A stretch of 64,000 nucleotides of DNA from Alicyclobacillus pomorum DSM 14955 (GTDB taxonomy: Bacteria > Bacillota > Bacilli > Alicyclobacillales > Alicyclobacillaceae), in contig NZ_AXAR01000010.1 of assembly GCF_000472905.1 (NCBI RefSeq), positions 105-64,104 of the forward strand. The letters run 5' to 3'. Positions within the stretch are counted from its first letter, which is position 1. The number at the start of each line of letters is the position of its first letter. The notes beneath the pieces are model-generated. The model had not been told where the DNA came from, made no database searches, and saw only the letters and a program-made list of their open reading frames with translations. The position numbers were made by a program, and so were the translations under genes. Shown here piece after piece: positions 1 to 64,000 of the stretch.

Positions 1-17
1 GCCCCGAGACAGCTCAA

Positions 18-224
18 CTATGTTACCACATTCCACTCATTCAAGTAAAGCGGAAATGTTTGGTTTTGCTGTCCGACCGCTTCACTGGTTCTCGAAGCGA
101 CGTCGACCAATATATCACGAATCTCTCTTGGAGATCCACCGGAAATTGTTTCCGGCATGGTCGCTGCCGACTTCAGAAACGCTGATGTGACGCGGTTTGT
201 TGCTTCATTTTTCATCGCCGCCAC
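18..224 (-). CDS. Hypothetical short protein (weak call)
   Basis: A 68-codon frame on the strand of prfB, starting inside the end of the preceding short frame (about 20 bp overlap). The product is mostly hydrophilic and has no signal peptide, membrane segment or motif I recognise. An ATG three codons in begins MKNEATNRV and is an alternative start. No strong ribosome binding site is visible. It may be the second gene of a tiny two-gene unit downstream of prfB, or simply chance coding. Confidence 0.25.
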   Translation of the reverse strand: MAAMKNEATNRVTSAFLKSAATMPETISGGSPREIRDILVDVASRTSEAVGQQNQTFPLYLNEWNVVT

Positions 225-432
225 AGCGGCGACGTCGAATAATATAGCACGGTTCGCCAGATAGAATCAACAGGAAATTTGATCCTAACCACGCATAGTC
301 TATGCGTGGGCTTTGTACATGATTCCATGCTTCTGAAAAAGTTTCTGCGAAGTCACGAGCAAATGCTCCATTCAGCCGATACATGACGCGTGGCGTGCTC
401 TGACACCCTCCACATCCCAATTTCCGCGCCAT
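205..432 (-). CDS. Hypothetical Cys-containing short protein (weak call)
   Basis: A 75-codon frame beyond the hairpin that follows prfB. The product has an N-terminal CGGC motif, a further Cys near the middle and an Arg-rich tail with one more Cys, which could suggest metal binding, but no family is recognised. The sequence before the start codon has no clear Shine-Dalgarno. It overlaps the next short frame. I cannot exclude that it is non-coding. Confidence 0.25.
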   Translation of the reverse strand: MARKLGCGGCQSTPRVMYRLNGAFARDFAETFSEAWNHVQSPRIDYAWLGSNFLLILSGEPCYIIRRRRCGGDEK

Positions 433-464
433 CAGGCGTATGGCATCGAACCATCCGTGAAATC

Positions 465-495
465 GAAATGGGCAGCGCTATACGCTGCCCATTTC
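465..495 (-). terminator. Perfect 13-bp hairpin after prfB
   Basis: Arms 465-477 and 483-495 are perfectly complementary around a 5-nt loop, 21 nt beyond the prfB stop. On the minus strand the stem is followed only by a short, interrupted T stretch, so it is a plausible but not classical intrinsic terminator for prfB. Confidence 0.6.
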
Positions 496-515
496 CACTC
501 ACGTATGAACCGGTG

Positions 516-1671
516 TTACACGTCGAGATCATTGTTGACCGTGGCTGTCGCCTTGCCCTGCTGAATCGCGAGCTGCCAGCGCAGGTACGCATCGATGAAG
601 CCGTCCAGGTTGCCGTCCACAACAGACTGGGCGTTCCCGACTTCGTACCCGGTTCGATGATCTTTCACGAGCGAATACGGATGAAACACGTACGACCGAA
701 TCTGGCTGCCCCACGCGATGTCCTTTTGCTCACCGCGAATGCCAGCCAGTTCAGCTTCTTGCTCTTGGCGCTTTTTCTCGTAGAGACGCGCCTTCAGCAT
801 GTTCATAGCGACGGCGCGGTTCTGAATCTGCGACCGTTCGCTCTGACACGATACCACAATGCCCGTCGGCAAGTGTGTAATACGAACTGCCGAATCGGTC
901 GTATTGACGTGCTGACCACCTGCCCCGGAGGAACGGAACACGTCAATCCGAAGGTCTTCCGGGCGAATCTCCACTTCAATGTCGTCGTCCAGTTCCGGAA
1001 TGACATCGAGTGAAGCAAAAGACGTATGGCGGCGTCCGGATGCGTCAAACGGCGAGATGCGCACCAAGCGGTGAACGCCCTTCTCGGCTTTGAGGTACCC
1101 GTACGCGTTGTGCCCTTTGATGAGAAGCGTTACGCTTTTCACACCGGCTTCATCACCGGGGAGATAGTCCAGCGTCTCCACTTTGAAGCCTTTGTCTTCC
1201 GCCCATCGCGTGTACATGCGAAGCAGGATGGCTGCCCAGTCCTGCGACTCTGTGCCACCCGCGCCTGGGTGCAGTTCGACAATGGCGTTGTTCTTATCAT
1301 GCGGCCCAGACAGCATCAGTTCCAACTCGAACTTGCCAATGGCCTCGTTTTGCTTCGCGGCGGCTTCGTTGGCTTCGGCAAACAAATCCATGTCGTTCTC
1401 CTCCGCCGCCAGTTCCAGCGTCACTTCCAGGTCTTCCTGGGCTGCCTTCAACACGTTCATTTTCTCAACGACGGACTTCAAGCCGTTGAGCTCCGAAATC
1501 ACCTTTTGCGCAGCGCTCTGGTCTTCCCAGAACGACGGTTGCGCCATTTTCTCTTCCAACGTAGCAATGCGGGTTTCCTTCGCCGCTACGTCAAAGAGAC
1601 CTCCCGATTTCCGCTAATCGCTTAGCCATAGTTTGAACCTCTGTGCGCAGTTCTCCAAACGTTTCTGCCAC
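516..1671 (-). CDS. prfB: Peptide chain release factor 2 (programmed +1 frameshift)
   Basis: Release factor 2 recognises UGA and UAA at the ribosomal A site and triggers peptidyl-tRNA hydrolysis. Visible are the SPF anticodon-like tripeptide in [12 protein letters not shown] and the universal GGQ motif in [15 protein letters not shown]. The main frame covers 516-1559, but the family N-terminus lies in another frame. A GTG at 1671, preceded by an AGGTGAT-type ribosome site, opens a 26-codon leader ending at an in-frame TGA (1591-1593). A +1 shift there joins it to the residues [15 protein letters not shown], as in other RF2 proteins. Total length is about 384 residues; the C-terminus runs some 15-20 residues past the Bacillus subtilis form. 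It sits downstream of secA, the classical Bacillales order. Regulation is autogenous through the shift. Confidence 0.96.
1590..1605 (-). promoter_or_regulatory. RF2 programmed frameshift site
   Basis: On the minus strand the sequence reads GGGAGG (1600-1605), then TCT, then CTTTGAC (1596-1590): an internal Shine-Dalgarno a few bases before a slippery CTT followed by TGA and C. This is the standard RF2 recoding signal, in which scarcity of RF2 at the UGA favours the +1 shift. Confidence 0.95.
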
Positions 1672-1849
1672 TGTTCAATCACCTCTTCATCAACGAGGTG
1701 TGGAAAGGCCACAGAAGACTCCACACCCCAAAGTCTGAATCTATTGTATGCTGGCGGTCTCCGCAATGGCGTGAACAAATCGCCATCTACATTGCCCACA
1801 CCATACGGTGACGCCATGTCACAACAAGTTTACGACGTCCTTACGGGAC

Positions 1850-4240
<2,391 letters not shown>

Positions 4241-4312
4241 CTGGAGGTCACACCCCTCTCATCACTAGCTTGTCCGTCGGCGAAGCATTACTTGCCTGCA
4301 TTTGCGCAGCGA

Positions 4313-4369
4313 GCGCGAAAATCCCATCTGATGTACCGTCAAAGTACATGCAGATTGAAATTTTCGCGC
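4313..4369 (-). other. Long imperfect hairpin upstream of secA
   Basis: Arms 4313-4322 and 4360-4369 are a perfect 10-bp inverted repeat. Inside them a second near-perfect stem (ATCTGATGTAC against GTACATGCAGAT, one bulge) closes a small loop. It lies about 70-130 nt before the secA start, in the 306-bp stretch 4241-4545 where I found no credible gene. It could be a 5'-leader structure of secA or an end-of-transcript structure for the upstream gene; there is no good T-run. Confidence 0.4.
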
Positions 4370-4545
4370 ATCCTCACCGCCACGCTTGTTGATGGGTCAC
4401 TTCCCGTGCCGGACAACCGTTACGTATGGGCACTTCACGTACAGTCCTCTGTGGGCTGCCGCCAATACGTCTCCCATCGTAAGATTGTACAATGAAGAAG
4501 CGGTGGACCACAACTGCCATTGGAATGAAAAGCCTTACTTTTGGT

Positions 4546-4830
4546 TTATCCCGCAGAGGACTGAGCGGCTATCTTGCCTGTGATGATACCAATGATGGCC
4601 CCGACAATCAGCATCAACCACCACGCGGAGTGAATATTGCTGAGCGCAATCAGTAAAAGGATGCCTAACACGACGTTCGCAACGATTTCTCCCAGCAAGC
4701 CCAGCGTCGCCATCGACCGCACACTGGACGTCCCCCAATGGAACGCTTTCCAGCCAATGAAAAACAACAGGATTTGGCCAATCCACGCCAGCACAATCAC
4801 GCACGCCATCCCCTTCCCATGATGCGCCAC
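4546..4830 (-). CDS. Small multi-pass membrane protein, unknown function
   Basis: A 94-residue product with roughly three hydrophobic segments (around residues 10-26, 42-64 and 70-87) and a small charged loop containing HWGTSSVRS. I do not recognise the family. The drawn start is GTG at 4830. An internal ATG (MACVIVLAW) immediately after a GGGAAGGGG run is an alternative, though that run is too close to serve it well. It lies 73 bp downstream of the BceB-type permease gene on the same strand and could be co-transcribed with it; no role in peptide resistance can be claimed. Confidence 0.55.
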   Translation of the reverse strand: MAHHGKGMACVIVLAWIGQILLFFIGWKAFHWGTSSVRSMATLGLLGEIVANVVLGILLLIALSNIHSAWWLMLIVGAIIGIITGKIAAQSSAG

Positions 4831-4903
4831 TCGTTTCTAGGCAGCTGCCCAGAACCGTGGTACATCGTATGCGGGTGGGACATATGGAGTGCACGGCTTC
4901 GGA

Positions 4904-6865
4904 TCAGCGACTCCTGGAATCTGCCACTTGTGCGAGATACCTCGCTCTCGCGACCATAAAATATACAGCTGTAAACAGGGCATAGATCCCGACCACGCCC
5001 AAGAATATGGGCCAAGTGGATCCGTCCAACCTATGCAGCGTGATGAGATGCGAGAAGTCTACCATCGCGAAGGCACTGTGCACCAACGCCACCCCCACTG
5101 GCACAAAGAACAAGAGAAAAAGCTCCGCGGTCAAAACGCGCCCCATTTCCTGGCGCTGCATGCCCATGCGCCGGAGACTGAAGTACTGGCTGCGGTCGCT
5201 TTCGTACTGCGCTTGGATTCGAAAGTAAATGGCACTCGCACACGCCAACAGGAACAACGCGCTGATGAAGAACCCAGCAAACAGCATCACGGAAAAGATC
5301 TGTCTGGTCTGACTGTCCGCCGTGATGCGGTCGGTCAGGTACATTGACCCCGATTTCGGTAACTCTGACTTGAGTACCTGTACCACAGCCTGAGACTGTT
5401 TCCACTTCGGCACACTGAACCCGTGCAGGGTGTACTTCGCGCTGTCCGGCAAACTGGATGTGATGCTCACATAGTCGGCATCAGAGACCACAAGTACGAA
5501 CTCTGGCAATCCGCCATCCCCTTGTTCGTTAAAAATGCGGGTGTCGGATTGTCCGTTGAGGACCAGATTCGAATGTAGAACACCCATCACACGGATGTGC
5601 GGATCGGTGAATATTCTCGGCATGACCAGAGGATAAGGTACATACAAGTTGGCGTGCCCCGGTTGCGGTGCTGCCAGTGCTTTGAGATACGGTCGCAATG
5701 CCGGCTCCGCGTTCACCAGCGCCTGGCGAACGTGCTCAAACGTAGATTCAGATACCAGGACGACCTTCAGGCCACGCTGCTGAGACTGTCCCCTGATAGT
5801 GGCCACACTCACAGACGCACTGACCATCTGTGACGCAGGTGTGCCCGCGGCGCGGAGTTTGGCCTGGACTTGTTCCGGCGTCAGCGGCCCTGGTTGCGAT
5901 TGGCGGTTGACCGTCATGACGGTGAACGGATCGATATGGGTTGAATTTTGATGGAGAATAGATTGAAACCTAAACATGGATGCCATGCTGGTGAGCACAA
6001 CCGCCGACAACAGCGTGACCACCGTTAACACACGGGCGTTGTCCTTCATCCGGTGCGCAAAGCGTCCCGTCACCAACAACTGAATTCCGTTCAACGGGCG
6101 CTTTCGCAAGAGGTTTAAGACCAGGACGGAAATCTGACTGAACAACAGGTACGTGCCTATGGACACCAAAATCAAAATCGGGAAAAAGTACATGGTGGTG
6201 GACTGCAGACTGTGGCCCACGGCCAGGTAGTAGCCCAGCCCGAGCGCCACTAGGCCGGCTACAACACCAAGCCAAGAGGTACGCGGTGGTTTTTGTCTCG
6301 TCCTATCGGCCAGCAACAGGGACTTCGGCGTCCGCATGGCCGCTCGCGATGCTGTGAGCCAACCCTCGACGACAAATAAAACGCCGAAGATGAAAACGGT
6401 AGAGACCACAGCACCGGTTGGAACTTCGAATGGAATGGTGGTTGGGAGTTCCAAAATCCGCCCCATCGCCATCAGGAACAGCTTTAAAAACAACGTACCG
6501 GCCGCCATGCCAACGACCATCGCCAGCACACCGAGGAACACACTTTCCGTAAACACCATGCGCCACACTTGAGTTGGCCCCATGCCGAGAACGCGAAACA
6601 AGCCAAACTCCTTGCTCCGCATCCGAATCAGCGCAGCGTGGAAGAACAAGATGAACAGCACTGCAAAGAAGATGACGATGTACTCGCAGCCACCGAACAC
6701 GTACGCCGCGCTTTGCGTCATATACCCGTGCTTCACGGCGTTGTTCTGGGAAAAGCATGAGAACATAAAGAACACCAGGACGGCGAGCGCACTCGACGCA
6801 AGGTACCCCAGGTAGCGCCGCGTGTTGTGCAGCGTAATCTTACATGCGAGCTGGCGCCATGTCAC
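4904..6865 (-). CDS. BceB-type ABC transporter permease (FtsX family)
   Basis: Large permease of a Bce-type antimicrobial-peptide sensing and detoxification transporter. About 653 residues, matching the family (around 650). Hydrophobic segments are grouped as one N-terminal helix, three helices by about residue 200, further pairs in the middle and three at the C-terminus, with a large extracellular domain between about residues 300 and 500, as in BceB. The frame is open further upstream, but I place the start at GTG 6865 ([17 protein letters not shown]), which has GGAGGGG 7 nt before it and leaves a 26-bp overlap with the ATPase gene. The upstream ATPase, histidine kinase and response regulator complete the module. 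The exact ligand (bacitracin, lantibiotic or other) cannot be read from sequence. Confidence 0.88.
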   Translation of the reverse strand: MTWRQLACKITLHNTRRYLGYLASSALAVLVFFMFSCFSQNNAVKHGYMTQSAAYVFGGCEYIVIFFAVLFILFFHAALIRMRSKEFGLFRVLGMGPTQVWRMVFTESVFLGVLAMVVGMAAGTLFLKLFLMAMGRILELPTTIPFEVPTGAVVSTVFIFGVLFVVEGWLTASRAAMRTPKSLLLADRTRQKPPRTSWLGVVAGLVALGLGYYLAVGHSLQSTTMYFFPILILVSIGTYLLFSQISVLVLNLLRKRPLNGIQLLVTGRFAHRMKDNARVLTVVTLLSAVVLTSMASMFRFQSILHQNSTHIDPFTVMTVNRQSQPGPLTPEQVQAKLRAAGTPASQMVSASVSVATIRGQSQQRGLKVVLVSESTFEHVRQALVNAEPALRPYLKALAAPQPGHANLYVPYPLVMPRIFTDPHIRVMGVLHSNLVLNGQSDTRIFNEQGDGGLPEFVLVVSDADYVSITSSLPDSAKYTLHGFSVPKWKQSQAVVQVLKSELPKSGSMYLTDRITADSQTRQIFSVMLFAGFFISALFLLACASAIYFRIQAQYESDRSQYFSLRRMGMQRQEMGRVLTAELFLLFFVPVGVALVHSAFAMVDFSHLITLHRLDGSTWPIFLGVVGIYALFTAVYFMVARARYLAQVADSRSR

Positions 6866-7619
6866 TGCGGGTCCCCTCCAATACCGCCAGTGTCTGCAAT
6901 ATCTCCTGAAAGAACACCTCGCGTGTGCGGGGCGCGTCCAATCGCGAAAACACCTGGCCGTCCTTAATGAAGACCACGCGGCGGCTGTAGCTGGCCGCGA
7001 ACGGGTCATGCGTGACCATGAGGATGGTGGATCCGTGCTCCTGGTTCAACCGCTGAAAGATTTCGAGCAGCGCTTTCGCGGACGCGGAATCCAAGTTACC
7101 CGTCGGTTCGTCGGCAAGGATGAGTGCCGGATTGTGGACCACAGCCCGAGCTACCGCCACTCGCTGTTGCTGTCCACCAGACATCTCATACGGATACTTA
7201 TCAGCGTTGGCCTCCATACCGAGGAACTTCAGTGTATCCAGCACCTTGTTCCGCACTGCCACTCCGCGCTTGCCATCCAGCGCCAGCGGCAACGCGACAT
7301 TCTCAGCTGCAGTCAGGCTGTCCAACAAGTTGTAGTCCTGGAACACGAACCCCAAGTGGCGCCGACGAAACAACGCGAGCTGAGACGCCTTCATCTTGGC
7401 AATGTCCTGACCCTGTATCCACAACTCACCGCTTGTCGGCTTGTCAATCCCGGCCAGGATATTGAGCAATGTCGTTTTCCCGCTGCCAGACGGCCCCATG
7501 ATGCTCACAAACTCGCCGTTCTCAACGTCTAGGTCAATGCCATTCAACGCCTTTGTGACCGCATTTGCATGCCTGGCGCCATATACTTTGGTCAAGTGTT
7601 TTGCCTTCAGTACACTCAC
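6840..7619 (-). CDS. BceA-type ABC transporter ATP-binding protein
   Basis: ATPase subunit of the Bce-type transporter, 259 residues. Walker [11 protein letters not shown]-loop FQDYNLLDS, signature [14 protein letters not shown], Walker [13 protein letters not shown] and H-loop THDP are all intact, so it should be catalytically competent. The start is taken as GTG 7619 ([14 protein letters not shown]), 9 nt after a GGAGG site, not the upstream in-frame codons at 7640. It overlaps the permease gene by 26 bp, implying translational coupling. A BceR-type box lies about 120-135 bp upstream, pointing to induction by the adjacent two-component system. Confidence 0.93.
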
Positions 7620-7740
7620 AAATGACAACCTCCTACGCACATCACTGGATTTGTCGCGTGTGCATCGCCCGTTGATGTGAGTATGCCATGGCTTCGGTCT
7701 GCCCCGCCTTGTTCGAAACTTACAATGCAGACGATGAATC

Positions 7741-7754
7741 TTACAGTTTTGTCA
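7741..7754 (-). promoter_or_regulatory. Probable BceR-type operator upstream of bceAB
   Basis: The sequence TTACA-GTTT-TGTCA (read TGACA-AAAC-TGTAA on the minus strand) fits the TNACA-N4-TGTNA inverted repeat described for BceR-like regulators of Bce-type ABC transporters. It lies in the 235-bp gap between the kinase gene and the ATPase gene, on the promoter side of the latter. Confidence 0.7.
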
Positions 7755-7796
7755 CATAGATTGTGGATGATAACAAACGCGGCGGCGACATAAAGA

Positions 7797-7822
7797 TAGG
7801 AGTCGGTGGCATCCGACTCCTA
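7797..7822 (-). terminator. Terminator after the bceRS-type operon
   Basis: A perfect 10-bp stem (7797-7806 with 7813-7822, 6-nt loop) lies 33 nt beyond the kinase stop. On the minus strand it is followed by a TATCTTTATG stretch. It separates the regulatory pair from the transporter pair, so the transporter genes probably have their own inducible promoter. Confidence 0.7.
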
Positions 7823-7854
7823 CGGTACACGCCTTTGGATGTGGAGCTCCCACA

Positions 7855-9042
7855 CTAGGACAAGGACATCATAGAAGCAGGGTGATAGTAGTCTGACCGC
7901 GCAATTCGCACCGTGACCGTTGTCCCGTCTCCTTCTTTCGACCGCACGCTCACACGATGTCCGAGCTTGTCCACCACTTCCCGAACCAAGTACAGTCCCA
8001 TGCCCGTCGCTCGCGAGTGCATCCGACCGTTGGCTCCCGTGTAAAACGGCTCAAACACATGTCGCACGTCGCGCTCTGGTATGCCAATGCCCTCGTCCGT
8101 GAAGTCAATTTGAATCTCGTTACCGCAATCAAAAACGCGCAACCAAAACGTGCAGGCCACGTGGTCACCCTGCTCGTCCAACTTGTGTCCGTACTGAAGC
8201 GCATTGCGCACGATTTGCTCCACAATGAACGCAAACCACTTTTTGTCCGTCAAGGCCCATACGTGCTCACGTGGGCATTCCAACTTCGGATAGATCTTTC
8301 GCCGTATCCATTCCGCCTTGTGCTGATTCACGATATCTCGCAACACCACAGGCACATCCACCGCTTCCAAGTGCGAGTCGAACGAAAACGAGTTCAGCCG
8401 TGCGGTGTACATCATGGCGTCAATCGAAGCCTCCATCCGGGCCGCTTCTTCGGCCAATTGGTCCATCCACTCGCGCTGCAAGGTATCGCCGGACCATCCG
8501 GCCAGCGCTTCTTCCACCGAGTAATGAGATGATCCGCCCTCTTCCACCCTCTCCGCACGCCGTGACCGTCCGCCTTTGTCTGCGGCCTGCCGCATTTCCT
8601 GTTCCAGTAAGCGAATGGCCGTCACGGGTGTCTTCATTTGGTGGGCAAACCGAGTTGCAAATGTCTCAAAGAAGCGCTGGCGTTCCTCCAGCGCAGCCAG
8701 ATTTCTCATATACACCGCGTGATATGCGCTGAGCAATTGCCCGAACAGCCGCTGTTCCTCAGTGGCCGCGACCAGTGGGACATCCCCTTCCGAGATGGAC
8801 ATTTCCCGAGACAACCGCGCATGGACATCCCGGTAAAACGGGCGGCGGATCCAATACTCCAAAACGAGGTACGCACCTAGGGCAAACAAAGCGAGAACAC
8901 TGGCATACGCAACCAGGTCTCCGGGAATGGGCTTACCCGATTCCGCCGCGGCCAAAACCAGAACCGTCGTCAGCAAGAAGTCTCCCATGACGTAGAATAG
9001 CGCCACGCGCCATTGATCTCGAAGAAAGGTCCAGAAACTCAT
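7855..9042 (-). CDS. BceS-type intramembrane-sensing histidine kinase
   Basis: Sensor kinase of the Bce module, 395 residues. Two hydrophobic N-terminal segments (about residues 12-33 and 40-62) are separated by only a few residues, so there is almost no extracellular sensing domain; this is the hallmark of BceS-like kinases that sense through their transporter. The phospho-acceptor helix reads RFAHQMKTPVTAIRLLEQE (His near residue 130). The ATPase domain shows an N-box (IVRNALQYG), DEGIGIP and the GMGLYLVREVV G-box. There is a charged, Gly/Ser-rich insertion after the H-box (about residues 150-170). The ATG start overlaps the end of the response regulator gene by 4 bp. Confidence 0.9.
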   Translation of the reverse strand: MSFWTFLRDQWRVALFYVMGDFLLTTVLVLAAAESGKPIPGDLVAYASVLALFALGAYLVLEYWIRRPFYRDVHARLSREMSISEGDVPLVAATEEQRLFGQLLSAYHAVYMRNLAALEERQRFFETFATRFAHQMKTPVTAIRLLEQEMRQAADKGGRSRRAERVEEGGSSHYSVEEALAGWSGDTLQREWMDQLAEEAARMEASIDAMMYTARLNSFSFDSHLEAVDVPVVLRDIVNQHKAEWIRRKIYPKLECPREHVWALTDKKWFAFIVEQIVRNALQYGHKLDEQGDHVACTFWLRVFDCGNEIQIDFTDEGIGIPERDVRHVFEPFYTGANGRMHSRATGMGLYLVREVVDKLGHRVSVRSKEGDGTTVTVRIARSDYYHPASMMSLS

Positions 9043-9752
9043 GTGACATCTCCTTCGTACGGTTGGAAACGATATCCGAGGCCGCGCACCGTCACCAGCG
9101 CGCCTTGCAACCCAAATACCGCCAGCTTCTTGCGCAGCCGCGCCACATTCACGGTGAGGGTGTTGTCATCCACGAAGTCGGTGTCATCCCACAACGCTTC
9201 CAGCAACGTGTCGCGACTAACCACACCACCCTCCGCCTCCAGGAGTAATCTCATCAAGGCCAACTCGGTCTTCGTCAGCGACTCCGTTGCGTCCCGGCTT
9301 TCCATGGTGGCTCGGCGCAGATCAATCCGCGTGCCTCGAATGTCAAATACGTCACAGACCTGGGTACCCTGTGATTCGGCGTACTCCCCGTACGCTCTGC
9401 GCAACATCGCACGGATTTTTGCAATGACCACGTCTATTTCAAACGGTTTGGTGATGTACTCGTCTCCACCGTGTTCCAATGCAAACACCTGATCCATGGC
9501 GCTGTCGCGTGCGGACACGAAGATGATGGGAACCTTCGAAAACATGCGAATCTGACGGCACCAGTAAAAGCCATCGAAGTAGGGAAGGTTGATGTCCAGC
9601 AACACCAAATCCGGCCCCAATGTTTTCACTTCGTCGTCTACGTGTTGCAAGTTTTGTGCGCGAGACACACGGAATCCAAACCGCTCCAAATGCTGTTGAA
9701 GCAAATAAGCCACGCTGTTGTCGTCTTCCACCAACAAAATGTGGTTACGCAC
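9039..9752 (-). CDS. BceR-type OmpR-family response regulator
   Basis: Response regulator, 237 residues from GTG 9752 (MRNHILLVEDDNSVAYLL). The receiver has the acidic pair ED, phospho-acceptor Asp in LVLLDINLPYFDG and conserved Lys in ITKPFEID. The C-terminal winged-helix domain contains TKTELALMRLLLEAEGGVVSRDTLLEALW and the recognition-helix region DNTLTVNVARLRKKL. An open frame continues 12 codons upstream but lacks a better ribosome site. It is the first gene of a two-gene operon with the kinase. By family analogy it would bind the TTACA-N4-TGTCA box before the transporter genes. Confidence 0.9.
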   Translation of the reverse strand: MRNHILLVEDDNSVAYLLQQHLERFGFRVSRAQNLQHVDDEVKTLGPDLVLLDINLPYFDGFYWCRQIRMFSKVPIIFVSARDSAMDQVFALEHGGDEYITKPFEIDVVIAKIRAMLRRAYGEYAESQGTQVCDVFDIRGTRIDLRRATMESRDATESLTKTELALMRLLLEAEGGVVSRDTLLEALWDDTDFVDDNTLTVNVARLRKKLAVFGLQGALVTVRGLGYRFQPYEGDVT

Positions 9753-9832
9753 GTGTATACAAATCCCCCGCCATGTCAAGTTGTCCACATCTTATCATGA
9801 ACGCAGATGTTTCCTGATGCAAAGACAGGTAA

Positions 9833-9858
9833 GGGCACCGGCGACGTCGCCAGTGCCC
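9833..9858 (-). terminator. Hairpin after hpf
   Basis: An inverted repeat GGGCAC-C-GGCGA / TCGCC-A-GTGCCC with a 2-nt loop (11 bp plus one mismatch), 70 nt beyond the hpf stop. On the minus strand it is followed by TTACCTGTCTTTG, a weak T-rich tail. It lies before the bceR-type gene and probably insulates it. Confidence 0.5.
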
Positions 9859-9927
9859 ATGCTTGTCTATGTTTTGAAATTACCAATTATTCTAATTTTT
9901 AATGCGTAGCCCTTGTGGTTCGTTGCA

Positions 9928-10506
9928 TCAATTTGGTTCAATCAACCCGTACGTACCGTTCTTGCGCCGGTACACCACGTTCACTTCATCTGTCGCTGCA
10001 TTCGTGAATACGTAAAAATCGTGTCCGAGTAAATCCATCTGCATCATGGCTTCCCGCACATCCATCGGCTTGATGGGAAAGCGCTTTACTCGAACCAGCT
10101 CTTCCAGAAGGTCTTCGTCCTCATCTTGCTGTGTCGCTACCGCATACCCCGCATACCTACCGTTTTCACTGGACGTCTTAATCCTGGTCCGCAGTCCCTT
10201 CTCTCGGAACCGTTGATTGAGTTTGGTTTTATGTTTATGAATCTGTTGCTCCAACTTGTCGACGACCATGTCAATCGACGCGTACATGTCGTTGGACTTT
10301 TCCTCCGCTCGAAAGAGCACGCCATGTACCTGGAGCATCACTTCTACGCGATGAATCCCTCGTTCCACCGACATGGTGACGGAGACATCGCGTTCAGGTG
10401 GAGCATCAAAGTACTTTGCCAAGCGACCGATTTTCTTCTCTGCATATTCCTGAAGCGCCGGAGTCACTTCTAAATGGTCACCGCGTACTTGAATGTTCAT
10501 AAACAT
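9928..10506 (-). CDS. hpf: Ribosome hibernation promoting factor, long form
   Basis: Long-form HPF, which dimerises 70S ribosomes into inactive 100S particles in stationary phase or stress. About 192 residues: an N-terminal S30AE/YfiA domain (MNIQVRGDHLEVTPALQEYAEKK region, residues 3-105), a basic linker, and the C-terminal dimerisation domain (VRVKRFPIKPMDVREAMMQM, GHDFYVFTNAATDEVNVVYRRKNGTYGLIEP). The start is ATG 10506, 5 nt after GGAGGAG, or possibly the ATG at 10500. In B. subtilis this gene (yvyD) lies between the fliD-S-T genes and secA, and the same placement is seen here. Confidence 0.95.
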   Translation of the reverse strand: MFMNIQVRGDHLEVTPALQEYAEKKIGRLAKYFDAPPERDVSVTMSVERGIHRVEVMLQVHGVLFRAEEKSNDMYASIDMVVDKLEQQIHKHKTKLNQRFREKGLRTRIKTSSENGRYAGYAVATQQDEDEDLLEELVRVKRFPIKPMDVREAMMQMDLLGHDFYVFTNAATDEVNVVYRRKNGTYGLIEPN

Positions 10507-10528
10507 CAACTCCTCCCTCTGTGTATGT

Positions 10529-10559
10529 ATTATACATCAGCAGGAGGAGTCGTTGTCAG
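10529..10559 (-). promoter_or_regulatory. Probable hpf promoter
   Basis: On the minus strand a perfect TATAAT (10534-10529) is preceded, 18-19 nt earlier, by a CTGACAA -35-like element (10559-10553). Spacing is slightly long. The -10 lies about 22 bp upstream of the hpf start. Confidence 0.5.
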
Positions 10560-10607
10560 ATAATTTAAGGGGATATAAAGAATGTGATGATATTTTTAAG
10601 ACAGCAC

Positions 10608-10736
10608 CTATGACTGCACGTTCAACGCCAATCCAGGCATCTGACGGGATTCCGTAAACCTGCGCAGTCCTTCCGGTGGAAACTTTTGAATCACTTCGCC
10701 CGTGTTCTTGTCTAACACTCGGTTTCCATCATCCAT
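10608..10736 (-). CDS. FlaG-like micro-protein (42 aa)
   Basis: A short frame with ATG at 10736, preceded by AAGGGG 5 nt earlier and only 9 nt after the fliS stop. The product contains RVLDKNTGEVIQKFPPEGL, which matches the conserved C-terminal signature of FlaG proteins (valine-aspartate, Thr-Gly-Glu-Val-Ile, Pro-Pro-Glu), followed by a short tail. The normal 60-residue N-terminal half of FlaG is missing, so this is either a minimal FlaG or a remnant. FlaG influences flagellar filament length near FliD/FliS in other bacteria. Homology is by eye only. Confidence 0.6.
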   Translation of the reverse strand: MDDGNRVLDKNTGEVIQKFPPEGLRRFTESRQMPGLALNVQS

Positions 10737-10745
10737 ACGTTCCCC

Positions 10746-11153
10746 TTATTCAGCCGAAGACACCGGCATGGCAGCTTCCGTCCTCAACTTCATAGACGCC
10801 TGAACCCACGCTTCCCGGAGTTCTTCCACACGAGGGTAAATCTCATCAATCGGATGGACCGCCTTTTTTACGTTGGCTTCGGTCAAGCGACGCAGGAAGT
10901 ACTCGTACAATGCTGCCAACGCGTGCGAGATTTCGTACTCCATCTTGAGCGTGTTTCTCAATTCGTGGACAATGTCCTGGGCTTTGACCAATTGGCGGTG
11001 TGCTTCCGGCAAGTTGGACGCCAGAATCTGTTCCTTTGCACTCCTCATCGCCAGTAACAGGCCGTCGTACAGCATGATGAGCAGTCTATCCGGACTCGCG
11101 GTCTGTACCGACATCGCCTTATACCGTGCGTACGCTTGTGGATTGACAGACAT
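10746..11153 (-). CDS. fliS: Flagellin export chaperone FliS
   Basis: FliS binds the C-terminus of flagellin in the cytoplasm and keeps it export-competent. 135 residues, the usual size, with the family landmarks YKAMSVQTASPDRLLIMLYDG near the N-terminus and LRRLTEANVKKAVHPIDEI further on; the protein is almost entirely alpha-helical. ATG at 11153 has an AAGGAGG site. It follows a small helical protein gene and precedes the FlaG-like micro-ORF. Its usual partners fliD and hag are not in the window, which is unusual for this locus. Confidence 0.93.
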   Translation of the reverse strand: MSVNPQAYARYKAMSVQTASPDRLLIMLYDGLLLAMRSAKEQILASNLPEAHRQLVKAQDIVHELRNTLKMEYEISHALAALYEYFLRRLTEANVKKAVHPIDEIYPRVEELREAWVQASMKLRTEAAMPVSSAE

Positions 11154-11171
11154 GGTGACTCCTCCTTGAAG

Positions 11172-11402
11172 TTAACCCTGAGTATCGAAATGAGCGCCAC
11201 GACCATGGTCTTGGGAAACAGGATAATATCGCTTCGTGACTTGAAGCGCATGCTCTACCTGGGTCATTTGCTTCTGTAGCTCCGACTTACGTCGGTCAAG
11301 ACACTGTGTCAATGTGGTATTCTGTTCTACCACTTTGGCTAATGTGCTGTGCAAGGCGAGCGCTGCATCCCGAGTCAGCTGATCTTCCGCCTGCTCGGCC
11401 AC
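11172..11402 (-). CDS. Small helical protein in flagellar locus (FlgN/FliT-like?)
   Basis: A 76-residue, strongly helical and coiled-coil-like product (LTRDAALALHSTLAKVVEQN, SELQKQMTQVEHALQVTKRYY) starting at GTG 11402, 12 nt after the yvyF stop. The open frame continues further upstream inside yvyF, but those codons are probably not used. I do not recognise the family with certainty. Position between yvyF and fliS and the helical content suggest a short export chaperone of the FlgN or FliT type, which are poorly conserved in sequence. The ribosome site is weak. Confidence 0.5.
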   Translation of the reverse strand: MAEQAEDQLTRDAALALHSTLAKVVEQNTTLTQCLDRRKSELQKQMTQVEHALQVTKRYYPVSQDHGRGAHFDTQG

Positions 11403-11413
11403 AGTTGTGACAA

Positions 11414-11812
11414 CTACTCTTTCGGGACAGATCCCGGTCTCTTTTTCTCCTGCTGCATTTTTATGCGCAACTTGGCGCTGGCCGCAGCCAGTGAAGCGCT
11501 CAATTCCTTCGTACAAGACGCACAATACCTTCCCGCCTGCGTGGGATTGCCACACCGCTCGCAGGGATAGTTTAGATTCGGGTTGTTCCGCAAAATCAGT
11601 CGACCGTCCCGAATCAAATCGATGATGAACTCCGTTGCAACACCAGTGTCCTCGGTTACCTGTGTCATGGTGGCATCTCGATTCTTGCGGAGGTACGCTC
11701 GCACCGTCTCACACGCCTGATCCTCTTCGGCAATGCAGGCGGGACAAATGTTTCTCCGGACTTGGCTGAAGATGCGGCCACATCGTTTGCAATTTGCGAT
11801 TGGCACCGCCAT
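11414..11812 (-). CDS. yvyF: YvyF/TIGR03826-type flagellar operon protein
   Basis: A 132-residue protein with two zinc-ribbon-like Cys pairs: CKRCGRIF/CPAC near the N-terminus and CERCGNPTQAGRYCASC near the middle. Between them lies a helix-turn-helix-like region (ATMTQVTEDTGVATEFIIDLIRDGRL), and the tail is helical and basic. This is the architecture of the YvyF family, encoded between comFC and flgM in Bacillales. The start may be ATG 11812 or, better spaced from the AGGAGGGG site, GTG 11806. The protein may regulate late flagellar genes, but its function is not established. Confidence 0.85.
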   Translation of the reverse strand: MAVPIANCKRCGRIFSQVRRNICPACIAEEDQACETVRAYLRKNRDATMTQVTEDTGVATEFIIDLIRDGRLILRNNPNLNYPCERCGNPTQAGRYCASCTKELSASLAAASAKLRIKMQQEKKRPGSVPKE

Positions 11813-12022
11813 CCCCTCCTTTGCCCTCCATTATATCTATTGAAAGCCTACCTCTACTAGCAAAAATTGACGACATTGACAACGAGGCACTGAGAAGGAT
11901 GCTGCTTGTGCGTCGGATGCCTTCAAGGGATTGTCGAATCTGTAGATATCTTTTGGAGCAAACAACGTAGGTGATTGTGTCATAATGAAGGCACTCACGA
12001 CGTGTTGAAAGAGGTGTCTCTC

Positions 12023-12667
12023 GTGGCTCTATCCAAAACTGTAAGCGCCATCACAGTGGTCGCAGCGGCCGTTGCTCTCGGTGGCGGCTGGTACTGGTAC
12101 CACACATCATCGGAGCAAGCCAAGCAGGAACAAGCCCTTCGCCAAACATTAAGACTCGCCGACTTGTCCGAGAAACAAGCGCCCGACTTCCACCTGACAG
12201 ATCAACATGGCAAACAAATCTCGCTGTCTGATTTCAAAGGCAAAGCTGTGGTTCTGCAGTTCATGGACCCGGTCTGCACGGACGTGTGCCCCATCGTCTC
12301 TCAGGAAGTGATTCAAGCGAATCACTCCCTCGGCGCAAAGTCGGACGACGTCGTGTACATTGCGGTGAATGTCAATCAGTATCATGAAAAGCCCGCAGAC
12401 ACACTGGCGTTTTCGAAGGAACACGGCCTAGACAAGTTACCCAACTGGCACTTTGTCACCGGAGACACGGCCTCTCTTCAAGCGGTCTGGAAAGCGTATA
12501 GCGTTTACGTAAAGCCGAATCCGGATGGAGACGTCGTGCATAGTTCTTTCATCTACTTCTTGGACAAAGACGGCAAGGAGCGGTACGTGGCAAATGCCTC
12601 GGACGACAAGTCGGCCATTCCTGGCATGAGCAAGGGCATCGCGTTCTTTACAAACAAGTTGATCTAG
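12023..12667 (+). CDS. SCO1/SenC family copper-binding thioredoxin-like protein
   Basis: Membrane-anchored protein of the SCO1 family, used for copper delivery to the CuA site of cytochrome c oxidase. 214 residues from GTG 12023, which follows AAAGAGGTG; the frame is open 16 codons further upstream. One N-terminal transmembrane segment (VSAITVVAAAVALGGGWYWY), then a thioredoxin fold with the metal site MDPVCTDVCPIV (CxxxC) and the partner His in VVHSSFIYFLDKDG. The gene is inverted relative to comFC and yvyF and ends 5 bp from the comFC stop. No oxidase gene is nearby, so the role is from family knowledge. Confidence 0.9.
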   Translation: MALSKTVSAITVVAAAVALGGGWYWYHTSSEQAKQEQALRQTLRLADLSEKQAPDFHLTDQHGKQISLSDFKGKAVVLQFMDPVCTDVCPIVSQEVIQANHSLGAKSDDVVYIAVNVNQYHEKPADTLAFSKEHGLDKLPNWHFVTGDTASLQAVWKAYSVYVKPNPDGDVVHSSFIYFLDKDGKERYVANASDDKSAIPGMSKGIAFFTNKLI

Positions 12668-12672
12668 CACCT

Positions 12673-13500
12673 TCACTCCACGTCTGCGAGCACGAGGGCT
12701 GCAACCCGCTCGGCACCACCGGAGAGCAAAGCACATGCACACATGTACAGCGTGGCCCCGGTGGTGACGATGTCGTCCACGAGAAGAATGGACTGCCCCG
12801 CAACGTTCACACCTGATTTCACATGGTAAGCGCCCCTGAGTCCTTGGAGACGCTCCCGCGCATTTTTTGCCGTTTGCGACTGCGTGAATTCATCGTGTGG
12901 ATTCGGGCGGCGCGTAAGTCCCTCCACAACAGGCAAGTGCAGAATTCGAGCGACTTCATCCGCCAGCATGCCCACGTGGTGGTACCCTCTCTTACGAAAA
13001 CGGTCTGGAGAGGTCGGAACGGGAATCATCACCGTCGGACGTGCGTTCAACCACGCTTCATTCCCTCTCTCGTTACCGGCCATGAACTGGTTGTACGCTT
13101 CAGCCGCCCAAGTAGCGAACCACGGCGTGAGCGCAATCGCACCATCGTACTTCCACTGGCGGATGGCATTGCGAATGGCTCCCTCGTATCGTCGCGCGGC
13201 AACAATGGGCATGGTTCTCTGAGAGCCCACGCTGCCCGCAGAGGCGCCAAGGCGAATCCGTCGTATATGATGAATTTGCGTAGTCGGCGAAACGTCCTGT
13301 ATGCAAAACAGGCAGATACCTGGGATGGTATCTGCCTTGGAAGAATTCCCATTGGTATAGGAGTGACTGGCACTCGGATAGAGGGGTCTTTGACACAGCA
13401 GGCAAGCTTCCTTATCGTCCAGGAAAATCGCGTTCAACACGAGATTCCATACGCGGCGCAACAGGAACCTGCGCGTCTGCAGTGTCATGCGTGGGCTCAC
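12673..13500 (-). CDS. comFC: ComF family protein (ComFC-like phosphoribosyltransferase fold)
   Basis: Competence-associated ComF protein of 275 residues. The N-terminal part has Cys pairs (CLLC at about residue 34, CLFC at about 65) typical of the ComF zinc ribbon. The C-terminal part has the PRTase signature ILLVDDIVTTGATL and the VPTSPDRFRKRGYHHV region. The start is GTG 13500, sharing GTGA with the degV stop and preceded by GGAGG; an internal ATG four codons in is an alternative. In B. subtilis comFC supports DNA uptake downstream of the comFA helicase; comFA is not in this window. Confidence 0.9.
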   Translation of the reverse strand: MSPRMTLQTRRFLLRRVWNLVLNAIFLDDKEACLLCQRPLYPSASHSYTNGNSSKADTIPGICLFCIQDVSPTTQIHHIRRIRLGASAGSVGSQRTMPIVAARRYEGAIRNAIRQWKYDGAIALTPWFATWAAEAYNQFMAGNERGNEAWLNARPTVMIPVPTSPDRFRKRGYHHVGMLADEVARILHLPVVEGLTRRPNPHDEFTQSQTAKNARERLQGLRGAYHVKSGVNVAGQSILLVDDIVTTGATLYMCACALLSGGAERVAALVLADVE

Positions 13501-14354
13501 TCTGGCACAACCTCCGACGGGTAGTAAATCAAGGCGAGCAACCCAGGTCCCGTGTGTACCCCAATCACCGGTCCCAGTTCCGCGACTTCTGCGTAGATGT
13601 TCGGGTGTTGTTCGACCAACTGGTTCTTAAGGGCTATCGCGTCCGCTTCCCGCTGGGCGTGGACGACGCCCACGCGCAGTGGCGTACCCTGGCTCGCAAC
13701 CTCATGGAATTCATTCAGGATGCGTTCCATCGCGCGTTTATGGGTACGTACCTTTTCAAATAGCTCGACACGGCCATCGCGTATCGTCAAAATCGGCTTG
13801 ATCTGCAGCAACGCGCCGAAAACAGCGGCTGCACCACCAATGCGCCCACCTTTGTGCAGGTTGTCCAGCGTATCGAGCACAAACCGGGCTGTGGTGTTCT
13901 CAATCGCCCGCTGCCAGAGCGCCACAATCTCCTCGGGCGTTCCTCCGCGCCGAGCCAATTCCGCGCCATCCAGTAGAGGCCCCGCAATGCCGTAACTGGC
14001 AATCCGAGAGTCCACCACAATGACGTTGCCGTCGACCATGGAGGCGGCCGTCTCGGCGGATCGGACCGTGCCACTTAACTGACCGGAGAGCAACAGACAC
14101 ATGACTGTGTCGTGGTCTTTCAACAGCCGTTCAAATGCAGCAACAAACTCCCCTACAGGCGGCTGTGATGTCGTCGGAAGCGTCTTCGAGGCGGCCATCC
14201 TGTCATAGAAGTCGGCAGTGCCGAGGTCTTCTCCTTCCCGATAGGCCTTGCCCTCAAAGATGACGGAGAGCGGTACAACTGTAATGTTGTACTTCTCCTT
14301 TTGCTCCGGCGTCAAGTATGCCGTACTGTCTGTCACAAAAGCTATCTTCTTCAT
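13497..14354 (-). CDS. degV: DegV/FakB-family fatty-acid-binding protein
   Basis: 285-residue DegV family protein; such proteins bind long-chain fatty acids as FakB subunits for the fatty acid kinase FakA. Landmarks are the N-terminal VTDSTAYL (ligand-site Ser/Thr), TTSQPPVGEFVAAFE, LSGQLSGTVRSA and the C-terminal GPVIGVHTGPGLLALIY. ATG start with a GAGGG site. It lies upstream of comFC with a 4-bp overlap, consistent with the degV-comF linkage of Bacillales. Confidence 0.93.
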   Translation of the reverse strand: MKKIAFVTDSTAYLTPEQKEKYNITVVPLSVIFEGKAYREGEDLGTADFYDRMAASKTLPTTSQPPVGEFVAAFERLLKDHDTVMCLLLSGQLSGTVRSAETAASMVDGNVIVVDSRIASYGIAGPLLDGAELARRGGTPEEIVALWQRAIENTTARFVLDTLDNLHKGGRIGGAAAVFGALLQIKPILTIRDGRVELFEKVRTHKRAMERILNEFHEVASQGTPLRVGVVHAQREADAIALKNQLVEQHPNIYAEVAELGPVIGVHTGPGLLALIYYPSEVVPE

Positions 14355-14541
14355 AGGATCCCTCTTTGTCGGTATTTCACTCTCATTACATCAAACATCG
14401 TGAAGCGTGCCTAGTACATACTATGGAACCTGTACGAAAAATCTGCACTAATGCAAATTGTGCGTCATTGGTCGCTCAGACTATGCTAATATCGGAATAG
14501 AAAACCTATTTTTGGCGCTTAATATCGTTGTTGAAGCGGTG

Positions 14542-15855
14542 ATGATAATGCCTAGCATCGGTGAAAAGATTCGCGAAGCCCGACTCCAACGCGGCCTTAC
14601 GCAAGGCGATTTAGCGGAAGACCTGGTGACGCCAAGCATGATCAGCCAGATTGAAGCGGACAAAGCAAAACCCTCCTATCCTCTGCTGACCGCCATTGCC
14701 AATCGGTTGGGCTTGCCTGTTGAACACTTCCTAAACGAACTTCAGGATCAGTTTACCCTCACCACCTACCTGCGGCTGGCAGAGTACTACCTTTTGCTAA
14801 AGCAGCCGGAGATGGCCGAAAGCACGCTGCGTTCGGTCGACCCCCCCCTCCCCCCTGGCCTGGACTACCAAGAATACCACCTCTACCTGGCGCGGGCATG
14901 CCGAATGCTGAACCGGTCTTACGAAGCCATCATGCTTCTGGAAGACTTGCGAGAGCAGGCACTCCGGCATCAAGACAGGAAACTTCTGTTTTCTGTCTGC
15001 AAGGAGTCGGGCTACGTAGAGTTTGCCATAGACAATGCGGACGGTGCAATGCACGAGTGGAAAAAGGCACTGCATATCGGAGAGACACTGTGGGCAGAGG
15101 GCGAGTGGGGGTCTGTCGAGGCGCAAGCTGAACTGTCCGAAGTCTGCACGTGCTTACACCAACTGTACACGCAAATGAGAGACACGTCCAACGCCTTGAA
15201 GATGGCCACACGTGCCGCAGAATTGACGAAAGGTTTTGGACGCGTTCGGGACATCGCGAACGCCTTGGTGTCAGACGGTGTGCGTGCCCTGGAGGCTGGT
15301 GATTCCGCTCGAGCCAAGTTGGCGTTGGAGCGCGCGATTTCCGTTATCCACACGACGCAGTGGATTGAGCAAGCACTTGTGGCATGGGCAATGCAGCCGA
15401 CGGCAGACAAGGAGACTGATCCGTGGGAACAAGCGGCGATGGCGACAACCACCATGGATCCAGCCATCCACTTGCAAGCAGAACTTCACCATATTGCGCG
15501 GCACCTGGAGCAGGGTGACGCTGTGGGCGCGCTGGAGCAAGTCCGGCGGTGCAAGGATTTCATGGCATCGTGCGAATCGGAGATTCCTGGTTTCTCTTCT
15601 TGGCAGAACGGGCTACGCCACCGCTTGGAGGTCAAAGCGGCACGAGCTCATTTTGCGCTAGGCCAAGTGTCTGAGGGAATGCGTATCTTCCAGGACACCA
15701 AAGAGGCGCTGATGCAGGAGGGATTACATAAATTTGCAGCCTATGTCGTGGCTCAGTGGGTGCAGTGCGAGATGGAGTCTGGCCAAATGAGCAAAGGATT
15801 GGAACTCACTCAGGAATTGCAGAAGTTGTTGGTGCAAGCAAACAACCGAACCTAA
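14542..15855 (+). CDS. XRE-type HTH regulator with TPR domain (RRNPP-like)
   Basis: About 437 residues. The N-terminal 60 residues form a Cro/CI helix-turn-helix (IREARLQRGLTQGDLAEDLVTPSMISQIEADKAKPS). The remainder is all-helical with TPR-like pairs up to the C-terminus, the architecture of peptide-responsive cytosolic regulators (NprR, PlcR, Rgg, Rap relatives). The frame is open upstream from 14458, but the HTH begins at ATG 14542 or 14548; no strong ribosome site is visible. A C8-T-C6 run (about 14841-14855) lies inside the coding sequence and is a potential slippage site. The gene converges on the GGDEF/HD-GYP gene. The nearest secreted micro-peptide gene is 2.2 kb away. Confidence 0.85.
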   Translation: MIMPSIGEKIREARLQRGLTQGDLAEDLVTPSMISQIEADKAKPSYPLLTAIANRLGLPVEHFLNELQDQFTLTTYLRLAEYYLLLKQPEMAESTLRSVDPPLPPGLDYQEYHLYLARACRMLNRSYEAIMLLEDLREQALRHQDRKLLFSVCKESGYVEFAIDNADGAMHEWKKALHIGETLWAEGEWGSVEAQAELSEVCTCLHQLYTQMRDTSNALKMATRAAELTKGFGRVRDIANALVSDGVRALEAGDSARAKLALERAISVIHTTQWIEQALVAWAMQPTADKETDPWEQAAMATTTMDPAIHLQAELHHIARHLEQGDAVGALEQVRRCKDFMASCESEIPGFSSWQNGLRHRLEVKAARAHFALGQVSEGMRIFQDTKEALMQEGLHKFAAYVVAQWVQCEMESGQMSKGLELTQELQKLLVQANNRT

Positions 15856-15897
15856 GACTCGGTTGTCCCTCCATTTGAATACGACTGCTCACCTGCG

Positions 15898-17082
15898 TCA
15901 TGCGAGGCTTTCTTCGTCTGGGGAGATGAGTCCCGTCTCCCGGACGACCTCGATGAACGGTTCGACGAGGTCTGGATCAAATTGACGCCCAGCACAAGCC
16001 CTGAGCTCTTCAAACGCCTCTTCCATTGTGCGCTTGCGCTGATAAGGTCGACTCGTAGTCATGGCGTCGAAACTGTCAGCAATGGTCAAAATCCGCGCTT
16101 CCAGCGGGATCTCCTCGCCCTTCAGACCGTCCGGATAACCGGTTCCATCAAATCGCTCGTGGTGGTGGCGAATGATGGGAAGGCACGGGGCGAGGCTGGG
16201 TATCGATTTCGCCATATTCTCCCCGAGTTCGACGTGGCTCTTCATGATTTTCCACTCTTCTCGCGTCAAAGGCCGACGCTTGGTCAACACTTCAATCGGC
16301 ACCTCGACCTTGCCGATGTCGTGAAGGAACGCCCCAAACCGCAAATAGCGAATAGATTCTTCCTGTAGCCCAATCCGCTTGGCCAAAGCCACCGCATACA
16401 CGACATCGCGCTCGGTGTGCGCGTATGTATACCTGTCTTTCGAGTTGAGAATCGCCAGGAACACCTTGATGGTTTTCACAATTTCCTGGTCGACTTCGTC
16501 CATCCTGAGTTCACGCTGCATGTCGTCGAGCACAGACGTATACACAGACACCTTGTTGCGGCCTGTGAACTTACCGTTGTACAGTGCGTCGTCGACCTTC
16601 ATCAATAGCTCGCTCTTCGACTCCGCTTGGTCGGGATAATGCGCAATACCGATGCTCACAGTCAGCTTCTTGGCAGGTATCCGTTCTGCGCCGGGAAACT
16701 GAGTGTTTTCAATGGCCAGTCGAAGGCGTTCCGCCTTTACGTTGGCCTGTGCGATGTCATAGTCGGGCAAGACAATGAGAATTTCTTCGCCGCTGTATCT
16801 AGCTATTTCTTCTTCGTCAATACGGTTTTGCGAAAGAATGTCAGCAATGGACTTTAGCGCTGCGTCTCCACGCACATGTCCCCAGACCTCGTTATACCTT
16901 CTGAAGTGGTCCACATCCAACATCAGTACGGCGAAAGAGCGCTTCTGCTCAATGAGTGCGTCAATGAGAGACTGAATATACCGGTGATTATGTAGACCCG
17001 TCAGCTCGTCCTTAATCGCAAGTTCCGTAAAGCAGTATGAAAACAAAACTCTTTTCTGGTAGTTCTCCACTTGGGTTCGCAA
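15898..17082 (-). CDS. GGDEF and HD-GYP c-di-GMP protein, cytosolic part
   Basis: 394 residues as drawn. A GGDEF domain (KDELTGLHNHRY, MLDVDHFRRYNEVWGHVRGD, signature RYSGEEILIV at about residues 85-95) is followed by an HD-GYP domain (LHDIGKVEVPIEVL, HHERFDGTGYPDGLKGEEIP). The signature SGEEI departs from GGDEF, so cyclase activity is uncertain; the HD-GYP residues look intact, suggesting c-di-GMP phosphodiesterase activity. The first 24 codons overlap the end of the upstream membrane-domain frame (17012-17458), and no good ribosome site precedes the candidate TTG or GTG starts. Together the two frames look like one membrane-anchored protein divided by a one-base shift, or two translationally coupled products. 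Confidence 0.85.
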   Translation of the reverse strand: MRTQVENYQKRVLFSYCFTELAIKDELTGLHNHRYIQSLIDALIEQKRSFAVLMLDVDHFRRYNEVWGHVRGDAALKSIADILSQNRIDEEEIARYSGEEILIVLPDYDIAQANVKAERLRLAIENTQFPGAERIPAKKLTVSIGIAHYPDQAESKSELLMKVDDALYNGKFTGRNKVSVYTSVLDDMQRELRMDEVDQEIVKTIKVFLAILNSKDRYTYAHTERDVVYAVALAKRIGLQEESIRYLRFGAFLHDIGKVEVPIEVLTKRRPLTREEWKIMKSHVELGENMAKSIPSLAPCLPIIRHHHERFDGTGYPDGLKGEEIPLEARILTIADSFDAMTTSRPYQRKRTMEEAFEELRACAGRQFDPDLVEPFIEVVRETGLISPDEESLA

Positions 17083-17458
17083 CGAAACGAACTACTTCAA
17101 CCGCGAGCACAGTACAAGTAGTAAAGCAGACTCCGTTAAATACCTGAGTGTACCATCGTGATTTGTAACGTAAGCTGGACACAATGCCGTACATAATGCC
17201 AGCCCATACGACGAGGTAAATTGGATAACAGAGTGAAAAACCGGTCAGATAAACAGTTTCTAGGCCAATGTTGTCAGTTGGCGTAACCATGATCCGGAAC
17301 CGCTCAACAAGCAGCAGCAGGCCAGTCAGGGTGTACATGACAACCCAATCTGGAATAGACGGGGATGAAAAGTGTGACCAAGTCCATGCAGCGAGTGCAA
17401 AGAGAAGGCCCAACGCATACATGCAGTTAAGGAGTGATGGAAGACTCCGACTTGCCAC
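17012..17458 (-). CDS. Membrane sensor domain upstream of GGDEF/HD-GYP
   Basis: About 148 residues from GTG 17458, overlapping the end of the DUF5317-like gene. It has four or more hydrophobic segments (MYALGLLFALAAWTW, WVVMYTLTGLLLLVERF, VYLTGFSLCYPIYLVVWAGIM, FTTCTVLAVEVVRFVA), the layout of a MASE-type membrane sensory module. It terminates at 17012, 71 bp inside the frame of the following GGDEF/HD-GYP gene. Moving one base forward within the overlap, for example at the A4 or T4 runs, would fuse the two. I treat it as the N-terminal half of that protein, either a frameshifted gene or a separate subunit. Confidence 0.6.
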   Translation of the reverse strand: MASRSLPSLLNCMYALGLLFALAAWTWSHFSSPSIPDWVVMYTLTGLLLLVERFRIMVTPTDNIGLETVYLTGFSLCYPIYLVVWAGIMYGIVSSLRYKSRWYTQVFNGVCFTTCTVLAVEVVRFVANPSGELPEKSFVFILLYGTCD

Positions 17459-17999
17459 CAATCTTGTCCACCCCCTTCTCTGCGCGCATGGCATGCTGTA
17501 TCAGTAGAACCAAACCTATGGCAAAGAGAATATCTCCAACGCTGATGAGACTTACGGGTTGTATCGCAAAGCTAAAAATGTCTCCTAAAAAATTTAGGTG
17601 AGTAGTTGATGACATTGCCACACTCTTCCCATAATGCCCGCTCAGAAGGAGTGGGACATAGCTCGGCGCCATGTGCTGTACCGCTGGCACATAAGCTGGC
17701 ATCCGCAGCCCATTTACTAACATCACGAGAAAGTTTGCGGCAGTTCCCACCCCTGCCCATAACAAACCTTGAACGCGAACATTGATCAGACAGAAGACCA
17801 GAAGGACACAGTAACTAAGCACAAGTACGAGTTCATAAGCCAGCCCATTTAAGTACGCGATGGAAACATGTTGCAGTCCATATGCAACTGGTAAGATCCG
17901 GAGCGCCCGCAAGCGCACGTTAGGAATTGCCCAAAGACTTCCCTTCCTGAGCCAACCTATTATCAATCCAGTAAGTACGACGCAGGCTTGAAACGCCAA
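17427..17999 (-). CDS. DUF5317-like multi-pass membrane protein
   Basis: 190 residues with about five hydrophobic segments. It resembles the DUF5317 family in the region VMLVNGLRMPAYVPAV and in the C-terminal VSLISVGDILFAIGLVLLIQ. Function unknown. The start is TTG 17999 after GGTGGGAG. It overlaps the membrane-sensor frame by about 30 bp and is probably co-transcribed with the c-di-GMP protein. Upstream lies a hairpin and then a micro-peptide gene on the same strand. Confidence 0.7.
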   Translation of the reverse strand: MAFQACVVLTGLIIGWLRKGSLWAIPNVRLRALRILPVAYGLQHVSIAYLNGLAYELVLVLSYCVLLVFCLINVRVQGLLWAGVGTAANFLVMLVNGLRMPAYVPAVQHMAPSYVPLLLSGHYGKSVAMSSTTHLNFLGDIFSFAIQPVSLISVGDILFAIGLVLLIQHAMRAEKGVDKIGGKSESSITP

Positions 18000-18030
18000 G
18001 CTCCCACCTCATTTGACAGTATGTGGTGCG

Positions 18031-18064
18031 TAAATAGGCCGGGGACATGTTCCCGGCCTATTTA
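18031..18064 (-). terminator. Strong hairpin after the micro-peptide gene
   Basis: A 13-bp perfect stem (18031-18043 with 18052-18064) around an 8-nt loop, starting 8 nt beyond the stop of the 28-aa peptide gene on the minus strand. The A/T-rich base of the stem provides the T-rich 3' side. It probably ends or attenuates transcription before the DUF5317-like gene. Confidence 0.65.
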
Positions 18065-18071
18065 CTCGAAG

Positions 18072-18158
18072 TCACGGTGTCAGCGACCATCCTGCCTGCG
18101 CCGCAACTGAAAACAGTACAATGGCGCCCAAAATAAGACCTGCTTTGACTTTTTGCAT
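18072..18158 (-). CDS. 28-residue secreted micro-peptide
   Basis: A very short frame with ATG 18158 preceded by GAGGAGG at ideal spacing. The product has a Lys-containing N-terminus (MQKVK), a hydrophobic core (GLILGAIVLFSV) and a signal-peptidase-like AQA motif at residues 20-22, leaving GWSLTP as the predicted exported tail. It is followed directly by a strong hairpin. Size and layout resemble precursors of Gram-positive signalling peptides; an alternative is a small single-span membrane peptide. Neighbours are a DUF5317-like protein and a c-di-GMP protein downstream. No homologue recognised. Confidence 0.6.
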   Translation of the reverse strand: MQKVKAGLILGAIVLFSVAAQAGWSLTP

Positions 18159-18366
18159 CGGTGGTTCCTCCTCAGAAATGGATTCGTTCTCCCACTCTGA
18201 AGTGCTGTAGTGTATGAGATGTGCTAAGAGTCGCTTGCGTCAATATATAAAGAATATTCCGTCTCTGAAATAATTGCTAGAGTCTGTCGAAAAGATAGGA
18301 ATTTTGTCCCGGAAATTTTCAGGAACACCCTACGGTCGGTGTCTTTCGATGGCAAATGACGCAAAA

Positions 18367-18394
18367 ATCCCCTCGACCGGTGTCGACAGGGGAT
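18367..18394 (-). terminator. Intrinsic terminator downstream of the 18.4-18.9 kb gene
   Basis: On the minus strand ATCCCCT / AGGGGAT arms, with additional internal pairing (TCGA), are followed by TTTTTG. It lies 25 nt beyond the stop at 18419. The flanking stretch 18159-18366 shows no gene and presumably carries the promoter of the micro-peptide. Confidence 0.75.
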
Positions 18395-18418
18395 GGAAAG
18401 AATCAGATTGAAATCAAT

Positions 18419-18853
18419 TCACTCGCACAACCACGCGACGTCGCGAGTGACGTCCCGCACCATGCCGTTGACGCGGAGGTCGTAAATACAACCAACGCGA
18501 GGGGACTGCAGACAAAGCGCTTTCAATTGATGGAGCAACTCAGAGTCGTCTGCGACGCGAACGTAGTCGATGCAGTCGTGACAGGCGGTCATGCGCTGCA
18601 CAATCTGACCGGTATCATCTTGCGATGCGACGTCGAAAACGAGGATGCGGCGTTCGCGAGTGCCAAGTGCGGTGCGGATCATCAAGGTACGTAGCGTGCC
18701 TTCAATGTCCCGTTCAGCGTGTTGAACAATCAGGATGATTGTGAGAGGATGGGGATTCCGCTGCGCGCGGCGTTGAATACTGCGGACGCATTGCCGCACC
18801 ACTGCGAGAGCCCCGTATACTGCAAGTGCCCAGAAAATCAGAGCCTCCACCAT
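18419..18853 (-). CDS. Single-span membrane protein of unknown function (glycosyltransferase-like?)
   Basis: 144 residues from ATG 18853 (GGGGGTGAGGG upstream). One N-terminal membrane segment (ALIFWALAVYGALAVV) is followed by a cytosolic Rossmann-like domain with a beta strand LTIILIVQHAERDIEGTLRTL and an ILVFDVASQDDTGQIV stretch, which recalls the start of family 2 glycosyltransferases (strand, then an acidic DD-type motif). It is much too short to be a complete enzyme. It lies downstream of the orphan response regulator gene. Function not recognised. Confidence 0.6.
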   Translation of the reverse strand: MVEALIFWALAVYGALAVVRQCVRSIQRRAQRNPHPLTIILIVQHAERDIEGTLRTLMIRTALGTRERRILVFDVASQDDTGQIVQRMTACHDCIDYVRVADDSELLHQLKALCLQSPRVGCIYDLRVNGMVRDVTRDVAWLCE

Positions 18854-18970
18854 GGCCCTCACCCCCTGCAGCATTATATGCCGAGCAACTGGGAGTGGAA
18901 CTGAAACAGGACCCACAAAGGCGCTCTTTTCGGATATGTCGAGCGTGCGTTCGAGCCTAGGATAGGATGG

Positions 18971-19618
18971 CTAGGTTGTCAGCCACTTCTTCTGCAAGGC
19001 GATGACCACGGCTTGCGTCCTATCGGTGACAGACAGTTTTGCAAGAATGCTAGAGATGTGGTTTTTGACCGTCTTTGGTGTGATGTGCAACGTTTCTGCA
19101 ATTTCTTCGTTTGACTTGCCAAACTTTAAGTGACGAAGGATTTCCATCTCGCGTTCCGTGAGCACTTCTCGCCAGGAGTCGTTAGTCGCATACCGTTCCT
19201 TGAACTGCGCAATCACGGTTTGGGTGACTTGAGGGTGCACAATCGCTCGACCTGCGGCAACTTCACGCACGGCACGAACCACCTCGGAGACCGAACCGTC
19301 CTTCACCAGATATCCTGAAGCACCGGATTTGAGCGTCTCCAGGACATAGCTTTCATCGTCGTGCATGGTGAGGATGACAATGCGGACATGCGGATACTGC
19401 TCGCTCATTTGTTTGGTGGTTTCCACGCCGTTTAGAATGGGCATGTTGATGTCGAGCAACAGGACGTCGGGGTGGACTTCCTCCAATCCCTTTAAGGCTT
19501 CTTCGCCGTTCCGCCAGAGACCTACCACCTGCATATCTTGTTCAAATTGCAATACGTCTCGCAACGTTTCACGAAACGCTTCGTTGTCGTCAGCGATGGC
19601 AACACGGATGGTTCCCAT
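18971..19618 (-). CDS. NarL/DegU-family response regulator (orphan)
   Basis: 215 residues: receiver domain with DD at residues 10-11, phospho-acceptor Asp in DVLLLDINMPILNG and Lys in GYLVKDGS, then a LuxR-type HTH (LTEREMEILRHLKFGKSNEEIAETLHITPKTVKNHISSILAKLSV). Sequence and length are close to DegU. No histidine kinase gene adjoins it, unlike the degS-degU pair. A DegU-like factor would be expected to control exoproteases, competence and motility, which fits the neighbourhood, but that is inference. Confidence 0.88.
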   Translation of the reverse strand: MGTIRVAIADDNEAFRETLRDVLQFEQDMQVVGLWRNGEEALKGLEEVHPDVLLLDINMPILNGVETTKQMSEQYPHVRIVILTMHDDESYVLETLKSGASGYLVKDGSVSEVVRAVREVAAGRAIVHPQVTQTVIAQFKERYATNDSWREVLTEREMEILRHLKFGKSNEEIAETLHITPKTVKNHISSILAKLSVTDRTQAVVIALQKKWLTT

Positions 19619-19813
19619 GTCTGTTCACCACTTCCCTCTACGGTGTGAAACAAGTTGCGAATTCAATTCTGGACTGCATCCAAAATTTCCTCCTTGTCAG
19701 TTTTCAAAATTCCGACGAATCACAGGTTCAGCACATTCTGAACACAACATCTCTCTCGTCGTCGGTAAATCTCTCTACTAATAATTTCAAAATCATTCAA
19801 TGGATAAAAAAAC

Positions 19814-19838
19814 GGCGTCGACGAAAATCGTCAACGCC
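19814..19838 (-). terminator. metK terminator
   Basis: An 11-bp stem with one mismatch (19814-19824 with 19828-19838, loop AAA), followed on the minus strand by seven T residues. It lies 86 nt beyond the metK stop. The rest of the 305-bp gap 19619-19923 contains no credible gene, only the promoter region of the response regulator. Confidence 0.85.
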
Positions 19839-19923
19839 ACAGCAATGGGGTAAGGGTGATGCTAATAGATTCGGGTCAACCATGACATATATGAGGGTCG
19901 CCCAAGCTTTTTCTCGAAAAAAC

Positions 19924-21114
19924 TTAGATGTTCTTCGCGTCAGCACGCAGTGCTTCCGCCTTGTCCGTCCGTTCCCATGGCACGTTCAAGTCGGTCCGCC
20001 CGAAGTGCCCGTACGCTGCCGTTCTCCGATAAATCGGTTGGCGCAACTCCAAGTCGCGGATGATGGCCGCCGGACGGAGGTCGAAGTGCTTGCGAATGAG
20101 TTCCACGATTTTCTCTTCAGGTATGGTGCCCGTGCCGTAGGTATCCACAGAGATGGACACCGGACGCGCAACGCCAATCGCGTAGGCTACTTGAACTTCA
20201 CATTTCCGGGCCAACCCAGCGGCAACAATGTTCTTTGCTACGTAGCGAGCTGCGTACGCGGCACTTCTGTCCACTTTCGTCGGATCTTTTCCGGAGAATG
20301 CCCCGCCACCGTGGCGAGCATAACCGCCGTATGTGTCGACGATAATTTTCCGCCCGGTCAAGCCAGCATCGCCTTGCGGTCCGCCAATGACGAAACGTCC
20401 TGTGGGATTAATGAAATACTTGGTGTCTTTGTCCAACAACTCGCTCGGAACCACCGGTTGAATGACGTGCTTTTGCAAATCTTCGGCGATGGTGCTGAGC
20501 TCTGTATTTTCATCGTGTTGTGTCGACATGACAATGGTGTCCACGCGGACAGGCTTGTCCCCGTCGTATTCAATGGTCACCTGAGTCTTTCCGTCCGGAC
20601 GCAGATACGGCAAAGTCCCATCTTTGCGGACTTCGCTCAATCGGCGAGACAGCTTGTGCGCGAGCGAAATCGGCAGTGGCATCAGTTCCGGCGTCTCATC
20701 GCAAGCGAAGCCAAACATCAACCCCTGGTCGCCAGCGCCGATGGCTTCGATTTCTGCGTCCGTCTGACCTTGACGCGCCTCCAAAGCTTGGTCTACGCCT
20801 TGCGCGATGTCTGGAGACTGTTCGTCAATTGAGGTAATCACGGCGCACGTTTCCGCGTCAAACCCAAACTTTGCTCGGGTGTACCCGATGTCCGCAATGG
20901 TCTTGCGAACGATTTTTGGTATATCCACGTAACAAGATGTGGTAATCTCGCCAGCGACGAGCACCAATCCTGTAGTGACCGACGTCTCACATGCTACGCG
21001 AGCGTATGGATCTCGGCTGAGAATTTCATCCAATACAGCATCGGAAATTTGATCACAGATTTTATCCGGATGGCCTTCCGTTACGGACTCCGAGGTGAAC
21101 AAACGTTTCGCCAC
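19924..21114 (-). CDS. metK: S-adenosylmethionine synthetase
   Basis: Makes S-adenosylmethionine from methionine and ATP in the cytoplasm. 396 residues from GTG 21114 (GGAGGGG upstream); an in-frame extension from 21132 is probably not used. Signatures include [22 protein letters not shown], the [12 protein letters not shown] motif and the P-loop-like [24 protein letters not shown] looked in the roughly 100-bp leader for the S-box aptamer core and did not see it. A TATAAT-like hexamer lies near 21169-21174. Confidence 0.97.
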
Positions 21115-21200
21115 GGGCAACCCCTCCTTCAATCCCGTGTAATACGGTAAACAAACCTAGCATATGGTATTATATTTCACGCCGTGCGTCAATGAACTTA

Positions 21201-21220
21201 GGGCGGGTACATGCCCGCCC
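21201..21220 (-). terminator. GC-rich hairpin between SASP and metK
   Basis: GGGCGGG / CCCGCCC arms with a 6-nt loop, 28 nt beyond the SASP stop on the minus strand. There is no proper T-run (CCTAAGTTC follows), so termination would be partial. Confidence 0.5.
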
Positions 21221-21247
21221 TATCAACAAATAATGGTTCATTCTGTT

Positions 21248-21475
21248 TTAGCCTTGCGGTTTTGCCATCGCCTGTTGCGCAAATGCGACCAACCGCTTGG
21301 TGATTTCGCCGCCACAAGCTCCGGCTTCGCGAGTGGTGATATGTCCCCAGTAATCTTCACCGCTTCCCTTCTGAACGGCAAGCCCGAACTCCGCGGCAAT
21401 TTCGTACTTCATGTCGTCCAGCGCCTTGTGTGCACCTGAGTACAGTAACGCGTTGCTTTTCGATCCCCTGGCCAT
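21248..21475 (-). CDS. Alpha/beta-type small acid-soluble spore protein
   Basis: 75 residues from ATG 21475, preceded by GGAGGTG. Alpha/beta SASPs coat and protect DNA in the dormant spore and are cleaved by GPR on germination. Family landmarks are the N-terminal ALDDMKYEIAAEFG (helix with the GPR-site region) and the C-terminal YWGHITTREAGACGGEITKRLVAFAQQ. It is expected to be transcribed in the forespore; I did not identify the promoter. Confidence 0.92.
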   Translation of the reverse strand: MARGSKSNALLYSGAHKALDDMKYEIAAEFGLAVQKGSGEDYWGHITTREAGACGGEITKRLVAFAQQAMAKPQG

Positions 21476-21570
21476 CCACAGCACCTCCAACGTGAAGATT
21501 TCCGGCGTTTTACCGGTAGACCTAGTGTGGTCCTTCGCCCTGGAGGTCAGACTGTTCACATGTTGGCCAA

Positions 21571-22332
21571 TTAGGTATCGTGGCCCGCTTTACGCAAAAC
21601 ATGCCAAACAAACCGCGGCAATGCGAGCTGTCGGCGCCAGCGAGACGGCTGCTTGAGCAAACGATACAACCACTCCAAATTCAACTTTCGAAACGCCGCA
21701 GGGGCGCGCTTGACGGTTCCTCCCCAGACGTCAATACTGCCTCCGACACCGATGGCAACACAAGGCGGTAAGCTGCCGAGCCAATGATAAATGAGCTTCT
21801 CCTGCTTGGGCTGACCAAGCCCGACTAACCAGACGTGGGGGGCAAACGATTCAATCTGCCCCATGATCTCCGGTAGGTCTCGTTCTCTAAAATATCCATT
21901 ACGTCCCGCAAACTCACACAAAGGGTAATCTTTGCGAAACCGCCGCAAACAAGCTTTTAAAGACGATTCTGAAGCACCGAGTAGAAAGACGCGCAGCGGT
22001 TGGTGGCGCTGCTCTGCGGTATTTAGCAACTCCTGCACCAACTCGACGCCGGTCACTCGCTCTTGAACGACTTTTTTCTTCCGGTTTGCGGCCCACACCA
22101 CGCCAATACCGTCTGGCGTGACCAGGTCGGCCACGTGAGCGATGTGGCGAAGTTCCTCATCTTTCTGCGTCTGCATGACGAACTCCGGACCAGCCGTGAT
22201 GACCATGCGCCGGGTCTTTTCGTCAATCCAATGAAGTAGTTGTTCCACCACCTGTTGGCGGGTCAGTGTATGAAAGCGGACGCCCAATACGTGAACGACC
22301 GCGTCTTGTTGAACTTGAGCTCCTAGCGTCAT
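21571..22332 (-). CDS. tagA: WecG/TagA/CpsF family N-acetylmannosaminyltransferase
   Basis: 253-residue GT26 glycosyltransferase. TagA adds ManNAc to undecaprenyl-PP-GlcNAc, the second step of wall teichoic acid linkage-unit synthesis, at the inner membrane face. Visible are TAGPEFVMQTQKDEEL, the catalytic-Asp region VTPDGIGVVWA, WLVGLGQPKQEKLI and the C-terminal GVGGSIDVWGGTVKRAP motif, plus a basic, aromatic C-terminus used for membrane association. The ATG has an AGGAAG-type ribosome site. No other wall-polymer gene lies near it, so the actual polymer is unknown. Confidence 0.9.
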   Translation of the reverse strand: MTLGAQVQQDAVVHVLGVRFHTLTRQQVVEQLLHWIDEKTRRMVITAGPEFVMQTQKDEELRHIAHVADLVTPDGIGVVWAANRKKKVVQERVTGVELVQELLNTAEQRHQPLRVFLLGASESSLKACLRRFRKDYPLCEFAGRNGYFRERDLPEIMGQIESFAPHVWLVGLGQPKQEKLIYHWLGSLPPCVAIGVGGSIDVWGGTVKRAPAAFRKLNLEWLYRLLKQPSRWRRQLALPRFVWHVLRKAGHDT

Positions 22333-22382
22333 ATTGCACTTCCTTCACAAGAGGATAGGCATGTCCCGTACCTGTACCACAT

Positions 22383-22411
22383 ATTTTATACGGAGCCCAT
22401 TCCCCAGCCAA
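22383..22411 (-). promoter_or_regulatory. Predicted tagA promoter
   Basis: On the minus strand TTGGCT (22411-22406), a 17-nt spacer and TAAAAT (22388-22383). It lies 51 bp before the gene start and close to the divergent spo0E-like promoter. Confidence 0.5.
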
Positions 22412-22424
22412 GGTTGTGGGCATG

Positions 22425-22453
22425 TTGAAAAACGACCTTTGAAATACTACAAT
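22425..22453 (+). promoter_or_regulatory. Predicted promoter of the Spo0E-like gene
   Basis: TTGAAA (22425-22430), exactly 17 nt, then TACAAT (22448-22453), a good sigma-A-type arrangement about 58 bp before the GTG start. Confidence 0.6.
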
Positions 22454-22510
22454 CGAAAACCGTGATTGGCTGATTCCATAAGTCGTTACGGTCAGGAAGG
22501 AAGCTGAGTC

Positions 22511-22711
22511 GTGGAAGAGCGAACCACACAGCGTGTTGAGACGCTGCGCGCAAAATTGTACGAAATTGTCGTGGAATACAACGGAAACCTACTTCATCCA
22601 CGGGTCATCCAGGCCAGCCAATGCCTGGACGCGGAAATCGCCGGCATGATGCTGGCCGAAAGTCATTCCGCCTCTGTCCCTGCACCATCCTCCACCCTGT
22701 ATTCCAATTGA
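22511..22711 (+). CDS. Spo0E-like aspartyl-phosphate phosphatase
   Basis: 66 residues, GTG start after a GGAAGGAAGC stretch. The family motif appears as VIQASQCLDAEIAGMM, equivalent to the SQxLDxxI signature of Spo0E/YisI/YnzD proteins, preceded by a first helix (VETLRAKLYEIVVEYN). Such proteins dephosphorylate Spo0A-P and delay sporulation. The middle Cys in SQCLD replaces the more usual charged residue. It lies tail to tail with the metalloprotease gene. Confidence 0.8.
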   Translation: MEERTTQRVETLRAKLYEIVVEYNGNLLHPRVIQASQCLDAEIAGMMLAESHSASVPAPSSTLYSN

Positions 22712-22724
22712 ACGCGCCAACTTC

Positions 22725-24197
22725 TCATGGAGCCGCCTGTAACAACGGCAGAATCGGGTTTTTCCGGTCTACTTCAACGACGCTCGTCACTGTCACTCCA
22801 AACAGTGAGGGATCTTCTAAGTAGATGGACTTTCCGTCATTCAGTGTCACCCAAGCGTTGACAAAGCCGTACATTCCATAATGGTAATCCAGCGCGAAGC
22901 CGCAGTAACTCACTGCTTTTCCGTTGTAATACAGCGGTTTGTCTGGATCCAAATCCATGTATGTCGTGATATCGTCCGGCGGGTTCTTGTCTTGTGTTGT
23001 GTCCTCTGCTTTGCCGTTGCCTTGCAACGTGCCATTCGGGAGAACCATCAACTGTTCTTGCCCTGCAGACATTTTGACACCGTGCCAGACGGTGTTGCCG
23101 TGTTGCAGCACCCGAATATAACCTTGAAACGATGGATTCGCCTTTACAGTGACTGCAACGCCATCATCACTCGTCCGACCAGCTTGTTTCAGCAGCGAGC
23201 TCAACGTGCTGTTCAGCGCGGCGGGCGTACCTCCAAAAGCGGCTTGGAATGCCGCGTCGGAACTCATACCTTGTTTCATGGCCTGCAAGTACTTTGCCAG
23301 CGATGCTTCTCCATGTTGATGCGCAAGATAACTGATGGCCAACCAATCCTGCAGTTCCAAATCGTACGACGCGTTCCCTGCCAACACTTGTGCCTCGTCT
23401 TTCGCAAGCGGAACGAGGTTGCCAGAGACCGCAGCCTTCATGACACTCTCTGCCATCTGCCGAGCGTAACCGCCATACGAAACCGGATTTTCCACCTTCG
23501 CTTGTACCTTCATGCCGTTGTACACAGCCAATCCCTCATTGACCCAGCTCGGAAGGTTGTCCACGTTGGCATTCAGATAGGCATTCAGAAACGCGTGTGT
23601 TAATTCGTGTGCCAGCGTGTTGGCCAAATCGGCGTTCGAAGTGTTTTGATACAGCGGCACCACGATATCGCGGCCCATTGTAAACCCACCGGTATCTTGC
23701 GAATACCGTTGAGCGTCTTGGACCGAGACGCCAAGTGAATTGAGTGCATCCTTATAATCCGTGGCATTTTGCGCAAGATATATGTGAACCGGGCCGCTCG
23801 TGCTCATTTGTAGCGTACGGAACACCGTGTCGACAATGTGGTAGTCAGACAACAGCTGGTTGACGCTCTTCACTTTGCCAACCGGAACATCGTGCCCATA
23901 CGCCGTGACGTGAACCGCTTCGGCGGCATCCACGTGCGGTGTGGGCAAGGGCGTAGTGCCGTTTGACGAAACTGTGGCATTCGTCGGCTGAACGCGATGA
24001 GAAGTATCGGCCGGTGGTTCACTGCGATGGTCTGAAGACGGCGATTGGGCTGATTTCATGTGGGACAACGCATGGATCCAGGACTGCACCTGTTCTGGGT
24101 TGTGTTCGTACACCAACGTCCCCGATGCCACAGCGGTCAATGCAATGGCAAAAGCTGAAATGGTAAGATGAAACCATTTATCCGAGCGGCGGGCCAT
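22725..24197 (-). CDS. Exported peptidase MA-like zinc metalloprotease
   Basis: 490 residues from ATG 24197 (GGGGGAAAG upstream); the longer frame to 24290 lacks a ribosome site. An N-terminal hydrophobic segment (LTISAFAIALTAVASGTLVYEH) acts as signal or anchor. A low-complexity Ser/Pro/Thr linker precedes the catalytic part with HELTH (about residue 197) and the downstream Glu in WVNEGLAVY, the MA-clan peptidase arrangement. The C-terminal 150 residues are beta-rich and unassigned. The substrate is unknown. It groups with other secreted proteases between 22.7 and 31.3 kb. Confidence 0.8.
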   Translation of the reverse strand: MARRSDKWFHLTISAFAIALTAVASGTLVYEHNPEQVQSWIHALSHMKSAQSPSSDHRSEPPADTSHRVQPTNATVSSNGTTPLPTPHVDAAEAVHVTAYGHDVPVGKVKSVNQLLSDYHIVDTVFRTLQMSTSGPVHIYLAQNATDYKDALNSLGVSVQDAQRYSQDTGGFTMGRDIVVPLYQNTSNADLANTLAHELTHAFLNAYLNANVDNLPSWVNEGLAVYNGMKVQAKVENPVSYGGYARQMAESVMKAAVSGNLVPLAKDEAQVLAGNASYDLELQDWLAISYLAHQHGEASLAKYLQAMKQGMSSDAAFQAAFGGTPAALNSTLSSLLKQAGRTSDDGVAVTVKANPSFQGYIRVLQHGNTVWHGVKMSAGQEQLMVLPNGTLQGNGKAEDTTQDKNPPDDITTYMDLDPDKPLYYNGKAVSYCGFALDYHYGMYGFVNAWVTLNDGKSIYLEDPSLFGVTVTSVVEVDRKNPILPLLQAAP

Positions 24198-24299
24198 GTC
24201 TTTCCCCCATTCTGAGGCCATCGTCGATACTTGTAGTGTAGCCGGAATGCATACAGATTGAAACGTGCGTGTTTTCGGAACTTGATTCACAATTTTTGA

Positions 24300-24328
24300 T
24301 TGACTTTACAATGGCATTCGTGTTATGT
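24300..24328 (+). promoter_or_regulatory. Predicted csp promoter
   Basis: TTGACT (24300-24305), a 17-nt spacer and TTATGT (24323-24328). It is about 107 bp before the csp start, leaving a leader of roughly 100 nt, as is common for cold-shock mRNAs. Confidence 0.5.
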
Positions 24329-24434
24329 TGGGATCGAAGTAAAAATTTCTACGAGTACAATGAACTTGGCAAGAGTACGGAATGGTACCGGGGACAGTGC
24401 CAGTACATGGTACTTGCAGTAGGAGGCATTTTTA

Positions 24435-24632
24435 GTGCAAGGTACAGTTAAGTGGTTCAACGCAGAAAAGGGTTATGGTTTCATTCAGGTTGAAGGTGCG
24501 AACGACGTGTTCGTACACTACACCGCGATTTTGGGAGAAGGATTCCGTACTCTGGAAGAAGGCCAACGTGTTGAATTCGACATCGTCGATGGTCAACGTG
24601 GTCCGCAAGCGGCTAACGTTACCCGTCTGTAA
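24435..24632 (+). CDS. csp: Cold shock protein (CspA family)
   Basis: 65-residue OB-fold RNA chaperone. RNP1 is GYGFIQV and RNP2 is VFVHYTA; the N-terminus [12 protein letters not shown] is typical. GTG start with AGGAGG 8 nt upstream. A strong terminator follows, so it is monocistronic. Confidence 0.96.
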
Positions 24633-24657
24633 GTTTTAAAGAAAAATAACAAAACGA

Positions 24658-24683
24658 CGCCCCAGTCTCTGGGGCGTTTTTTT
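24658..24683 (+). terminator. Intrinsic terminator of csp
   Basis: Perfect 8-bp GC-rich stem (24658-24665 with 24669-24676, loop TCT) followed by seven T residues. Confidence 0.95.
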
Positions 24684-24892
24684 GCGCACTTGTAGAGACC
24701 TTTGCAGCGAATTGACGGATCGACGACCACTGTAGTGGAGTTTTGCACAACGCGCATTGCGGAACCGCCATCTGAAGACACGTGCTCTCGACAGAAAAAG
24801 ACATACTTTTCTGACGTGTCCATGTACATTTGTACTTGTAGACGCTGCAACACATTGCCACGCAGAACTCATCAGAAAAGAGGAGAGCTCGT

Positions 24893-26818
24893 ATGACCAA
24901 ACTCACCCGCAGTCTGGCCATCATCGGGTTGGCGAGTGCGATGAGCCTCACCGCAATTCCCACGTTTGCTGCAGCCGACACGAATCAATCCATTCCGCAG
25001 GGCGTTGGCTCGGGCGTGTTGAACAACACAAACTATTTCGGAGATCTCGACCCCAACACACCAGTCACTATCGATATCGTGATGAAGTTGCAGAACAAAA
25101 ACGCGCTGGCCCAATTCATCAATCAGACCACAGATCCGAACAGCCGGAATTTCCGCCATTATCTCAGCCCAACAGACTTTGCTCGCCAGTACGCCCCAAG
25201 TGACGCCCAAGTTCTCGCCATCGTCGGCTATCTCAAGGCGTTCGGTATCCAATCTACCGTTTATCCGGACCATCTCATCGTCACTGCGAGCGGGACCGCA
25301 GGCCAGTTCAACAAAGCGTTCAGCATTGTGCTGAAGAACGCGACGTACCACGGCAAGCGATTCCACGCGACGCCGCAGGCGCCGAAGGCCCCGTCAAACA
25401 TCGCGAATGACATTCTGTGCATCCTCGGCCTCAGCAACTACTCTGACTTTCATTCGAATGCCATCAAGCGCATGGACAACGGCGACACCTCCACCCCCAC
25501 CGGCCCGCTGAACCTGACACCGCAAGATCTCGTCAGCCACTACCACGTGCAGCCATTGTACGATAAGGGAGCAACCGGCGCCGGACAGACCATCGGTATT
25601 GTCACGCTCGCAGATTTTAACGAGCAAGACGCATACGACTTCTGGAACCAGATGGGCATCCACGTCAAGCCAAGCCGAATCACCAAAGTCAACGTCGACG
25701 GCGGATCGGATTGGAATGGCTATGATGAAACCTCGCTGGACGTGGAACAATCCGGTGCTCTCGCACCTCAAGCAAATATTCGCGTATACGTTGCTCCCAA
25801 CAGCGACACAGGATTTGTCGACGGCTTCGCGAAGGCTATCAACGACAACCAGGCGCAACAAATTTCCGTCAGCTGGGGAGAAAGTGAGACGGCCATCAGT
25901 TATCTCGTCCAGCAGCAGCTCGAGACGCCAGAATATGCAGAGGTGTTCAACCAACTCTACATGCAGGCCGCTGCGCAGGGCATCTCCATGTTCGCGGCAG
26001 CTGGAGATGAAGGGGCCTACGACGCGGTGCGCGAGTTCGGCCTGTCGTCAGGCATTCCAGGCGCCGCCTCCCTGTCGGTCGACAATCCTGCGGACAGCCC
26101 GTACATCACGGCGGCAGGAGGCACAACGCTGCCGTTCCACTTCCACTCCAGTTCTACAGGGTTGGACGTGCGCAATGATGCCGAACGTGCCTGGGGATGG
26201 GATTACCTCTGGCAGTACTTCGACGCGCGCGGACTGAATGACCCCAACGACTGGGTCAACCGTTACCTGGTGGGCGGCGGCGGTGGCTTCAGCCAGTTTT
26301 TCGCAACCCCGGACTACCAGAGAGGGGTACCCGGCGTCAATCGCTATACCGGCGTGAAGCAGTTTACGCCGACTGCGGATGGGTCCTCCCTGACGAGAGA
26401 CGCGCAACCGACCATTGTAACAGGCACTGGCCAGGGGCGGAACCTGCCCGACCTCTCCATGAACGCAGACCCTTACACGGGATATTTGGTTTACTTTAGC
26501 GATCCAGGAGCGCCCGGAACAAACGCAGGATTCGCCACCTACGGCGGCACCAGCTTTGTCGCGCCGCAACTGTGTGGCCTGTCCGCACTCATCAACAGCA
26601 GCGACCAAACGCGCGTCGGTTTCTGGAACCCGCAAATCTACCGGTTTGCCTTGCAGAAAACATCGCCGTTCACGCCGCTCAACACCACCGGCCCCACCAA
26701 CGACAACGGTTTCTACACCGGCAAGCCGGGTACCGTCTACAACCAAGCGACAGGGTTGGGGATTCCTGACATCGCCAAGCTCGCGGACGCCTTCGCCGCT
26801 TCCCGGAATCACCATTGA
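24893..26818 (+). CDS. Kumamolisin-type S53 serine-carboxyl protease precursor (sedolisin)
   Basis: 641-residue secreted pro-protease active at acid pH. Signal peptide at residues 1-27 (ends TFAAA), S53 propeptide to about residue 200 (RHYLSPTDFARQYAP, SGTAGQFNKAF), then the catalytic domain. Catalytic Glu279 and Asp283 lie in DETSLDVEQ, the oxyanion Asp372 in AAAGDEGAYD and nucleophile Ser554 in YGGTSFVAPQ. The Ca2+-site region is at the C-terminus (NQATGLGIPD). GAGGAG ribosome site. A 260-bp upstream gap holds a CAGAAAA/TTTTCTG inverted repeat (24792-24813) that could be regulatory. The closest relatives by memory are kumamolisins of Alicyclobacillus. Confidence 0.95.
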   Translation: MTKLTRSLAIIGLASAMSLTAIPTFAAADTNQSIPQGVGSGVLNNTNYFGDLDPNTPVTIDIVMKLQNKNALAQFINQTTDPNSRNFRHYLSPTDFARQYAPSDAQVLAIVGYLKAFGIQSTVYPDHLIVTASGTAGQFNKAFSIVLKNATYHGKRFHATPQAPKAPSNIANDILCILGLSNYSDFHSNAIKRMDNGDTSTPTGPLNLTPQDLVSHYHVQPLYDKGATGAGQTIGIVTLADFNEQDAYDFWNQMGIHVKPSRITKVNVDGGSDWNGYDETSLDVEQSGALAPQANIRVYVAPNSDTGFVDGFAKAINDNQAQQISVSWGESETAISYLVQQQLETPEYAEVFNQLYMQAAAQGISMFAAAGDEGAYDAVREFGLSSGIPGAASLSVDNPADSPYITAAGGTTLPFHFHSSSTGLDVRNDAERAWGWDYLWQYFDARGLNDPNDWVNRYLVGGGGGFSQFFATPDYQRGVPGVNRYTGVKQFTPTADGSSLTRDAQPTIVTGTGQGRNLPDLSMNADPYTGYLVYFSDPGAPGTNAGFATYGGTSFVAPQLCGLSALINSSDQTRVGFWNPQIYRFALQKTSPFTPLNTTGPTNDNGFYTGKPGTVYNQATGLGIPDIAKLADAFAASRNHH

Positions 26819-26850
26819 CACGTCACCATGCGGCCGACAATACAAAAACA

Positions 26851-26877
26851 GCCCGCCTCACAGTCAAGGAGGCGGGC
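26851..26877 (-). terminator. Terminator after phosphoglucomutase (bidirectional stem)
   Basis: An 8-bp GC stem (26851-26858 with 26870-26877). On the minus strand it is followed by TGTTTTTGT, fitting termination of the phosphoglucomutase transcript; on the plus strand the same stem lies 33 nt after the kumamolisin stop but without a T-run. Confidence 0.75.
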
Positions 26878-26955
26878 ACGCTTACGAGTCTCCAACCGGT
26901 GCGAAACGCAGCGACCCACAAGTGTCTAGAGGCGTGGCACACGCCTCTCCATGTC

Positions 26956-28704
26956 CTACGCAAGTTTTAGAATGGCGTCCGCCGCACTGCGCAAGTGGTT
27001 GAGCACTTCCGTGCACGCTGGCTCGGTGTCTGCTCGCGCACCAAGGTATATCTTGATCTTCGGTTCCGTCCCCGACGGCCGAATGGCCAACCAGGCGCCG
27101 CCCGCAAACGTGAACTTCAACACGTCCGACTTAGGCAGCGTCAGACGCTCTACCTGCTTGGGTGCGTTACCGCCGGGTTCATAGACGAAGCGTTCAGACG
27201 TCTTGTAGTCTTCCTTCGCGACCAGCGAGAGGCCATCCACGGAGACCCCGTGCTTCCGGACCGTATCCATGATACGGGCCATTTTCTCCATGCCATCCAC
27301 TCCAGGCAGCGTCTCGCTGATCAGTGCCTCCGCAAAGTACCCGACTTCTTCGAACAACTCTCCCAGCACGTCCAACAACGTCTTGCCTTGCGCTTTGTAG
27401 AAGGCAGCCATTTGACAGACGAGAAAACAGATTTGCACCGCATCCTTATCCCGCACGAAGTCTGCGGCGAGGTAACCGTAGCTCTCCTCGTAGCCGAAGA
27501 GGAACGCGTGGGAACCATCCTGTTGATAATGCGCAATCCGATCCCCGATGTACTTGAACCCCGTCAGGGTATCCTCCACCGTCGCCCCGAACCGCCGCGC
27601 GATTTCGGCGCCAAACTCGGACGTCACGATGGTTTTAAACACAATCCCGTTCCCTGGCAAGGTGCCCAACTGTTCCTTCTGAGACAGCCAGAAGTTCACG
27701 AGCAGCCCACCGACTTGATTCCCCGTGAGCAACGTGTATTGGCCATCCTTTCCGCGGACGGCAACACCGACTCTATCCACATCGGGGTCCGTCGCGAGGG
27801 CAATGTCGGCCGCCTGCGATTCCGCGAGCGCCAGTGCCTCTTTGAATGCCGACCTCTCCTCTGGGTTGGGACTCTTGACGGTCGGGAAGGCCCCATCCGG
27901 CTGTTCCTGTGAGGACACGACCGCAACCTGTGTAAATCCCGACCTCGCTAAAACGGATTGAACTGGGACGTTACCCGTTCCGTGCAAGGGTGAGTACACG
28001 ACATGGAGGGCCGCTCTGGCCTCTTTCGACACGGTCGGCAGCGTCAATGTGTCGAGGACAGTCTGAACGTACGCATCGTCCACAGCGCGGCCAATCCACT
28101 GTAACAACCCAGCTGCTTCCGCCTTCGCACGGTCCATCACAGGCACGGAAAACCAGTCTTCCACGCGGTCAATCTGCTGCATGATGGCCGAGGCATCGGA
28201 TTCGAGAATCTGACAACCGGTTTCATCGTACACCTTGTAGCCGTTGTACTCCGGCGGGTTGTGGCTAGCCGTAATCATGACACCGCCAGCAGCCTGAAGG
28301 TGGCGAACTGCGAACGACAACTCAGGAGTTGGGCACAGGTGTTCAAACACGTACGCCTTGATCCCGGCTGCGGCCAACACCAAGCCAACCTCCAGCGCAA
28401 ACTCGGCAGAATACCTCCGACAGTCGTATCCGACGGCTACACCTCGGTCAGCCCCACCGCGTGCGAGGATGTGTTGAGCCAGCCCCCATGTGGCACGGCG
28501 CACCGTATAGATGTTCATGCGATTCGTTCCAGCGCCCAAAATCCCCCGCAAGCCACCGGTGCCAAAGGCAAGTTCCCGGTAAAACCTGTCTTCCAGGTCT
28601 TCCGGGTGGCCTTGAAGCGCGGCGAGTTCGGACGCGATGTCCTCTGGATGCTCCGGATATGTCAGCCATTCCATGTACTTCTTCTGCGCATTGTATGTCT
28701 GCAC
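26956..28704 (-). CDS. Phosphoglucomutase / phosphomannomutase (PgcA-like)
   Basis: Alpha-phosphohexomutase of 582 residues, the size of B. subtilis PgcA. Interconverts glucose-6-P and glucose-1-P for UDP-glucose and wall polymer synthesis. Landmarks: FGTGGLRG, phosphoserine loop MITASHNPPEYNGYK, metal loop ATDPDVDRVG, sugar-binding loop GYEESYG and phosphate-binding RPSGTEPKIK. GTG start after GGGGGAAA. It is flanked by secreted protease genes with which it has no obvious functional link. Confidence 0.94.
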   Translation of the reverse strand: MQTYNAQKKYMEWLTYPEHPEDIASELAALQGHPEDLEDRFYRELAFGTGGLRGILGAGTNRMNIYTVRRATWGLAQHILARGGADRGVAVGYDCRRYSAEFALEVGLVLAAAGIKAYVFEHLCPTPELSFAVRHLQAAGGVMITASHNPPEYNGYKVYDETGCQILESDASAIMQQIDRVEDWFSVPVMDRAKAEAAGLLQWIGRAVDDAYVQTVLDTLTLPTVSKEARAALHVVYSPLHGTGNVPVQSVLARSGFTQVAVVSSQEQPDGAFPTVKSPNPEERSAFKEALALAESQAADIALATDPDVDRVGVAVRGKDGQYTLLTGNQVGGLLVNFWLSQKEQLGTLPGNGIVFKTIVTSEFGAEIARRFGATVEDTLTGFKYIGDRIAHYQQDGSHAFLFGYEESYGYLAADFVRDKDAVQICFLVCQMAAFYKAQGKTLLDVLGELFEEVGYFAEALISETLPGVDGMEKMARIMDTVRKHGVSVDGLSLVAKEDYKTSERFVYEPGGNAPKQVERLTLPKSDVLKFTFAGGAWLAIRPSGTEPKIKIYLGARADTEPACTEVLNHLRSAADAILKLA

Positions 28705-28778
28705 GTTGTTTCCCCCAAGAACGGGAGCCTGCCCTTCGGCAGACTCCCTCGCAATATCTTTGATTGTAGCAAATCACA

Positions 28779-31307
28779 TCACGAATTGGCAGCGGCGTCC
28801 AACCCAATCAACTGGATGCCGTCCGGAACCGCCGTCGCCGGATAGGCGTGTTCCAAGTCTCCAGCACTCGAGTACAGCAACGCTTGTACCAAGAACGGAT
28901 GCCCGTACTCATAGGCGACCTCAAACTCCTGCCGCGGCAACGTTCCATCGTTCCCTGTGCCGATGTACCAGTCTCCATCGTAGACAACAGACAGACTGGA
29001 AGACGGCTTCTCGGTCAGTCCACTAGGGACAGTGACCGTCCCGTCGCTGTTGCAAACAATGGAGTAGACTTTCCCTTCCTGCAGTCCGGAGATGGTCACT
29101 GTCTGTCCTTGACTGTTAATGACGTAGATCTGACTCGGCCCTCCCGGCAAGACCTTCAGTCGCATCGTGAACGAGGAGTCGCTCTGACTTGCCAACTGCT
29201 TCAGTTTCTGGGTCACTTCATCCGAGAACTGCTGAAATGATTCACTGAACGTATGCTGGAACGCGTCTGGATCCGAATCGATGGCCTTCACATACTGCAT
29301 AAATTTGTTCATGCCAAAGCGATTGATCAACTGCTGTACGGCGAAATAGTCCTGGTCCTCTACGTTGTAGTTACCATCGAGCGGATTGGCGGCACCCAGC
29401 TTCAAAAGATCGCCCTTTTGTTGGTGTGCGACAATGTCCACCCACTCGTACCACTGTTCACCGTCCAGCAACAGCTCGTCGGGGCTCTGGTCGAGTTCAC
29501 CAGCAATCCCGTCGGCCCAGGCCACGCCTTCGTTGGCCCAGCTCTCTATCTTGTTGGACACGGTGGCAATCAGCGAATGGGTGAACTCGTGCGCCAAGAT
29601 GTTCATTCCGTCCACCGATTCGTACGAGGGCATCAACACGCTGATCTTGTTGGTTCCTTCCTCCGCCGCGACCGACTCTTCGGCAATCTGCTTGGCTTCG
29701 TCCGCCGAGTACCCTTCGCTGATGAAGTGGTTTTCGTAAGAGCTGGCATTTCCGTAAAGGACAATGTTCATCTTTTCCGACGGCTTCAACCCCGTCCTCG
29801 ACACATCCAGCGGATAAATGCGTTCAAACAGATCCGCCACGGACTGGAGTTCTTCCTTGGTCACACTGGAATCCGCTGCGGTGACAATCGCGTGGGCAGA
29901 TTCTACCTTCTCAGCGGTCGCCAATGCCGGAACTTTTACGGTGAGAGACGTCGTCTCCCCTGTGGTGACAAATGGCTGCACAAGGTACAGCGTGTCCGAC
30001 GCAGTGACAACCGCGTATACTTCGTATGCACCTTCCGGCACAGTGACCGAGAAGGTCCCGTTGGACCCGACTTTTGCGTAGTAGTGTGCATGCGTAATGA
30101 CATTGCGCAGGGACACCTCCGAAACGGGGTACGATGGCCCCGTGAAGGACAATTTCCCTTGAATGACACTCGTTTTCTGCACATCGGTTGCCGTCACAGG
30201 GCTTTGGCCCCCCAGTGCGATGGACTGTCCCGTCCAACCATCGAAGGGGGTCTCCACGCCAATCAAATACCCGCCGACAGCTTGCAGAAATGCATCAAAT
30301 CGCCCGTTGCTGTCTGTATCCACGACGTGCACGGCGCCGGACGCATCTTCAATGGCGACCTTGCCAACCATCGGCTGGCCATCGGCACCCTCCAGTTGGC
30401 CGTCTACATCGACAAACGCGGAGGCCGGAACTGTGACAGCTACGTCGTGCGTCGCGCTCTGTGTCTGCACGGTGATACCCAGCGCCTTGAGGGCATCCGC
30501 AGAGGCATACCACGCACTCCCCCACTGCACGAGCGTGGTCGGCTGCGAAGCTGACCCAATCTGCAGCGAGGCGCCTGAGACAATGCGGGGAAGTTGCTGG
30601 ATAAACAACGCTTTCCCGTTCCACGTGTTCCCTATCCCGTGGGCATTCAGAAACTGTTGCAGGTAGTACACGCCAAAAAACGTCGTTCCATCGCGGCGCA
30701 ATATGGGAACCGATTTCCACAGGCGCCCGTTTTCTTTGACGTATCCTGTGCCCATGGATGCCTGCGTTGACGCAGGATACACGGTAGCCAAGTGCACCGT
30801 AGACGACGTACTGGAACCTGGTTTGAGGTCGACGGTGAGTGTTTGTCTTTTCACGTCGGCCGGGAGTGTGAGGTTCAAAGACTTCCATGTTCCGTCGTAA
30901 GACAGTTTGGCTCCGGTGGAAGACGCCAGTGACGATACATTGACGTAAGTGGCGCCGTTGTATGTCATGGTGGGGCAAGCGCTCTGCCGTTTGCCGTTCA
31001 CCGTAAAGGTTGACAATCCGTCGATGTGCGGCAGTGCATCCACAGACAACGTCTTTCCGTCCCACGTTGTGCCTATCCCGTACACTTTCAATAGTTGTTG
31101 CAAGTACCAAATGCCAAAAAACGTCGTTTGATTCGCAGTCACGTACGGCACCGTTCGCCATACTTTGTTGTCCACGTATACAGGACCCGACCTCATGGTG
31201 GACGTCACCGCCCACGCTGTCGCCGGGGTCCATGCAGCCCCTCCTGCGGTCGCCAGGGCGCCGGACAACGCAATGGCCGTGAACGTCTTTTTCGCAATCT
31301 TCATCAT
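28779..31307 (-). CDS. Large secreted metalloprotease with tandem N-terminal repeats
   Basis: 842 residues from ATG 31307 (GGAGG upstream); the upstream in-frame codons to 31385 are not supported. Signal peptide MKIAKKTFTAIALSGALAT, processed after about AWA. Two tandem copies of a roughly 130-residue module share TTFFGxxYLQQ and GIGxTWxGK motifs, resembling copper-amine-oxidase-N/stalk-like wall domains. Two carboxypeptidase-regulatory-like beta modules follow (about residues 330-480). The peptidase MA-like domain has HEFTH at about residue 572 and WANEGVAW behind it. The C-terminus is beta-rich. Probably cell-surface or secreted; substrate unknown. It shares HExTH plus NEG logic with the 22.7-kb protease. 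Confidence 0.8.
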   Translation of the reverse strand: MMKIAKKTFTAIALSGALATAGGAAWTPATAWAVTSTMRSGPVYVDNKVWRTVPYVTANQTTFFGIWYLQQLLKVYGIGTTWDGKTLSVDALPHIDGLSTFTVNGKRQSACPTMTYNGATYVNVSSLASSTGAKLSYDGTWKSLNLTLPADVKRQTLTVDLKPGSSTSSTVHLATVYPASTQASMGTGYVKENGRLWKSVPILRRDGTTFFGVYYLQQFLNAHGIGNTWNGKALFIQQLPRIVSGASLQIGSASQPTTLVQWGSAWYASADALKALGITVQTQSATHDVAVTVPASAFVDVDGQLEGADGQPMVGKVAIEDASGAVHVVDTDSNGRFDAFLQAVGGYLIGVETPFDGWTGQSIALGGQSPVTATDVQKTSVIQGKLSFTGPSYPVSEVSLRNVITHAHYYAKVGSNGTFSVTVPEGAYEVYAVVTASDTLYLVQPFVTTGETTSLTVKVPALATAEKVESAHAIVTAADSSVTKEELQSVADLFERIYPLDVSRTGLKPSEKMNIVLYGNASSYENHFISEGYSADEAKQIAEESVAAEEGTNKISVLMPSYESVDGMNILAHEFTHSLIATVSNKIESWANEGVAWADGIAGELDQSPDELLLDGEQWYEWVDIVAHQQKGDLLKLGAANPLDGNYNVEDQDYFAVQQLINRFGMNKFMQYVKAIDSDPDAFQHTFSESFQQFSDEVTQKLKQLASQSDSSFTMRLKVLPGGPSQIYVINSQGQTVTISGLQEGKVYSIVCNSDGTVTVPSGLTEKPSSSLSVVYDGDWYIGTGNDGTLPRQEFEVAYEYGHPFLVQALLYSSAGDLEHAYPATAVPDGIQLIGLDAAANS

Positions 31308-31555
31308 GTACTTCCTCCAAGGTCTGATCCACCGCGACCGGCAGATGTAGAAACTTCGTTGCAAACTCTCTATTGAATTACACATGGAATGAAAAATTCC
31401 TATGAACCCTGGCTAGAAATTGATGAGAAGGCGGGGTTCCACCTGGGAAGACACGGCGGGTGTCGACGCGTGACGAAGCTTGACGGGCAGCAGGATTGGA
31501 GAGGAGAGACGCGAATCGTAGCGGTAGTAGAGTGGCGTACGTGATCAAAATAAGA

Positions 31556-31580
31556 CACCGCAAGCGAGTGGCCTGCGGTG
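31556..31580 (-). terminator. Terminator of the 47-aa peptide gene
   Basis: Arms CACCGCA / TGCGGTG plus an inner GC pair, 5-nt loop, followed on the minus strand by TCTTATTTTG. It lies 17 nt beyond the peptide stop. The stretch 31308-31555 upstream of the metalloprotease otherwise shows no gene. Confidence 0.75.
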
Positions 31581-31597
31581 CTTAGGCGGAGGCAGTC

Positions 31598-31741
31598 CTA
31601 CGGCAAGTGGGTTGTTTGATATCCCACCATTGGCTCGGGAACAGTAGGGATGAATATACCAGCTTCCGCAACGACTGCAAATGAAGTCGCGAACAACGTC
31701 GCAAATGCCACAAGCCCTAAAACTCTCTTTGTCCATTTCAT
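31598..31741 (-). CDS. 47-residue secreted peptide, candidate signalling-peptide precursor
   Basis: ATG 31741 preceded by AAAGGTG. The product has a textbook signal peptide: positive start (MKWTKR), hydrophobic core to about residue 24 and a signal-peptidase motif AEA at residues 25-27. It leaves a 20-residue, Pro-rich uncharged tail beginning GIFIPTV and ending TTHLP. The gene has its own terminator and is divergent from the HTH-TPR regulator gene, with only 43 bp between the start codons, so each promoter must overlap the other gene. This is the expected form for a Phr/PapR/NprX-like propeptide with a cytosolic TPR receptor, but the divergent order is unusual. No homologue recognised. An in-frame extension to 31786 is not supported. 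Confidence 0.7.
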   Translation of the reverse strand: MKWTKRVLGLVAFATLFATSFAVVAEAGIFIPTVPEPMVGYQTTHLP

Positions 31742-31784
31742 CAGGCACCACACCTTTCTACGTATTGGGATGGAGGCGACGCCC

Positions 31785-33101
31785 ATGGTGTTCGAGACAG
31801 AACGAGAGTTATTCGCACTGATTATCGGCTACCGAGTCCGCGAAGCCCGCATCCGCAAGCACATGTCACAAAGTGAACTCGGGCAGGGATTGGGCAGCCA
31901 GTCCATGATCAGCCTGATAGAGAGTGGAAAGCAACTGCCGCCGGCGGACGTGTTGTCCATCCTCGTCGATAGACTGGAGGAACCATTGTTAGCAGAATAT
32001 GTGCCAGCCCTTCAGTCTGGACGGATAACCATCGCAGACGTCTCCGCATCAAACCACTCTATCCTACTCGACGTGCTCCGGACCCGTCGCGGACGTTGGA
32101 ACGAAACCCATGGACAGGTCGCGCTTCATCTCTGTTACCACTACTATACGAACCAAATGTTCGAAATAGCACGAGAGTTATCTATCATGATCCGCGAGCA
32201 TTTGCCCGACCACGTCCCCTTTTACGCGGAAGCCTCGTTTTTGCTAGGCAGTAGTCTGCTGTTTGTTCAGGAATACCAACAGGCGGAGGCGGCCCTGCGG
32301 GATGCGGAGAGAAGGGCGGATGCCCTGCGTGAAGACGTACGCGGACGACTGTTTTACAACCTTGGTTACTTGTATACGGAAAACGACGAGCAGGGACTCG
32401 CCCTGTGGTACGCGAAAAACGCGGTAGAAACGTTTCATCGAAACCTCGACTTCGGCCGATATAGCAAGTCTCTGGGACTTTTGGGTTGTATTCAAGGCCG
32501 GCTTGGGCGGCTCGAAGATGCCCGTGACACATTGGAACTGTGCTACGAAATCTCGGGAAAGTGGGGGATTTCTGAGGTGGACCGTGGCCGCATTGAAGCG
32601 ACGTTGGCTGGTATCCTTGCTCACCTGGAGCAGTACGAACTTGCCAAGGCTTGGGCGGATCGAGCCAAGCACACATCCGCGTCGTCGGGAGACATTCGCA
32701 CGCAGTGCACAATGTATTTGGCCTTCGTGCAGATTTATCAACATGAAGGAGACGTGAAACTGGTCGTAGACGCCATTCACAAGTCAGTCCACGCGGCAGA
32801 ACTGACCAACGACCGCCACCAAATCGCCCAATCCCAACTGATTGCGGCACTGTACCTGCCGGACGAAGACGAGCGGTTGCAGGCGGCGAAACAGGCGTAC
32901 GAAATCACGGCGGGCACCAATCTGCACATTGAACACGCTTTGGCTGCAGAAGTTCTCGCGCAAATCTACGAACGGCAAAACGTGAAGAGCGAAGCGATAC
33001 ATTACCAAAAGGTTGCGCTGCAGTCATACCGCGACTACATTGAGAAGAACTCCATGTTCAAGGGCATCATCCAGCACCTGCCAAGGCACACCGTTTTATG
33101 A
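31785..33101 (+). CDS. HTH-TPR transcriptional regulator, RRNPP-like peptide receptor candidate
   Basis: 438 residues from ATG 31785, 8 nt after GGAGG. N-terminal Cro/CI HTH (YRVREARIRKHMSQSELGQGLGSQSMISLIESGKQLPP), then tandem TPR-like helix pairs to the C-terminus (e.g. YAEASFLLGSSLLFVQEYQQAEAALRDAE, RLFYNLGYLYTENDEQGLALWYAKNA, RIEATLAGILAHLEQYELAKAWADRA). This is the domain order of NprR/PlcR/Rgg-type receptors of imported oligopeptides. It diverges from a secreted-peptide gene and is followed, after 255 bp, by a free-standing S53 propeptide gene. Upstream in-frame codons from 31650 are antisense to the peptide gene and are rejected. Confidence 0.88.
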   Translation: MVFETERELFALIIGYRVREARIRKHMSQSELGQGLGSQSMISLIESGKQLPPADVLSILVDRLEEPLLAEYVPALQSGRITIADVSASNHSILLDVLRTRRGRWNETHGQVALHLCYHYYTNQMFEIARELSIMIREHLPDHVPFYAEASFLLGSSLLFVQEYQQAEAALRDAERRADALREDVRGRLFYNLGYLYTENDEQGLALWYAKNAVETFHRNLDFGRYSKSLGLLGCIQGRLGRLEDARDTLELCYEISGKWGISEVDRGRIEATLAGILAHLEQYELAKAWADRAKHTSASSGDIRTQCTMYLAFVQIYQHEGDVKLVVDAIHKSVHAAELTNDRHQIAQSQLIAALYLPDEDERLQAAKQAYEITAGTNLHIEHALAAEVLAQIYERQNVKSEAIHYQKVALQSYRDYIEKNSMFKGIIQHLPRHTVL

Positions 33102-33356
33102 CTCATAACACGGCCCAATCCGTGGGTCAGCCGCCTCCTGGGCTCCTCGAACGACGCCGTCAGCGCCTGCATTCATCATATCTCTGGCGCAAGGACGTGC
33201 CACGTGAGCAGCGAATGTCTCCAGTGGGAAGGAAGTACACCGGCGAGATCCATCCACAATCCTGGAACCCGCCGTGGAGCGCGCGCAGAAAACTTCCCAG
33301 TGCTGAATGCGGATCGCGACCGTACTCAGCCAATCCCTTGAATGGAGGCGATACCA

Positions 33357-33992
33357 TTGAAATTCACGAAGCACGACATCTCTACCGCCGCCCGTGTTGC
33401 TGACGTTGCATTCGTTGAATCCCCGTCATTGGCCGCCGTCCAGTCTCAATCGTCGAAGGTGCACCGGCCACCTGGTATCCCCGTTCACGCGAAGCAGGTC
33501 GGGCACCTTGCCACGGAGCTGCGGATGAACTTTGTGGTCGCACTGAAACTGCGCGACACAGAAGACATGAAGCAGTTCGTGCAAAGCTTGTACGATTCGT
33601 CGTCGCCGGATTTTCGCCACTTCCCGAAGCAAGCCGAATTTTCGCTGCGGTTCGGGCCCACGGCGGAACAGTACCACGCTGTGACAGAGTTCTTGACGCT
33701 GAACGGCTTCGTCATAACCCATACGTACGACAGCCACCTTGTGGTGGACGTGTCTGGTACCGTGGGAGACATTGAGTGTGCGTTCCAAGTATCTCTGTAC
33801 GAGTACGTGTTCAACGGGCAATGGTTCTTCGCCCCCGACAAGCGACTGACACTCCCACCGGACGTGGCCGTCCTCATCCAATGTGTGATGGGCCTCGACA
33901 ACCTGGCCAAGTTGCAGCGGCGCGCGGCAAGGATAGGACTGCCGCCGACCCTGGCAACACGCAGGTTTCGTCCGGCGAAGCGTGTATCGTAA
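33357..33992 (+). CDS. Stand-alone S53 (kumamolisin) propeptide domain protein
   Basis: 211 residues from TTG 33357, 8 nt after GGAGG (an ATG at 33342 in the same frame precedes the site). The central 140 residues match the S53 activation domain: MNFVVALKLRDTEDMKQFVQ, SSSPDFRHFPKQAEFSLRFGP, DSHLVVDVSGTVGDIECAFQVSLYEY and PPDVAVLIQCVMGLDNLAKL, each aligning with the propeptide of the kumamolisin at 24893. No catalytic domain follows in any frame, there is no evident signal peptide, and the tail is basic (RRFRPAKRVS). It could be an intracellular inhibitor or chaperone of S53 proteases, or a relic of a truncated protease. Located just downstream of the HTH-TPR regulator. Confidence 0.8.
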   Translation: MKFTKHDISTAARVADVAFVESPSLAAVQSQSSKVHRPPGIPVHAKQVGHLATELRMNFVVALKLRDTEDMKQFVQSLYDSSSPDFRHFPKQAEFSLRFGPTAEQYHAVTEFLTLNGFVITHTYDSHLVVDVSGTVGDIECAFQVSLYEYVFNGQWFFAPDKRLTLPPDVAVLIQCVMGLDNLAKLQRRAARIGLPPTLATRRFRPAKRVS

Positions 33993-34093
33993 AGGCCGTC
34001 GCCTGGTCGCCGTAAATCTGTTGGATGTCAGTCGGGTTGTCGCCATGTTGTCGCCGTCAACCGCGTGACATCCGCACAGACCTTCCACACATC

Positions 34094-34125
34094 AGCCGCC
34101 GTCACGATCCCCCGTGGCGGCGGCT
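34094..34125 (+). other. GC-rich hairpin between propeptide and moaB-like genes
   Basis: Arms 34094-34106 and 34113-34125 pair over 13 nt with one mismatch around ATCCCC. There is no T-run, so terminator function is uncertain. Nothing else is seen in 33993-34207 apart from the ribosome site of the next gene. Confidence 0.4.
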
Positions 34126-34207
34126 CCTGCCTCGCAGATCACGACAAAATCGTGTATTGTCGAAAGTATCAGTACAACGTATGCAATGTCATAAAGGTGG
34201 GACAGTC

Positions 34208-34705
34208 ATGGGCGTGAGAATTGCGGTGGTCACGGTCAGTGATTCGGCGAGCAACGGGGCTCGAACCGTCGATGTCAGCGGAGACACGGCACAACAGATG
34301 CTTGAGGGCGCAGGGTTCACTGTCGCCGTTCGAGAAGTGGTACCCGATGAGCGTTTCGTCATTGCACAGACCCTGCGTCGGCTGTGCGCGTTGGAAGACA
34401 TCTCCTGCGTCATCACGACCGGCGGGACGGGGATTGGACCAAGGGACGTCACACCCGAAGCCACGCTCGACGTGATTGACAAATCGCTTCCTGGCATTGC
34501 GGAGGCCATGCGGGCGGAGAGTTTGAAAAAGACGCCGTTCGCGATGTTGTCTCGACAAGTCGCAGGGGTGTGCAACCGCACGCTCATTGTCAACCTGCCC
34601 GGTAGTCCCAAGGCGGTGGCAGAATGTTTAGATGTCGTACTCCCGGTGTTGAGACATGCCGTTCAGCTCATGGCTGGGAACACGTCGCACCGTGAGACGC
34701 CGTGA
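34208..34705 (+). CDS. moaB: Molybdenum cofactor biosynthesis protein MoaB/MogA
   Basis: 165 residues from ATG 34208 (AAAGGTGGG upstream). MoaB/MogA adenylylates molybdopterin before metal insertion. Landmarks: VVTVSDSASNGARTVDVSGD, the TTGGTGIGPRDVTPEA nucleotide-site motif and the NLPGSPKAV segment. No other Mo-cofactor gene is in the window. It ends 8 bp from the convergent hydrolase gene. Confidence 0.93.
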   Translation: MGVRIAVVTVSDSASNGARTVDVSGDTAQQMLEGAGFTVAVREVVPDERFVIAQTLRRLCALEDISCVITTGGTGIGPRDVTPEATLDVIDKSLPGIAEAMRAESLKKTPFAMLSRQVAGVCNRTLIVNLPGSPKAVAECLDVVLPVLRHAVQLMAGNTSHRETP

Positions 34706-34713
34706 CATCTGTA

Positions 34714-35481
34714 TCACGACCCAGGTGCCAAGAAGGAGCAAATGGACTGAATCACTTCCTGCTCCCACTCCATCTTGTTGAAGGTGTGATCCGCCCCTTC
34801 CAACAGCCGTAGTTCCGCACGGTCACCGTACACCTGGTCTTTGTAGTTCTGCGACACCTGATACGGAACCGTTTCGTCACCGGTTCCATGCACAATGAGC
34901 ACGTGTCCGGTATACGGTTTGGCTCTCTCAAACGGGTCCACTGCGGCGATGTCGGCCGCGAAGTTGAAGCCGACGAGGTTCCCGGCGTAATCGAAATACC
35001 CCCGCGAGACATCGACATCAGGGTGGGATGCCATGGCGCGCACGTACTGTGGCATACTTCCCGCTGGAGCCAGCAGCACCAGCCTATGTACATCATCCGG
35101 TCTCTCCGCAGCGACGAGGCTTGCGACCAACCCACCCATGCTGAGGCCAATCAAGCTGATGCGGGACGCATCTACCCGCGGGTCTGCTTGGACGCTGTCT
35201 AAAATCGCGTGCGCTTCCGCCACTTCTCCCGAGAGGGTCATGTTTTCAAAATCCCCGTCACTTTCGCCGCTGCCAGAAAAATCGTAGCGAAAGCTGGCAA
35301 TTCCAAGGCGCTCCAACGCACGAGAGATTTTGAGAAACATTCGGTGTGGCTCCAACTTGGTCCCTGTGAATCCGTGGAACAGGATGGCAGCAGGAACAGG
35401 CTCCTGCGACGGTGTGTCAGGGATGTGCTCCATTCCCCGTAATGTCAAACCGTTGTGGATGAGCGTAATGGCGTTTTGCAT
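34714..35481 (-). CDS. Alpha/beta hydrolase (esterase-like)
   Basis: 255-residue single-domain hydrolase. Oxyanion region HGFTGTK, nucleophile Ser in GLSMGG (about residue 125), acid in HGTGDETVP and His in GADHTF form the triad in the usual order. Closest in type to bacterial cinnamoyl-ester hydrolases and BAAT-like esterases with the DFSGSGESDG motif. No signal peptide, so cytosolic. Substrate not predictable. Confidence 0.88.
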   Translation of the reverse strand: MQNAITLIHNGLTLRGMEHIPDTPSQEPVPAAILFHGFTGTKLEPHRMFLKISRALERLGIASFRYDFSGSGESDGDFENMTLSGEVAEAHAILDSVQADPRVDASRISLIGLSMGGLVASLVAAERPDDVHRLVLLAPAGSMPQYVRAMASHPDVDVSRGYFDYAGNLVGFNFAADIAAVDPFERAKPYTGHVLIVHGTGDETVPYQVSQNYKDQVYGDRAELRLLEGADHTFNKMEWEQEVIQSICSFLAPGS

Positions 35482-35509
35482 GACGTGGCACCTCCAATTT
35501 GTGATAGCG

Positions 35510-35577
35510 AGCGATTTGCAACATTCCTCTTGAGCGGTTCAGCGCGACGAGATGTTGCCCGCGTTTTGCAAATCGCT
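35510..35577. repeat. Palindromic intergenic repeat, copy A
   Basis: A 68-bp element whose ends are a perfect 12-bp inverted repeat (AGCGATTTGCAA / TTGCAAATCGCT), with inner GCAACAT/ATGTTGC motifs. Read in reverse, it is about four fifths identical by eye to copy B at 46984-47051. Confidence 0.75.
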
Positions 35578-35619
35578 GATAGCAGACATCAGTGACAGGC
35601 ACGCAGGAGGGTCAGCGCG

Positions 35620-36315
35620 TCAACACTCTGCAAACTGAAGGGAGGGGAAAACGCCTTGAAGGTTTTCCGCCACTGTCCGGCTGAGAACGTGGTACCCTTC
35701 TGCGGTCGGATGAATTCCGTCCTCACTGAGCAGTCCATCCAGGTCCCCTGCTTCTTTGAATGCGGAACGAACGTCAATCATCAACACGTCCAAGCTTTCC
35801 GCCAACTGCTGCAGCGCTCGGTTGTAGAGTCCGTGCCAGTGTTTAATGCCGCCACACAGCGCAATCCAGTGCGCAATGGCCGAACCGTACTGCTTCGCCA
35901 ACATTCGATAATACCTCGCAGGATCCAGTGGGATCAGGTTCAAAAACACTGGAACAGCCCCCGCATCGCGGATCTTTTCCGCCAAATGAGCCAGGTTGTC
36001 CAAGTACCGCGGGAGCGGAACAATGGTCTCATGTTCGTCATTCGGACGCTCTGCGACCTCTTCCCAGCGGAAGTTACAGTCGTTTCCGCCGATTGCAATC
36101 AGCACGCAATCCGGATGATGGCTCAGCACGTCTTTCTCCAGTCGGGCGACCAACAAGTCCGAGTTGTCGTTGAAAACCCCCTGGTTTACGACCTCCGCCC
36201 AGGACCCAAGCGCCTTTTGCAACAAAGCTGGGTAGTTTTCGCGGACAATCCGCAGCCGTCCTTTCACGTACGAAATCCCGCGTGTGACACTGTCTCCAAA
36301 GCAAACGATGTTCAT
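35620..36315 (-). CDS. SGNH/GDSL-family hydrolase
   Basis: 231 residues. Block I FGDSVTRG (catalytic Ser), block III IGGNDCNF and block V DGIHPTAEGYHVL (catalytic Asp and His) identify a GDSL-type esterase or lipase. No signal peptide or membrane segment, so probably intracellular. It lies between two copies of the palindromic repeat. Substrate unknown. Confidence 0.9.
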   Translation of the reverse strand: MNIVCFGDSVTRGISYVKGRLRIVRENYPALLQKALGSWAEVVNQGVFNDNSDLLVARLEKDVLSHHPDCVLIAIGGNDCNFRWEEVAERPNDEHETIVPLPRYLDNLAHLAEKIRDAGAVPVFLNLIPLDPARYYRMLAKQYGSAIAHWIALCGGIKHWHGLYNRALQQLAESLDVLMIDVRSAFKEAGDLDGLLSEDGIHPTAEGYHVLSRTVAENLQGVFPSLQFAEC

Positions 36316-36390
36316 GGTAACGCCCCCTGCTCCAACGCCATCACAGTTAGTCTACCATGAACGGCCACGAGTCACGGGATTCTCGACGGG

Positions 36391-36440
36391 CCATTTGCAA
36401 CATTCCGCTCACATCGTTCGTCGCGATGTTCAAACCACGA
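36391..36440. repeat. Palindromic intergenic repeat, copy C (degenerate)
   Basis: The segment starting CATTTGCAACATTCC and continuing to a GATGTTCAAACC end matches copy A in order and spacing but with several changes and a shorter middle. It lies in the 261-bp gap between the GDSL gene and the UPF0180 gene. Confidence 0.5.
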
Positions 36441-36575
36441 ACAAAAAATGACCAGTAGTGCCGTTTTCCGACACTCTGGCCATCGGGAAATGCGGTGTTC
36501 ACAAACGGGGTGGCGTCTCACCATCCGCTTTGCCGGAGGTCCGCTCCGGTGATGCTTGTGGATGGTGGGTCCCGG

Positions 36576-36824
36576 TCACTGGAGGTAGTTCTTCACACGT
36601 TGGTAGACTTGCTCCGGCGAGAGTCCGTCGCAGGACACGATAGGAATGTCCGCAATGATGTCCTCCATACCCATGATGTTTTTATCCGCACCGGTGATGC
36701 ACATGCAGGCCGCCTGTTGCGCGACCGCGCTGCCGTCATTGTCAACATCTAACACTTGACAACCCTGCTGCTCCAGGTATTGTTTCACAGGTTCCAATCC
36801 ACGTTCTACAGCGACTGCTTTCAC
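36576..36824 (-). CDS. UPF0180 (YkuS-like) protein
   Basis: 82 residues from GTG 36824, 9 nt after GGGAGG; the open frame continues to 36866 without support. Sequence features typical of UPF0180: VERGLEPVKQYLEQQGCQVLDV at the start, then ITGADKNIMGMEDI, then DGLSPEQVYQRVKNYL. Function unknown in all family members. It sits alone, convergent with nothing obvious, downstream of bioY on the same strand. Confidence 0.82.
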   Translation of the reverse strand: MKAVAVERGLEPVKQYLEQQGCQVLDVDNDGSAVAQQAACMCITGADKNIMGMEDIIADIPIVSCDGLSPEQVYQRVKNYLQ

Positions 36825-36916
36825 TTTGTCGAGCCTCCCTTGCAATATCGCGAACTCGACAATCAATGTCTCCCAAAGCGTCCAAAGTTATGCAGTGACG
36901 TTGACCCTTCAAGTGA

Positions 36917-37501
36917 TTAGGCACCGAGTTTGACAACACCGCTTGAAGAAGAGCCAATGATGCCTGCGGGATACGCGCGCCGAACGGCTGTGGCAATCAC
37001 GGCGGTCACAAACGCTTTGGCAATGTCCCCAGGGAGGAATGGATAGCAACCCGCCACCATCGCCTTGGACATGGACATCTTCGCCACCGCTGCCAGCCAT
37101 GGCACGCCAATCACATATGTGAACAAAGCACCGAATACGGTGATGACGACAAATGAAAGAATGAAGTTCAGAACGGTGTTCTTAGCTTTCAGTCGCGAAA
37201 GGACCAAGCCGGTCAACAACGCATTGAACGGCCAAGCGATGATGTACCCACCAGTGGGACCGAGCAGGTGAGAAATACCACCGGATCCGCCAAGCATGGG
37301 CACGCCGATGGCTGTCAACAGAATCACCAGGAAAATACTGAAAAACCCGTACAAAGGTCCGAGCAGCGCCCCTGCCAGCATCGGTACAATGTTTTCAAGA
37401 ACGACCGGTACTGGGCTCCATGGAATTGGAATCTGCACAAAGCTGAAAACCGCCAATAATGCCGCAAACAGTGCACTTAAGACAATGCCACGTGTCTTCA
37501 T
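36917..37501 (-). CDS. bioY: Biotin transporter substrate-binding subunit BioY
   Basis: 194-residue S component of the biotin ECF transporter, about six membrane helices. Family motif region LLGPLYGFFSIFLVILLTAIGVPML and GGSGGISHLLGPTGGYIIAWP are characteristic. ATG start with a GGAAGGAG-like site. It is divergent from the EcfA genes, with a BirA-like operator between them, so it should be repressed by biotin. Confidence 0.95.
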   Translation of the reverse strand: MKTRGIVLSALFAALLAVFSFVQIPIPWSPVPVVLENIVPMLAGALLGPLYGFFSIFLVILLTAIGVPMLGGSGGISHLLGPTGGYIIAWPFNALLTGLVLSRLKAKNTVLNFILSFVVITVFGALFTYVIGVPWLAAVAKMSMSKAMVAGCYPFLPGDIAKAFVTAVIATAVRRAYPAGIIGSSSSGVVKLGA

Positions 37502-37519
37502 TGCGTATCTCCTTCCTCT

Positions 37520-37551
37520 TTGTTAACTTGTATTCATAATCAAGTTAACAA
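37520..37551. promoter_or_regulatory. BirA-type biotin operator between bioY and ecfA
   Basis: Perfect 11-bp inverted repeat TTGTTAACTTG / CAAGTTAACAA with a 10-nt centre, matching the known BirA box (TTGTTAAC...GTTAACAA) of Firmicutes. It is 18 bp from bioY and about 50 bp from the ecfA start and can control both directions. Confidence 0.88.
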
Positions 37552-37601
37552 TTTCGTTGATAGAATACACACTGCAGATGCAAAAGGCAATAGGAGGACG
37601 T

Positions 37602-38420
37602 ATGTCGATTCATATCTCGTGCAAGGACGTCAGCGTCGCTTACGCCCGCGATGGCCAGGTCGAGTACGCCTTGCGGGATTTCACCGTGGCGATTCCACGC
37701 GGCCAATGGGTGGCTGTTGTCGGCACCAACGGAAGCGGTAAATCCACGTTGGGCCGCGTACTCTCCGGATTATGCCCGATTTCCCGCGGGGACGTCGTGA
37801 TTTCTCCAAGCGACCAGGGTCATTCGAAAGTGGGCTTGGTGTTTCAAGACCCGAATGCGCAAATCGTCGGTCAAACGGTGTCTGAGGACATCGCGTTTGG
37901 CCTGGAGAACATCGGAACCCCTCCGCACGACATCCCGAACCGCGTGGCGGCTGCTTTATCGGCGGTTGGACTGCGGGTCTCTCCGGATACGCCCGTGGAA
38001 ACTTTGTCCGGAGGGCAGAAACAACTGCTCTGCGTGGCGGCAACGCTGGCCATGCGCCCGACAGGCATTGTCTTTGACGAGGTGACTGCCATGCAAAGTC
38101 CCCGCATTCGCTTGGCGTTATTACAAGTTGCCAAGCGCCTGCGAGACGAAGGTGTCACTGTCCTCTGGGTCACGCAATGGCTTGACGAGCTGGCCTACGC
38201 TGACCGAGTGATTGCGCTCGACCGCGGCCACAAAGTCTATGACGGGCCGGTGCGCGCGTTCTTCGAGCGGATGCACGGCCAGCCGAGCGCTTGTGAACTA
38301 CTCGGATTTTCTCGACCATTCGTCGTGGAAGTCGCCGACGAGTTGCGAAACGCTGGTATGGAACTGACAGACCTGCCCCTGACGCCAGAGGCGCTGGCCA
38401 AGGCGGTGATGGCGCGATGA
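37602..38420 (+). CDS. ECF transporter ATPase (EcfA, biotin)
   Basis: 272 residues from ATG 37602 (AGGAGG upstream). Walker A GTNGSGKST, Q-loop FQDPNAQIVG, signature LSGGQKQLL and Walker B GIVFDEVTAMQSP. The D-loop region is unusual (DEVTAMQ in place of DEPTAGLD) and the H-loop His is replaced by Gln (LWVTQWLDE), suggesting it is the weaker site of a heterodimer. It overlaps the next gene by 4 bp (ATGA). With the BirA box upstream it forms a dedicated biotin uptake system with BioY. Confidence 0.9.
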   Translation: MSIHISCKDVSVAYARDGQVEYALRDFTVAIPRGQWVAVVGTNGSGKSTLGRVLSGLCPISRGDVVISPSDQGHSKVGLVFQDPNAQIVGQTVSEDIAFGLENIGTPPHDIPNRVAAALSAVGLRVSPDTPVETLSGGQKQLLCVAATLAMRPTGIVFDEVTAMQSPRIRLALLQVAKRLRDEGVTVLWVTQWLDELAYADRVIALDRGHKVYDGPVRAFFERMHGQPSACELLGFSRPFVVEVADELRNAGMELTDLPLTPEALAKAVMAR

Positions 38421-40225
38421 CCATCACCCTGCAAAACCTGTCGGTGGCTGCCACAGGAGCACACCAACGGCTCATCCTACAAAACCTGTCCGCCACGTTT
38501 GCGGATGGTCAGATTATCCTGGTGATAGGCGAGCCAGGCTCCGGAAAATCGACTTTGTTACAAGCCATCTCCGGCCTGCTTCCTCTGGCCTCGGGCAACA
38601 TTCTGTACGACGGAACACCGCTGTGGACGGGCAGCAAGGTCAATGGCACAGTTCTCTTTGATATCGGCGTAGTTTTTCAACACCCAGAGGCACAGTTGTT
38701 CGCGGAGACCGTGGACAAAGAGTTGCGTTACTCACTGCACCCTTACAAGATGTCCCATGCCGATGCAAAGCAGCGAATGGAGCAATCCCTAATGGATGTT
38801 CAACTGTCCCGCGACGTGTTGCCCAAGTTCCCGCTGGTCCTGAGTGGTGGACAGAAGCGCCGGGTTGCGCTCGCCTCGACTTGGGTGACCGAGCCCGCCT
38901 GGTTGTTCCTCGATGAACCGACCGCAGGGCTCGATCCGCAGGCCACCCGACACCTGGTCGACTACCTGGTTCAACAGCGGGATGAGCGAAAAGAGCACGG
39001 TTGCATTGTCGTCGCCACACACGATTTGGACGCCCTGTTGCCCATTGCGGATCAGGTGCTGATTCTCAAGCAAGGAACAGTGACAGCCGTGTGCACGCCG
39101 CAAGAGCTCTATCAGAAACCGGACATCCTGCTGGAGAGCGGTGTTGGACTACCGAGCGCGATGGCCGTTGCTGAAGCGCTGCGCCAGCGTGGAATACGAC
39201 TGCCTGCGGTTCCAACCAACCCAGCCGACTTTGCGCACGCGCTGCTCGAAGTAGTGCAACCGCAACCGGTCATGGCGGGCGTTGGTGGACCTGCTCTGAC
39301 ACAAGGAATCTCGAAACAAATTCGCCGTCAAACGGCCGCGGTACACGTGACGCAGGAACCCGCGATGAGTCCAGTCGGCGATGGGTCAGCGCATGGAGTG
39401 GCTTCCAATCACTCCGTTCAGTTCCCTGATACGGCATTCTTCGACGACGTACTTCCATCGGGCGGTTCTGGACGCAAGACATGGCTGCAACAAACCGATG
39501 TTCGCGCAAAATGGCTATCGTACCTGGTGGTGTCCGTGGCCATTCTCGCGCAGCACTCGGTACCCGGGTATCTGCTCGGCGCCGCGCTGATCATCGGCGT
39601 TGTCGCAACGTCTGGCGTCTCCTTGCAGCAGTACCGCATCGCGCTCCCATTTCTCGTGATGTTGTCCTTTTCCGTCGCACTGTCCGGGCTGCGATTCGGT
39701 GATGGAGCAGGCGGGTTCGGGATTGGTTACGCTTGGTCTAGAGGGCTACACACGTTCCTCGCGTTCTATAAAATTCTGTTGATCCTTATACTCAGCGTGC
39801 CACTGACCACCACCACAACGACGCTGGAAATCAAACAAGGTCTGGAGCGGCTCTGGGGGTGGAAGTGGAGGCCCGCCATCGTGGAAGCCATCACACTCGG
39901 CGCGGCACTGACGTTGCGCTTCATCCCTCTGATGTGGGGAGAGTGGCAGCGATTCTCCCGCATTGTTCGAGCGCGAGCCAAGTCCTCTGCGCGGTTTGGA
40001 CGGATTCGCTTGCGGGATGTCCCAGCGATTGTGGTACCGCTGCTCCTGTCCGTCGTCCAGATGGGAGATACCTTGGCCACCGCCATGGAAGCCCGCGGAT
40101 ATGCGGCGTCCGAGCGCAGTCACACGCGCCCTGCCACCATGCCGTGGAAACGCCGAGACGTAACCGTGGCAGGACTGAGCCTACTTTTGTGTGTACTGCT
40201 GTTTGCAGTGAGCCGATTCACGTGA
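38417..40225 (+). CDS. EcfA-EcfT fusion protein of the biotin ECF transporter
   Basis: 602 residues. The N-terminal half (1-240) is an ABC ATPase with Walker A GEPGSGKST, VFQHPEAQLF, LSGGQKRRVALAST, FLDEPTAGLDP and ATHDLD, all canonical. A hydrophilic linker of about 110 residues follows. From about residue 355 to the end is an EcfT/CbiQ-type membrane domain with about six helices, the coupling motif VRARAKSS and MEARGYAAS. Such fusions of ATPase and T component are uncommon. Translationally coupled to the first EcfA; a terminator follows. Confidence 0.9.
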   Translation: MTITLQNLSVAATGAHQRLILQNLSATFADGQIILVIGEPGSGKSTLLQAISGLLPLASGNILYDGTPLWTGSKVNGTVLFDIGVVFQHPEAQLFAETVDKELRYSLHPYKMSHADAKQRMEQSLMDVQLSRDVLPKFPLVLSGGQKRRVALASTWVTEPAWLFLDEPTAGLDPQATRHLVDYLVQQRDERKEHGCIVVATHDLDALLPIADQVLILKQGTVTAVCTPQELYQKPDILLESGVGLPSAMAVAEALRQRGIRLPAVPTNPADFAHALLEVVQPQPVMAGVGGPALTQGISKQIRRQTAAVHVTQEPAMSPVGDGSAHGVASNHSVQFPDTAFFDDVLPSGGSGRKTWLQQTDVRAKWLSYLVVSVAILAQHSVPGYLLGAALIIGVVATSGVSLQQYRIALPFLVMLSFSVALSGLRFGDGAGGFGIGYAWSRGLHTFLAFYKILLILILSVPLTTTTTTLEIKQGLERLWGWKWRPAIVEAITLGAALTLRFIPLMWGEWQRFSRIVRARAKSSARFGRIRLRDVPAIVVPLLLSVVQMGDTLATAMEARGYAASERSHTRPATMPWKRRDVTVAGLSLLLCVLLFAVSRFT

Positions 40226-40227
40226 CA

Positions 40228-40260
40228 AGCCGACCATGGGGCATCCCGTGGTCGGCTTTT
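40228..40260 (+). terminator. Terminator of the ecfA operon
   Basis: A stem of about 13 bp (AGCCGACCA / TGGTCGGCT plus inner GGG/CCC) ending in TTTT, directly after the stop codon. Confidence 0.85.
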
Positions 40261-40343
40261 GTCTCACCTGATTTGTTTCAGTAATTTTCAAATATAACGA
40301 CAAACAACGGATTCAGCACAATACAAAGCGCTCGTTTATCACA

Positions 40344-40640
40344 TTACGCGCCAGAGGACATGCTTGCGTAGATTTCATCAAACAGAGTCGCTTCCTCAAA
40401 GTCGGCTTTGGTCAGCCCACCCTGGTGCCACGTGGTCAGGCGCAAGGTTACAAACTTGTAGTCAATCGCGATGAATGGATGATGATTCTTGACTTCAGCA
40501 ATGTCAGCCACCGCATTGGCAAACGCCATCGCATTGCGAAACGACTCGAACCGGTAACGCCGGACAATGCTCTTCTGATCCAGGGTCCAATCGGCGACCT
40601 TGGCCAGTTCCTGAGCAATTTCACTTTCCGTCAACTTCAC
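40344..40640 (-). CDS. Pterin-4-alpha-carbinolamine dehydratase
   Basis: 98-residue PCD/DCoH-type protein. Active-site His pair in VKNHHPFIAIDY and the TWHQGGLTKADF segment match the family. In bacteria it recycles 4a-hydroxytetrahydrobiopterin formed by aromatic amino acid hydroxylases, or serves folate-type metabolism. GTG start. It lies 3 bp downstream of the EamA gene; no hydroxylase is in the window. Confidence 0.92.
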   Translation of the reverse strand: MKLTESEIAQELAKVADWTLDQKSIVRRYRFESFRNAMAFANAVADIAEVKNHHPFIAIDYKFVTLRLTTWHQGGLTKADFEEATLFDEIYASMSSGA

Positions 40641-40643
40641 GTC

Positions 40644-41579
40644 TCATCCCTCCGTTCCTTGAGATGGATATGAAGTACACACCTGCGGCATGTCAGCGTT
40701 TGGCTTGGCTGTCCCTACAGCCTTGCGACTCCCCCACAAGTTCACGATGATGACACCGACCAGTGCGACCATGCCACCAACGATAGAGAGCGCGGTGGGG
40801 ATTTCACCAAGCCAGATCCAACCAATCAGAATGGCGAGAACAGGAGTGATGTACAAGGAGCTGGTGACCCCTGCGGTCTTCCCACTGGACAGGGCAATCG
40901 CCCACGCCACGTAGGCAATCGCTGCCGGGAACACGCCGATGTAGATGCCGGACCAGGTCGCGGCAGCAGTTGCGTGCGTCACATCGTGCCAAAACCCAGG
41001 TAAAAAGACGAGCATTGGCACTGTGCCAGTCCAGGTAAAGTACGCGGTCAGGTCAATCGCCGAATAGCGCGCAAACAACGGCTTTTGAAATACAAAAAAC
41101 ATAGAAGTCGCAAGCGCAGACAACAAAATCAGCAGCGCACCTTTCGTAAATCCTGGATGTTCCCCGGATCCAAACGTAATCAAAGCAATGCCTGCAAAGC
41201 CGAGTAAAATCCCGAACCATCCCGTTCCACTCAAGCGCTCTCCGAGCACAACGGCCGCAATGAGCGCTGTGATTGCCGGGGCCGCCGCAATCAGGAGGCT
41301 CGCCGTCCCGGAAGGGACCGTCATCTCGCCAAACGTCAAGGCAATGTGGTAAATCGAAATGCCGCAAACACCGAGCCCAATCACCCGCGGCCAATCTTTG
41401 CGTTCGGGAACTTTCACCTTGCGTACCAGCGCGTACACCACAAACACCAGTGACGCACTGAGAAAGCGCAACAAAACGAGATGCCCAGGAGAATAGCCTC
41501 CGAACAAGCCGGCACGGATGCCAGCGAACGCCGAAGACCAGAATACCAACGTCACCGCCACTGCAAGAAGCGTCTTCAT
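40644..41579 (-). CDS. EamA/DMT-family exporter
   Basis: 311 residues from ATG 41579 (GGAG site; an in-frame GTG at 41594 is an alternative). Ten hydrophobic helices in two EamA repeats, with GMTVPSGTASLL-like and GVTSSLYITPVLAILIGWIWLGE signatures in the halves. Drug/metabolite transporter of unknown substrate (amino acid or metabolite efflux is typical). Probably an operon with the dehydratase gene downstream. Confidence 0.9.
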   Translation of the reverse strand: MKTLLAVAVTLVFWSSAFAGIRAGLFGGYSPGHLVLLRFLSASLVFVVYALVRKVKVPERKDWPRVIGLGVCGISIYHIALTFGEMTVPSGTASLLIAAAPAITALIAAVVLGERLSGTGWFGILLGFAGIALITFGSGEHPGFTKGALLILLSALATSMFFVFQKPLFARYSAIDLTAYFTWTGTVPMLVFLPGFWHDVTHATAAATWSGIYIGVFPAAIAYVAWAIALSSGKTAGVTSSLYITPVLAILIGWIWLGEIPTALSIVGGMVALVGVIIVNLWGSRKAVGTAKPNADMPQVCTSYPSQGTEG

Positions 41580-41712
41580 TTGCAACTGCTCCACCCCATG
41601 TCTCTAAACTCCCACACACATTTGCATCCTATCATACTTCTTTCGGATGAGCTGTTACGATGTACATGGTTTCGTGGTATCCTTGAGTCATCCATGTTCT
41701 GGGGGTCGTTTT

Positions 41713-41994
41713 ATGGATGCAATTCTGGCGGCTCTAAAAGAAATGCAAGAACAAATGAATTCTCGGTTTGACCAGATGGATTCCCGTCTGAATCAAATGG
41801 AGTCCCGTCTTGACCGTATTGACCGAGAACTAATTGAGTTACGCAATGAAATCAAGATCACCCAGCAGGCCGTACTCGACACCAACGAACAATTGCTGTC
41901 TGAGATACGTGATGTTAAACAACGGTTAGACCTACATCGCCAGAAGTTCACATTTCTAGAAGAAGAGATTCACATACTGAAGGCAAATCAATGA
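41713..41994 (+). CDS. Small coiled-coil protein
   Basis: 93 residues from ATG 41713 (GGGGG site). Almost entirely heptad-type coiled coil with internal near-repeats (SRFDQMDSRLNQMESRLDRID), then a charged helix to the C-terminus. Resembles the many uncharacterised small coiled-coil proteins of Bacilli and t-SNARE-like sequences; function unknown. The upstream frame to 41647 is not used. Codon use is more A/T-rich than its neighbours. A terminator follows immediately. Confidence 0.75.
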   Translation: MDAILAALKEMQEQMNSRFDQMDSRLNQMESRLDRIDRELIELRNEIKITQQAVLDTNEQLLSEIRDVKQRLDLHRQKFTFLEEEIHILKANQ

Positions 41995-42016
41995 TCACCT
42001 GCACGGTGGTCTTTTT
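41993..42016 (+). terminator. Terminator of the coiled-coil gene
   Basis: Stem GATCACC / GGTGGTC (one G-T pair), 5-nt loop, followed by TTTTTG. It overlaps the stop codon. Confidence 0.8.
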
Positions 42017-42046
42017 GTCACCTCAATGAGAAAACAGAAACGTGGA

Positions 42047-42092
42047 CAGAGACAATCCCAGTGTATCCATGATGACACTGGGATTGTCTCTG
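42047..42092 (-). terminator. Perfect 18-bp hairpin after sat
   Basis: Arms 42047-42064 and 42075-42092 are perfectly complementary around a 10-nt loop, 23 nt beyond the sat stop. On the minus strand the tail is only weakly T-rich. It could end the sat-cysH transcript or stabilise its 3' end. Confidence 0.6.
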
Positions 42093-42115
42093 TATGCTTG
42101 TGCGTACAGGGGAAC

Positions 42116-43306
42116 CTACCGGGCAGAGCTGGTCGGGACACTTGTGCTCTCTTCCGCCAAGCCCTGTACCAGAACCTCTGCAACTTCCGGCCTCGTGAAT
42201 TTTGTGGATGGCTTATCGCCTGCGCGTAGAATGGCGCGTACGTTCGTACCAGACAAAATGTACCTATCCTCAGCACGATGGGGACACGTTTTCTCGGACG
42301 CCATGCCGTCACACTTGTGACAGTAGAAGCTGTTTTCGAAGAACAGCGGTGTAATGCCGAGCTCCTGCGGCGAAAAGTGGCTGAATATCTTCTGGGCATC
42401 GTACGTAGCGTAGTAGTTGCCCACGCCCGCGTGGTCGCGTCCGACAATGAAATGCGTGCAACCGTAGTTCTTGCGGACCAGTGCGTGGAAAACCGCCTCC
42501 CGAGGCCCTGCGTACCGCATGGCTCCGGGGTACACAGCAAAAAACACCCGGTTCACCGGATAGTAGTGTTTCAACAGAACCTGGTAACTTTTCATCCGTA
42601 CGGTCGCAGGGATGTCGTCCGGTTTCGTCTCGCCCACCAGCGGGTTCAGAAACAGTCCATCGACGATTTCCAGCGCGGACTTCTGAATATACTCATGTGC
42701 GCGATGTACGGGGTTGCGCGTCTGAAAACCGACAACGGTTCGCCAGCCGCGCGCTGAAAACGCAATACGCGTATGAACAGGATCCAGGTAGTACGTTGCA
42801 AACTCTGCCGGTTCCACGCGATTGACGAGCCAGATGGGGCCAGCCGCGTAATAGGGAGGACGGGAGAGAAGTCGTTGCACCCCAGGATGCGCCTCGTCTG
42901 TGGTGCCAAACACGGCTTGCGCCTCCCAGGTCTTGTCGTACCGAAAGACCTCCTCCACCTCCATGATCCCGTAGACAGCGCCATCCTGCCCGGTCAAAGC
43001 CACTCGTTCGTGCAGTGCAATCTGCTGTGCCTGTTCCTCGGTGATGGGCAAGGTCACTGGAATCGTCCATATTTCTCCGCTGACGAGGCGCATTCGCTCG
43101 AGAATGCTCTCCCAGTCCTTTTTCCCCACAAAGCCAGTCAACGGCGAAAAGGCACCAACGCCAATCAACTCTAAGTCTGACAGCGACCAGTTGTCCAACG
43201 GAATCTTCTTATAGTAAACAGCGTCCTCGAGTGCAGCGCGCCGCAGTGCGCCCGTTAGTTGTCGCTGCACCAATGTCCCGCCGTGAGCGGCAATCAGATC
43301 CGACAT
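42116..43306 (-). CDS. sat: Sulfate adenylyltransferase (ATP sulfurylase)
   Basis: 396 residues from ATG 43306 (GAAGGGG upstream; the frame is open to 43339). Makes adenylyl sulfate (APS) from sulfate and ATP. Catalytic motifs [12 protein letters not shown] (QxRNP and HxxH) and [11 protein letters not shown] are intact, and a CHKCDG...CPH zinc-type segment lies near the C-terminus, as in bacterial dissimilatory-like Sat. It is the monofunctional homooligomeric type, not CysDN. It lies 84 bp downstream of cysH in the same operon. Confidence 0.96.
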
Positions 43307-43389
43307 GACGATTTCCCCTTCCCATAGCAAAATGCGCAAGCCAAGACACCACAGCGAGCTGCCGCGGCATCATCTGCGGTACAGACCGC

Positions 43390-44076
43390 TCATTTGTGCA
43401 ATCCGCACTCTATCTTTTCAAATCCAGCCCAGCGGCCACTGCGTGGATTGCCTCCCGATGTTACGGGTGCGGTGCAGTGCCTGCAACCAATGCTCGGATA
43501 TCCGACGTCATGCAGCGGATTGTAGGGGACGCCGTGCGCGTGCAAGTAGGTCCACACGTCTTCGTGCGACCAACGAACCAAGGGATTGACTTTCAACAGA
43601 TGAAACTTGGCGTCCCATTCCACCGGCTTTGCGTGTTTGCGCATGGGTGTCTGTTCTCTCCGAATACCGGTAATCCACGCGTCATATCCACTCAGGGTGC
43701 GCTTCAACGGTTGGACCTTGCGAAGGTTGCAGCACAGATTCGGATCCCGCTTCCACAGTTCCTCTCCGTGGTGCATTGCTTGTTCCGCTAAGGTCAAGTC
43801 CGACTTCACTCGAATGAGGTGCGCAATACCGTATCGGGCGACGGATTGTTCAATGAGTTGATAAGTCTCTGAAAACAAAACATCGGTGTCCAGGTAGAAC
43901 ACGTGAGTTTCCGGGCGAATTTTCATAATCATGTCTAGCAGCACCATATCCTCGGCGCCGAAACTGCAGGCAAACGTAATATTCGGAGCTCGCTCAAACG
44001 CCCCTCGCAAGATGTCTTGCGCCGACCTGCACTCGTATTCCTCGGCGAGACTCGAGAGTTGACGTTGGTCGTACAT
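43390..44076 (-). CDS. cysH: Phosphoadenylyl/adenylyl-sulfate reductase
   Basis: 228 residues from ATG 44076; the longer frame to 44334 is not supported. PAPS/APS reductase of assimilatory sulfate reduction. The nucleotide loop is FACSFGAEDMVLLDMI. Cys pairs CCNLRKVQP and CRHC provide the four ligands of a [4Fe-4S] cluster, the hallmark of APS-using enzymes, and the catalytic Cys is in the C-terminal ECGLHK. With sat next to it and no APS kinase in view, direct APS reduction is likely. Leader of about 200 nt (44077-44277) shows no S-box or T-box core. Confidence 0.94.
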   Translation of the reverse strand: MYDQRQLSSLAEEYECRSAQDILRGAFERAPNITFACSFGAEDMVLLDMIMKIRPETHVFYLDTDVLFSETYQLIEQSVARYGIAHLIRVKSDLTLAEQAMHHGEELWKRDPNLCCNLRKVQPLKRTLSGYDAWITGIRREQTPMRKHAKPVEWDAKFHLLKVNPLVRWSHEDVWTYLHAHGVPYNPLHDVGYPSIGCRHCTAPVTSGGNPRSGRWAGFEKIECGLHK

Positions 44077-44277
44077 TGTTCCGTGTTCCAATCGTTCACA
44101 CCCCGTATCCATGAAGTTTACATTCACACGGCGGACGGTGAGGTCTGCACGCGGACACGCCCCTTCCCGTGGCTCGGACAGCGCGGACACCGCCACGCTG
44201 ACACGACTCGCCACAGGCCGGGGCGGCTTGTGATAGAACATGAATATTCTGGGCGTTTGTGAATGGTGCACGAAAAC

Positions 44278-44313
44278 GTCAAAGCGACGGGGACTTGTCC
44301 CCGCCGCTTTGAC
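44278..44313 (-). terminator. Terminator after the ZIP transporter gene
   Basis: 16-nt arms (GTCAAAGCG-A-CGGGGA and complement, one mismatch) with loop CTTG, 17 nt beyond the stop, followed on the minus strand by GTTTTCG. Confidence 0.8.
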
Positions 44314-44330
44314 AGTCAAACATATACACG

Positions 44331-45122
44331 TCACTGCAGCCCTATCGCTTGTACGAAGCGAAGCGATAAGTAAAACAACACGACCCCCAATATAACAACG
44401 TACACGACCCTACGCTCACCGGAGGCCTTCAGCGAAGGTACAATGCCAGTGGTGGAGATAAAGATGAACGTTCCCGTGGCCAACGCCATAATCACCTTGA
44501 CCAAGGACATGTCAAACTTCCCGGCCCACAGTGTCAGCGCAGCTCCAACCAGCGTCGACACGGCCAGTCCACTCGCTGCGGCCAACGCCGTCTTTCTAGA
44601 TTCCCCAGCGGCCAGGCTGATGGTCGCCATACTGAAGCCCTCTGGAATTTTGTGCAACGTAATGGCCAAAAACATAAGCACGCCTGTGCCCAAGTTCACG
44701 TCGAACGCACCCGCGACGATGACACCGTCCATAAAGGTGTGCACAATCATGCCAACAAACGTGACAACTTCCGTCTTCCTGCTCAACGAAATCGGTCCAT
44801 CCGCTGGTGCATGGAGAACATCCCCGGCCCCCGACTGGCTGACGGCGACCGAGGCGTGATTTTCATGGGCGTGTCCAGCTCCAAACTGATGTAATAGCAA
44901 CATCGCTAGGTACCCTATCACCAAGTACAACGGAGCCGTAGTGGGCAGTTCGGAGACGGCGTCCGGCAACCGGTCCAAAAATGTTGCACCAATGAGAAAT
45001 CCGGCCCCGAGTGCTGTCGTCCATAATATTTGCCGTTCTGTCAATCGACGCAGCACGATAATCGCCCCGCCGATGACGTCAGCAAACGCTGCAGCGATAC
45101 ATAATACCAGTGTCAACCCCAC
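44331..45122 (-). CDS. ZIP-family divalent metal transporter
   Basis: 263 residues from GTG 45122 (GAGGTG 6 nt upstream) or 266 from GTG 45131. About eight membrane helices with the ZIP metal-site motifs: HTFMDGVIVAGAF in helix IV and LHKIPEGFSMA in helix V. A His-rich loop (HQFGAGHAHENH) lies in the cytoplasmic segment before them. Transports Zn2+, Fe2+ or Mn2+; direction and metal cannot be fixed from sequence. Monocistronic. Confidence 0.92.
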   Translation of the reverse strand: MGLTLVLCIAAAFADVIGGAIIVLRRLTERQILWTTALGAGFLIGATFLDRLPDAVSELPTTAPLYLVIGYLAMLLLHQFGAGHAHENHASVAVSQSGAGDVLHAPADGPISLSRKTEVVTFVGMIVHTFMDGVIVAGAFDVNLGTGVLMFLAITLHKIPEGFSMATISLAAGESRKTALAAASGLAVSTLVGAALTLWAGKFDMSLVKVIMALATGTFIFISTTGIVPSLKASGERRVVYVVILGVVLFYLSLRFVQAIGLQ

Positions 45123-45346
45123 TGAAAGCACCTCGTGGCCTCCTCGCTATGGTTTGCCCACGGTCCGGCAGGCAACCTTGATGCTCTTCCATCCGCACAT
45201 TATAGAAAATAATTTTCCACAAACAATCTACAGATGCGCTGACGGGATGTCAACCGTAAATTTCTGACCTCAGTCATTGCCATGGCGAAGAAGTAACGCA
45301 AACAGAGGGGCTCTGTGTACCCCTCTGCTTACAATAGTTCCCAGTC

Positions 45347-46948
45347 CTAAGTGAATGACTTCTCGTCGTGGATCACTTCCCAGTTGTGGTTCACCGTAGC
45401 AGGGATAATTTTTCTTTCCATAATGTAACTGACAATCAGTTCCGGTACTTCCGTTGGGATGTCCTGCACCACCGGCTTCCCTTTGTACATTTCGTAGTCG
45501 CCGCCACCTGCCGCCCTGTAGTTGTTCATCACGACGTCGTAATCCGCTTCCATATCCAAGGGTTGCCCTTCGTACAAGAGCTCGACCACGCGTGCTCCGA
45601 GTGGTCGTGAAATGTTGATCTTGTACTCAATGCCTTCCCACATATCGTAGTTGTAATGCTGAGGCTTCGGTGCTGTGAACGCGGGATTCACTTGAATGTC
45701 CGACCCATCGTACGGTGCAAAATACGCCGCAGACCGCTCCAGAGCGTCCTTAATGTCCTGCCCTTTCACGCGCAAGATGCGAAGTGTGTTCGGGTAAATG
45801 TAGTTGGCCACCACGTCGCGCACAGTGACGTCTTCTGGGAACCCGGGACACTGGTTATCAAACAGAGCCGCATTCGAAATGGACACCCCCGCTGTCTCCA
45901 TCTGTACTTTGTTGACGAATTCAATCAGTGGATTGTCACGTAGGCGCAGGGCCATCGGGTCCTTGACGGTCATATCACCGAGAATCCGCCCTATCGGCTG
46001 GTCCAGCCAAACTTGGGTCTGCTCCTCATACGGTCGGATGACTTCAACCACCTTCGGGTCCGGGGCTGTCCCAGCTACGTCGACCAACTCCGCGCTTGTC
46101 GACACAATGTTCCACTTTTTTCCCGTCCGTTCCAACAACACGTCAACTTTTCCCAACCACGCCGCGTTACATCCGGGTTGGATGACCGTGACACCACACA
46201 CCGTGCCCGACAGCGCCCGATGCTGATGTCCCGTGAGCAGCACGTCTATCCCTTTCACTTCCGAGCACAACCGGTACCCCTGGTTCTCCCCTGTATACCG
46301 CTCCGTCAGCTGACCGGTGTCCAGATCCCTCTCGAAGCCGCCGTGGTAAGCCACAACCATCACATCCGGACCCGACTCCCTGCGGATTTTCGCCACCCAT
46401 CGCTGACATGTATCGACCGCGTCTAGGAAGTCCATCTCCTCAATATGCGCTGGATTTTCCCAGTTCGGAATGTACTGGGTCGTCAACCCGAGGACAGCCA
46501 CGCGCACCCCACTCTTCAGTGCTCGAACGAGATACGGCGTACCGAAGTACGGAATGTCCGTCCCCGTTTTGACAATGTTTGCAGACAGCCAAGGAAACTT
46601 GGATTCGTGCACCACTCGTTGCAAGATTTGCGAGCCGTAGTTGAACTCGTGGTTCCCAAACACTGCAGCATCGTATGTTAACTCGTTCATGACCTGAACT
46701 ATCGGATTGGGCAAATCCGGTGTTATCCTCGCGTGATGGTAAGTCAACGGTGTTCCCTGAATCACGTCACCGTTGTCAATCAGGAGCACATTCTCCGACC
46801 GATGGCGAAAGTCCTGAATGAGCGTGGCAATCTTCGCCAATCCCAGATCCATCGGCTGGTTGTCCGCGTAACGCAAAGGCAAGACGTTCCCGTGAACGTC
46901 GCTTGTATAGAGAATGGTCAGCGAAACTTGCTCACCGCTTGAGGTCAT
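45347..46948 (-). CDS. 5'-nucleotidase / 2',3'-cyclic phosphodiesterase family metallophosphoesterase
   Basis: About 533 residues from ATG 46948 (in-frame GTG at 46960 is possible). Two-domain calcineurin-like nucleotidase: metal-site motifs YTSDVHGN, DNGDVIQGTP, FGNHEF, AYHGGFE and LTGHQHRA in order, then the C-terminal substrate domain with FDNQCPGFP and NNYRAAGGGDYEMYKG. No signal peptide is visible, unlike secreted UshA or YfkN, so a cytosolic YunD-like role is possible. Monocistronic; repeat copy B lies just upstream of its start. Confidence 0.9.
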   Translation of the reverse strand: MTSSGEQVSLTILYTSDVHGNVLPLRYADNQPMDLGLAKIATLIQDFRHRSENVLLIDNGDVIQGTPLTYHHARITPDLPNPIVQVMNELTYDAAVFGNHEFNYGSQILQRVVHESKFPWLSANIVKTGTDIPYFGTPYLVRALKSGVRVAVLGLTTQYIPNWENPAHIEEMDFLDAVDTCQRWVAKIRRESGPDVMVVAYHGGFERDLDTGQLTERYTGENQGYRLCSEVKGIDVLLTGHQHRALSGTVCGVTVIQPGCNAAWLGKVDVLLERTGKKWNIVSTSAELVDVAGTAPDPKVVEVIRPYEEQTQVWLDQPIGRILGDMTVKDPMALRLRDNPLIEFVNKVQMETAGVSISNAALFDNQCPGFPEDVTVRDVVANYIYPNTLRILRVKGQDIKDALERSAAYFAPYDGSDIQVNPAFTAPKPQHYNYDMWEGIEYKINISRPLGARVVELLYEGQPLDMEADYDVVMNNYRAAGGGDYEMYKGKPVVQDIPTEVPELIVSYIMERKIIPATVNHNWEVIHDEKSFT

Positions 46949-46983
46949 CTCGGATTCCACCCATTTGTGTGTCTTCCATTACT

Positions 46984-47051
46984 AGAGATTTGCAAAACAC
47001 AGGCAACATCTGCGCGTGCTGAACCATTCGAGCGAGATGTTGCACATCGCT
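46984..47051. repeat. Palindromic intergenic repeat, copy B
   Basis: A 68-bp element with AGATTTGCAAAAC at one end and GATGTTGCACATCGCT at the other, containing the inner inverted pair GCAACATCT / AGATGTTGC. It lies between the divergent starts of the nucleotidase and phnD-like genes and is inverted relative to copy A. Confidence 0.75.
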
Positions 47052-47171
47052 CCTCTCACTTGATCTTAACCGCAAATTCATCTGATATCTATAAAAATTT
47101 AGAAATCTAGGCATATACCTATGCTATAGTGATGCCAAACGACGTCATTCATATGGGGGTCGAAGCGCTTC

Positions 47172-48131
47172 ATGTTGAAGAAACTCGCTGGAATGGGGCT
47201 GTCTCTCGCATTGGCAGGCACCGTGTTGGCAGGGTGCGGATCGGGCCATAACACCGGCAACGACAACACGGGCTCTAAGGCGGCGGCGACGTACGTCCCG
47301 AAGGAGTTGAACGTGCAGTTTGTGCCTTCACAGAACGACGCATCAGACTTGCAAGCCAAGAGTCACCCACTGGAACAGTTGCTTTCAGACAAGTTGGGCA
47401 TCCCCGTTCACGTGTCGGTCTCTACCACGTACAACTCTATCATTGAAGCTATGGCTTCCAAGCAAATAGACATCGGCTTCATCCCCGCTTCTGGATACAT
47501 CATTGCTCATGACCAAAAGCACGCCGCCAACATTATCCTGCAGGCTGAGCGCTATGGCGTACATCACCCTGATGGAAAGCCAACCCATCAACTGGTCACC
47601 ACGTACCAAGCGATGATCCTCGTGCGCAAAGACTCCGGCATCAAATCGCTGAAAGACCTGAAGGGCAAGAAGATTGCATGGCAAGACCCGACGTCACCCG
47701 CTGGATACGTGTGGCCGGCCGTTGAAATGAAGAAGGCGGGTGTAGATCCGGTGACTGATGTCCAAGGCGATGTGATGCAAGGCCACGGTGCAGCGATTCA
47801 AGCACTGGTCAACAAACAAGTGGACGCTGCTGCCGTGTTCGACGATGCCCGAAACATCGTCAAGAAAGACATTCCGAACATCTTCGACATCACCACCCCA
47901 CTGTACTACACGGCACCGATTCCGAACGACACCATCTGTGTGCGTCCCGACATGGATCCAACGTGGGTGAGGAAGATACAACAAGCGTTCATGGACATTG
48001 CGGACGCGAAGAAGAACCCGGAAGGCCACAAGATGATTGAGTCCATTTACACGCACGAAGGCTATCAAGTGGCAGATGATCACGTGTTTGACATCGCACG
48101 CGCGTATCAAAAGGAACTCGACAACCAGTAA
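47172..48131 (+). CDS. phnD: PhnD-like phosphonate/phosphate ABC substrate-binding lipoprotein
   Basis: 319 residues. Lipoprotein signal with lipobox LAGC (Cys22). Mature part is a type II binding protein: PSQNDASDLQAKSHPLEQLLSDKLGIPV, TYNSIIEAMASKQIDIGFIPASGYI, KGKKIAWQDPTSPAGYVWPA and a YTHEGYQVADD tail, as in PhnD/PtxB-type proteins. Substrate could be phosphonate, phosphite or hypophosphite. It is encoded convergently to the permease and ATPase genes 0.6 kb away rather than in an operon with them. GGGGG ribosome site. Confidence 0.9.
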   Translation: MLKKLAGMGLSLALAGTVLAGCGSGHNTGNDNTGSKAAATYVPKELNVQFVPSQNDASDLQAKSHPLEQLLSDKLGIPVHVSVSTTYNSIIEAMASKQIDIGFIPASGYIIAHDQKHAANIILQAERYGVHHPDGKPTHQLVTTYQAMILVRKDSGIKSLKDLKGKKIAWQDPTSPAGYVWPAVEMKKAGVDPVTDVQGDVMQGHGAAIQALVNKQVDAAAVFDDARNIVKKDIPNIFDITTPLYYTAPIPNDTICVRPDMDPTWVRKIQQAFMDIADAKKNPEGHKMIESIYTHEGYQVADDHVFDIARAYQKELDNQ

Positions 48132-48205
48132 TCATCCCATCGATTTGCAGCTACCCCAGGTTCCCTTGACAGCCTCGCAGTCCTTGAAAGCATCGATGCA
48201 GGTGA

Positions 48206-48226
48206 CCTCGCCAATGTATGGCGAGG
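48206..48226 (+). terminator. Hairpin after phnD
   Basis: CCTCGCC / GGCGAGG stem with a 7-nt loop followed by CCGCTCTTTTG, 75 nt beyond the stop. The T-run starts a few bases late. Confidence 0.55.
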
Positions 48227-48259
48227 CCGCTCTTTTGTCTTTATTGTTATGTTTATTTC

Positions 48260-48643
48260 TTACTGGTTGTTTGCGAGGTCTAGTTGCCAAGAAACACCGT
48301 ATCGATCTGTAACCCACCCAAATTTTTTACTCACTGGAGAAGGGGCTAACGGCATGAGAACTTGTCCATCTTGTGATAACTTCTCAAAAAGTTCATCAAT
48401 TTCTTTCTCTGTATCGCACGATACAAACAGTGAGATTGAAGGAGTAAACGTAAACTCATGCTTCACTCTACTGTCTATGCACATGAACGTTTGTCCTTTT
48501 AATGTGAATGTAGCATGTAATACTGTTCCATCTTCATGATGAACAACACGATGTATTTCTGATTGGTCAAATAAAGAGGTATAAAATTTCATTGCTTCTT
48601 CAGCCTTGCCATCGAACATGAGAAACGTTGTGATTTTTGACAC
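48260..48643 (-). CDS. VOC-family (PhnB / 3-demethylubiquinone-like) protein
   Basis: 127 residues from GTG 48643 (GGGAG upstream); the frame is open to 48793 but without support. Glyoxalase/VOC fold of the PhnB-like group: KITTFLMFDGKAEEAMKFYTSLF at the start, ATFTLKGQTFMCIDS in the middle and FGWVTDRYGVSWQLDL at the end. Function of this subgroup is unclear. The coding sequence and its flanks are clearly more A/T-rich than neighbouring genes, suggesting recent acquisition. It separates phnD from the permease genes. Confidence 0.85.
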   Translation of the reverse strand: MSKITTFLMFDGKAEEAMKFYTSLFDQSEIHRVVHHEDGTVLHATFTLKGQTFMCIDSRVKHEFTFTPSISLFVSCDTEKEIDELFEKLSQDGQVLMPLAPSPVSKKFGWVTDRYGVSWQLDLANNQ

Positions 48644-48699
48644 CGTGAACAAACTCCCTTCGTTTTGCAAAATTATTATTCGACGCCATTTTCCAATCC

Positions 48700-49506
48700 T
48701 CACACCAGCTTCTTGCGCAGAAAACCAGAGAGGTAGTCGATGAGGGTCACCATGACGATGATGCCCAGCAAAATAATGCCTACGCGGCTCCACGACCGCG
48801 ATTGCAGGGCAAAGATGAGCGGTGTGCCGATGCCGCCAGCACCGATGATGCCAAGAATGGTGGCCGACCGAACGCTGATTTCAAAACCGTACAGCGTCAG
48901 CGACGTAAAGTGCGGCATCACCTGCGGCACCACGGCGAACCACAACGCCTGCAGGCGATTTGCCCCACTGGCCGTGAGCGCCTCCATCGGCCCAAGATCT
49001 ATGCTCTCCATCGCCTCCGCGAACCACTTGCCGAGCATACCCACAAAGTGCAGACCGAGCGCCAATACACCGGCAAACGATCCAGGCCCGACCGCCTTAA
49101 TGAAGAGCAGTGCGACCACCACTTCTGGGAAGGTCCGAATCAAACTCAAGATGGCCTTGCCAGAGCCACTGACCGTCTTGTACTTGTGCAAGTTCTGTGC
49201 AGACCAGAACGCAAACGGCACCGCAAGGATGGCTGCCACCGACGTACCCAAAAACGCGATGGACAAGGTATCGAGCAGACCGCGTAAAAGGTCTTCGCCA
49301 CCCGGCTGGTAGACGAATCCCCAGTCGGGGTGGAACATGCCGTAGAGAATGGACCTCGCGACTTCCCCCGCTGTCGACTGTATCCCCGTGAAGGGAATAC
49401 CAGACACAGCCCAGGCGTACAGTGCAACCAACAACACCAGGACGCCAACCTTATACCACTTCCCGTATCGGTTGACAGGCGTTTGCAACGCAGTCTGTGT
49501 GGTCAT
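48700..49506 (-). CDS. phnE: Phosphonate-type ABC permease PhnE (second copy)
   Basis: 268 residues, about six helices. Permease motif EALTASGANRLQALWFAVVPQ (EAA loop) and the AGGIGTPLIFAL segment place it in the PhnE family. Overlaps the first permease gene by 4 bp. Start ATG 49506. Confidence 0.92.
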   Translation of the reverse strand: MTTQTALQTPVNRYGKWYKVGVLVLLVALYAWAVSGIPFTGIQSTAGEVARSILYGMFHPDWGFVYQPGGEDLLRGLLDTLSIAFLGTSVAAILAVPFAFWSAQNLHKYKTVSGSGKAILSLIRTFPEVVVALLFIKAVGPGSFAGVLALGLHFVGMLGKWFAEAMESIDLGPMEALTASGANRLQALWFAVVPQVMPHFTSLTLYGFEISVRSATILGIIGAGGIGTPLIFALQSRSWSRVGIILLGIIVMVTLIDYLSGFLRKKLV

Positions 49507-50282
49507 AACAGTCGCTCCCGAAGCTTCGTACTGGTAAAGTCAATCACGAACACAATCATCAACATCGCAATGACAATGACAGACGTGTTCTGATATTGGA
49601 AGAGACCCAGTGTGTTGTTCAGGTACAGCCCGATACCGCCAGCGCCGACGAGTCCGAGAATGGTCGCCGCGCGGACGTTGATTTCAAAGGTGTACAGCAA
49701 GTGGGCAGTGAAAATGGGCAGCACCTGGGGCACCACGCCGAACGCAATCCACTGCAATTTGTTGGCACCGACGGCGGTCATGGCTTCCAGCGGCCCGTCA
49801 TCGATAGCCTCTGCCGACTCGTACCACAACTTAGAAATGATGCCAAAGGATAAGACCGCGAGAGAGAGCACGCCGGAGAATGCGCCGATTCCGAAAATCG
49901 CGACGAAGATGGAGGCCAGCAACAAGTCGGGAATGGTTCGGATGAGGTTCAGGACAATCCGTGCAGGCCAGGACAACCAGGGCGCCCGAGTAACGTTTCG
50001 CGCCGCCAGCAATACAAAGGGCAAAGCCACAATCCCACCGAGTGATGTGCCGAGAATCGCCATCTGCAACGTTTGCACGAGTGGGTTCACAATCTTCTGA
50101 GCATATTTCGAGTGCGGTGGGACCATCTCGGCAAATAAATCCCCCATGTTGCCAATACCGGAAACCAGGTGTCCGAGGTCCGTGTGCGTGCGGACTGCAC
50201 TTCCCCACAGAAGGAGGAAGAGGATGACCGTGGTCAGCGCCGATTTGCTTCGCGTGGCCACTTTGGACGGAACCGTCATCAT
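49503..50282 (-). CDS. phnE: Phosphonate-type ABC permease PhnE (first copy)
   Basis: 259 residues, about six helices, EAA loop [21 protein letters not shown] and [12 protein letters not shown]. Two PhnE paralogues would form a heterodimeric channel with PhnC. Overlaps both neighbours by 4 bp, so translation of phnC-phnE-phnE is coupled. Confidence 0.92.
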
Positions 50283-51052
50283 GCGCCGTTCCTCCCAAGC
50301 AGCTCGTCCTTGTCAATGGGACGACCGTAGATTTCGGCGAACGCTTCATCCGTGGCTGCTTCCACTGGTCCGTCGAAGACCAGTTGCCCCGCGCGCAATC
50401 CAATGATACGGGTGGCATATTCTCGGGCGAGATCCACAAAGTGCAAGTTGACCATCGTCGTAATGCCACTTTCCTGGTTGATCCGCTTGAGGTCATCCAT
50501 CACCTGTTTCGTTGTGAGTGGATCCAAGGACGCCACGGGCTCGTCTGCCAGAATGATCTTCGCGCCTTGCGCCAATGCCCGCGCAATCGATACGCGCTGC
50601 TGCTGACCGCCTGACAGTTGGTCCGCGCGCACGAACGCCTTGTCGCGAATGTTGACGCGTTCCAGCGCTTTCAGAGCAAGTTCCACATCCTCCCTCGGGA
50701 ACAGCCCGAGCAGCGTGCGCAGCGTGGAATGATAGGCGACGCGTCCAGAAAGGACGTTGCGAAGGACCGTGGATCGTTTTACGAGATTAAAATTTTGAAA
50801 GATCATTCCAATGTCGCGGCGAAGCATTCGCAACGGTTTGCCGCGTGCAGCCGTAATGGACTTGCCGTCGATGAGGATTTCACCGTGGGTGATTTCATGC
50901 AGCCGATTGATGGAGCGAAGCAACGTGGACTTGCCGGCACCCGACAGTCCGACAATCACGACAAACTCTCCGGGATAAATCGTCAACTGAATGTCCTTCA
51001 AGCCGACGGTCCCGTTGGGATACACTTTCGAGACGCTTTGAAACTCAATCAT
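50279..51052 (-). CDS. phnC: Phosphonate-type ABC ATPase PhnC
   Basis: 257 residues from ATG 51052; the open frame to 51238 is not family-like and is excluded. Walker [11 protein letters not shown]-loop FQNFNLVKR, signature [14 protein letters not shown], Walker [14 protein letters not shown] and H-loop LHFVD. First gene of the phnCEE operon. No C-P lyase or phosphonatase genes are in the window, so the system may serve scavenging or regulation elsewhere. Confidence 0.94.
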
Positions 51053-51287
51053 GGGTCCGTCGAAACGCCCCTTTTTCGCGCCGCAGTAGCATCTTTCGCG
51101 ACGAAAGTTGTAAAGCGGAAGCTTATACCATTTCGCCGCCATTATATCAGAAAAACCTGCATAATTCGCAGAACAAACGGAAACTTTACATATCAGAGAT
51201 ATTGCAAATCGTCTATTCGCTTTTGTCCTCCTGTCCATGTCGCCACCCTATGGAAGGGCATCTACTGCAGGATAGGAGGGGAGTACC

Positions 51288-51485
51288 ATGGCGACATCAA
51301 ACTCCACTTCGCCATTATCCGCCGCGCAGAGGACGTCCGCGAAAATCATCCTGTTCGCGCAATCGCTCAGTGTCATCAGCGCCGGTCTGGGGCTGATTGG
51401 ACTCATTGTTGCGTACAAGGTTCTGATCAGCGACGGATCTGCTACCACGAAGGGCACGACAACCCGCGTGCCGACCATCACGTAA
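51288..51485 (+). CDS. Small single-span membrane protein
   Basis: 65 residues, ATG 51288 with a strong AGGAGGGG site. A Ser/Thr-rich N-terminus, one membrane helix (IILFAQSLSVISAGLGLIGLIVAYKVLI) and a Thr-rich tail. Not recognised. It is divergent from phnC with 235 bp between; no known link to phosphonate uptake. Confidence 0.65.
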   Translation: MATSNSTSPLSAAQRTSAKIILFAQSLSVISAGLGLIGLIVAYKVLISDGSATTKGTTTRVPTIT

Positions 51486-51820
51486 CAGAGGGGCTTCACC
51501 TGCTGGCCGATGACCAGTCCGGTGACAGCCCCTTACTGCGCCGTGATTGGAACGCCTTTGTGAAATCACGAGATTGAAGGCGCGCGAGTGAGTGCGAAGG
51601 AGATAGCACTTGCCGGTGTACGCCCCGTTCACCTGCAGCGCTTACGTATACTTCCAGTGACTTTTGCGCACGTTGCAGTCAGGCGGAAACCGGAATACAG
51701 TTATCATAAGCCTGCGGATGATGCGCGAGCACAAACGACAAGGAGTCTGAAGTACCAAACGAAAACCGTTTGGCCCGCAAATCCACATCCACAGGTGTTA
51801 TCGATATGGAGGGAAAATAA
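51486..51820. other. 335-bp intergenic stretch without a supported gene
   Basis: Only weak frames occur. A 7-bp perfect palindrome CCAAACG / CGTTTGG with a 5-nt centre (51755-51773) lies about 50 bp before the next gene and could be an operator. Confidence 0.4.
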
Positions 51821-52312
51821 TTGAAAAAAGTTGTGGCGATGGTAACATCGTTGATGCTTCTGCTGACACCGGTGTCGGCGTCCGCTTCCACGTCAACGGC
51901 AGTTACGCACAGGGCTCCGGTCCCCACGGCTTCTCATAGCGTGGCTACGACAGGGACGTCACAAGGGCTAGCGACGAACGATGTGTACGCTCGTTCGTAT
52001 CGCTCCGGTTCGAGGGCACCATCGTCCCGCGTCGGCGGCTCCTATTCGCGATATAGTGGCACCTACGGTACTCCGTACGGAGGTGCGACAACCCGTACCG
52101 GTTTGGGTGGGTTTGGATCGCACTTGTTTTCGTTCGGGTCCGGCATGCTGCTTGGCGGTTTGATGGGCCACTTGTTTCATCCCTTCGGCGGCTACTACGG
52201 CTGGGGGGGCGGATACGGTTACCACGGATTCTCCATCTTCGGTCTGTTGATTGACTTGTTGCTTCTGTACGTGGTGTATCGCATTGTCCGCAGGCTGTTC
52301 TTCCGGAGATAA
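51821..52312 (+). CDS. Exported Gly/Tyr/Ser-rich membrane protein
   Basis: 163 residues, TTG start at 51821 after GGAGGG. N-terminal signal peptide (KKVVAMVTSLMLLLTPVSASA), then a Ser/Arg/Thr-rich low-complexity stretch, a Gly/Tyr-rich part (FGGYYGWGGGYGYHGF) and a C-terminal membrane helix (LLIDLLLLYVVYRIVRRLFF) with a basic tail. The layout resembles Tim44-like or flexible surface proteins of Bacilli. Function unknown. It probably forms an operon with the YxcD-like gene 24 bp downstream. Confidence 0.7.
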   Translation: MKKVVAMVTSLMLLLTPVSASASTSTAVTHRAPVPTASHSVATTGTSQGLATNDVYARSYRSGSRAPSSRVGGSYSRYSGTYGTPYGGATTRTGLGGFGSHLFSFGSGMLLGGLMGHLFHPFGGYYGWGGGYGYHGFSIFGLLIDLLLLYVVYRIVRRLFFRR

Positions 52313-52336
52313 TGAGAACAAGGGGTGTGTGAACGA

Positions 52337-52630
52337 GTGCAACTTCATATGTCGGAGCAAGACGTCGTGGACGCATGCTGCGTCTATGCGGCCAACCACC
52401 ACGGGCGGCGGCCAGAGGATGTGCGAGTCGAGTTGTGGTTCGAACCCGGCCGCGGTTTCGGCGCCGATGCGAATATCGGCTGGAGCACCGTCCAGTTGTC
52501 CGAACAACAGATGGTCGACGCCATTGCCGAGTACCTGGCGCAGTACCACAACTTTAACCCACAAGAGCTGAACATTCAGTTGCAATTCCCGGACGAATCG
52601 CGGATTGAGGCGTACATCGTCGTTCTGTAA
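52337..52630 (+). CDS. DUF2653 (YxcD-like) protein
   Basis: 97 residues from GTG 52337 (an in-frame GTG at 52325 is possible). The sequence LHMSEQDVVDACCVYAANHHGRRPEDVRVELWF, followed by a second SEQQMVDAIAEYLAQYHNFNPQELNIQLQF block, shows the internal duplication of the YxcD family. Cytosolic, no known function. Confidence 0.8.
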   Translation: MQLHMSEQDVVDACCVYAANHHGRRPEDVRVELWFEPGRGFGADANIGWSTVQLSEQQMVDAIAEYLAQYHNFNPQELNIQLQFPDESRIEAYIVVL

Positions 52631-52698
52631 CGGATTGACGGTACAAGGAGCGAGACGCCCCAGTTTCGCTCCGAGCTACATCGTCGTTTAGGATTATG

Positions 52699-52742
52699 AG
52701 GCTGTCCCAAATCCCATCGTAAAATGGGAAGAGGACAGCCCT
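52699..52742. terminator. Bidirectional terminator between yxcD-like and gerC-type genes
   Basis: Outer arms AGGCTGTCC / GGACAGCCT enclose an inner ATCCCAT / ATGGGA-type stem. On the plus strand a CTATTTTGTC tail follows. It lies between two convergent genes (stops at 52630 and 52789). Confidence 0.8.
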
Positions 52743-52788
52743 ATTTTGTCAACGAAAACAATACCGAACCCTGCACCGTACAAATCGC

Positions 52789-53958
52789 TCACTGACGTAC
52801 CAGCGGCAAGGCTGACTTTTTATATGCCTGTAAAAAGTCGAGTTGAACGTCAACTTGCACGGTTGTCTTTACCTTTCGAAACGTTTGATCCCATTCGTTG
52901 TCTCCATGCCAATCCCGAGGTGAATAACGGTACACGTTTCGACCCATTCCAAATATGTCTGTGTTCATTGCTTGACACTGTTGGATACTGGTTTCCACCA
53001 CGTTTTTCACCTCGTTCTTCACCTGTTGCCTTAACTGCTCTAGTTCCATTTGGTTGGTCTCAATCACACAAGCTCCACCTTCAACCCATCCTTTCAAACG
53101 CAGGTGGACGATGGCTTGTGGTTCATTCGATTTGAGGTGAATCATACGCAAGGTGCTTTTGACGGATTTTACATTCACAACAAACTGTCCATCTTTTTTG
53201 GTGGGACATTGAAATGACAACGGCGACTTTGGAAACTGATTTTGGATGAACAGCCAACCGAGAGCCTGCTGCGTATTGAGTCCACCGACAAACTCATCCG
53301 CCGAAAAGGCCGCAATCCCCTCAATCCGAGGTGCAGAGAGTCCGTCATTTCCTCGTCCAATCCAGATGGCAAAGGGCTGTATTCCAGGCGTCACCAATCT
53401 TTGATGAAAGCCGCCTAAAGTGACTTCATATGGGCGATTGAGTAATAACCGGTTTTCAAAATAGTTCGTAAAGTACGTGGACGGAATGGCATCTAGTGCT
53501 GGCGTGTACTCCAGAACTTCCCGAGCAGGACTCGAGGAAACAAACAGCCAAGATTCTCTCGGTGTGATACGAGACTGCAACACCGGACTCACCACGGGCA
53601 GCATCCCACGCTGAGCGATGACTTGATTGATTACAACTGCTCGAACATGACCAAAAAACAAGTTGCGGTCAATCGAAAGCTGAATTTTGCGTAAAGCATC
53701 GGTTACCTCTGTCCCGCTCTTGGTAATTACGGCGGTATTGTCCTCTCTTGAACTCGTTGAGCCTTGTGGTGATCGACTGAAACTTTGTGGCCGTGCCAGT
53801 TGCAAACTCACTTTGACACCATGGTCATCTTGGTCACTGGGGTCGATTCCCATCATCAACACCACGGCTCGCTTCTGTAATTCAACACCATCCCAACAAC
53901 CGGGCAACAAACAAGTCAGAATGGTGCAAAGCAGCAATGTCCACAGGCGATTCTTCAT
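52789..53958 (-). CDS. GerC-type germinant receptor lipoprotein
   Basis: 389 residues from ATG 53958, overlapping the gerB-type stop (ATGA). Lipobox LPGC at Cys21 followed by WDGVELQKRAVVLMMGID, the classic Ger(x)C start. Further family features: FGHVRAVVINQVIAQRG, SQARE-like SSSPAREVLEYTP, and the C-terminal domain NVYRYSPRDW preceding a basic tail. It is part of a spore inner-membrane receptor for nutrient germinants. Confidence 0.94.
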   Translation of the reverse strand: MKNRLWTLLLCTILTCLLPGCWDGVELQKRAVVLMMGIDPSDQDDHGVKVSLQLARPQSFSRSPQGSTSSREDNTAVITKSGTEVTDALRKIQLSIDRNLFFGHVRAVVINQVIAQRGMLPVVSPVLQSRITPRESWLFVSSSPAREVLEYTPALDAIPSTYFTNYFENRLLLNRPYEVTLGGFHQRLVTPGIQPFAIWIGRGNDGLSAPRIEGIAAFSADEFVGGLNTQQALGWLFIQNQFPKSPLSFQCPTKKDGQFVVNVKSVKSTLRMIHLKSNEPQAIVHLRLKGWVEGGACVIETNQMELEQLRQQVKNEVKNVVETSIQQCQAMNTDIFGMGRNVYRYSPRDWHGDNEWDQTFRKVKTTVQVDVQLDFLQAYKKSALPLVRQ

Positions 53959-55058
53959 TTTGCAATACGCCTTTCTCTTACCCTCATGTAGCTTCTGAGC
54001 CACATGAAAGGCATGAGACTAAAGAACATCAACTCAAATGCTGTAACAATGACTCCGTAAACATCATTGAATCGTTCGCTATTACTCGGTAGGGTGGTAA
54101 GCAATAACACAGTCGTAAATATGAAGATCAGTGCTTGTCGCTGATATGGTTTCGTGTAATGAGACAATACATAGTAGGCTCCGTACGCATATAGATTCAC
54201 CGCGGATACGACCGAAATCAATACGGGTAGCAGGAAAATCAAATCCAATCGTTCCAGGAATGGACCTGTCAATTTTTGAATTCGAATCATCTCTAACACA
54301 GGCCACTGTAACGAGGAAGCTTCGAACGGTCCCAAAACAGCCAACACGGCGAGTAAGTTCAATGCATGCAACAAGACAATGCCGATGCTCGCGTAAACAA
54401 AGCTACGATTTGAATTGTCAGCAGACATGCCAAATTTTTTAAAAATAGGAAGATATACGACAAGAAGAATCAGACCGGGTAAAAGCTGCATGACTCTCGG
54501 CGCGGAGTGAACGACAGGCTTCCAAGTCGTTGGTACAGCAGGTAGTAAATTTGAAAAATCCGAAGTTCGAAAGGAAATCAACAGCAAGATGGTGGCCAAA
54601 ATGAAAGCAGGCCAAAACAGTACAATCTGAAATCGGAGCATGGCCTCGAATCCTGCACTCAGCAGTTGAACCGAGACGAAAAGGCTCAACAGAACCAACG
54701 CCACGGTGGGAGTGTAGGGCAGCGCTGCGTAATGAATCAATGACACACCCAACAAAAGAGATTTTCCAGTATAAGTTAACAAAGTGCCTATCAGGGACAC
54801 ATTGAGAACGGCGCCAACCTTTTGACCGAAAAAATAATCAAACATGGTGCAGCCAGCGAATTCCTTCGGCATGCTTTGCATCAGACGAATCATCAGCAAA
54901 CCAACCCCAAACATGAGCAGCACATACAAAGTAAACAGAGCCCATACCGCCGAGTGGAGCTCCTCAGTCCAAGAGGGGATCCATTCTGCCGTACCCGTTC
55001 CCAATAAACATTCAAATAGCAGAATGGCCAATACGTTCCGGTTGACTTGCTTCATCAT
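53955..55058 (-). CDS. GerB-type germinant receptor permease-like subunit
   Basis: 367 residues, about ten helices, amino-acid/polyamine permease fold as in GerAB. Probable ligand-binding subunit; the ligand cannot be inferred. Overlaps gerA-type and gerC-type genes by 4 bp on both sides. Start ATG 55058. Confidence 0.93.
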   Translation of the reverse strand: MMKQVNRNVLAILLFECLLGTGTAEWIPSWTEELHSAVWALFTLYVLLMFGVGLLMIRLMQSMPKEFAGCTMFDYFFGQKVGAVLNVSLIGTLLTYTGKSLLLGVSLIHYAALPYTPTVALVLLSLFVSVQLLSAGFEAMLRFQIVLFWPAFILATILLLISFRTSDFSNLLPAVPTTWKPVVHSAPRVMQLLPGLILLVVYLPIFKKFGMSADNSNRSFVYASIGIVLLHALNLLAVLAVLGPFEASSLQWPVLEMIRIQKLTGPFLERLDLIFLLPVLISVVSAVNLYAYGAYYVLSHYTKPYQRQALIFIFTTVLLLTTLPSNSERFNDVYGVIVTAFELMFFSLMPFMWLRSYMRVRERRIAK

Positions 55059-56497
55059 GCTTTACTCCTCTTCGTTCGATACGTGGCTCTCCGCAACCAA
55101 CTACGAGGACTCCAGTACGTAGCGGGTCGGGAGGTCGTGACCTGAACAGGGGGTCGAACCAGCGTGTCTTTCAAGTCCGGAACATTCATTTGTGAAAAGG
55201 GTGTCAAATACGGTACGCCAAAGGATTTCAACGTCGACAAATGGGCACACAAGATGAGTGCAAACCCCAAAGTGCCAATAATTCCAAACAACGACGTGGC
55301 CATCAACATGGGAAAACGTATCATTCGAGTAACAAAAGCGGCTTCGTAGTTCGGAATGGCAAATGCACCGAGCGCCGTCAGAGCGACAGCGATGACCATC
55401 ATCGGACTGACAATGCCGGCTTGCACCGCAATATTGCCAATCACTAAGCCACCGACAATCGCATAGGATTGTCCCATTTGATGAGGCATTCGATTGCCTG
55501 CTTCGCGAACCAACTCCACCATGAGCTCCATAAACAGAGCTTCCATCACAATCGGTAAAGGAATTCCTTCCCGCGTTGCGGCCAACTGCAGCACCATGGT
55601 CAACGGAATCAACTCAGGATTATACATGGTGAGCGCGATGTACAAAGATGGAGCAAAAATAGATACCATCAAGGCAAATATCCGAATCAGACGGAGTACT
55701 GTGCCTGACCACCATCGTTGTGAGTAATCATCTGTCGTTTGAAAAAACGAGACCATGACGGCGGGAGCTAACAGCACAAAAGGCGTCCCGTCCGCTAAAA
55801 TGGCGATTCTCCCCTCCAGCAAGGCGGCTACTGTTTTGTCCGGGCGCTCTGTTGATTGTATCTGTGGATACGGGCTCCAGGGATTATCTTCAATCCACTG
55901 CTCCAAAACACCATTTTCGAGCAGACCATCAATTTTCACCCGCTGGATGCGCTCAGTCGCTTCTCGAACAATGTCTGGATGGGCCAAGTCACGTACATAC
56001 GCCAACAGCACCGTGGTTCGCGTCCGTTCTCCGATAATAAATTTGTCGAAGATGAGTTTTGGATCCTTAAGCCTCGTACGCAGAAGAGACACATTGGTAT
56101 CAATGGATTCCGTGAACCCATCTCGAGGACCGCGTATGGCGATATCCGTCGATGGTTCCTGAGGCTGTCTTCGACTGAGCCCTTGCACCCCCACGATGAT
56201 GTACTCTCTTTGCAAGCACAAGACAGCGTAATTGGCAAACAGAGCCTTCACAGCGTCATCGACGTTCGAGACCCGTTTGATATCTGACAATCGCAACGTA
56301 TTGTCCAACCAATCCGACACATCGCCCCGCCGCTGGCGAGGTATGTGAGTGAGCGGCCCCAATAACCGTTCCTCTACCCTTGTTAGGTCAACAATGGTGG
56401 AAATGAATACGACATCCATGCGGGCATTTGGTATCGGTCGCACCACGACGTCAAATGACGGATCTATGCTCTTTAAAAGCTGCTGCGTCGTTTTCAA
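55055..56497 (-). CDS. GerA-type germinant receptor subunit
   Basis: 480 residues. N-terminal soluble domain (to about 250) with IDGLLENGVLEQWIEDNPWSPYPQIQSTERPDK and the C-terminal membrane domain of about five helices with REGIPLPIVMEALFMELMVELVREAG and GGLVIGNIAVQAGIVSPMMVI, the GerA/SpoVAF signature. TTG start with GGGAG. First gene of the gerA-B-C operon, expected to be a forespore transcript. Confidence 0.94.
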   Translation of the reverse strand: MKTTQQLLKSIDPSFDVVVRPIPNARMDVVFISTIVDLTRVEERLLGPLTHIPRQRRGDVSDWLDNTLRLSDIKRVSNVDDAVKALFANYAVLCLQREYIIVGVQGLSRRQPQEPSTDIAIRGPRDGFTESIDTNVSLLRTRLKDPKLIFDKFIIGERTRTTVLLAYVRDLAHPDIVREATERIQRVKIDGLLENGVLEQWIEDNPWSPYPQIQSTERPDKTVAALLEGRIAILADGTPFVLLAPAVMVSFFQTTDDYSQRWWSGTVLRLIRIFALMVSIFAPSLYIALTMYNPELIPLTMVLQLAATREGIPLPIVMEALFMELMVELVREAGNRMPHQMGQSYAIVGGLVIGNIAVQAGIVSPMMVIAVALTALGAFAIPNYEAAFVTRMIRFPMLMATSLFGIIGTLGFALILCAHLSTLKSFGVPYLTPFSQMNVPDLKDTLVRPPVQVTTSRPATYWSPRSWLRRATYRTKRSKA

Positions 56498-56577
56498 GTG
56501 ACATGTGCTCCCTGAGAATTGAATGATCAGCTCGTCGCACGCTTATAGATTCCCAACCCTGGTGTAAATTACACAAC

Positions 56578-56607
56578 GAAGGGAGGCACCATCTGGCACC
56601 TCCCTTC
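56578..56607 (-). terminator. Hairpin after sbcC
   Basis: Nine perfect base pairs (GAAGGGAGG / CCTCCCTTC) with inner partial pairing, 56 nt beyond the sbcC stop. Weak T-run, in the 165-bp gap before the ger operon. Confidence 0.55.
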
Positions 56608-56662
56608 ATGCATCGTGGTATTTTCAAGTTGCTCGACTATCACCGTGCTTGCGCTTTATACC

Positions 56663-59600
56663 TCAAGCCCGTTCCACAGAGACGCGTGTCCCCCGCCCCG
56701 CGGGTTCCGCTGGGTGCACCACCAAGCGCCGCTGCAGTCGCTGTCGAAGTTCTGGCACGTGGCTGATGACACCAATGGTCATGTTCTCCATGTGCAGCTT
56801 TTCGAGCGTGTTCATCACCACGTCCAGCAGTTCCGGATCCAACGTACCAAATCCTTCGTCCAGGAAGAAAAATTCCAGCGGATATTGGCCTTGCAACTGA
56901 ATTTGCGTGGACAGGGCCAATGCGAGTGACAACGACGTGAGGAACGTCTCACCACCAGATAATGTGGTGGCCGGTCTCCGCACGCCTCCGTTAAAGTCGT
57001 CGCGCATCACGAATCGCCCGTCGGCTGAGAGTTCCAATGCGTAGCGGTTGCGCGTGAGCTGTTTCAGCCGTTCCGACGCGTGCTGCGCCACAAACTCCAA
57101 CTGCTCTTCCGCCACGAATTCCACAAAGCGGTTCCCGCTCAACACCTGGCGCAATGTGGTCAGCTGCCCGACCAACTCGGCGCACTGTACGCGCCTCGCT
57201 TCAAGCTTCTTCCACGACTCGTGCCGCTTGCAGACGTCTGTGAGCGCCTCCTGCGCCGCCCCCACTGCCGATACGGCGTCCTTCCACCGCCTGTCTGCAT
57301 CTGCGAGCCGCTCCTGTACCTGCTGCCATTCCTCCGGTTGGATTCTCGTGTCGCCAAGCTGGGCCAACAGTGGCTCTCTCTGCGCTTCTAACCGCTTCAT
57401 CCCATTGGCGTACGCCTGTACCCGCGCCTGCCGTTCTTCGAACTCTGCATCATCCAACATCGCGTCTTCCGCTTCCGCCACCGTGACGAACTGGTGCTCC
57501 TGCAGTTTTTCCGCCAGCGCGGCCTCGGCCCTCTCGTACTGCGTCGTGAGTTGTTCCAGCCGGGTCCGCGCCACAGCCACATCTTTTTCCATGGTGCGCA
57601 GTGTTTCTTCCGAGTCACGGTAGGCCGCTTCCGCCGTTGCCACATCATCCGACAATTTCTGCAGCGTTTGCTGCACCGTCTCCAGCACGACTGCCGGAGA
57701 CTGCTCGCCGGCCCGCTCTCGAATGGCCGATTCCAGGCTTTTGACCCGCTCCGTCCGTCCTCGAACTTCGACTTCCACTTGCGCAACCGCCACTTGTACC
57801 TCTGTGAGCTTGGCGTTCTGCCTGTTCTGCTCGGCGGCGAGGCGCGCCATCTCCGCCTCCAGTTGATCTACCTCGCGTTTTGCACCATCCACAAGTTCGT
57901 CGTCCGCCGCGATTTGATCCACTTGGCGCTGAAGCCACGCTGTCCACGCGTCACTCTGCACGTCCAGGTCCGGCACGCCTTCTGCATCCACCAGCTCTGC
58001 TTCCAGGCGCTGCTTTGCCTCCAGAAGCCGCGTTTCCGCCGCCTGGCGCTGCCGCTCAAGCCTGTCCACCTCTTCCCGCAGACTCTTGGCTTCCGAAGCC
58101 AGGCTCGCGACCACAATCCGCTGCTCATTTGCGGCGTCCCGCGTCGCTTGTCGGCGCTCCGTCAGCGCCTCATGCGCCTGCATCCACTGCTGTGCCGCTT
58201 GCTCGTCCGCTGCGAGGCGCTTGGCCTCTGCGTCAACCCACGCGCGCAAGGCCGCTGCATTCGCGACGTGTGCGTCGTCGCGAATGTCACGCACCCGGAT
58301 CTGCACGTCTTGGAACGTCCCGTCTGCCGCCTGCAACGAACTCTCCGCCTGCCGCAGCGCCGCCTCCGCTTCCATGCGCAATCGCTCCAGCGAATGAGCC
58401 TCGTTCTTTGCACTCTCTAACGCACCGCGCGCGGCATCCAGGTCTGCCGTCACTTGCGCCATCACCTCAGGAGACCGGTCGTGTACGTGCGCTGGCTGCG
58501 GATGCGCCGCCGATCCACACACAGGACACGGCTCCCCGTCCCGCAACCCGCTCGCCAACAGCGCGGCGGCCATTTGCTGCTGGACAGCGTCGCGTCGGCG
58601 CTCCAGTTCCGCCACCTGCGTCTCCCATTGCTCGCGGTCGCGTATCTTGGCCGCAAGCGCATCCGTCCGCTCCTGCAGCTCGCTGGCCCACCGCATCTGC
58701 GCCTGCAGCGCCGAATCTTTCTGCGCCTCAACCGATTCCATCTGTCGCAGCAGATCACGAATTCGCTGCAAATCGGCCTCCGCCCGCCGGACGTCGTCCA
58801 GGGCTCGGTGGGGAATGGCCTCGTGTTGCTCGAGGGCGCTCTGCACTTCTGCTGCCTCTTGTTCCAGCGCCCTGAGCGTCGCTTCGGCGACTTCGCAACG
58901 CGTGGTGGTCTGGGTCCATGTCGCGGATCGATCCGCGAGTGCCTCACCAGACTCCTCCCATTCACGCCGTACATGCACATAGTGATCCGTCAACTGACGC
59001 CAGGACTGCACGCGGAGGCGCCGCCCCGGAGACACCGTGCGCTCCCGAATGTAGCCTTGCAACTCCGCTTTCCGCGCAGCCGCCGCCGCAAGGGTTTGCT
59101 CGAGTTCCGCCACCTCGTTCCGAAGTTGCGTTTGCTTGCGCGTAAGCTCGGCGTGTTCCTTCCGGAACGCTTCCAGTTCCTTGGATAATGCCCGCCACTC
59201 CTGCTCCCAAAGGAGTGCTTCCTCAAGTTCCTTCTGGCGGTGGCGAAGCTGCGGTTCCTGTGTTTGCTGCTCGGCTTTGGCGCGTTCCCAGGCCTGCCGC
59301 AATGACTCAGTCTCCGCCTTTCGAACCTTCGCTTGTGCAGCGAGTTGCCGATATGCACTGTCGGCTTGCTGCATCCGCAAGCACCCCTCGGAAGCTGCCT
59401 GGATAAACGGCGCCACAAGCCGCGCACGCGCTGCGGCTTCCAGTGTACGCTCCCATTGCCGAACCTGGTCTGCCTGTTGTTCGTACGCGCGCAATTGTGC
59501 CTCAATATCCGCCAGTTGTTGTTGTTTCTCCCAGATGGCCCGCGCCTGATCCATCGCTGTACGCGCATCCGTCAGCCGCACCATGGCCGCCTGCTCCGCG

Positions 59601-60283
59601 TTTTGTGCATCCGCCAACGTAGCCTTCGCCGCCTCGACCGCATCCGCAGAGGCGTCGCCGAGCCCTAACTGCTCTGCCGCGAGGACGGCCATTTCCCGTT
59701 CTGCCGCTTCCAACCGGGCCTTGACCTTCTGCTGCAATCCATCTCCGTACTTCTCCAAGGAGAACAGTCGCTGTAACATCTTGTTCCGATCCGCGCCTTT
59801 GAGGTACAAAAACTCCGCGAACTTGCCCTGCGGCAGCACAACCGCGCGCGTGAAGTCCTCCGGTTCCAGGCCGAGCACTCGCTTGACCTGCGCAGTGACC
59901 TCCGAGTCTTTATCTGCCAGCACAATGTCCCCCGCTGGGGAGCATTCGATAAAGCGGCTCCGCACGTTTTGGACCGACAATTCGTCGCGACGCCGGTACA
60001 TCCGCTCGGCCCGGTAACGCCGTCTCGGATTCGTCCCAATTTCAAACTCGAAGGCGACCGTGAGCGTCTTCTCCGCGTGGTTGAGGATGCCTCGCGTGTT
60101 GTGCTCTGCGCGTCCGACGGATCCGTACAACGCCAGTGTCATGGCGTCAAGAATCGTCGACTTGCCGCTGCCAGTCGGCCCGAAAATGCCAAACACACCC
60201 GTATCCGACAGTTCTTCAAAGGAAATCTCCTGGGTCTCGCGGAAGCTGTGCAGCCCCGCAATGCTAAGCTTGATGGGCTTCAT
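56663..60283 (-). CDS. sbcC: Exonuclease SbcC (SMC-like ATPase)
   Basis: 1206 residues. N-terminal Walker A GPTGSGKSTILD (residue about 36), long coiled coil, zinc hook CPVCG near residue 586, second coiled coil, and C-terminal signature TLSGGETFLTSLSLALA with Walker B FFFLDEGFGTLD. With SbcD it cleaves DNA hairpins and ends during replication and repair. Coiled-coil arms are Gln/Glu/Ala-rich. It overlaps sbcD by 4 bp and is slightly longer than the roughly 1130 residues of B. subtilis. Confidence 0.96.
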   Translation of the reverse strand: MKPIKLSIAGLHSFRETQEISFEELSDTGVFGIFGPTGSGKSTILDAMTLALYGSVGRAEHNTRGILNHAEKTLTVAFEFEIGTNPRRRYRAERMYRRRDELSVQNVRSRFIECSPAGDIVLADKDSEVTAQVKRVLGLEPEDFTRAVVLPQGKFAEFLYLKGADRNKMLQRLFSLEKYGDGLQQKVKARLEAAEREMAVLAAEQLGLGDASADAVEAAKATLADAQNAEQAAMVRLTDARTAMDQARAIWEKQQQLADIEAQLRAYEQQADQVRQWERTLEAAARARLVAPFIQAASEGCLRMQQADSAYRQLAAQAKVRKAETESLRQAWERAKAEQQTQEPQLRHRQKELEEALLWEQEWRALSKELEAFRKEHAELTRKQTQLRNEVAELEQTLAAAAARKAELQGYIRERTVSPGRRLRVQSWRQLTDHYVHVRREWEESGEALADRSATWTQTTTRCEVAEATLRALEQEAAEVQSALEQHEAIPHRALDDVRRAEADLQRIRDLLRQMESVEAQKDSALQAQMRWASELQERTDALAAKIRDREQWETQVAELERRRDAVQQQMAAALLASGLRDGEPCPVCGSAAHPQPAHVHDRSPEVMAQVTADLDAARGALESAKNEAHSLERLRMEAEAALRQAESSLQAADGTFQDVQIRVRDIRDDAHVANAAALRAWVDAEAKRLAADEQAAQQWMQAHEALTERRQATRDAANEQRIVVASLASEAKSLREEVDRLERQRQAAETRLLEAKQRLEAELVDAEGVPDLDVQSDAWTAWLQRQVDQIAADDELVDGAKREVDQLEAEMARLAAEQNRQNAKLTEVQVAVAQVEVEVRGRTERVKSLESAIRERAGEQSPAVVLETVQQTLQKLSDDVATAEAAYRDSEETLRTMEKDVAVARTRLEQLTTQYERAEAALAEKLQEHQFVTVAEAEDAMLDDAEFEERQARVQAYANGMKRLEAQREPLLAQLGDTRIQPEEWQQVQERLADADRRWKDAVSAVGAAQEALTDVCKRHESWKKLEARRVQCAELVGQLTTLRQVLSGNRFVEFVAEEQLEFVAQHASERLKQLTRNRYALELSADGRFVMRDDFNGGVRRPATTLSGGETFLTSLSLALALSTQIQLQGQYPLEFFFLDEGFGTLDPELLDVVMNTLEKLHMENMTIGVISHVPELRQRLQRRLVVHPAEPAGRGTRVSVERA

Positions 60284-61539
60284 CCCGCAACCTCCTCCGT
60301 GTCCTCCGCCGCGGGTGCGTCTGCCGGCTCGTCCGCCACCAGTTCCAAGAACAGTTGGACCAGTCCATCATCCGGTGTGTACCCTTTCTGCCGTTCGAAA
60401 AAACGCACAAACATTTCGTCCATCGGCAGGTTCTTGCGCTCCGCAGCCGTGACCGCATTCACACCCTCCACCTGAAACACCGGCCGGATGTTGACGAAGC
60501 CCGGGTGAATGGTGCGGAGCATGTGCGTTTCTTCCATCGTCAGCGGATCTTTGAGGTGGATCTCCAAATCAATCCAGGCATTGGCATCCCGGCCTTCCTC
60601 CACCCACTGCACCACCTGCGAAAGACCTTCTTTCGCCGTCCAACGCACGAGCGGCTTGCCGGAAGCCAGAAACACTTCCCGAATGTCCGCTGGACGCCCC
60701 GGTTGGACATCGAGGACCACCACAGATTTGCTGTAGCCGACCTCGGAAAAACTGTACGCCAAGGGCGATCCGGCGTACCGCGTCGGCACCGGTGCGCCTG
60801 CCACCACCTGCGGTCGGTGCAGGTGTCCGAGCGCCACGTACTGCGCACGCCCCGGGAACGCATCCGGGTCCACCGCATACGTGCCGCCGACCTGAATCTG
60901 CACTTCCGAGTCGGACTCGATGCCGCCCCGAACGAACAAGTGGCTCATGGCGAGGTTGACTGCGTCGGATTTGAAATGACGGGCAAGGTGGGAAAACATC
61001 TGTGCAATGCGGTCATTGTACTGTTCCACCCACTCCGCCTCGTCTAAACTTTGTGTGAGCAATTCCTTCAAACGCGCCTCCGATGGGTACGGCAACGCGG
61101 CAATCACTGCCGTGTGGTCACACCCCGGCACGGCCAGTTCAAGCCATGACGGGCCTGCGGCGACACGCCACGGCCTGCTTGGATTCGGCGTCTGTGCAGA
61201 CAGCGCCTGATGCGGCAGCCCGATTAACGTCATGCCCAGCTTCTCTGCAAGCGGAGACGCCGCTGCCATCCGCTCCGGGTTGTCGTGGTTGCCTGCAATC
61301 GCGACGATGCCGCGCGTTCCGCCAGCCGACAGCTTATCCAACGCTTCATAGAACAGTTCTTCCGCCTCCGCGCTGGGATTCACCGTCTGAAATACGTCCC
61401 CCGCCATCAATACGAGGTCAATGCGCTCGTCATCGCAAATCCCCGCCAGCTCATCGACAAACTGTCGCTGTTCGGGAATTCTATCTCGCCCTTCCAACGT
61501 CTTTCCAAAGTGCCAATCTGCTGTATGTAACACTCTCAT
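60280..61539 (-). CDS. sbcD: Exonuclease SbcD (metallophosphoesterase)
   Basis: 419 residues. Mre11-type nuclease with HTADWHFGK, LMAGDVFQTVNPS, IAGNHDNPERM, MSHLFVRGG and LGHLHRPQ metal-site motifs all intact. C-terminal capping and helical region, acidic Ala/Glu-rich tail. Overlaps sbcC by 4 bp. ATG at 61539. Confidence 0.96.
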   Translation of the reverse strand: MRVLHTADWHFGKTLEGRDRIPEQRQFVDELAGICDDERIDLVLMAGDVFQTVNPSAEAEELFYEALDKLSAGGTRGIVAIAGNHDNPERMAAASPLAEKLGMTLIGLPHQALSAQTPNPSRPWRVAAGPSWLELAVPGCDHTAVIAALPYPSEARLKELLTQSLDEAEWVEQYNDRIAQMFSHLARHFKSDAVNLAMSHLFVRGGIESDSEVQIQVGGTYAVDPDAFPGRAQYVALGHLHRPQVVAGAPVPTRYAGSPLAYSFSEVGYSKSVVVLDVQPGRPADIREVFLASGKPLVRWTAKEGLSQVVQWVEEGRDANAWIDLEIHLKDPLTMEETHMLRTIHPGFVNIRPVFQVEGVNAVTAAERKNLPMDEMFVRFFERQKGYTPDDGLVQLFLELVADEPADAPAAEDTEEVAG

Positions 61540-61622
61540 CGAGTTATCCTCCGTTCAGAATCCGTGTTAGTTCAGTTCCCCGTAAACACACGAAACCCCT
61601 GCTGGAATTCACAGGGGTTATC

Positions 61623-61673
61623 AGCGATTTGCAAAATCACGACGAAGAACTCAAGAGGAGATTGTAAATTGCT
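61623..61673. repeat. Palindromic intergenic repeat, copy D (short)
   Basis: AGCGATTTGCAAAAT at one end, CTCAAGAGGAGATTGTAAATTGCT at the other; the termini are inverted (AGCGATTTGCAA / TTGTAAATTGCT) but the middle is shorter than in copies A and B. Confidence 0.6.
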
Positions 61674-61802
61674 CGTAAAAATGATGCCATGCATACTAGC
61701 GTTAGAACCATGACTTCCCTTTGGGTGTGAGAGGATGGCGACGATGCTTCACCTTGTCCCACCCGTGGGCCTTCTTGTGCTTGTACTCACGCACTCGCTG
61801 CG

Positions 61803-62300
61803 CTATATTCTTACAGGCTGTTCCACCAATGCCCACTCTGTGCGAAGGGGCCTCATTTCGTAGTCCACGATGTCCCCGTATTCCGCCCCATCTTGGATGA
61901 ACGTAAACGCGTGCTCCACAGGCGGATTTGCTCCAAGCACTTCCGGCAGGAAGTACGGTAGCGTCGTCGTGGCATCAGGAGAGGTCATCACCCACAGCAG
62001 TGACTTCCACTCCAATTCGCCTTCCTCCGACGCTCGGATTTCACCGGACGAGCTTTCTGCTGTGAATACGTACATGCCACTCTCCTGATTGAATGAAACG
62101 ATGCCGCGAAACGCGACGTTTCGAACGCGCAATCCGGTTTCTTCTCTCACTTCTCGAATGCAGGCAGCAAGCGGTGATTCACCGGGTTCAATTTTGCCTC
62201 CGACGCCGTTCCACTTGTCTTTATTGGGATCTTTTTTCCGATGGATCATCAGGATCTGGTGGTTGCGTTGAATGAAACATATGGTGTACGGCAGTCGCAT
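61803..62300 (-). CDS. Nudix hydrolase (MutT/8-oxo-dGTP type)
   Basis: 165 residues from ATG 62300 (AGGAGG upstream; the frame is open to 62369). Nudix box GGKIEPGESPLAACIREVREETGL is complete. N-terminal YTICFIQRNHQILMIHRKKDPNKDKWNGVGG matches the MutT/YtkD-like subgroup of 8-oxo-dGTPases. Lies alone between two repeat copies. Confidence 0.93.
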   Translation of the reverse strand: MRLPYTICFIQRNHQILMIHRKKDPNKDKWNGVGGKIEPGESPLAACIREVREETGLRVRNVAFRGIVSFNQESGMYVFTAESSSGEIRASEEGELEWKSLLWVMTSPDATTTLPYFLPEVLGANPPVEHAFTFIQDGAEYGDIVDYEMRPLRTEWALVEQPVRI

Positions 62301-62407
62301 GTCGTCCTCCTGAATCCTGGAGCCGTTCCGTTCTATGATTGCCGGACGTGCTCGGCGGTTTGCCAACATCTATAGACACAAGTCCAGTGATTTGTCAACA
62401 AAGATAC

Positions 62408-62435
62408 AAGCGATTTGCAAAATTCCACCAGAGTC
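62408..62435. repeat. Palindromic intergenic repeat, partial copy E
   Basis: AAGCGATTTGCAAAATTCC, matching one arm of the repeat family, immediately beyond the stop codon of the BTAD regulator gene. Confidence 0.45.
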
Positions 62436-64000
62436 ACTCCGCACGACGAGGAAACACTGAGCGTTCCTGCACCAGCTGATGGTACAGTTCCCGCGTGGAT
62501 GGCAAGAGACTGACCCCGAATTCCCGTTCCAGTGCGCGCTCGCAATGGCGGAACGTCTGCACTACCATGGGACGATTGCCAAGCGCCGCGTAGGCGTACA
62601 TGACATGAACATACGCTTCTTCCTGCACGGGGTCCACCTGCAGCAATTCCTCGCAGACGCGAATGACCTCCGCGTACATGCGCTCTTCCAAACAGGCTGC
62701 ACTGTAATCCAGCACTGTTCGCACGTACAGGACGTGCAGCCGCTCCCGCTCCACCTCACTCCACCCCTCGTACTTCATCTCCGGAAGGTAGTCTCCTTTG
62801 TAAAACGAGAGTGCGCGGCGGAGCAGGTTGCGCCGTTGCTCAGGCGGAGCCTTGTTGGCTGCGTTCACCGCGTCCACAAAGACATCCTTGTCCACGACCA
62901 ACAAGTTCCCTGGAGTCAGCGCGTAGGTGCTGCCCATTCGTTCAATCAACACGGTCGGCCCGCGGGTCTGTTTTCGTGGCTCGAGTGCCGCCGACAGAAC
63001 GTTGAGTGCGACTTTAAAGTCTCTCTCTGCAATCTCTGCCGGAACATCACCCCACAATTGTTCTGTGATTTCGTCCCGATGCAAGTGCACCCCGCGGTGC
63101 GTGAGCAAAAACTGAAACAATTGACGGGCCTTTTCGCGTTGCCATTCCTTCCGAGAGATTTCGGTGAAGCCGCGCCAAGCTCGGAATTCGCCCAAGGTCT
63201 GCACACGGACGGCGTACCCCGGATGACCCTCCAGGTTTTCACACCCAAGGCGACAGAGAAGTTCGTGCGCCATCTCTCGCTCCCGCCCGCTGTAGCGGTG
63301 CCTCTGTAAGAGAGGAACCACCTGCTGCACGTCTTTCGGGCCAAACAGCGTGGACTGGAGCAGCAAATCCTCGTACTGATGCTGTGCCACCAACGGCAGG
63401 AGTTCCGATACCGTTTCATCCGCTGCGACATCATACCCCATCCCCGCCTGTGCGATGGCTCGCCAAAGTAGTGTCGTGATGTATAAAAACACATCGTTGC
63501 ACTGGCGAAATGCGGTGGCACACAGACGAATGTGTACCAACGCGTCCTGAAACTGCCCGTTCACGCACGCCACCTGTGCCAGACTCAAGTGCACAAGGTG
63601 CGCCATCCAGACGTCGCCCACCTGTTCCGCAATGTGAACCCCTTGCTCCGCACAGTTGCGGGCTATGACGTACTGCCCCCGGTACCCGTGTGCCAAGCAG
63701 AGCCCCAACAACGCCTCCGACTTCCCGCGTGGCAGGTCCATTTCGTCCATCCGCTGGACGGCCATCTGGTAGGCTTGAAGGGCCTGGTCCCCGAGAGGAT
63801 GGTCCAGGTGATATGCGTGTCCGAGGCGGATGAACCCGACTGCGCTGGTGAACGGCGCCTGCAGCGAATCGCCAACGGAGTGGCCCAACAGCGCCTGCTC
63901 TTGGGCCGCCGCCGCATTCCCCGTCATGGAGTAGAGCAGCGCCAGCAGCAAATTCGCTTCTCGGTGAGAAAGCGCGGTGCGCTGAACGTTCTCTTGTGCG
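62434..64000 (-). CDS. BTAD/SARP-type transcriptional regulator, partial at window edge
   Basis: At least 520 residues; the reading frame is still open at base 64000, so the N-terminus is missing. The visible N-terminal part is TPR-like (e.g. GKSEALLGLCLAHGYRGQYVIARNCAEQG). The C-terminal 250 residues hold a winged-helix domain (VRVQTLGEFRAWRG, EKARQLFQFLLTHRGVHLHRDEITEQLWGD) followed by a bacterial transcriptional activation domain (YLPEMKYEGWSEVERERLHVLYVRTVLDYSA, EEAYVHVMYAYAALGNRPMVVQTFRHCERALEREFGV). Resembles MalT-like/SARP regulators with C-terminal output domain, as in large LuxR-like ATPase regulators. Target genes unknown. Confidence 0.85.
   Translation of the reverse strand, partial: AQENVQRTALSHREANLLLALLYSMTGNAAAAQEQALLGHSVGDSLQAPFTSAVGFIRLGHAYHLDHPLGDQALQAYQMAVQRMDEMDLPRGKSEALLGLCLAHGYRGQYVIARNCAEQGVHIAEQVGDVWMAHLVHLSLAQVACVNGQFQDALVHIRLCATAFRQCNDVFLYITTLLWRAIAQAGMGYDVAADETVSELLPLVAQHQYEDLLLQSTLFGPKDVQQVVPLLQRHRYSGREREMAHELLCRLGCENLEGHPGYAVRVQTLGEFRAWRGFTEISRKEWQREKARQLFQFLLTHRGVHLHRDEITEQLWGDVPAEIAERDFKVALNVLSAALEPRKQTRGPTVLIERMGSTYALTPGNLLVVDKDVFVDAVNAANKAPPEQRRNLLRRALSFYKGDYLPEMKYEGWSEVERERLHVLYVRTVLDYSAACLEERMYAEVIRVCEELLQVDPVQEEAYVHVMYAYAALGNRPMVVQTFRHCERALEREFGVSLLPSTRELYHQLVQERSVFPRRAE

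Follow-up and report, generated by a model that had tools for sequence, protein, structure and literature searches.

A 47-codon gene and the regulator gene divergent from it in Alicyclobacillus pomorum DSM 14955 form, with a probability of about 0.82, a peptide pheromone system of the RRNPP type that represents a new subfamily, encountered here only in the Alicyclobacillus family. We are quite confident that the short peptide and the regulator are ligand and receptor, and we infer export, binding and regulation by the pair. The features discussed below are collected in Table 1; ‘the window’ denotes the whole stretch of 64,000 nucleotides that was analysed.

Table 1. Features of the peptide–receptor locus and its surroundings (positions in the window).
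Feature	Position	Strand	Description and basis
Propeptide gene	31598..31741	-	47 codons, leader and Pro-containing tail; counterpart ORF at 19/19 receptor homologs
Putative export leader, residues 1-27	31661..31741	-	Basic N terminus, then hydrophobic residues and AEA; judged by eye and with a hydropathy filter
Conserved core VPEPM, residues 34-38	31628..31642	-	Alignment of 19; PPxPM in most homologs
Propeptide ribosome-binding site GAAAGGTG	31751..31758	-	Sequence
Intrinsic terminator behind the propeptide gene	31555..31581	-	11-pair stem, T-rich tail
Gap between the two start codons	31742..31784		43 bp; 21-56 bp in the 17 divergent loci
Receptor gene	31785..33101	+	438 aa, HTH and TPR superhelix; domain matches, alignment, profile, model
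HTH_3 DNA-binding domain, residues 18-67	31836..31985	+	Domain search
TPR-like domain, residues 106-422, proposed peptide sensor	32100..33050	+	Predicted structure
Stand-alone Pro-kuma_activ ORF, no protease	33357..33992	+	211 aa, leader not seen; not a conserved part
Secreted HEFTH...E metallopeptidase-like protein	28779..31307	-	842 aa; the first long ORF past the propeptide gene; putative target
Complete S53 (pro-kumamolisin type) protease	24893..26818	+	641 aa; on the far side of the phosphoglucomutase gene; putative target

The earlier note had described a short leader-bearing gene with a ribosome site and a terminator, 43 bp divergent from an HTH–TPR regulator, and this description was confirmed. 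The propeptide reads MKWTKRVLGLVAFATLFATSFAVVAEA|GIFIPTVPEPMVGYQTTHLP, where the bar marks the presumed cleavage point after AEA (judged by eye). Its putative Sec-type features were recognized by eye and with a hydropathy filter only (Table 1), and the tail that follows them has 20 residues and contains VPEPM. The ribosome-binding sequence lies about 10–17 nt upstream of the start codon, and the terminator behind the gene is the strongest among three terminator-like sites in 751 bp (0.5 expected), the stretch folding with a z of -3.2. At E <= 10 neither Pfam nor NCBIfam has a match for the window peptide, and the rest of the peptide family yields scattered weak ones (best 0.0067, to a lactate permease; one to Phr_nterm at 2.4). 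The window ORF is neutral in codon usage (-0.032 per codon, negative yet the best of the six frames) and draws no support from it, which weighs little since the ORF is too short. The short ORF family is nevertheless coding. Among seven close pairs, the four of equal length were counted, and their substitutions fall on the three codon positions as 11, 6 and 41, that is 41 of 58 at the third position (P = 7e-9). Two gapped pairs also lean towards the third position (7, 7, 16 and 9, 6, 26), and the pair L008/L009 was uncountable.

The pairing recurs in the family. Near-full-length homologs of the regulator occur as 19 copies in 15 of the 41 family genomes (window copy included), with 25–55% identity to the window regulator, and at every one of the 19 loci a leader-bearing ORF of 38–58 aa adjoins the receptor. 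Whether the short ORF is conserved next to homologous regulators had been set beforehand as a check; once run, it came out favourably at 19/19, which supports the peptide–receptor pair of the RRNPP type that had been proposed from the window. The peptide ORF is divergent from the receptor gene at 17 of these loci and convergent at the other two (L022 and L023, which are related to each other and have the peptide ORF behind the receptor). All 19 tails contain an xPxP core with the consensus PPxPM. In the peptide alignment Pro35 and Pro37 are invariant and gap-free, and Pro32 is invariant only by way of a two-column gap. The window has VPEPM, and the other variants are PPTPM, PPEPM, PPDPM, PPRPM, PPTPL, PPTPF, PPTPA, PPLPV and PPYPS. 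Judging from the alignment, we propose that the VPEPM/PPxPM core may be the heart of the signal.

The association could in principle be fortuitous, an unrelated secreted-looking ORF happening to lie beside an HTH–TPR regulator, an explanation to which we give next to no credence. Short ORFs with a hydrophobic start are indeed frequent: in a control set of 403,901 bases 164 ORFs pass the leader filter, and 56 remain once a ribosome-site-like sequence is also required. This set combines the window with 17 stretches, each about 20 kb long, and like all of our neighbourhood controls it covers 18 of the 19 copies, as the extended set lacks G031 with its short contig. With a strict motif and filter fixed after the sequences had been seen, [PV]PxP behind the leader is found in 18 of the 56 ORFs, all 18 on the receptor side, and in none of the other 38. 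A looser scan (no ribosome-site condition, motif [VPILA]PxP) flagged nine other ORFs in 24 loci, with no motif ORF at five more distant HTH regulators of two genus members. The motif control, the 19/19 recurrence and the third-position substitutions all argue against chance.

Among the genomes examined here, the pair is found only in the Alicyclobacillus family. At the level of the order 18 of 59 genomes match, 15 from the family and three from outside that match in the HTH only; at the level of the class nine of 398 evenly drawn genomes match at E <= 1e-25, all from the family, in a search that scored only four candidates per genome. A contig scan with the single window regulator gave no match, and a profile then gave 10 loci. 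A phage origin was considered and rejected, viral contigs having yielded no relative (31 stretches fit the pattern and none was confirmed). The genome that carries the window measures 3.4 Mb.

The start of the regulator at 31785 is supported by a GGAGG at 31772–31776 and by an identical start in the nearest relative. The 438 aa of the receptor, with its C-terminal TPR superhelix, lie within the size range of RRNPP receptors (250–500 aa), and the 47 aa of the propeptide and the 43 bp gap lie within the adjacency limits of such systems (10–100 aa, gap of -60 to 400 bp; PMC10075063). The N-terminal HTH, a feature of RRNPP transcription factors, matches HTH_3 above the Pfam cut-off (E = 6.6e-8), and TPR_12 matches at E = 1.1e-6 with 29.2 bits, just under its Pfam cut-off of 30.1. 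Against solved structures, a profile of the 19 receptors finds NprR (1.4e-12), RapF (4e-12) and PlcR (1.7e-11), with kinesin light chains ranking first, above all three. Searched as single sequences, the TPR part of the window receptor finds only RapF (E = 0.026), and the homolog from genome G007 finds LGN (7.6e-9), NprR (6.6e-5) and PlcR (1.3e-4). The AlphaFold2 model computed from the 19-row alignment (pLDDT 90.8) predicts helical repeats over residues 106–422. VIA-align superposes this model on NprR (5dbk; Z 24.4, r.m.s.d. 3.9 Å, 313 residues, 10% identity), RapJ (4gyo; Z 24.0) and RapF (4i9c; Z 23.2), and on LGN TPR domains with Z 26 and a larger r.m.s.d. of 5.3–5.7 Å; Foldseek puts LGN on top (1.4e-7), with RapF at rank 14 and NprR at rank 46. 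No Rgg chain is among the best 60 profile matches or the 50 fold rows, and kinship with Rgg is still conceivable. The AimR model of NCBIfam (NF038310) matches four of the 19 members (best E = 9.4e-6); the window receptor has no match to it at E <= 0.01. Asn192, in the motif YNLGY, is nearly invariant in the 19 receptors and aligns with the YNIG of RapF (weak match); the counterpart Asn in the TPR groove of Rap and NprR presumably holds the peptide backbone. Since LGN, kinesin light chains and others score as well or better, fold and profile are no proof of pheromone sensing; the modelled fold is compatible with a pheromone receptor.

The product of the short gene might instead be a small effector, secreted or in the membrane (a stress peptide or a bacteriocin-like one), with the HTH–TPR protein merely controlling its expression in response to another cue. 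A leader with a short tail also suits a membrane miniprotein, the receptor fold is matched equally well by TPR proteins such as LGN, and divergent regulator–target pairs are common in bacteria. We nevertheless consider an effector unlikely: the tail is short and has a strict PxP core among otherwise variable residues, the architecture of the regulator is that of NprR-type receptors, and the paralogous regulators of one genome each have their own core, as separate channels predict. One genome (G017) has three receptors, with the cores PPTPM, PPYPS and PPEPM; G019 has PPTPM and PPYPS, and G032 has PPEPM and PPLPV. The receptors within one genome sit on separate branches of a tree in which 11 of the 16 inner branches are well supported, its long branches having raised a program warning. 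Differing cores of this kind, as read from the sequences, fit separate signal channels.

With only 21–56 bp between the starts, the promoters probably reach into the opposite gene. No promoters for the two starts were identified at the window locus or across the 19 regions, and the sole sigma-70-like site is internal to the peptide gene and points towards neither of the starts. A shared operator was sought across the 19 regions through inverted repeats and common k-mers, and no convincing one emerged.

It had also been suggested that the locus tunes acid protease output. The genomic side of this suggestion stood, as genes for S53 proteases and, to some extent, for secreted metallopeptidases are clustered around the receptors; the regulatory side stays conjectural, and we put control of nearby exoproteases by the pair at even odds. 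The 842-aa metallopeptidase-like protein of the window reached the cut-off of no Pfam peptidase family. A. contaminans has a metallopeptidase-like gene in the corresponding place (857-aa frame), and in both genus genomes examined this gene shares the strand of the peptide gene. Nine of the 18 extended loci have a protein of this type nearby, with HExxH followed by NEG, for the most part within a single conserved stretch of chromosome (counted without a null). The 15 receptor-bearing genomes contain 48 S53 catalytic domains, nine of which are within 7 kb of a receptor. An S53 gene occurs within this distance at 7 of the 19 receptors, compared with 0.22 loci expected under random placement, and at 11 of the 18 extended loci there is none. 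Five of 11 lineages are S53-linked when related genomes are collapsed (P = 5e-7), and four of 10 when the window and the three genomes of group g4 are counted once (P = 1.7e-5); these statistics use a profile built from seven receptor-linked genes, a 7-kb limit chosen after viewing the neighbourhoods and a null of uniform placement with rounded genome sizes and lineages that we grouped ourselves. In the window, as in the three g4 genomes, an S53 gene adjoins the phosphoglucomutase gene on the peptide side; no Pro-kuma gene other than the linked one was found in the latter three, each of which has a second S53 domain elsewhere.

An S53 propeptide without a protease, reported by the earlier note downstream of the regulator, is present (Pro-kuma_activ, E = 5.1e-24); the three-gene unit that it was thought to form with the pair is not borne out. 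The best start by eye is the TTG at 33357 behind a GGAGG, and there is no room for a catalytic domain, as the open frame has only 216 codons. One could see in this ORF a working third component through which acid protease activity is controlled, which we hold to be very unlikely. In the window genome this ORF follows the receptor as the next gene, it has a good ribosome site and an uninterrupted frame with coding-like codon usage (0.17 per codon, GC3 0.72), and in relatives the surroundings of the receptors hold an excess of S53 genes. However, 255 bp separate it from the receptor gene, A. contaminans has a MoaB-type gene directly behind the receptor with no propeptide between them, and no other intact stand-alone copy is among the matches listed for the 41 family genomes. 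A leader was looked for by eye and none was seen, so that a stand-alone propeptide would not meet secreted proteases. Among the 34 Pro-kuma matches in the 15 receptor-bearing genomes the window ORF is the only intact short one, the other short match (G032) being a 96-aa frame with a stop; its closest relatives among the matches listed are 24–34% identical propeptides of longer frames. Synteny and the 41-genome search thus led us to reject the propeptide as a conserved third gene. A decayed protease behind it was rejected as well, a three-frame reading of 33985–34210 by eye having revealed no catalytic remnant.

Several known systems resemble the pair in part. Rap–Phr of Bacillus has the TPR superhelix in common with the receptor described here; its short peptide is secreted, trimmed and re-imported, Rap has no HTH DNA-binding domain, and phr usually lies behind rap on one strand. 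NprR–NprX of the Bacillus cereus group has a TPR receptor of similar fold and an adjacent propeptide gene. The NprX core, SKPDIVG, is without PxP, unlike the pair here, and the PhrA2 peptide of Streptococcus pneumoniae also differs from the peptide here. NprR–NprX activates the metalloprotease NprA (PMC4873490), and by analogy the protease neighbours suggest a comparable protease activation in our case. Whereas nprR and nprX form one operon (PMC4873490), the genes here are divergent at 17/19 loci, convergent at 2/19 and on the same strand at 0/19. The divergent order had been taken as unusual, which has to be corrected. It defines Rgg/SHP groups I and II, with promoters in the shared region, and is general in leaderless-peptide systems (PMC13361665); in the streptococci, receptor and peptide genes are divergent, as here, in Rgg/SHP groups I and II and RopB/LCP, and TprA2 and PhrA2 of S. 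pneumoniae are encoded on opposite strands (PMC5436883). The genes linked to TprA2/PhrA2 are lantibiotic-like genes and transporters (PMC5436883), unlike here. RopB controls an adjacent secreted protease, and LCPs have no leader (PMC10518010); SHPs are exported by PptAB and missed by SignalP (PMC10075063). In contrast to SHPs and LCPs, the peptide here combines a long hydrophobic leader with a Pro core. Most known RRNPP ligands are the C-terminal end of the propeptide (PMC10075063), whereas the core here is internal to the tail. The RRNPP_detector survey (Bernard et al., 2023; PMC10075063) reports 21 novel subfamilies, and for Alicyclobacillaceae it counts 10 gene clusters that contain a candidate system; the available part of its text names no such subfamily or core, and the pair may equal one of the 21. 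As far as the accessible text of the sources goes, literature searches returned no characterised peptide signalling in the Alicyclobacillus family, only the candidates of this survey (PMC10075063).

If the pair is a pheromone system, as we favour, the 47-aa propeptide would leave the cell by Sec, and signal peptidase and extracellular proteases would trim it to a short linear peptide with a rigid VPEPM core, which would re-enter through an oligopeptide permease. The genome contains five genes for OppA-type binding proteins, a common kind of gene that 11 of 14 control genomes also have. Once inside, the peptide would bind the concave face of the TPR superhelix of the receptor; the bound peptide may then change the action of the HTH on DNA at the shared divergent region, and also at nearby exoprotease genes. 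We may go further and wonder whether the internal core PPxPM is a peptidase-resistant signal and the S53 and metallo-proteases are both output and maturing enzymes, in what would be an acid-adapted pheromone family; we regard this as improbable. With proteases in both roles, the pheromone would form only where a secreted protease is active at low pH. If this were true, the loop would read density, acidity and protease activity together, and paralog channels would be told apart by x and the residue after the last Pro.

The Alicyclobacillus family consists of acid-loving spore-formers, with fruit-juice spoilers among them. To this family the divergent pair would add a well-bounded receptor–pheromone subfamily whose probable signal core is visible in the alignment. 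As the core is conserved and the paralogs carry variants of it, specificity is testable at once with synthetic peptides. The finding suggests that the production of acid exoproteases may be density-controlled in these bacteria.

At two of the receptor loci (L022 and L023), whose receptors are related to each other, the order of the peptide gene is convergent and not divergent. The receptor–peptide pair has been rearranged at these loci, with its partner retained. The second HTH regulator frame in the window shares 34% identity with the receptor, confined to the HTH, and no PxP leader ORF was found beside it.

The stand-alone pro-kumamolisin domain in the window is the sole intact short frame among the 34 matches to Pro-kuma_activ, the S53 protease propeptide domain, in the 15 receptor-bearing genomes; it may be a cytosolic inhibitor or else a relic. 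The Peptidase_MA_2 protein of the window is either secreted or membrane-anchored, and proteins with its HExxH...NEG pattern are found near nine of the 18 receptor loci of the extended neighbourhood set.

Features in the window and in sequence stretches around receptor copies in family genomes (L numbers)
Feature	Location	Strand	Remark
Small leader-bearing protein	L008:3128-3367		directly past receptor gene
Small leader-bearing protein	L010:938-1171		directly past receptor gene
Small leader-bearing protein	L014:3098-3343		directly past receptor gene
Small leader-bearing protein	L016:2937-3131		directly past receptor gene
Peptide gene	L022:2860-2982		convergent, behind receptor; core PPYPS
Peptide gene	L023:1250-1426		convergent, behind receptor; core PPYPS
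Stand-alone pro-kumamolisin domain	window 33357-33992	+	no visible leader, no protease
Second HTH regulator frame	window 14458-15855	+	465 aa; TPR-like by eye
S53 protease	L068:7981-9123		adjoins receptor; no Pro-kuma_activ match; leader-like segment absent by eye
S53 protease	L074:11403-12563		adjoins receptor; no Pro-kuma_activ match; leader-like segment by eye
S53 protease	L077:10829-12163		adjoins receptor; no Pro-kuma_activ match; leader-like segment by eye
Peptidase_MA_2 protein	window 22725-24290	-	E = 1.2e-10

The small leader-bearing proteins encoded past the receptor gene (64-81 aa, two genera, matched by placement) include one more in L063. Such a protein is possibly a further target.
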